Source of the DNA: Heliocidaris erythrogramma
Lineage: Eukaryota > Echinodermata > Echinoidea > Camarodonta > Echinometridae
Length of the DNA stretch: 64,000 bases
NCBI GenBank assembly: GCA_025617745.1
Contig: CM046872.1
Coordinates: 868,001-932,000, forward strand
Reading direction: 5' to 3'
Below are positions 1-64,000 of the stretch, one piece after another; within the stretch, counting starts at the first letter, position 1, and each line of letters opens with the position of its first letter. The notes under the pieces are model-generated. The model did not search any database. It saw nothing but the letters and a program-made list of their open reading frames with translations, and was not told the DNA's origin. The translations under genes were made by a program, and so were the position numbers.

Positions 1-477
1 AATTAACATTGTTCCCTGATACATCACTTCAAAATTCATGGACCAGCTTTAAATAATGTTTAGCCAAAAAAATGTAGACAGTGTTTTTCTTGTCCAATGA
101 TGATATAAAAATCATAGAAATTTGGGCGGTTTAAACTGCCGCTTTGAAAGGGTTAAACAAAAGCCAACTATACGCGAATGCATAAGACTTCTATTTAGGA
201 ATTATAGTGGGGCATGTTTATCATATTGTGTATGAAATTTCTTGTCCCGTTGGTTGCAATCTTTAACAAAAGCCCCCTCCCCTTATGTCTCTCTTCCCTT
301 GACAGTCTTGGCCTAACGAGGAAAGAGGGTCAGGATGGCAGACTTAAACACGACGACTTGTCATCGCTCTGACATTGACAGCGGAAAAATAAACACTTGC
401 GAAGAGGGTTGCACCGGTGGGCGAAAGTACTCATGACCCCGCATCATCGGGAGTTGGATGATGGTGAGGATGAGAGG

Positions 478-560
<83 letters not shown>

Positions 561-1384
561 AGAGAGAGAGAGACAGTGATAGGAAGGTAAGGGGAAGAGA
601 GAACAAAAGAGCATATGGCTGCTTAAAACTGCGAAGAGAAAGAAGGAAAAAAAAGAGAGAAATGGAATGATAAAAGAAAAGAGAGAGGAGAGAGAGAGAG
701 AGAGAGATGACAGGACAAAGATAACTTAATGGAGAACAATTGAAGGAGAGGGGAGATATAAAGTTACATCATCCAGCATGTCCACAGTGAGTTTTTAGAA
801 GCAGATTACTAGTTTACACCGAAAACTTTCGAGCTAAATCGTTCAGAGCAATGAACATCGTGATACCTCAAACACTTTTGGGGGCTACCGTGCTAATAAA
901 ATACAAATAGATTTCCTTGTAGTGCAGTTCATATCTACTTAGCAAACCTGCAACATGTAAATATGAAAACCCTAAACTTAACTTTCATGTAAAAATATTA
1001 AATATACGGCGCAGTACATGCTCTCGCACCATATAAATATTTTTTAAGTGGTCGGTTCTTTACCCCGAAAATAATATAACAAGGTGAAAAAGAAAAGAAA
1101 AAGGTATGCCACTTATTCAAGATGAGTCTTTTCAACAATGATCAAAAACTTCATAGTTCGATAACAAATCCATTGTTGGATTTTCTAATCACTGATCAAA
1201 AATCGACGAACATTTCTGACGTTATAACAGCATGCAATCATCACAGCCGACGTCTCTAGATCTTCGGCGACGTTTCAATGTTTAATCACGAATTTTGTGA
1301 TTTAAGTTCGAGTTGATGATATCTAGGTATCTTATAGAGTTCACATCTTTTGAAGAAAGTTTGTGCTTTTGTTTGGTGTGTTTT
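1..1384. other. 3' flank / probable 3' UTR of Pitx, with a GA microsatellite
   Basis: This lies downstream of the Pitx stop codon, because the gene runs leftwards. No open frame here looks like a gene. The minus strand carries ATTAAA at 1281-1286, about 100 bases past the stop, which could be a variant polyadenylation signal, but this is weak evidence. I saw no canonical AATAAA on the minus strand in this stretch. The first 350 bases hold nothing I recognise. The open frames at 361-670 arise only from the GA repeat. Confidence 0.5.
480..712. repeat. (GA)n microsatellite cluster
   Basis: Nearly pure GA from about 485 to 572, then purine-rich DNA and a second GA run at about 681-709. The Ser/Leu-rich and Arg/Glu-rich frames over this block are translations of the repeat. 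Confidence 0.95.
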
Positions 1385-30627
<29,243 letters not shown>

Positions 30628-30639
30628 CGTCTCTGATTA

Positions 30640-31600
30640 ATTTTCGTTCGTGATTATAGAAAACAAAAAAGTTCCTGAGGTAGGTACGCACCGGTGAAGG
30701 AAAAGATGGGATAAGTATTCGAGGTGGGGGATTTTCAAGTTCGCGGAGTTGACTGAATGAAAGGGGGATTTAGAAGCCGAGCCTACTGGCGTGAGGAGGA
30801 TAAACCCCTTCGGATTGGATTCCAACCGCTAGCAGGTTGAAAAATTAGAGGAAGCCTCGTCGTTTATTGCGCGGTGGTGAGCTAGTGGTTGACGGCGGGT
30901 TAGAAGGCTGAGGTGACAATCCTGGAGCTCAACTAACGGATCACCGCAGCGGATCAGACGGGATAGCAGCGGGTTAGAAGACAAGCGGCTACCGGCGGTG
31001 GCGATTTACCAGGTAGAACAGAAGAAAATGATGCAGTCAGAAAAAAACCGTGTATAACCAAATAAATGACACGGCTACTGTAGATAGCGGCCGAAGCTTG
31101 ATCTTCGGCTTCGTGGCGTTCTCAATGTTGTCCTGAAGCAATCGAGAGAAAAACTGAAATATAGTCAAATCACTTGTTTGCATGTAAGCTTATAGCTTAG
31201 CTGATAATACATCACCAGCATAAGATCAAGCTTCGAGGGGGAAAAAGTAACCTGTTAGCTGGACAAGCCGTGGACTATAAAAAAAAATACCAGTGTCATC
31301 TCCTGTCGCCTTTCGCACTCGGCCTAAACCCCTCTCACCCTCTTCCTCGATTGGTAGAACCACTCAACCAAAGTACTCATCTGTGACGTCACAATGTCAG
31401 TCGCTGTTAGGCACCCTTTCGACGCTTTGGTGACTTGGGTAATAGGTTTGGGGGTAAGGCGAGCCGCTGCCGCAAAGCCAAACTGCGCGATCGGGGGCCC
31501 TGCGTGGAGAGAGGCGATGGAGAAAGGTGGTTTGGTATGTCTCGGGTGCCGAGGAGGTGCTCATTTTGCAGCCAAAACCACAGACCACTTAGCTGATATC
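30640..31600. promoter_or_regulatory. CpG-richer upstream flank of Pitx, candidate promoter region
   Basis: The sequence upstream of the Pitx start is visibly richer in CpG than the intergenic DNA beyond it. It contains two AGCGGGTTAGAAG-like copies (about 30895 and 30969) and a perfect CRE palindrome TGACGTCA at 31384-31391. ATTGG near 31349 is a possible inverted CCAAT box on the minus strand. I see no clear minus-strand TATA box. The transcription start cannot be fixed from sequence alone. Confidence 0.4.
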
Positions 31601-31750
31601 ATGAAAATCACTCACAGGGCTACTATGTCTAGACCATCTGATTCGCTGAATTGTCTAAAAAAAGAAGTGTTATTATCCCCTCCCCCCAATTTCAACACTT
31701 TAAAGTCCAAAATGGTCAGTGTTCAAAACCAACTTGGCGGATTTATTTGA
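31394..31750 (+). other. 118-codon open frame divergent from Pitx, function unknown
   Basis: This is the longest non-repetitive open frame upstream of Pitx, pointing away from it. Its product is Ala/Gly-rich at the start, with several Cys, His and Lys residues, and matches no family I recognise. It begins three bases after the CRE palindrome. It may be a chance frame in CpG-rich DNA or part of a divergent transcript. Confidence 0.12.
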
Positions 31751-33195
31751 TCCAAATATGAAATGGCAAAATACTCTAAAATCGATACGAATGACAAAAC
31801 TTTTTCTCAAGGGGGTACTATTCAAGCAAGTACCTTTTTGGTTTTCTAATGTTGGGTTATCAGAAGAAATAAATCAAACAAACAAACAATAATTCATAAC
31901 CTTTTGCTGTGTTATTACCTCTTCATTACCTGTCAAGAATACAATAAAGTGTATTTGAATTAAATCGTTGGTAGAAGTTGTTTACATCCAAACGATGATC
32001 ATAGAAGTTGATTACAATTTGTCTCTCATTCAGTTCATATTTTCACAACTGTCATCAATGTACCTACATTCTGAACCTATCCCTATAATCTCCTTTTTTC
32101 GGCTGCGGAATAACATTGAAAATATTGGAAGCTATACCGACTCAAAATGCCTAAAGATTCGACTTGAGAAAAGGAAGGGCAAAAACGTACTTATTGCCAT
32201 ATTTCTGAAAATAATGAAGATGCTGAGTGTAAGTTTAGAAAATCAAACTGCGGAGAATGAGAAGAAGAAGAGAGAGAGAAAAAAAACACAAAAGAATTAG
32301 ACCATCAGAAATTATTATGCGGATGGGGCAAGATAGAATAACAGAGAAAGAATAACGGACAATCATTTTCTTTATGACATTTTCTTAATACACACTGCCA
32401 AGTCAGAGTATAAAGAATAAACTTGTACGAAACAGCACAGAACCACCGTTGATATAACAAAACAAAAAAACGAAAGCAAAACAAAGCAAAGCAAAGCATA
32501 TTATCTGGTGGGACCCGTTGAATAAGAATTTTCTGTAACAATAGCTTGACCCATCCTATTCATATCCAAGCTATTAACTGCATTGTTTGCGTATACCCAC
32601 CGAAGGAGAAATTTAAAAAAATCTTTCTAAAACTGACAATGACTGTTCCAGTCTGGGGACAGGAAAAAGAGTTTTTATATACACACAAAAAGCTAGGTAA
32701 TTGGAATTTCTAGTCATTTGCATTATAATAACTGGAGATAATCGGAAGGACATCGAAAATTGTCCAGAAATTACAGGCCATTAGTGGAAGAACGAATCTC
32801 TTTTGTTGATCATCATCCGGGCTTATGAAAGTGACTGCGCAGAGGTAGAGCAATTCCATTTTGCCTGCCTCTTCAAAAAGTATGTCTTTCATTTTCGAGA
32901 GGAGCACAATGGGCCAAACACTGTTGTATGTTATTGACTCGGGGACACCTGTAAAATACACTTCAAATTATCATGATTTGAGCTGACTCCGATTATGTAT
33001 TTAAAAAGTCTCATCCTCTTCAATTTTGCCCAGTTTTCGAATAATTTGAAAGACAGGACAGTTTAGTTTTACACGTGCACCAATGTGTTCGACACAATGG
33101 TTATTGCAACGATTATCTTGATTATGCACTGAAGCTCGACGCCAGCGCAGCGCCTGAACTGCAACCGCAGATGGCACTCTTTCATAATGATCTCC
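31751..33195. other. Intergenic stretch, nothing recognised
   Basis: AT-rich DNA with short frames only. The 110-codon frame at 31968-32300 turns into a Lys/Glu/Arg low-complexity tail and is not convincing. Confidence 0.6.
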
Positions 33196-33241
33196 AGAGC
33201 CATCCATACATTATGTATGGTGGCTCTGTATGGATGGCTCT
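33196..33241. repeat. Perfect 15-bp inverted repeat (hairpin)
   Basis: AGAGCCATCCATACA at 33196-33210 is exactly complementary to TGTATGGATGGCTCT at 33227-33241, with a 16-base spacer. No run of T follows that would suggest a terminator. Confidence 0.9.
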
Positions 33242-33489
33242 GATGATTTCCAGAGCCTAGTCCAGTAGCTTTGTTTTATTTCACAATTTTCAAATTGTCA
33301 CATATAGCAAGCACATTACCAAGCATTACATTTTCTGGGCATTATTTTGATCTTAGCTTATTATACTCACATCCATGCGTCGAATGCTTGGCATGGCAGA
33401 CTAATACTACACCTTGTTTGCGGAGTTGAAAATTTTGAAAATGTTAGTAACTATTAATTGATTGTAATAAAATAAATAAGATTTTATAT

Positions 33490-33660
33490 TTAATGTATAT
33501 TTTATTATTATTATCATTATTATTATTCTTGTTATTATTGTTTTCATTACTAATACTACTACAATTATTATTATTATTATCATTATTGTTATTGTTATTG
33601 TTGTTGTTGTTACTGTTGATATCATAACCATAATCATCATTATCATTATCATGCATAAAT
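33490..33660. repeat. Degenerate ATT/GTT/ATC microsatellite
   Basis: A mixture of ATT, GTT and ATC triplets. Both overlapping minus-strand frames (Met/Ile-rich and Asn-rich) are repeat translations. Confidence 0.9.
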
Positions 33661-34739
33661 GCTATCGTTAGTAATACTGTCATTTTTATTGCAACTTTTA
33701 AAATTATTTTATATTTTCATAAAAGGGTACGAGGGTGTTAAAAACCCAAAGTATGCTACTAACACACAAGTGTACACACCAAAATATTACTAAAAAATTA
33801 TTGTTCTCGGAAAAGTTCGATCTAATATGTAACTGTACTTTGAGTTGACTAATGTGAAAATATATCCCGCCGTCCTTGGAAAAATATGATGGCAATATTG
33901 TACTCAACTGCACTTTCTCTGCCGTTGCGTCGCATCTCCGAAAGAATTACGACACGCAATCATGGTGAAATATATTTCTTTTTTCGACAGAGTAATACTT
34001 TAATTATATGCTCTAAGTGAATTCCAATGAAACAATTATTATATGTCGGGGGGATGCTGAAAGTAAAATGTTACCCTTAATATAGAGTGACAGAATAGTT
34101 TGTTCTATTGTTATCATAATAATAATGAAAACAATTACATTTCTATAATTATAATTATGTAATGTCTCATCATGAGTGGATTCTACAAAGAATAATCTCG
34201 AGTTTCACGACATCATGACTTAAAGAATCTAATATTTTGGTTGAAAGATGAGTGAATGGCTAATATGGAAATTGTTATGCGCAAGTTGAAATAAAAAGCT
34301 CTCTGTTCAATATTTCTAGCATGAAAATTGTTTTCGTAGGGAATTATGCCTATCGAGTTGATCTGATTCCGTCATGAAATAGGCATAAAGCACGATATTC
34401 ATTATGCTCATCCTTTCATTTGCCGAAGTTATGACAATTGCTGCCGTTCTTTCATTATTTTGATGCGTCAAAATCCGAATTCATTTTGGAAAGTTATTAG
34501 GTGTCTAATGATATTTCAAAAGTGGATAGAAATACAATGCATTCTCTTTCTAAGCTACATCGTTGGCTTTGCATAGAGACCGTAAATCGACTTTTATTGA
34601 GGCAATTAAAATGCATTTGTACAATTTTCTACGCCCCAGAGATTTTAGTAGATTATCAATTATGTGCTTTTCGCTAAATGACAATTACATCTAAGGGCAC
34701 CCCAACGGATAGAACTTTCAGAACAACAAACAGAATGTA

Positions 34740-35310
34740 AATATCCTAGATGTTAACTGTCCTCAGGGATATTCTGCAGGGATGGGGGTTTTTGAAAAAA
34801 ATGTCCTGACCGAAGTGGTCTGGGGATAATTGTCCAGGAGGAGGTTTGCCTGATGGTCTCGCAAAGCCATGTCCACTCCTCTGGAGGCAGTTTGTTCAGT
34901 TCTTGTTGGAATATTGATACATTTGATGATAGCAGCCATGCCTTGTGCCATGCTGTCAACAAGGTGTTGTTGCCCTGTTTTCCTCACAGCAGCTCATTCA
35001 TGCTGCAAGAATGTTGTCTTGTTTCAAAAAAATAATTATCTGATACCTTTAATTTGCATGTCACACGCAATAGTCTCAGTAGAATAATGAGAAGGTCATG
35101 GTGCTCACACCAAGAGCGGTAACACTTGAAATTCATCCTCTCAGACATTTATATTCTATTAGGTGGTCCAAAAACTCTTTCTCATGGGCAAAAAGGGGTG
35201 TTGTATTTGTCTGGGGAAATTTGTTCCAGACAATTTGTCCTGGCTCTATTCGTCCTAGTGGCAACTGTCCTAGTGTAAAAAGCCATAGGGGTAGTTTTCC
35301 TAGTTAGTAG
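34740..35310. other. Possible degraded repeat, unidentified
   Basis: Overlapping open frames occur on both strands at 34753-35035, together with repeated GTCC-containing words (GTCCTGACC, TTGTCCAGGAGG, TTTGTCCTGG, CTGTCCTAGTG). One minus-strand frame has non-biased composition (a KCINIPTRTEQ stretch) and could be a fragment of a mobile-element protein. I cannot name a family. Confidence 0.2.
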
Positions 35311-35685
35311 TAGTCTATTAATCGTGAATTAGCTGTTGATCATTTTCCTATACTTCCATAGACAATGGACTTAACACTACTCATATACCCCAAAATGGAG
35401 GTGGTCTAGTAGTTTTTTCCAATTGTGGAGCGCCAGGAGTGTCAAGTCTGACAGACATGTGCGTTATACAACAACCCACTATTATTATCATTATTATATA
35501 TAAATTGCATTTCTTAATAACGAAGTAGATTGAGAAAATCGATCTTTGTAATTTGTCTGTGTTTAATTGACATAACCTTTTTGCCTTCATATCTCTTCCT
35601 ACAGTGAATCCTTTGTTTTCTCACATGATTCGATTCAGTGGCATTGTAACTAAATTAGATTGCGGCATTTAACTACATGAACAAA

Positions 35686-35802
35686 AAGGGAGAAAGAGAG
35701 AGAAAGAGGGAGGGAGAGAGGGAGAGAGGTGGGGGAGAGAGGGAGAGAGAGGGGGGGGGAGGTGGGTGAGAGTGGGAGAGAGAGAGAGGGAGAGAGGGAG
35801 AT
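35686..35802. repeat. (GA)n / GGGAGA microsatellite
   Basis: Purine-only tract of GAGA and GGGA units with a G run at about 35751-35759. Confidence 0.93.
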
Positions 35803-36232
35803 CATTACATTCAGCATGTCTTTTCCTGACACACACTGTACTTGCTATAGTTGGCCTCAATAGTTCACACAAAAGAACGATTTATGCAATCACGGTTTTG
35901 GTGTGGAATAGGGAGCGAAGGAATGAATAATGCAATAAGCGGAAGGAAGGAATATTTCCTTTCCTATTACCTCATAATATCCGACCGCGTTCAATATCGC
36001 CGCGGACAAAGTCGAGGTTCATGAATTTCGGTAGCTGAAATCAATTTACTCCGTTTCCATTTCATTGAGAAGGTATTTTATTGAATATTGAACGATATTT
36101 TTCGAAACGTGTACCTTTTGGGAGATAGGTTTTATTAGAATCGGTCTTTGTTTAGGCATGAATTTCATTTTATTATGCTGGACAATTTTGTTTGGTCGTG
36201 TAGTTTTATGAATGAGGGTTATATTGTGGCAA

Positions 36233-36348
36233 AGAGATAGAAAGAGATGTGGAAAGAAACAGAGTGGGGCAGAGAGAAATAAAGGAAGAAATAAAGAGAA
36301 AATGGGAGAGAGAGAGAGAGAGAGAGGAGAGATGGGGGGGGGGGGGAG
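36233..36348. repeat. Purine-rich GA tract with poly-G
   Basis: GA-rich DNA ending in a G run near 36336-36347. Confidence 0.9.
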
Positions 36349-36959
36349 ACTAATACTATGTACTTCAGCACGAACTCTCGAATGAACTCCCGTATAGATC
36401 GAGCTCGGACAATAAAATAGTTATTGTCATCTTAAATTTCCCGCCCCCTCCCCCTTTGTATAAGTATATCTCTTTTGTGATAATTTAAAAATTCTTTAAA
36501 ACATCCTTTTTCCTGGTCCTCTCCGATCATTTTGCAACACTTTACTGACACGTTTTTCTCACCTATAAACCACATCTACTCTTGAACTTTATAATTGTGT
36601 GGATCATTACCATAACATTATAGTTACGATGAATTATCATGAATGCTTGTTCATTCTGGCTGGCCTCGATCTCAAATACCCGAATGTATACATGTAAGAT
36701 GATAATTATACATGACACAGAGCGCCGTTACTTTCATATTATGACTGGCGTATAAACTTCCTGCCAAATATGGCGGGAAAATCGTATACGGTGCGTGTGA
36801 AATTGCCTGTTCTAATATAGATGCCTGACTATGAAAAACAAACAGGACACCATGAAATACAAATCAATCTTCACAATTTAAGATTTCATCGCCTTACCGT
36901 GTCAAAAAGTGATACAAATCCCTCAATTCGCCTGTCTAAATAAAGGAAGCGGACTTATA

Positions 36960-37480
36960 TTTTCACGCAGGCGCGTTCGGCGTGTATTCTGGAGCTCATT
37001 AAAACGCAAATACCAGGAGCATCTGGGGGCGCGCGCTTCAATACCCGGTAAATTTTCATCAAACATGAGTTTGTTTGTAATGCCCATTGTCCGAAAGTAA
37101 AAGGGGGAATGGAGGGAGAGAGAACGAGCATTTTGACAGCTCAATTATAAGTACCAGGGTAATCGGCCAAGAAGTCTATCATCAAGGGTTGCTATTTGAT
37201 CATTCTTGCGAGTAACAGCGATACATCATCACTTCATTATTTCACCTTGTATCACAACACACGATCAATAAAGTGTAAGAGGCGTTTAGAGACGGAGGCG
37301 CATCTCCTTCTTCGGGGGAGGTCCCCGCGGAGCGCATGAGATCGCATACCCGCTGTCGTGTCTATTCCCCGTAGACAATCACGGAGGGAAACGTTCGTGA
37401 AGCGCGCAGACGATTTGGGAGACACGGGTTTACGTTTTCATGCACTGGTCAGGCTAGCGCGTAAGCCCCAATTAATGGTG
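36960..37480. other. GC-richer non-repetitive block, unidentified
   Basis: Two GC-richer patches (about 36965-37055 and 37280-37470) stand out from AT-rich surroundings about 6.3-7 kb upstream of the Pitx start. They contain CpGs and words such as GGTCCCCGCGGAGCGC. No long frame or RNA gene is visible. A distal regulatory element or an untranslated exon are possibilities only. Confidence 0.2.
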
Positions 37481-38088
37481 GACGTATTTACTTTCAATTT
37501 TGCACGATAATGACTGCAAATCCGCCCGGATGTATTTAAACACGAAATCCGTGCCTCTCGATAGCTACTCAGTTGGTTCTTGCATGTTATCTGGTTTACA
37601 GCACCGGAGGTTATTGGGGGAAATATTGCACCCCTCTTGGGCATTTCCCGCGCTTGAATTACCCTTACAGATGCAGCGGAGTGAAATTGTACAAGTAAAA
37701 CTGGAGACCAACATCATTAAAATGCTCTTTAAGAAAAAAAAAAAACCGTTTCAGGTTTATCCTCTCTCTCACTCCCACATCCTCAAATAAGACGAGTGGT
37801 AAAGAGGACAACTTTATCTTCTTGATTGCTTCTCTCAAAATGATTATATTTCTTGGATGGGTGAGAAAAAATTTGAGCTAATAATGACAAAAATTACCAG
37901 GAAGCATGTTGGAATACAGTATGTCTTTTCAGATGCGTTTTCACCGGGTTGATGAATGGTTAATTGTGGAGTATGAAAAAGAAAATAGAATGACATAATA
38001 TCAAATATACGTGGTCATGCTGGTGATACTATTACTTGTGTATTAAACAGGAATAACCCAAAAAATGCAACATGAACAACAACGATTA

Positions 38089-38089
<1 letters not shown>

Positions 38090-38119
<30 letters not shown>

Positions 38120-38120
38120 G
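38090..38120. repeat. (GA)n tract
   Basis: GA dinucleotides with one GC interruption, followed by GAAGAAGAAGA. Confidence 0.9.
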
Positions 38121-39200
38121 GAAGAAGAAGACGAATAAGAAAAACAAATCTAAACAAGCACGCACATGAAAGCATTTATAATAATGGTATCATTCAATAT
38201 TGTCTTAAAATTCTTCGACATTATTTGCCAATAAATAGTTGAAATGAGAAGTCCAATATTTATTAGATTTTTAACTTTTTTTTTTGCTTGATACTGACAG
38301 CTTGCAAAGTAAAACGTACATATTTTCTTGCAATGAACAAAGTGAATAAAATAAGAAATGTGTCGATCATCCTGGGCTTCAACTGTCATACAGCAAACAT
38401 GAATTATACCTAAGAACAATTTTTGCGCAATTTTAAAATATGTATCCATTGGCATCTGAAAGATCCCTTGTTTAGTTTGTTCCTTATGTTGTTTAAATGT
38501 TACGATTTCTTAACGGAAACATCCAGCATAACAAGATGTGGAAAAATCCAAAAGAAAAGAGAAACCAGAAACATATCGGCCTTCAGAGAGGTAGGGGGGA
38601 GGAAACGTGTTGAAGAATTGTATAATTCTTCTACTTTCATCTTTCTTATTTTGAAAACACCTATAGCCCCCTTCCCTCATGGTTTCTCCGCTCTGAGACT
38701 TCTATACAATGATTGTAGTTCGAACATTGTTTTGAGCAAAGTGACAAACCAAGGGTAATGATGATAAGTGCTATAGGGTCAAGTTGTTATCAATTTCGTT
38801 ACCATTAAAGAGCATTAAAACATTATACATGTATTAATTTGAAGCGTCTAAAAATATTGTAGCCAACGATATGTTCAGGATATCAAGAATATTAACCCGT
38901 TGAGTGAGATTTGATTTTTATATAACATGCACTTTCTATATTTATCTCGGGCTAAGAGTCTAACGTGTTAACATGTTTGCAAATAATGCTAGTTATAAAG
39001 GCAAATTCATTTGAATATTTGGACGATTTGAAGGAGTGATCATGGTTATGAGGAAAAGATAAGAATGGGCGTAGATGGCGACATTGCGTTGCAGTATTTA
39101 GCCTCATAAAGTCACGAAAGTGGAAGACATGAACTGCATGCCGCTTTCATTATTTATCATGTTAGGGTTCTAAGATCGTTGCCGATACAGTGGCAGGTGA

Positions 39201-39221
39201 GGGGGGGGGGGGGGGGGGGGG
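39201..39221. repeat. Poly-G run (21)
   Basis: Twenty-one consecutive G flanked by unique-looking sequence. Confidence 0.92.
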
Positions 39222-39379
39222 TGTTAACATATGTAATCGCAGTCACAGAATGAGATATAATGAGAGAAATTAATTGATTGTGGCAAAAAATCAATTGGTC
39301 AGCGTGGCACCCTTCCCCCTCACCTTGATTACATTGTCAAATGATGATCAGTCTTTGATTCTTTGATTGTAAAGAAGAA

Positions 39380-39570
39380 AGAGAGAGAGAGAGAGAGAGA
39401 AAGAGAGGAAAGTAATGCGCTACATCATTAAAAATAAAATAAAATTAACATTTGCCTAAGTGAGATAGAGATAGAGAGAGAGAGAAAAAAAAGACAGAAA
39501 GAGAGAGAGAGGGGGGGGGAGAAGGGGGGGGGGGGGGGGGTGGATGAGGTGGGGGAGGGGTGGCGGGGGA
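39380..39570. repeat. GA tracts and G-rich block
   Basis: (GA)n at about 39380-39405 and 39470-39512, then several G runs to about 39570. The Pro/Ser-rich minus-strand frames are artefacts of this block. Confidence 0.92.
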
Positions 39571-40186
39571 GGACGAATTCATGCACCTCATCATCATTGC
39601 AATTATGTGAGAACACAATTTCACACGGCGCCATCTACTGTCTTTCTTGCACATCGAACTCTTTCTTTCGCCCACAAGCGTGCGCCTGTAATCCAGCTAA
39701 CAGTGGAAGTTACAAACTGATTCAGCGGACCCAGCTTCGAGACACGTCTTTTGGATGGTGACGTTAAAGGTCGGTCCCCAGACGTAATTGATACTTCTTT
39801 TTATTCAATGATCTTTATTAATGATTCCATGAAATACAAATTATACAATCAACATATTCTCTTTGAATGTTTTAACAAAATGAACAAATAAAATACTTTA
39901 TCATCACTTGCAAAATATTCTTTCTCTGGAATATAAAATCCAAACTAATGAATGTGCGTTTCTAATGCTGTAACTGAATTGAGATTATTCCATACATGAT
40001 TATATAAGATTTAAACATATTAGTGTGATGATGTCTATACAAACAAAGTGAACAAATCATAATTTTACGGAATCTATTATTTAAAAAAACCCAAAACAAA
40101 CAAACAAAACAAACGACAAAGACCCCTCCCTACCCACATATGCCCCTATACCTACCCATTTCCATACACGCCTGCAAAAACCCATT

Positions 40187-40401
40187 TACACACACACACA
40201 CCCACACACGTTTACATGGCTTTACTTCCGAGGACAACTATTGTTCCTCTATTGTTACTCGTCCTCGGACAGTCGACGGAATAAAGCACAAATTCATTCT
40301 TCGACGTTCGAGGACTATTGTCCGGCTTCCGAGGACCATTGTTGTTATGATTTTTTTTTTGTTCTCTGTCCGAAAATGTCCTCGGACATAATGCTAAACA
40401 A

Positions 40402-40445
<44 letters not shown>
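40187..40445. repeat. (CA)n tracts flanking a GAGGAC-rich patch
   Basis: (CA)n at about 40190-40210 and 40405-40439. Between them lie at least five copies of GAGGAC or its complement GTCCTC, often extended to (C)CGAGGAC or GTCCTCGGAC and alternating in strand. Confidence 0.85.
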
Positions 40446-40447
<2 letters not shown>

Positions 40448-40540
40448 CCACCCACACACACTCTTTCTTCTTTTTTTCCCCTTTTTTCATCCAGTCATGC
40501 ACCGGCATTTGTGATGCCGAATTTCAGAGCCAGAATCAGA

Positions 40541-40739
40541 GGCAGTATTCTGAAAACTATGTTATCTTTTATGCTAAGGAAAAGTATGTTAATTGTCATA
40601 ACAAATTGAAATTGCGCGCAATAAACATAAATCACTGGTGCTTGCGCAGATGTCTCTGTTAACTTTACGCGGGCACATCCATCTTTGCGCAGTCATTAAC
40701 CAATGACTTGTCCTGATTTTGATTTGTTATGACAATTAA
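40541..40739. mobile_element. Small fold-back element (MITE-like)
   Basis: TTAATTGTCATAACAAAT at 40589-40606 is a perfect inverted match to ATTTGTTATGACAATTAA at 40722-40739. The preceding GTATTCTGAAAACTATGTTA at about 40544 recurs in inverted orientation near 43770-43790, showing a dispersed family. The interior carries TGCGCA/GCGCGC words but no frame. Confidence 0.75.
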
Positions 40740-40984
40740 GGACGTTCCACAGTTAAAGTCAAATCCCTGTCAGTTTCACCAAATTTTGCACACAGTTACT
40801 TTGGTCCATGAGAAGCCCAAATACGCATAGAAAAGTATAGGTCCATGTGCTTACTTTTTTTTAATGGGACACTCTGAAGTGTGCCATGATTGGGTGTCAG
40901 GTACAATGACGTCAACGCAGGTTTTTGGCCATTAATAGGCCTCAGAATTCGCAATGTCATATACAAATCCCCATTATTCTGTCA

Positions 40985-41340
40985 AAATCGATGTCACATT
41001 CGTAAATTTTTCCAGATTTGTAGAGAATTGTATACTGCAGAAGGAGAAAGTTAAAAAAAAAAAAGGGGGGGGGGGGTCCATGCACTCGTTTTTATGCTAG
41101 CAGCGCCCTTAGGTGGCGGAAAAAGTCAAAAACTCGTGAAAACTGTGCATGGCTGCCTGGGAACCTGTGTAGGAAGGGGATGGGTTCGTAATAACTCTAA
41201 TGTACATTCAAATTCCATGTCATTTTCACCAAAGTTTCCAGATTTGTAGAGAGAAGGAAGAGAGAGAGTTTGCAAAAGGGGTCCATGTACTGGTTTTTGT
41301 GCTAGCAGCGCCCCCGTTTGTCAGAGAGTCTTAAACTTAC
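40985..41340. repeat. Two related diverged copies of a GTCCATG...CTAGCAGCGCCC repeat
   Basis: TTCCAGATTTGTAGAGA, GGGGTCCATG and GCTAGCAGCGCCC occur in the same order in two blocks (about 41012-41107 and 41228-41312). The first has a poly-A/poly-G interruption at 41054-41076. This is an old local duplication or two insertions of one repeat. Confidence 0.75.
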
Positions 41341-41908
41341 AAATTCTCGTTGCCTGTTATCAGACATTTCACCATGTACCTGATATTTTTTTATATACAT
41401 TCATGACTATAAAGCGAGTTGTTCAAGCAGCGAGGTGCCGGTACAGCACACAGAATGTAGAAACAAAATAACCCCATTCCTGGTGTAAGGAGGGATATTG
41501 AAAAACAATGGATGATTACAGTGCTTCAAATATTGTAGGGCTGTAAGCAGGTAGCAAGCGTATGAGGTGGGGCCCCTCAAAGTGTTTGCCCCCCCCCCCA
41601 AAAAAAAAACCCTTCTGTTCACGACTATTTCAAACATAAGTGTCACGGTAACGACATATCCTGCAATTGTCTATATTCTACGTACGAAGAGTGAATTAAC
41701 AGTTCATGACATTGTGACAGTCAAACGCACACTTTTGAACCAGTGTATAAAACAAAAGGAAATTGTTAGTCGTTTTACGTGACATTTTACTCATAATTCT
41801 ATTTGCTCATGTATTTGACTGTAGGGATAATGGTCATTAGACATAATGGCATTGAGCCCCTCTTCTTAATTAGTGCCGCCCATGGGCCACTTGCGGCCCG
41901 CCAAAATA

Positions 41909-42316
41909 TCTAATTTGAAAAAAAAAATCTTAAGTTTTAAGTAATATCCTAACTATCGGTATGATTACACCCCCTGGGGGTGTTTCATAAAGCTGTTCGT
42001 AAAGTTACGCATGACTTTACGAACGACTGGAACATGTTCGTGGGTGCTATACTAATCAGATTCTCAATCATTTGAGATATCTAATTTGAAAAAAAATCTT
42101 AAGTTTTAAGTAATATCCTAATTATCGGTATGATTACACCCCCTGGGGGTGTTTCATAAAGCTGTTCGTAAAGTTACGCATGACTTTACGAACGACTGGA
42201 ACATGTTCTTGGGTTCTATACTAATCAGATTCTCAATCATTTAGCACAAGAACTGATCACCAGTCGTGCGTAAAGTCGTGCGTAACTTACGAACAGCTTT
42301 ATGAAACACCCCCAGG
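41909..42316. mobile_element. Inverted-end element with an internal 169-bp tandem duplication
   Basis: The block ending in CTGGGGGTGTTTCATAAAGC recurs 169 bp downstream (TGTTTCATAA at 41981 and 42150), including TCTAATTTGAAAAAAAA, CTTAAGTTTTAAGTAATATC and GACTTTACGAACGACTGG. The right end at about 42260-42316 is the inverted complement of the TTTCATAAAGCTGTTCGTAA segment. So one end of a fold-back element has been duplicated in tandem. No protein is encoded. Confidence 0.85.
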
Positions 42317-43559
42317 TGTCAATTTTTTTCTCACTCGCTTCGCTCGCTCGCAATAGCATATCATAATTATCTGTTCCCTGTCCTACCAAGGAGTTATCAT
42401 AGCATGTCCTACCACGCATAATTTGAAAAAGAGTCAAACCAAAGAGTTATCATCAAACAAAGAAAAATAAGGATAATAATATTATTATTTATGATACCGG
42501 GATGTGTATTCTGAAATTCTTCCTCAGTCCTTAGATAGGCCGTTCGGGTGTATACAGAGGCGTATGAGACCTGGGAATATCAAAATTACCTGGCATTCGG
42601 GCACCCTCCTCCTCATTTACGGGCAGTGGATCTCGTTGTATTTTTTATATCTTTTCTGAATTAGCAAATCTTGATGACGAAATTACATTCCACAGTTCTA
42701 ATGAATGTGCCTACCATTTAATGAATAACCAAGAATGCGCGGAACAATAATGTTCATCTTGGTTCAGGGTTCTCAGCCGAGCGAGAAGTTTCAATCACCT
42801 GCGCATGCTCGAGGCATCATATATTCGGCTTACTGACCCCATTCTGTGCCGTCAGAAGGAGTTCGTAACAACACTTGCGTTATTTTAGCATTTGTTCGAC
42901 CGAACGGCTGTTACTATGCCTAACCTTGTTCAGCCAATCATATCGCGCCATTTAGCGTCCATTGTTCCTTCGGCTCTATTATATTGTTTCGTTTTATGGC
43001 GTTCTGTTCATTCATGCGAATTTAATCTGATGAGTGCATGTCGAAAAGCTTTAGTATTTTAGTATATTATGTCCGTGTTTAACGCTATTTTCCGAGTTCT
43101 AATGTGTCAATTTCTTTGGCTTGCTCGCTTTGCTCGCTAAACTGAATTGAAAAACCAGAAAATGAATACACAATGTTTTCGGGCAAGATACGCCAGTCCC
43201 ATATATTTTGTGTATGTATGTGTAATACTCAGTAGCCCGCGACGTAATTTCGAGAATATTTCTGGACATGCACCTGACAAAATAATTAAGAACCCAGGTC
43301 ATAGACAAATGATTCTTCGGCGTATAATTATTTGAATTTCTTTCTCCAGCTCTCTTTTGTGTTAATTTAGCGTACAAAAAAATGGGAGGTAGATGACCAT
43401 GACTATGAATTCCAAAGGACGTCTATCTTTATTATGTTTTTTTTTCCTATACGACTAACCTTGCTTATAGAGAATTCATAAGGGGGCAGCGAATGTTATC
43501 TTTCAGCTCAAGCTAGTTAATATTTGGTATATTTTTCGCAGGTACAGAATTATTGATTT

Positions 43560-43795
43560 CATCTATATTTACCGGGTTCTTCTTACTGCGCACACTTGCG
43601 TACCCATTATTAAGCATTGGTTAAATGTGCGTATACATTGTCTTAACTGCGCGCAATACTCTCCCGGTGTTGTGATGACGTAACACAACCAGCCAGGATG
43701 CGCAGCTGAGGTGCGCACAAACATAGCTGATGAACTTCCTTAACATCGTTTTACTAACATAAAAGTTAACATAGTTTTCAGAATACGGCCCAGGT
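43560..43795. mobile_element. Relative of the 40541 fold-back element
   Basis: The segment around 43735-43795 (AAAGTTAACATAGTTTTCAG) is the reverse complement of sequence at 40541-40570. Both neighbourhoods share GCGCGCAAT and TGCGCA words. The left boundary is uncertain. Confidence 0.5.
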
Positions 43796-43902
43796 CTCAA
43801 AATCTCTCAGGCAAACAATAGTTAAGTATTAAAATATTTGACAAAATAAATAGAATCATTTTTTCCGAAATATTTTTGTGATATTCATGTGTTTGTGGCA
43901 TT

Positions 43903-44252
43903 TACTTAGCAATTAGTGTGCCCCACCTAACTGTCAGTATTATTATTATTACATAGTGTTCTGTTACCGATAACTACCATCTATTTATTTTGACATTCAT
44001 TCAATTACATTAATATCATTAAAAATATCTTTCTGTTTATGTGATAAGGGATATTTGTACATACAGTTTCCTTTTTGCTTAGCAATTAGTGTGCCCCACC
44101 TAACCGTCAGTATTATTATTATTACATAGTGTTCTGTTACCGATAACTACCATCCATTTATTTTGACATTCAACCAGTTACATTAATATCATTAAAAATA
44201 TCTTTCTGTATATGTGATAAGGGATATTTAACATACAGTTTCCTTTTTGCTG
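43903..44252. repeat. Two-copy tandem duplication, 173-bp unit
   Basis: GCAATTAGTGTGCCCCACCT begins at 43909 and again at 44082. Both copies run through TTCTGTTACCGATAACTACC and AAAAATATCTTTCTGT to CAGTTTCCTTTTTGCT with very few differences, so the duplication is recent. Confidence 0.95.
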
Positions 44253-44662
44253 GATTGCGCCACTTCAGGCCATGGACAGCCGGTAAGATATGTCGAGGCC
44301 TGTCTATATAGACCGTTGCATCAATATAGATTATGGTCTGAAATGTAAACTGATAATTTAAAAAGTCGGGGTTATCTGTTTAGTCAGAATAAACCGTTTC
44401 TACACTTCTACAATTCCCCTAAAAGCTAAATGTCGTGTACATTATTTGTACAATAGTTATTTTAATAACGATTTAACGGTGAATGCATGAGCTAAAACTT
44501 TCTGTCCGTATTATATTTATCAAGTTACATAAAAGTCTTAACATGAAATATATTTAAAGGTATCCGTAAACTCCACTCCGTTTTCTTTTGTTTGTACTTT
44601 TAATTACAAAGCCTTTTTTTGGGTTATATATGGGGATATGTTCTACCCTCTTTAGATGAATG

Positions 44663-45113
44663 AAAGGGACAGTCCACTCTGATATCAACTTGATTTCTAA
44701 AAGACGCAGACAAATTAAAAAACAGATCAGCGAAAGTTTGAGTAAAATCCGATAAGAAATAAGAAAGTTATGAATTTTTGAAGTTGTAATCAATCAAACA
44801 CAAAATGGCAACTCCGTGACTTATTTTGCGAGCTCATCTCCAATTCGCCCTGTCGCTATCATTATGCCACTTATGCTTTTACCCAAAACCTATATTATAC
44901 AAATCTATGCCCTCATCAAAACAAAGAAAATGAAATTTTATGAATTCAAGGAGTTGCCAATTTGTGTTAGATTGATTACAACTTTCATAACTTGATTACA
45001 ATTCATAACTTTCTTATTTCGTATCGGGTTTTGCTCAAACTTTCACTAATCTGTTTCTCTATTTTTTCTTCTTTTATTCAAATGAACTTCATACCAGAGT
45101 GGACTTTCCCTTT
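44663..45113. mobile_element. Second copy of the 10714-type fold-back family
   Basis: The left end AAAGGGACAGTCCACTCTG is mirrored by AAAGGGAAAGTCCACTCTGG read from the right end. The arms continue inward through CGAAAGTTTGAGTAAAA and AATAAGAAAGTTATGAATTT, words shared with the element at 10714-11305. The interior is shorter, and no transposase is visible. Confidence 0.78.
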
Positions 45114-46380
45114 TACAAATGAGAACATATGCCTTACTCTATGTTAACCCTTCGACATTTACCAGCATTTTTCATAACTTCAAATTCCGTTTTGTTTTGC
45201 GAAAAATGCTGAGAACTGGCCCAGGGTAAAGAGATATAACACCTTTATTATTGTTGGGTTTTTATTTAGAAGAAAGAGAGAATGGGCTTCTGGAGAAAAC
45301 AAGCATTGGAGGATTGCAATCCAATTAACATTCATTCAAATCTCCCTCTTAAAAGAATATCGATTTAATTAACTAAATCATTACTGTTTTTGCCAATTTC
45401 CCGCAAGGTTTTGCCCTGTTATCATGGTTTAATTGACATTGATTAGCATTAGCATTCTACTCAGCTGTCTTCCCACCGGCATGCCAACATTAAACATCAA
45501 GACATAATCCTAAGGCCTCCATTTAGATGAGAAAAAAACTTATATCGTATCCCTAACAGCCATATGATTAGTGAACACTAGTCCTTTTCTTCGTTATACA
45601 CCATTTTTAACGAAAAATCGTCTAGAATCAGGGTCCATGGCCCGTGTGGTGTGAACATCGTATCGAAAGGAAACAGTTGAGGAGGGCTTATCGTGAGCGC
45701 ATGCTGATTATGACCGCGCAGCTGTACTCTAAAATATTGAAATATATTTTTACTACAATCTAGGTTCTGTATACGGCGCTCCGTTGTGCGATATTCTGAA
45801 TATTCCATTTCGCCTCACGATGATCCTATAAACGACGTTTCTATCACGTCTATTATACACATGTACGTGTTTCGTATAAATTTTCACTTGTGCGAACGCG
45901 CTTTTTGTCATGTTTATTGTGTTTGATCGTGGGCGAAAGCCCCCTTTTAATTGAAGCATGATACTCCTGGGCACTTTCAAGAGTTTCCCCATGATTAGTT
46001 TAGGAGGGCTAAAATTGCTCTAGGGTTTTACCATCATGTAAAGCTCCTTCTTGTTGGAAAAGGGCAAAGCATGTCCTTACATGTTAACATCATCATGATA
46101 ATTAAAGATTGTAAGAAATTTAATGTTCAGGACAAAATGGTACGAACCCATCACATTGATTATGTACCTAATGTAGATTCACATTTTTATTCTGTAAGAG
46201 CGAGCATTCAGATGTTTAGAAAAAACGAGGGGAAAAAAGGAAGACAGAAAGGAAATTTATGGTCAGTATGCTTTACATTCAAATGTATTTTACAATTTTG
46301 TTGCAATTTTGATGAACAATGTTTTAAACATCACAATGGAGCAATCAAGGTGACAGCATATAATTATAAGAAATGAATCG
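45114..46380. other. Intergenic stretch, nothing recognised
   Basis: Non-repetitive AT-rich DNA with frames of 76-101 codons at 45578-45992 (minus) and 46071-46376 (plus). None has a recognisable domain or convincing context. Confidence 0.6.
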
Positions 46381-47084
46381 CAATACACGATTGATTGATT
46401 GATTGAAAAATTAACATTTATTTCTTTCTCATCGATACAATGTTATATACAAAGGATACATGATTGTGTAGCAATGTGGGAAACATAGAGTACAATACAG
46501 TAGATCATTCAGAAAATCGAAGGAGGCGAAAACTCGGAAAGCAAAGCAAAGAACAACGGTCTCATTAGTTTAACAAAAACCAAAGTTCTCCTAAAATCCA
46601 ATATTACTGAGCTTACGCTGCCGAACCATCAAGTTATTATTTGGACCGAAAACCGTTTTTCATACCTGACCATTTACAAAGGAGGGATTATATAATGGTA
46701 TTTTATAGTTAGCTAAATAGCCACTGCTTTGTGCTTTACATCTGTAAAACATTATTTGTTTATGTGTGTATGACTCTTCCAATAAGGAAAAGTTATAAAG
46801 ATATGATTGTTCGCAGAAGCTAAATTAGTATAGGTATATATCAACAATGAATCGTTCCTTTTATTTCTCCTTGTTGTTCAGGTCTTGTATACTTTCTCGT
46901 CAGCTATTAATCTCAGTGGTTATCCTAACCATCTTTGGAGTTTTAGTAATGACAAAATATCATCGACATCATTATTACTTCTTTGTCGCCGTCGTCGTTG
47001 TCGTTTGTTTCATTTTCTATCAATTACGCCAGTCCTTTTCTGCATTCTCCAAATCCTTAGTTTTCTGAAACCCTTCGCTGTACT

Positions 47085-47780
47085 TCATCCTTATCATCAT
47101 CCCTACCAGTTCTCTTCTTCCCCCTTCTCCTCCCCTCCTCCCTCTGCTCCTCCTTCTCCTCCTCCTCCTTATCACCCGAATTCTCCTCCTCTTCCCCCTG
47201 ATCCTTCTTCTTCCCTTCCTGCTCCTCCTCCTCCTCATTATCATGATCCTAATTCTTATTATCCTCCTCCATCTACTCCCACTCTATGTCCTCATCCTTC
47301 TCCTCATCGTCACTTCCACCATCATCCTGCTCATCACCATTTCCTTCCTTCTTTGACTACACTATCAGTATATATGATTTCATCATCAACAACACCTCCG
47401 ACACCCACATCGTGACAAGCACCTTCTTCACAATGTATCATATATTGTTATCATTATCATCATTATGATCATCATTACCTCAAACATCATCATCATCATC
47501 AACATCATCATCACCACCACCACCATCATCACCATCATCACCTCAAACCATTACCACCATTTGTCATCATCATTATCATCTTCATTATCATCGTCGTCGT
47601 CGTTGTCGTCGTTTTCATCACCATCAGCATCAATTACACTATTCATGACTATGCATCATGATCACCATGCATCATCAACAGCACCACATCAACACCATCA
47701 TCATCACCCACCACCATCATCCTCATCCACATCTTCACCCTCATCCTTATCCTCTTTCCATCGTCGTTGCTGCAGTGACT
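47085..47780. repeat. Pyrimidine-rich CTC/CCT block and (ATC)n array
   Basis: About 300 bp of CTCCTT/CCTCCT-type sequence (47085-47400) is followed by ATC/CAT/CAC triplets to about 47760. Pro/Ser/His-rich and Arg-rich frames here are low-complexity translations. Confidence 0.92.
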
Positions 47781-48054
47781 CTCTATTGTACCATCATCTT
47801 TCTCTTCCAATGTACAGTGTTCATACTCCTGATCCTCCTACCCCCAATCCCCTTTCCTCATCCTAACGATATCCTTCCTGCTCTGTTTCATTCGCAGAGC
47901 TTCCGCTCTCTTTCCTGTCGGCATCCTGGTGGCCCCCTGTGCTCGGCGATCTGCAGTGTCCTCCAGGGACAAGGAAGATTTCTTTTCGATGGGGGAGCTA
48001 AGGGTGGGAAGTTATGAATGCAAGACCGAAAAACACTCTGACAAGCACCGCAAA

Positions 48055-48372
48055 GCCAATAAAAATAAATGAAACAATAGATAGATGCATAAATAGATAA
48101 ATAAATATGTAATAAATACATGAATAAATTTTTTAAAAATAGGGAAAAAAATCAATCAATCAATAAATAGCCAAATCAATTATGTATAATGAATGAGGGA
48201 ATTAATTAATAAATACAAAACTAAATGAATAAACAAATAAATTATTAGACAATAAGTGATAAATGAATGTATAAATCAATAAATCAAATAAATTAATAAA
48301 TAAATACATAAATATGTAGATATAGATAGATAAATAAATAAATGAATAAAATAATAAAATGAATAAGATAAC
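48055..48372. repeat. Degenerate AAAT tetranucleotide array
   Basis: About 300 bp dominated by AATAAATA, AATCAATA and AATGAATA words, similar in type to the array at 27180-27310. Confidence 0.92.
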
Positions 48373-49227
48373 CATTAACAAATTAATGAAAAATGTGCTG
48401 ACAATTTTGGATGCCTTTCCATCCCAAAATTCTAAATAAAAATGTCGTCACGTTTTGTGGCTGCATTCTTATTCCAAACTTCGAGGGCAGCACCCCTACC
48501 ACCCCCTGTAGCAACCCCCATCACCAGTACCGTATCCCAAATCTATGGTGTCCTGTACGTCAATCGTTAATGAGGAAAATTACCCGTGTCTGGCTTCCAA
48601 TTCCTGTTACAGATGTCAAGCCTACTCAGCTTCAAAGATACCGTCCAATAACGCTGGTCAGGATCATAATTCTTTGGATGATTTGATTTTGTAAACCGCG
48701 TCCTTTATTTTACATCGGTTAACTCTTAAGTGACATCAAATAAAGCCATCTGCAGTGTGCCTCATTAAAATATTATTGAGATGAACATAGCGGCGGCCGT
48801 GACAGCGAATTTCTTTACCCTGTTGATATTTGGAACCTTTGTGTTTGTTTAATGTTTAATATCAGTGTCCATTGTTGGGGTGATAATGACATATTATTCT
48901 AGATAAAGGGGTAAACTAATTTATAAAAATCGACCGTGCAGACAATTAGTATGAATACACTCACTCGTGTAGGGTGTCATTATCATTCTCTTTTGCAATG
49001 TCAGTTTCATACGGACCATTCCATAATGTATATTTTTGTATATTCTGTTGTTAAACAAAATGAAATCTAGACAGGTTACACAGACAGTTCGATCATCGAT
49101 TGATAGGAAGATACCATTTCACTCATTTTGTTTGTGAACAATTAAATTGGCTTAAAAGGGCATCAATTATTAATCTTTAAATGCTTTACAAGCCTATTGA
49201 ACAATTTCTTAAAAATGATCCGTGTTG

Positions 49228-49252
49228 ATATATATATATATATATATATATA
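49228..49252. repeat. (TA)n tract
   Basis: TA dinucleotide run, about 24 bp. Confidence 0.95.
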
Positions 49253-49340
49253 TGTTTTGTATTCTTTGTCTTTTGAGTGCGCTTGGTAAACTGTCTTTGA
49301 AACAAGATCAAGCCAACTCTTCTCATTTTATTGATAATTG

Positions 49341-49452
49341 CATGGGCGCCAATCCTCACAGGAATTCTATTCAAGTGGGGGACACCCTATTGTTGCATCC
49401 AGGTGTGTCCCCCCCCCCTTGAATAGAATTCCTGTGAGGATTGACGTCCATG
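49341..49452. repeat. 112-bp palindrome with 25-bp perfect core arms
   Basis: The arms at 49341-49385 and 49405-49452 are inverted complements. A perfect 25-bp core at 49351-49375 pairs with 49418-49442, and the loop is only about 19 bases. The arms differ mainly in the G/C homopolymer length. Flanking ATAATTGCAT/ATAATTGCATA occurs as a direct repeat on both sides (about 49334 and 49454), possibly a target-site duplication. Confidence 0.88.
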
Positions 49453-49756
49453 GATAATTGCATACCATTATTACTATTTTTACAGGGTATCTTGATAAAT
49501 ACATTTTTATTTCGTCATATGCCCCTTAAAATGACTATTTAGGTACATTTGTACCATAAAGAAATCACAATGTTTAGTTTGTGCGTCTATTCAACTCAAT
49601 GTGAAGTTTGCTTTAGTTGTTATAATATTGTTACAAAGAAAAGGATATTAATGTTCTGACAGGGAAAGAAAATTTTCGTTTCAGAGATGAGGACATGTGT
49701 ATTGTCATGTAAAGCAGTAAGGTATTCAGTGAACATGAACAGAATAATTATGGGTA

Positions 49757-49992
49757 ATAGACCGGTTCTGTAATGTATTCAAATTTATGCACATTTCTTC
49801 TCTGAGGACCTAGTGACGACCTATTCCATTAATTAACCTGCTTTTTATAAATGAGCCTCAATGCTTGGAATCCAGTTTGCATACATTACTTGTTGCTATA
49901 TCTGACAAGCCTCCGGCAAGCTTTCAGGTTGTCAAGAACAACCTTTGTTTGAAAGGTATTAATGTGCAATTATCGAAGCGGTGTATTGAACA
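49757..49992. mobile_element. Non-autonomous element related to 63225-63458
   Basis: It shares long near-identical stretches with the element at the right of the window, including GGAATCCAGTTTGCATACAT, TACTTGTTGCTAT and CAAGCTTTCAGGTTGTCA. The terminal inverted repeat seen in the other copy is degenerate here. Confidence 0.7.
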
Positions 49993-50635
49993 TGTGGCAT
50001 GTGGCTTGAGACCATTGATATGAAGTATGTTGCTTATACAGGGTGGCACAAATAAAACAAACTAGCATACCTCCTGTAATGCGTAAAAATTCCAGCCATA
50101 CCAGTACATGGGGAATCCTTTTAGAAGAAAATGATACCAAATTTGCCCAAAATGGTTGAATATTTTTTATATTCTTGAATCTAGACGCATTTTTGTGAAA
50201 CAATGTTGAAGACATCCACTGGAGGTGCTCATTGCAAACAGTAACGTATAATTGTTTACGGAAATTGTATTATGCCTGAGCTTTGGGCAAGCTTGTAATA
50301 AACGTCAATTTGAACACGAACATAGCATTTGTTATTATGAAGAACCTGCATGTGTATGTGATTAGATTATTTTGTAGAAGTGCAGTATTTTCATTGAGAA
50401 AGTGCCGACTATGACAAGGCAAGACAAACTGTTTAAAATGCATTTCATTAACTGATACTGGACAAAATTTGAACTCCTATACCTTCCGTCGGTCACAAAA
50501 TGCTCCTTAAAACAAAAACCCCCTCAACCAGATTTGGCAATCTTGGTATCATTTTTCATGTAAAAATATTTCCCATCCGCTGGTACCAGTGAATTCGACC
50601 CCATGTTATTGGAAGTATGCTAGTCCGTTTGTTTT

Positions 50636-50666
50636 TGTCCGTTTGTTTGTTTGTTTGTTTGTTTTT
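50636..50666. repeat. (GTTT)n tract
   Basis: Repeated GTTT/GTTTGTTT units. Confidence 0.92.
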
Positions 50667-50835
50667 TGTGAATACAAAACTGGGATAGACTCGTTGAAGA
50701 TGTAACATGAAGTGGAGCTGTTAGACATTGTTTTCAAGAGCATGGAGATAGTGTGAGAAGCTATAATCTACAATCTAATCCAGGGGTGTCGATCCGTGTT
50801 CATGATAGGGGGGATGACCGGCGAGGGGGCGAAGC

Positions 50836-51218
50836 CAGTGGCGTATCTAGGAATAATGGCGCCTGGGGCAAACAATGAAGTTACGCCCCCCCCCCCCGTG
50901 CCCAAATTTATCTACGTTATTATACAAGCGAGGGAGCAAAGCGATCGAGGGGCAAATTTTAACCCTAAAAACGCAATTTCTTGTGCATTTTACCCCGGAA
51001 ATTTTGCAATTGACCCCGCAGTTAAGCGGTAGAGAAGCTCGAATATTATTCATTGAAAAATGGCTTTCTATTCACTCACTTCTACAATCGGGAGCAAAAC
51101 TAACGAAAACCCTAGAGGCTTGAGAAAGAGTCGAGAAATTAAGCAAGGCTACGTGAAGTTGAGATTTCTTTCAAAAGTTGAAACCTTTACACATACGTCA
51201 CTGAGCGAAGCGACCAAG

Positions 51219-51254
<36 letters not shown>

Positions 51255-51367
51255 TGGGTGGTCTTCCACAGCAGGGACTTTTCAAAAATCTGTCTATAGA
51301 ACTTGCATTTTAGAGCATCAAAAAATGGTGTTTAATGAAAGAAGGAATGCACGGATCTACGCCAGTG
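50836..51367. mobile_element. Possible hAT-like non-autonomous element
   Basis: The left end CAGTGGCGTATCTAGG resembles hAT-type termini (CAGTGGCG). Near 51352-51367 the opposite strand reads CACTGGCGTAGATCCG. The interior holds poly-C (about 50886) and poly-G (51220-51252) runs and no transposase. I could not confirm an 8-bp target duplication, so the right boundary is tentative. Confidence 0.35.
51220..51252. repeat. Poly-G run (33), longest homopolymer in the window
   Basis: Thirty-three consecutive G as written. Length calls at such runs are unreliable. Confidence 0.9.
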
Positions 51368-51451
51368 GACGGAGCCCCTTAATTGAGAATAACAATGCGA
51401 GCGAACGAGTTTACTTCGATATTTTCGCATTGGAATTATGGCATTTCTTAA

Positions 51452-51545
51452 TAATAATAATAATACCTGCATTTTTTATATGGCGCTTTTCCAGTTAGTA
51501 ACTTATTAAAGCGCTTTACACTGCATTATTAGATCGACACTCATG
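51452..51545. repeat. Dispersed-repeat fragment with AAT tract and GCGCTTT words
   Basis: (AAT)n is followed by ATATGGCGCTTTTCCAG and, inverted, AAAGCGCTTTACACTGCAT. This has the look of a short interspersed repeat, but I cannot name the family. Confidence 0.4.
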
Positions 51546-51859
51546 ATCTAATCTGATGGAATTAATTGCTTTGTCAGTTAATTGTTTAATAATTTATCAG
51601 ATGAAAAAAAAATATAATAATGCGCGCCTCTCAAAGTGGGATGATCAATATTTCATTGAATTAAATCGGAGAGCTTAACCAACTGGGTTTATGTTTGACA
51701 CAACGTGGTGCATGATTATCGTGCTGTTTGGGGCTGCCCAATAAAGCAACAAACACCATACTGTTACCCACTTGAACCGATTGGGCCATGTGTGTCTAAG
51801 CTTGTATAATTGATATATTAGAAGGCTCTGCATATAGCCGCCAGACAAGTATCCCTTCT

Positions 51860-52007
51860 GGACCCTGTTTCATAAAACTTATTATCAGTAACAACTGCCA
51901 GATTATCTATGACAAATTTGCTCTCAGCCAATCAGATGCAAGTATTTCAGTAGCTAATAACAGTTATTGTAACTTGTTATATTATCAAGTTTTATGAAAC
52001 TGGGTCC
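51860..52007. mobile_element. 148-bp fold-back element (TTTCATAAAACTT family)
   Basis: GGACCCTGTTTCATAAAACT at the left end pairs with AGTTTTATGAAACTGGGTCC at the right end. A truncated relative sharing CTCAGCCAATC and GATGCAAG words occurs at about 55690-55785. Confidence 0.85.
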
Positions 52008-53998
52008 GTGAGCAACAACTAAGGCAGGCCAGAGCCATAGACATGGATGGACGGCGCAGAGGCAGGCATATGAACAGCGCCATCTCATGACACGATCGAC
52101 CCATTGCAGGTTTCAAACCTTCAGCCATTCGCATAATAGGCGTAGCTGCATAGTCCTACTTATCAACTTCAACTTTTAGCATCTGCATAATCTTGGACAG
52201 ATTGTGAAGCATACTGAATGGTCTGTATTTCTGGAAATGAGGTAATTCAAAGTCTCCGTACAGTGCTGTGGAAGATCTATTCTAAAAAAGTATTACTAGC
52301 GCATCTGTATTTTCGGCAACTCAGTTTTGAAACTAGCTACCGAGTTTCAGGTGATGACATTTGAAGGAAGAGTACTCCATAGTCTGATTGAACCCGAAAG
52401 AAATATATTTCGTAGGTTGGATTTTGAGAAAATTTTATTCTTCACCATCACCGCAACTCATGAAAAATAATCAAGGTTTATTCATGTCGATTTAACGTAA
52501 ATGAAATTCTAAAAGTGTGAACGCACTAATGTGATTTAATAGCTGTCACGCTCCCAAAGCCATCGTCGACACGAAAAGCAAACATCTTCCATTTCCGCCA
52601 TCATCTGATGAGCAATCATATTAGCTTTAAACATGTTTAAATCATTTTAAAGTGGCAGTTAATTCAAGCTCCTAATGGCGCCATCTTTCAACAGGATTTG
52701 ATAAGTGTCTGTGCCTCTAATTTTCCCATCATGCCCCATTCTAGTTTGTAGATGCTTAGAATGTATCTGGAGGCAATTTTGCACATGTGCAACGTCAAAA
52801 ATAATAGTTTGAAATATAAAATGTACCTATTTATCAAACAGCTGTTTGTCGAAATTAAAAATAAAATGTAATAAATTTTCAAATCATAATCTCAATTTAG
52901 CAGTTACTGTAAGGTGGCGCTATTCAAGTTTCGCCAGTTTAATGCCATTTTAATGGGCATGAGTATAATTATTCAGAAAGGACAGCCAGCCTGATTTTGA
53001 AGAGGACTGATGTGAATTTCACACTAATTTTCAAATAGTGATAAAATCACAAAAATAGAAACATTCATCTTTTTTTTTCGGGGGGGGAGGGGGGGGCAAA
53101 GATCGATGATATTCTCGTTGCTCGGTCACGGCAGAAATTATTAAAGACCCCGAGCCATAAACACTTTTCATGCTTACTTGACATTAATTACGCATATAGT
53201 ACTACGAAAATTCGTTTGCTGAGGGCAAAAAGGGTGTTTTTTATTTGCACAGTTATTGAGAGCTATCACCAATTACACAATAAATCCAACAATTATTGGG
53301 GTATGGTGGGAGGGGGGGGGGGCAACAGCTCCCCCAGGCTTCTATACACATCATGTTTTTCTTCGATCATAATACGTCATGATAATCTTTTATTGTAGTG
53401 CTGTTATATTAGGTATAGCACACTAAAATCTGAACTACTCTGGGGGTGTGCAAAATTGTTCTCATTTCAAAGAGCGTGACAAAATATGAAATTTGGCAAA
53501 AAAAAATCATCAAGAATGGATGAACGGTTCTCGGGATATGATTCTGGAAAATTTCGAAAATAATCCCGAAAATCTGCCACAAATTGCCATTTTGGGCCAA
53601 AAATGTGTTTTTTCAAACATTTGCACACCCACAAAATCCAAATTACTCAGTTAAAACAACTGCAAATTACAGAATCAAGACAATTCTCATTGGTTTATCA
53701 AATTTTTATAACAGTAGGTATGTCACTGATCTCAGATTTGTACAATAGATCCATGAAAATGCTGTTTTGTTCAAAATTTACACCCGCAACTTAGTTTATT
53801 GGCAAAAAATGACTAAGTCAGCTAATTAAATATGCGTAAAATGAATATCTCCACTTCTAAAAGTAGCACATGGCTGAAATTTGGTATGGTCATTAAGTCT
53901 CCCAAGTTGTATCCAAATATTTACTTTTAATGTGATTATCTCATTAAATATGCAAATTCCAAATATGCAAATTAGGTGGATGTTGACGATATTTGATT

Positions 53999-54288
53999 CC
54001 ACGCGTTACCCCGGTATAGCGTTGTACCCCGGGGTACCATAGTGTCCCTGTATTAATTAAAGAGTTGCGACAACTGGGGATTTGAACGCCATTTTGTTTC
54101 CACTATTACATAACATTTCTATTCAATTCCGATGAGCACCTGGGTGTTCTCAATAGAAAGAATTCGAACGGCATTTTGTTTCCAGAAAAGTGAGACGTCC
54201 ATGTCGCAACTCTTTAATACAGGGACACTATGGTACCTCGGGTACAACGCTACCCCGGGGTACAACACTACCCCGGGGTAACGCGTGG
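53999..54288. mobile_element. 290-bp fold-back element with internal direct repeats
   Basis: The outer 14 bp CCACGCGTTACCCC (53999-54012) is perfectly inverted at 54275-54288. The arms continue through TACCCCGGGGTAC, ATAGTGTCCCTGTATTAA and AGAGTTGCGAC on the left and their complements on the right. Between the arms, GCATTTTGTTTCCAG-like sequence occurs twice in direct orientation (about 54088 and 54171). No protein is encoded. Confidence 0.87.
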
Positions 54289-55179
54289 TGCATTTTTCGG
54301 CACGCACAAATTCCTTAAATACATGCTGAATTCAAGTATTAAACATTAAAGTAATTCAAACTACATCTTATATCCATACAACAGGTTAAAAGCACGTATA
54401 TATTTGATTTAAAAATATGTGGTGATATTAGATGGTCTCATTAAATATGCGTAAACTTTGACAAGCAGTGTTGTGTTTTCTTTGACAAAAATGTTCTTTT
54501 AAATTGTCAGTTTTGATTCCAAATTCATATTAAACCAGCTAATCTGTAAATCTGATAAGGAGGTCGATTTCTTGTGCCGTCCATCCACACAGATCGTGTA
54601 GTCTTGACGTGTGCATGGTGAGCCATCTTCTCATTGAAGGGACACAAATTCAGTCAAGTCGGTGTTGCTGTTCAAATGTTTGAGCGAGTTTCATCAAGTG
54701 TTTCACTCATTGTATAAAAAAAATGAATTAGATAACAAGAAGCTACAGACTTTCAGCTACAAGAGCATAATTATGTTCAAAATTAAAAATTACCGATTTT
54801 TAGCGGAGCCAAACACAGTTTCTTGAAATCCATTCTAGCTATCATAACTCTTCTTCTGAAGAAGCTATTGAAATTTCTGAACTGCAAACAGGTCAGGGGT
54901 CATTTTAGCTACCTTATATGGTAATATCAATCTATTGTGATGAATGAAACACTGTCTTGAGGCTATTCCATTTTCTAAAGTGATGCAGCTCAACCAAGTG
55001 TCAAAATCAGTGTTTACGTTGCGTGTGCTGCACTGTGCGGCAGGCGTAGGAAGCATGCACAGTGATATGCCTAGTTATATTTAGGTTGGAGGTGATTGTA
55101 AGATTGATTATCCCCCACCTATTACTAAATCATGAGAAGATGTTGAAATTAAGACAAATCAGGCGATCAATTACCTTAC

Positions 55180-55222
55180 TCTTTCTCTCTCTCTCTCTCT
55201 TTCTTTCTCTCTCTCTCTTTCA
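55180..55222. repeat. (CT)n tract
   Basis: CT dinucleotides interrupted by TTTC. Confidence 0.92.
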
Positions 55223-55889
55223 TGCAGGACGATCTCTGACTTCACAAATCAAACATTAATATCCAAAGTATAACAAAATTGCAAATTCACAGCAGTGTGT
55301 TCTCCCTTATGCTCAGTTTGGTAGTGCTTAACATGATAAGAATTATGCATGGAAACGTCCACACCCCTAGTCTGATAAGTCGATCGGATTTTAATCACCG
55401 TGTCTGCTTCAAAAACAGTTAAAAAAGAAAGGACACTTACGCTATAAATTTTTAATTTGTGCAGGAAGCATGACATAGAAGAAAGTCGATTTCGTTTCAC
55501 TGTCTCCATTTTGTTTGTGTTTAGCAGCTCCCGGTTTTTTTAATGATACACAATATTGGATGGATTTAGTATAATGTATTAAATACCTTTTGAGAGTTGG
55601 ACCTGGAAATATGCGTTGCTCGCTGCAATCATCCTGATAAACAAAAAAGAACAACAAAACAAAACAAAAACCGGTACCTCAGTATCATACTGGGGGTGTT
55701 TCATCAAGTGTTTTGTCGGTGATTTTACCGACAAATTGCCTCTCAGCCAATCTGATGCAAGGATTTCAGTAGCTTATAACAGTTGGAAAAAGGAAAGGAA
55801 AAAAAATCTAACTCACTATTAAATGAATCTGCAAATATTCTTTGCCCACAAAATAAATTCAACGAACCAACAAGCAAAAGCTGGTGTCA

Positions 55890-55910
55890 CCCCCCCCCCC
55901 CCCCCCCCCC
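55890..55910. repeat. Poly-C run (21)
   Basis: Twenty-one consecutive C. Confidence 0.92.
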
Positions 55911-56342
55911 ACGCACTGTCCTCCACTTGCCACTCCCCTGGAACTATTGAAGGAGGGATAAAGAGATAGAGAGAGGGGAAAGAGAGAAAGAGTGAGAGAG
56001 ATGGGGGGGGGAATTAATGAACTTAAATGGGCAATCTAAAAAATGAAGGTAAAAATGGACACTTACTATAAAGGTGAAACTCCTTCTATCCAGTTCAAGG
56101 ACATTCAAGAATCGATCGCATTACGAAAGAGACTTCTCGAGCATCTCCACAAAAATATAATATTTCAGCCACTGTCTTTAGGAGCGGGTGTCTACTTCTT
56201 TCGTTGCACTTTTGCATGCTTCAAGCCAAGATATGAAACGGAATGGAGAGTAGGTGTACTCGAGCGTTATAGAAAGGCCCTGAAATGGATCTGGATAACA
56301 TTCAATGAGCAATTACGGGGAAAAGGAGGCTAATTTGGAAGG

Positions 56343-56960
56343 CATCTTGTCTCCGTTGATGGTGGGGGTAAGAGCAGATGGTAGCAAGGAGAAATAAAGG
56401 AATAGGTTAACTGGTGCAAGACATGAGAAAGCTAGGTGTGGGAGGATGAGGAGATGGATAATGAGGAGGAAGGATAGAAGGCCAGGGGAAGATGAGAAGG
56501 GTGGGTCTGAAAGGGAGAACGACACCGTGTATTCGTTGATGGTTACGGATAGAACAGAGTAAACAAGGAAAAAGAAGGACAGGGTTAACTGACGTAAGAA
56601 ATAAGGACGATAGGCGCGGGAGGATCGGGATATAAAGGAAAAGGTGAAGGGAGATGAGGAGAAGAGGAAGAGAAAGAGGAGGCGGAGAAGTAGAAGAAGG
56701 CCTTGTGGAGAGGAAGGGGGGGGGGTAATGAATGAGAGAGAGAAAGAGAGAGAGAGATAGAGAGAGAGAAAGAAAGAGAGAGAGTGTGTGTGAAGGATGA
56801 GGGGAAGGAGGAGTACAAAGATGGAGTAAAAATGGAGTGAAAGAAGGAGAGGATGTGGGGAGAAGAAGGAAGGAGAGTTGAGGGAAGAAATTAGGAGGGA
56901 TGACAAGAGGAAGAAGACGAAATAAGATATAAGACAAAGTTGAAAACACAATTAAAAATG
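56343..56960. repeat. About 600-bp purine-biased (AGG/GAA/GA) tract
   Basis: The plus strand is overwhelmingly A and G, with (GA)n at about 56733-56784. It keeps two minus-strand frames open for more than 200 codons, but these encode Ser/Leu/Pro/Phe-rich low-complexity text with no domain, so I treat them as artefacts. Confidence 0.88.
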
Positions 56961-57092
56961 GATATAGGCTAAGTTGATGAGACAAATTAATGAAAATAAA
57001 AGCAACAGAACTAAACTGGCTTGGGACAGATATCCGAAAGAATTTCAAGTTCCAATTCCCGATTCAACAGTATATATATATATATATATGTG

Positions 57093-57376
57093 TGTGAAAG
57101 AAATTGCGAGAATAACGTTGCGTAGCTCAATCAAAGTTCCCCAGAGCTGTCCTCCCTTTTTGAAATTTTTGCAAAGGCTGAAAAAATGTCTCCGCCGGGA
57201 ATCGAACCCGGGTCGTTGGCTTAGAACGCCAATGCCTTAACCACTAGACCACGGAGACGGGTTAGTGGTTTCGGCGACACCAGATTCAATTGACCGACAG
57301 ACTGACAAATCCTCAACCTTATTAATTAATTCCTTTGTCGGGGGCAGGTGAGTTTTGAACAAAGACAAGCCGCGTG
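57093..57376. repeat. Left arm of the 284-bp tRNA-bearing inverted repeat
   Basis: This arm is the reverse complement of 57500-57783 over its whole length, with one mismatch seen by eye (GCGAG against GCTAG near the outer end). The arms are the same length. It contains the minus-strand tRNA gene and both its flanks. A (TA)n tract sits just outside it at 57071-57090. Confidence 0.95.
57188..57258 (-). tRNA. tRNA with anticodon UCU (Arg by anticodon), left copy
   Basis: 71 bases folding as a complete cloverleaf: 7-bp acceptor stem (GTCTCCG/CGGAGAC), T8, a D-arm with an AGTGGTTA loop, a 5-bp anticodon stem (TTGGC/GCCAA) with loop GTTCTAA, a 4-base variable loop, and a perfect T-stem (CCGGG/CCCGG) with loop TTCGATT. 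The internal RNA polymerase III A-box (TGGTCTAGTGG) and B-box (GGTTCGATTCC) are intact. A run of six T follows the 3' end on the transcribed strand, as a terminator. There is no intron and no encoded CCA, as expected in eukaryotes. G32 is atypical. Confidence 0.9.
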
Positions 57377-57499
57377 TAATTATTTCCACGAGATTTGCCA
57401 AAGCTGTTGTATATGTTATTTCCTTACAATAATGTTATTAAGAATAATTTATTCCAATGTATACATGTATTCAAAGCATTCGCTTGGATCCAGCTGAGG
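57377..57499. repeat. 123-bp spacer of the palindrome, with one copy of a 51-bp direct repeat
   Basis: Bases 57377-57427 are repeated in the same orientation at 57788-57838, just outside the right arm. The remainder of the spacer is unique in this window. Confidence 0.9.
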
Positions 57500-57783
57500 C
57501 ACGCGGCTTGTCTTTGTTCAAAACTCACCTGCCCCCGACAAAGGAATTAATTAATAAGGTTGAGGATTTGTCAGTCTGTCGGTCAATTGAATCTGGTGTC
57601 GCCGAAACCACTAACCCGTCTCCGTGGTCTAGTGGTTAAGGCATTGGCGTTCTAAGCCAACGACCCGGGTTCGATTCCCGGCGGAGACATTTTTTCAGCC
57701 TTTGCAAAAATTTCAAAAAGGGAGGACAGCTCTGGGGAACTTTGATTGAGCTACGCAACGTTATTCTAGCAATTTCTTTCACA
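57500..57783. repeat. Right arm of the 284-bp tRNA-bearing inverted repeat
   Basis: Reverse complement of 57093-57376, containing the plus-strand tRNA gene. It is followed directly by the second 51-bp direct-repeat copy and then a TA-rich tract at about 57838-57862. Confidence 0.95.
57618..57688 (+). tRNA. tRNA with anticodon UCU (Arg by anticodon), right copy
   Basis: Sequence identical to the left copy but on the opposite strand, so the two genes are transcribed away from each other. All stems, both internal promoter boxes, base A at position 73 and the downstream T6 terminator at 57690-57695 are intact. Nothing marks either copy as a pseudogene. Confidence 0.92.
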
Positions 57784-58159
57784 TTTGTAATTATTTCCAC
57801 GAGATTTGCCAAAGCTGTTGTATATGTTATTTCCTTATTATATATATATATTTATATTTATATAATTCAGAAAAGTTCAACAACAGTTTTTAGGTCAGTA
57901 TTGATTTTTTCATCCCTTTGTGTCATTACCATCACATAATCTCAACAGCTCTAAAGATTCTGATCTAGGGGGAGTCAAATCCAGCTTTGAATTTATTTGA
58001 ATTATGCATGGTTTTGCTAAGTCCGCGGTAATAGGTTGCATATAAGAATTATTGCATTTCCAAGCCTTTGAAAAACGCTGTTTCCTTTGCACTTTACCCT
58101 GGAGTGTAGATGTGAAATTAAATGCAATTGTGGAAACATGAGCGGGGAAAGCGATCGAG

Positions 58160-58545
58160 CGCATACCCCCCCCCCCCCCCCTGTGTATTATCAACCTTGT
58201 AAAACCTTATTATTTTCCACCTTGCACTGGAAGAACCCCCCCCCCAAAAAAAAAAAAAAAAAAAATCCTACCAATTCATAATGCCGTTTCACTGGATTAT
58301 TAATTCTGTGGCAGACTGGGGGGGGGGGGGGGATGCTCCTCCTCCGGCGACATCCAATCTTCACTATCGTTTCAGTTCACGTTGAGTACCAAAAGAAGCT
58401 GAAAAATGGGATGCGTGATACTTTTTTTTTTTGGTTATTCATTTTTGTCTGCTTGCTTGTCACAGCATTAAAACGTACCCCCTAAATTAATTAATTGTTG
58501 CCAGATAATTTTCGGACTTGAACCACCCCCCCCCCCCCCTCCCTT
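58160..58545. repeat. Cluster of poly-C, poly-A and poly-G runs
   Basis: Four G/C homopolymers of about 8-16 bases (about 58167-58181, 58238-58245, 58319-58332, 58526-58539) and an A run at about 58247-58264 lie within 400 bp. Confidence 0.9.
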
Positions 58546-59539
58546 CCCGGCCAGAGAATCTTTGATCCGCCACTGAACTGATACACATATGAATAACATA
58601 TGCAACTCGTTAATGAGATAAAACAATGACCAATTGAATTTATGTACATACGTATTTTCATTTATTCAAAACAGGCAATTTAATACTTCTCTTTCTCGCT
58701 TTCCTTCCTTGAAAATATACAAGACAGTATCATTTTTAACACACATTTCTCGATGTGGTATTTCATCCTCACACTCTTAATTAAAAATCATGTCATCTTC
58801 TACACGTTCAAATATAAAGGTCTATCATTATACTTCAAACCTATTACAGAACTCCAATATTGGCTGAATACGATCTATGAAAATACAATACAATTATGGA
58901 TTCGTGATCATGCAGAAAGAAACAAAAAGAAAGAAAGCCATGTAGCCTCCTTCCTCAAACACCGATTCCCTCTTTTCCTTCCCGACGTGATCAATGCCAA
59001 CTTGATTTTGAAAGAAAAAAAAACCGCTTCGGCCATTCTTATCCCGTTTTTTCATGACATAATTTTGCTGCCCATACAATGTGTGTGCTATACGTATTTC
59101 GGTGTGCTAAAAAAATGGCCGCTACTGACCTCGTGTTTACAATCCTTGCCAAAATGGTGCACACTCTATGGACAGCTAATGCCATTCAAAGCAACTTAAA
59201 CGGAAACCAAATTATCATAATTACTGACAACACATGCTCTGACATCTCGATACATTTTCAATTGTAGGATTACATAATCATAATTGAAGCAAACAGTATA
59301 TTAACATTGTCATATTTTTAGAAAAAAAGTAATGTCTCTAATCGCCGTTGTATGAAACATAACCATCAACCATGATCCTCATCTTATTAGGACAAAATTT
59401 GGCAATAATTATGTAACTACACAATCGATATTGTAATAAAGGGACTATATAGTGAGACGTATACCAGCCTATTCTGACGACATGTTTCTTAAATTCGCCG
59501 GTCTTCTGATCGGAAGCCAGCCGTCACTGAACGATTAAA
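58546..59539. other. Intergenic stretch with an unrecognised 148-codon frame
   Basis: The plus frame 58753-59199 encodes a hydrophobic, aromatic-rich text with no known motif, at AT-rich composition where such frames arise by chance. I do not call it a gene. Confidence 0.5.
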
Positions 59540-60075
59540 GCATCTCAATGAAATTACATATTGATTGTGCAACCAGACAATTATTTCCAATTTCCTCGAC
59601 ACATTAGTACCAAAAATACACAGGTATCCAGACATAATGATAATTATGTTATGAATTGCATAAAAAACATAACAGAACAGAGCTTTCGAACTTCAAAACA
59701 AATAGATTGTCCAATGTGAAGAAACATCGCTCAAAAGATAACAAAATAGTCTATTTGACGGTCGTATTTAGCCTGTACTATTAAACCTAGAAAAGTTCTT
59801 TCCGTCATCATTGAAGGATTAACGCAATCTCAATGAAATTACATATTGATTGTATAACCAGACAATTATTTCCAATTTCCTCGACACATTAGTACCGAAA
59901 ATACACAGGTATCCAGACATAATGATAAATATGTTATGAAAATTGCATAAAAAAACATAACAGAACAGAGCTTTCAAACTTCAAAACAACATAGATTGTC
60001 AAAATAAAATGTGAAGAAACATCGCTCAATATAGATAACAAATAGTCTATTTGACGGTCCCATTTAGCCCGTATT
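59540..60075. repeat. Two-copy tandem duplication, offset about 285 bp
   Basis: ATCTCAATGAAATTACATAT begins at 59542 and again at 59827. The copies match through CCAGACAATTATTTCCAATT, ACACAGGTATCCAGACATAA and AGTCTATTTGACGGTC with minor indels. Confidence 0.92.
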
Positions 60076-60335
60076 AAGGCGGATTCACACCAAACACGAC
60101 ACACTACAAACGACACGACAGCACGACATGAACGACTTTCTGAAAAATCGCTCTAATGCAAACCCTATGGCACCGTGCACACTGCCACGACGTTTTCCGA
60201 AATGTCGTGCACGACGTTTTTAGGGGTTTTTAGTCGTTTCAGAAAATCGCTCAGCGAGCGATTTTCCCAGCACGACAGAACGACATTTTGGCTACCAACC
60301 AATTAGCGTGGAGGATTTGCAGTGACGTCATATTT
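60076..60335. other. ACGAC/GTCGT-rich patch followed by a CRE palindrome
   Basis: CACGAC, ACGACA and GTCGTG words recur many times on both strands within about 230 bp, including the GAAAATCGCTCAGCGAGCGATTTT inverted repeat near 60243-60266. The patch ends with TGACGTCA at 60323-60330. It starts with GGCGGATTCACACCAAACAC, which resembles the terminus of some DNA transposons, but I cannot identify the family. Confidence 0.4.
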
Positions 60336-61141
60336 ATCCAAGGCTGCTAATTGATGGCAGAAACTTTGCATTTCTCCTGCTCATATCTCTATGGGATTTT
60401 ACGTGTAAATTATTTTATCGCACCGCACAAAAAGTACCATAGAGCTATACACAAAAACACACCACTGGTTATGTTTTCGTCGAGTCCAACCAAAACAGAT
60501 TTCCAAGTTACATGTACATACTTGTCTGATTGATCCTTTGGTTGAAAGGTTGCTGAAAATTTATCTTCGGTAAGTAAAACTAAGCCTAATTTGATGAGAG
60601 GTCTATATATTTAATGTTTGACCAACTTATCAAAGGCCAATGTTTGACCAAATTGACAAAGAGGAAAAAGAACTTGGAACTGAATATAGAGGCGTAGTCC
60701 CTGCGTTCAGTATCTTCCCTAGGTATCCCTAGGTAAAGACCAAAACCAACGTTAACGTACAATACAGTATAGACCTAAACTGCAGACTGAACAAATGGTG
60801 GCTAAACCAAACTTTACTTAGCCCTAGCCTAGGCTAGGTTATGAGCAAATTCAATGAGTAGATCTAGATCTAGATCCCTGGCTCCAGATCTCACTTAGAA
60901 TAGATCCAGCTGTCTAGATATAATTCCTAACATTAACATATAAACCAAACTAAACTAGGCCTAGGCCTAAACTAACTAAAGCTAAATTCAAGCCCAGTTC
61001 CAGGACCATTCCAGGTCCAGGAGTCCAGGCAGTGTATCTGGCCTGACAAGCGGAGGGGGCATGTGGACTATGGCTGGGCATGCATGGTATGGCCATCAAT
61101 CCGTTTAAAGTCAGAGCTAACTATGGTCTGGAACTCTGGAT

Positions 61142-61190
61142 TAACTATACACAGCGCTGTCGCTTCGCGACAGCGCTGTGTATATAGTTA
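61142..61190. repeat. 49-base near-perfect hairpin
   Basis: The left arm TAACTATACACAGCGCTGTCG pairs with the right arm ending CTGTGTATATAGTTA around a CTTCG loop. The only defect is one extra TA dinucleotide in the right arm. There is no downstream T run. Confidence 0.9.
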
Positions 61191-61960
61191 GGCCTAGGTC
61201 TGGATATGACTATCATGGTCTAGCCTAGTGTCTGTAAAATCTACAGAGAGAGAGAGAGAGAGACCCCGGCCTCCCCCCAAAAACAAACAAACAACCCAAA
61301 ATCCCAAAATGAAACAAAACAAAAACACTGGCTGCAAATTTCGAACCTGTCGCTGACTTTTAACGTTACTAGACCATCAAATTGACTGGTATTAGGTCCA
61401 GATCAAGAGCCTAGGCCAAATAATATTGGTCTAGATTCTAAGTTAGGCAAACGTCTAGTCTCTATAGTTTTACTCTGAATTTAAAATATTTGTATCTAGG
61501 CCTATTATCAATTTACATGTCCCTGACTAACATTAGATCTAGTGTCTATGTCGATCTAACTTAGATTTAAGTCAGAGACCCTTTTTCTTATTTGTAGGTA
61601 TAGATATAGGCCTAGTGTTTCTTTTTCTTTGTCATTGTTGAGTATAAAAAGAATGATGTGTACAGTGTAGAGTCTAGAGTTTGACTTCATTTTTTTAGGC
61701 TTCATTTTTAGTCTAACTGTTAGACTCCATATCTTTTTTGTTTTGTTATTTGTTTGTTTTAGGTAGTTTTGTTTATTTTTGTTTTAATCAAAGCATTTTC
61801 AGTAGATCTAGAAGCAGTCTAAGTTACAGGCCAATAACAATAAAAAGGAGGAAGAAAATAATCATTAGATCAATTTTACATAAGGCAATAAAACTTAAAT
61901 TTTTAGAGAGATTTTTTTCAGGAGGGCTACAAATCTTCAATAGGGATGTCAAAGATCTAG

Positions 61961-62136
61961 CAGTGGTAGATTTAGGGGGGCATCCCCTTTTTGCTTGTCA
62001 GAGAATTTGAAGGGAAACTGGATCAACAAAATCTGATAACCTTTTTTTTTTTACTTCTTTGCTTGTCAGAAAGTTTTCTGAGATATCCCCCCCCCCCCCT
62101 TTGATTCCTGGTTCCTGATTCCTGGATCTACCCCTG
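61961..62136. mobile_element. 176-bp hAT-like MITE with 7-bp direct flanks
   Basis: The left end CAGTGGTAGATTTAGG matches the right end read in reverse, CAGGGGTAGATCCAGG. The element is flanked on both sides by GATCTAG in direct orientation, as expected for a hAT target duplication (normally 8 bp). The interior has T and C runs and no transposase. Because GATCTAG is common in this CTAG-rich region, the duplication could be coincidental. Confidence 0.5.
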
Positions 62137-62526
62137 GATCTAGAGTTGATTTAGATCTACAATGTATATGTATTATGTACATTCTACTTGCAAGTTGCTG
62201 TTCATAAACCCGTAAGTCTACATTGAGAAAAAGGGACGAATCCCATCACTTGTTTGAGTGGGAGCATAGCAAGTTATGAATCAAATTATATATCACTAGT
62301 GTCTTTATTATGATTTATCTTTTGCCATATCACTAAATAAACTATCAGGGGAAATTTTATGTTTCACTTTTTTTCAAGTTGAATAATTACATAAATTTAC
62401 ATCACAAGACCACCCATTCTATATGGTATACCATTCCATGAAGAAACATTAAAGAACCTTACATATTTATGAACCCGCTTATTTGTAGTCTTATTTTTTG
62501 TTATTTTCTTCCTCTATTTTTTGCAG

Positions 62527-62644
62527 CATAAAAGAATGGGCCATGATGAACTTTTGGAAACCCATGCAAATCGCTGTGCAAAGATGAGGATATTAAAGGC
62601 GAGACACATTTGCTGAAAGATTGCCAGCAAGCTTGAAAGATCTG
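62527..62644 (+). pseudogene. Possible exon or remnant of a second gene (unproven)
   Basis: A good polypyrimidine tract and TTTTTTGCAG acceptor precede 62527, and TCTG|GTAATT could be a donor at 62644. The best frame reads ELLETHANRCAKMRILKARH, then meets an in-frame TGA before KIASKLERSG. The pattern weakly recalls a Myb/SANT-like (trihelix) DNA-binding domain with a stop. It may be an untranslated or broken exon, or chance. Confidence 0.2.
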
Positions 62645-63010
62645 GTAATTATTTTGTTTCATTCAACTCTAAAATGAAGTTAAAGATTCGTTTGGAGATG
62701 GAAACTGCTAAGTCGTTTTTAAATCTAGATACTTTACATACAGTACATCCCCCATCAATTATGTTATTATAAATAAAACATAAAGCTCGTGGGAATTCAC
62801 CTGGTCAAATGATTTCTTTACTGTTTTAATTTTTTAAATCATTATTGTCTGCATTTTTTGTCTTTTAAAAAAAATTATTATTTTCATTTTGCTTTGTTAT
62901 TTCTTATTGTGGCAAAAATACAATAATGATCGATCTAATTTCCTTTCTCACTAAATTTACAGGAGAAAGTGCTGAATGTAGTTTGGTCAACATATACATG
63001 TACAGGCTTG

Positions 63011-63145
63011 TTTCATGCAGTACAAGAACTTGAGGAAGAATAAGGGAATAACTGGTGCATCATCATTTCAGGTCATCACACTCCCGTTTCCCGTCATCAA
63101 GGGAAAACACTAACGTACCAGTATTGTTGATTTCACATCCTTACC
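63011..63145 (+). pseudogene. Possible exon remnant resembling a Myb/SANT-like domain
   Basis: After a TTTCATGCAG acceptor-like site the frame reads YKNLRKNKGITGASSF. This recalls the end of Myb/SANT-like or trihelix domains (KYKNLRK... then TG.S). These domains accompany PIF/Harbinger transposons and occur in host genes derived from them. The match is short and by eye, and flanking frames contain stops. Confidence 0.2.
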
Positions 63146-63224
63146 CAGAGAGTAAGTACAATTTTATAATATAGTACAGTACATGTAACAATCCAATTGT
63201 TTCCCAATGCATGAATTCATGGAA

Positions 63225-63458
63225 ATAGGGCGGTTTACGTAGTGATTAAAATTTATGGATGTTCCTTTCCTGGGGACCTAGTAACGAGGTATTCCATTAA
63301 CCTATTATTAATGAATGAACTACAATACTTGGAATCCAGTTTGCATACATTACTTGTTGCTATGTCGGGCAAGCCTCGGGCAAGCTTTCAGGTTGTCACG
63401 AACAACCTTTGTTTCAAAAGTATGCATAAAATTTGAATCGCTACGTAAACCGCCCTAT
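63225..63458. mobile_element. 234-bp MITE with perfect 18-bp terminal inverted repeats
   Basis: ATAGGGCGGTTTACGTAG at 63225-63242 is exactly inverted at 63441-63458 (CTACGTAAACCGCCCTAT). The interior has no transposase and is closely related to 49757-49992. The intact termini suggest a younger copy. The 64-codon frame inside is incidental. Confidence 0.9.
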
Positions 63459-63977
63459 TGGGGATGGGTGTTCATTGAAAGTCGTGTCAAATAGTTGATC
63501 TGCTTCGTTTTCATAGGGAAACAATTTATACCCTGATCTTCTATTTACTAACATATAAGCTTTGTCATGGTCCTACACAGCCATAACATTTAATACATAA
63601 ACACTGATCATGCATACTTGTGTTATAGTTCTGTTCATTCAAGTAAATGTTTAGTTACTTTGATGTATGTGTTTTGTGAAGAAAAATGTTAAACAATTGT
63701 ACTAGTCACTTTGTAGCTATGATGTAATGATGTTAGGAAGGCTATATCATTTTTTAATTCCTTTTTCATTTTGTAGGGCACACATCTACAAGAGATTGTA
63801 CCTGGTAGCTGATGCAAAAGGATGCTCTCAAGGACAAGAGGGGGTCGAAGGGAATGAACTTGAAGCCATTCATCATTCTCAAATATCAGTGTCTCCCCCA
63901 GTCCATCTGCTGCTAATATCAATACTCCCTGTGTCACCACACCCTTCCTTGTATTTCCTCGTATCCCAGTACCCCCT
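63459..63977. other. Unassigned right-end sequence
   Basis: TTTCATTTTGTAG precedes 63778 as an acceptor-like site, and a plus-strand frame stays open from there to the window end in one phase (with text such as GVEGNELEA). It could be the last exon of the putative second gene, but the window ends too soon to tell. Confidence 0.2.
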
Positions 63978-63999
63978 CCCCCCCCCCCCCCCCCCCCCC
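63978..63999. repeat. Poly-C run (22) at the window end
   Basis: Twenty-two consecutive C, immediately before the final G. Confidence 0.92.
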
Positions 64000-64000
64000 G

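Follow-up and report, generated by a model that had tools for sequence, protein, structure and literature searches.

Mirror-image tRNA genes and their setting

The locus described here lies in a 64-kb stretch of DNA, the whole of which was analysed and is referred to as the window. It combines a long inverted repeat, each arm of which holds one predicted tRNA gene, with a short direct repeat and two bordering (TA)n tracts. From left to right, its features are as follows.

57071..57096, no strand: (TA)9(TG)4 tract bordering the duplication on the left and reaching 4 bp into the left arm
57093..57376, minus strand: left arm (A), 284 bp, with one tRNA gene inside
57181..57186, minus strand: T6 run (A6 on the plus strand), the likely Pol III terminator of the minus-strand copy
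57187..57258, minus strand: predicted tRNA-Arg(TCT) gene, 72 bp, intronless (ARAGORN and RF00005, 65.5 bits)
57375..57426, plus strand: S1, the first copy of an exact 52-bp direct repeat, its opening TG being the final 2 bp of the left arm
57427..57499, no strand: F, the 73-bp segment from S1 to the right arm
57500..57783, plus strand: right arm (A'), 284 bp, matching the left arm in reverse complement at all but one position
57618..57689, plus strand: predicted tRNA-Arg(TCT) gene, 72 bp, intronless (ARAGORN and RF00005, 65.5 bits)
57690..57695, plus strand: T6 run, the likely Pol III terminator of the plus-strand copy
57784..57785, no strand: TT linking the right arm to S2
57786..57837, plus strand: S2, the 52-bp counterpart of S1, in direct orientation past the right arm and TT
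57839..57850, no strand: (TA)6 tract bordering the duplication on the right

Detection of tRNA genes was done with ARAGORN in bacterial-code mode and with the Rfam model RF00005 (gathering score 29). RF00005 gave two matches at the gathering level in the 64-kb window, both corresponding to the tRNA-Arg(TCT) pair, and ARAGORN gave no tRNA genes in the window beyond this pair. The two genes diverge, minus strand followed by plus strand, each pointing outward and antiparallel to the other, with their 5' ends 359 bp apart. Together with the terminators read from the sequence, these results bear out the claim of the earlier note on this DNA that each arm carries a complete, divergent tRNA with a T6 run. 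Judged by eye against the usual consensus, the internal-promoter boxes of both genes appear normal. The two predicted genes should be intact, lie head-to-head and specify the same tRNA product, and the pair should amount to a double dose of one tRNA; gene dosage suffices as a function and nothing more is required.

With reference to the wider setting, a Pfam scan of six frames returned two matches.

1385-1828, minus strand: OAR motif (PF03826)
19812-20345, minus strand: homeodomain (PF00046), best solved matches PITX2/PITX3

Both probably belong, as exons, to a single Pitx-type gene that would extend over at least 18 kb. The presence of an OAR motif together with a Pitx-like homeodomain marks the window as animal nuclear DNA. 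A (CTA)n microsatellite of about 1 kb occupies 22463-23502.

Arms, direct repeat and outer limits

Two 284-bp arms with one difference and a separation of 123 bp had been claimed beforehand, and the repeat search and a base-by-base comparison agree with this in full. The inter-arm distance is 123 bp, and the sole mismatch lies at 57108, the 16th base in from the outer arm end, where the left arm has G and the reverse-complemented right arm has T; the longest unbroken match between the arms is 268 bp. As a chance control, 20 simulated windows of 64 kb were built on the dinucleotide frequencies of the window, and exact inverted matches peaked at 16-18 bp in 20/20 of them, which rules out a chance origin of the inverted repeat. 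The runner-up in the window itself is a 37-bp exact inverted match between two AT microsatellites; simple repeats outdo the simulation, yet nothing approaches the length found between the arms.

The direct repeat S was overlooked in the earlier, sequence-only reading. S1 and S2 are identical at 52/52 positions and stand in direct orientation, S2 being outside the arms, and the order of elements is U-A-S-F-A'-tt-S-Z, where U is the left flank and Z the right flank. A precedes S in both copies, either directly or inverted with TT between. Formally, the sequence reads as a local duplication of the 334-bp A+S segment (57093-57426), one of the copies carrying A in inverted orientation. The earlier description of a very recent inverted duplication is supported as to recency, the arms and S being near-identical, but not as to a plain palindromic form, since S is directly repeated. 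A plain palindrome or fold-back duplication is ruled out by the right arm being followed by S in direct orientation. A spacer-flipped element order was also considered and is no simpler than the one given. For F, no convincing relative was found elsewhere in the window (best match 22 bp, E 0.008, with 72 of its 73 bp searched).

Both outer limits of the duplication lie no more than 5 bp from a (TA)n tract. The window holds eight (TA)/(AT) runs of at least 10 bp, and 0.48% of its positions lie within 8 bp of one; both outer limits fall within this distance, a pattern that was spotted post hoc. The TGTG/CACA at the outer arm ends is indistinguishable from the arms themselves, and the junction complementarity was scored as 0-2 bp.

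Relative age and probable origin

Local duplication is common within this window. The list of window repeats comprises 11 non-self pairs of at least 50 bp, with simple repeats masked as seeds; the tRNA inverted repeat is left out of it, as the filter drops a self-overlapping palindromic match. Besides S1/S2, four close tandem duplications that are 90-97% identical appear in this list, and 3/11 of its pairs are separated by more than 13 kb. The tandem duplications and the inverted pairs of this list are the following.

29148-29233/29230-29314: tandem duplication, 95.3% identical
41906-42073/42077-42242: tandem duplication, 97.0% identical
41973-42030/42260-42316: close inverted pair, 94.8% over 58 columns
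43901-44079/44074-44251: tandem duplication, 95.0% identical
44663-44822/44943-45113: inverted pair, 79.7%
54007-54072/54202-54262: inverted pair, 87.9%
59524-59777/59808-60073: tandem duplication, 90.3% identical

The tRNA duplication looks younger than the four tandem duplications because only 1/284 positions differ between its arms and 0/52 between the copies of S. It is the most alike among the pairs listed, and, provided that constraint is comparable, is probably the youngest. Identity of 100% is also reached in some short-unit arrays, such as the two 38-bp units at 23542-23618.

Several of these neighbours have features of their own. The tandem unit at 59524-60073 is about 285 bp long and lies 1.7 kb from the tRNA pair, and its closeness in length to the 284-bp arm seems coincidental. 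A tandem pair with a unit of about 170 bp, at 41906-42316, is closely followed by 58 bp of that unit in inverted orientation, possibly another local duplication that is in part inverted. The arms of the inverted repeat at 44663-44822/44943-45113 are 120 bp apart, and this repeat is probably a dispersed element because further matches to it occur near 11173-11279. The direct repeat at 49746-49959 and 63214-63423, with copies about 81% identical and 13 kb apart, is probably a dispersed element as well.

The best explanation of the locus is a single recent event of template switching or repair that left two tRNA genes head-to-head, an arrangement of a known kind. We consider it likely that one very recent local rearrangement duplicated a segment of about 334 bp, made up of the 284-bp tRNA part and S, and inverted the 284-bp part once. 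The most likely class of mechanism would be template switching or microhomology-mediated repair synthesis around (TA)n stalls: replication or repair synthesis would stall at the (TA)n tracts, move to the opposite strand and copy A backwards, whereupon a return switch would copy S before synthesis resumed.

Two ancestral orders may be envisaged. In the first, U-A-S-Z would be ancestral and F and TT new; synthesis would exit at 57426, F and TT would be gained from elsewhere or at random, and A would be copied backwards from 57376 to 57093 with resumption at 57375. In the second, U-F-A'-tt-S-Z would be ancestral and A-S new; synthesis would exit at the left tract, copy the lone tRNA unit in reverse, from 57783 to 57500, join S via the shared TG, stop at the right (TA) tract and go back to F. 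As a matter of judgement, the second order is slightly favoured over the first, because it does not require F and TT to have come from outside and because the A|S junction carries 2 bp (TG) of microhomology. Both orders carry one coincidence, namely that the inverted and the direct pieces start about 2 bp apart.

Near-identity of the arms, with a single mismatch 16 bases from the outer end, would also be expected of an older inverted pair held identical by gene conversion or by repeated arm-to-arm template switching, and short inverted repeats in yeast do exhibit arm homogenisation and spacer inversion via template switching, according to the part of PMC8604942 consulted. This history is nevertheless unlikely at the present locus, as S is identical too and its second copy lies beyond the arms, which conversion between inverted arms leaves unexplained. 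A single recent event accounts for both the arms and S, and is the simpler account because conversion between the arms would not maintain the identity of S1 with S2. The ongoing gene conversion between the arms that had been proposed earlier is unneeded, and it fails for the equally fresh copy of S outside them.

Assemblies of heterozygous animals can hold false duplications, and the locus could on that ground be an assembly artefact, either a fold-back read or two inversion-differing haplotypes joined end to end. We regard this as quite improbable. A simple fold-back should place the reverse complement of the left flank past the right arm, where direct S is found instead, and a join of haplotypes should bring ordinary allelic differences, rather than the near-identity of both arms and S.

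The flanking of both outer limits by (TA)n would suit the insertion into a (TA)n tract of a dispersed or mobile tRNA-bearing unit, consisting of either the 284 bp or all of 57093-57837, but such an insertion is very improbable, given that 56800-58100 matches AT/TG simple repeats alone elsewhere in the window and that 0/38 listed stop-to-stop frames of at least 110 aa overlap the block. A SINE-like multi-copy tRNA-derived repeat was rejected, there being no second relative within the 64-kb window. An exact 30-base tRNA pattern gave 0 matches in viral and prokaryotic contig collections, a result with little bearing on animals.

The inverted repeat may form a hairpin or cruciform. A single-strand DNA fold of the locus is modelled at -394.1 kcal/mol, whereas 20 shuffled versions average -81.95. 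As regards recombination in double-stranded DNA, earlier work cited in PMC10164571 links an increase of the spacer from 12 to 100 bp with a 300-fold decrease for inverted repeats, and in the portion of the same source covered, rearrangement of Alu inverted repeats in wild-type yeast falls about 20-fold when the spacer goes from 12 to 200 bp, while in long single-stranded DNA the spacer size is without effect (PMC10164571). By analogy, the hazard that goes with a 123-bp spacer would be real yet reduced, and it is below what was suggested earlier because these yeast data tie wider spacers to fewer events. The large cruciform of the earlier note is thus physically possible in terms of fold energy, with a weaker hazard than the one attached to it. 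It is a doubtful proposition that the pair is a segregating unstable allele, in which the spacer flips or F and one arm are lost, with the number of tRNA-Arg(TCT) genes toggling among individuals; the arms, together with S1 and S2, would be what allows such an allele to flip its spacer or revert to one gene.

Overall, the locus offers a clean and probably young snapshot of identical tRNA genes arising side by side, in which both copies, the direct repeat and the breakpoints remain readable, and it is a possible test locus for tRNA gene duplication via a template switch. The process is an ordinary one with no new type of element, and knowledge of tRNA genes and inverted repeats is left unchanged by it.

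Comparison with known systems

Paired tRNA genes are known from Dictyostelium, and a plant study reportedly treats tandem tRNA duplication. Among the matches listed for tRNA pairs, palindromes, inverted duplicates and sea urchin tRNA genes, none concerned a nuclear mirror-image tRNA pair by title.

In a survey of tRNA gene clusters across eukaryotes, where clustering denotes genes within 1000 nt, adjacent tRNA gene pairs are mostly parallel, head-to-head arrangement is favoured among antiparallel pairs in some species, and local duplication is named the prime suspect for the excess of pairs (PMC2888827, in the sections covered). The present pair is like the homogeneous head-to-head tDNA pairs of that survey in having one isotype, a distance below 1000 nt and an antiparallel, outward orientation. 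It differs from them in that about 210 bp of flank are also identical and that a direct repeat reveals the layout of the copies; single cases are not described at such detail in the sections of PMC2888827 covered.

The four-point template-switch model describes local strand switches that leave inverted copies, many of which return before the exit point (PMC7954356, in the part consulted). Here too, the inverted fragment would be templated within hundreds of bp and followed by the original strand, in that S follows it, and the return point would lie before the exit point, a type reported in the same part of PMC7954356. The differences are that the 284-bp inverted copy exceeds the gold-standard maximum of 128 given there, and that 73 + 2 bp are left over under one ancestral order.

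Small inverted triplications (DUP/IN/DUP) are ordered direct/inverted/direct, with breakpoints near microsatellites, as set out in the portion of PMC13334657 available. The likeness is that an inverted fragment a few hundred bp long lies between direct copies, as F and the right arm lie between S1 and S2 here, and it extends to a spacer of tens of bp and to microsatellites near the breakpoints (PMC13334657, same portion). The 6-bp reverse-complementary junction described in that portion is not evident at the present locus, where 0-2 bp were scored, and the inverted fragment copies the neighbour of S, with 2 bp (TG) common to S. The locus therefore resembles a small inverted triplication in its working and departs from it in one defining feature, because its inverted fragment does not derive from the segment that is directly repeated.
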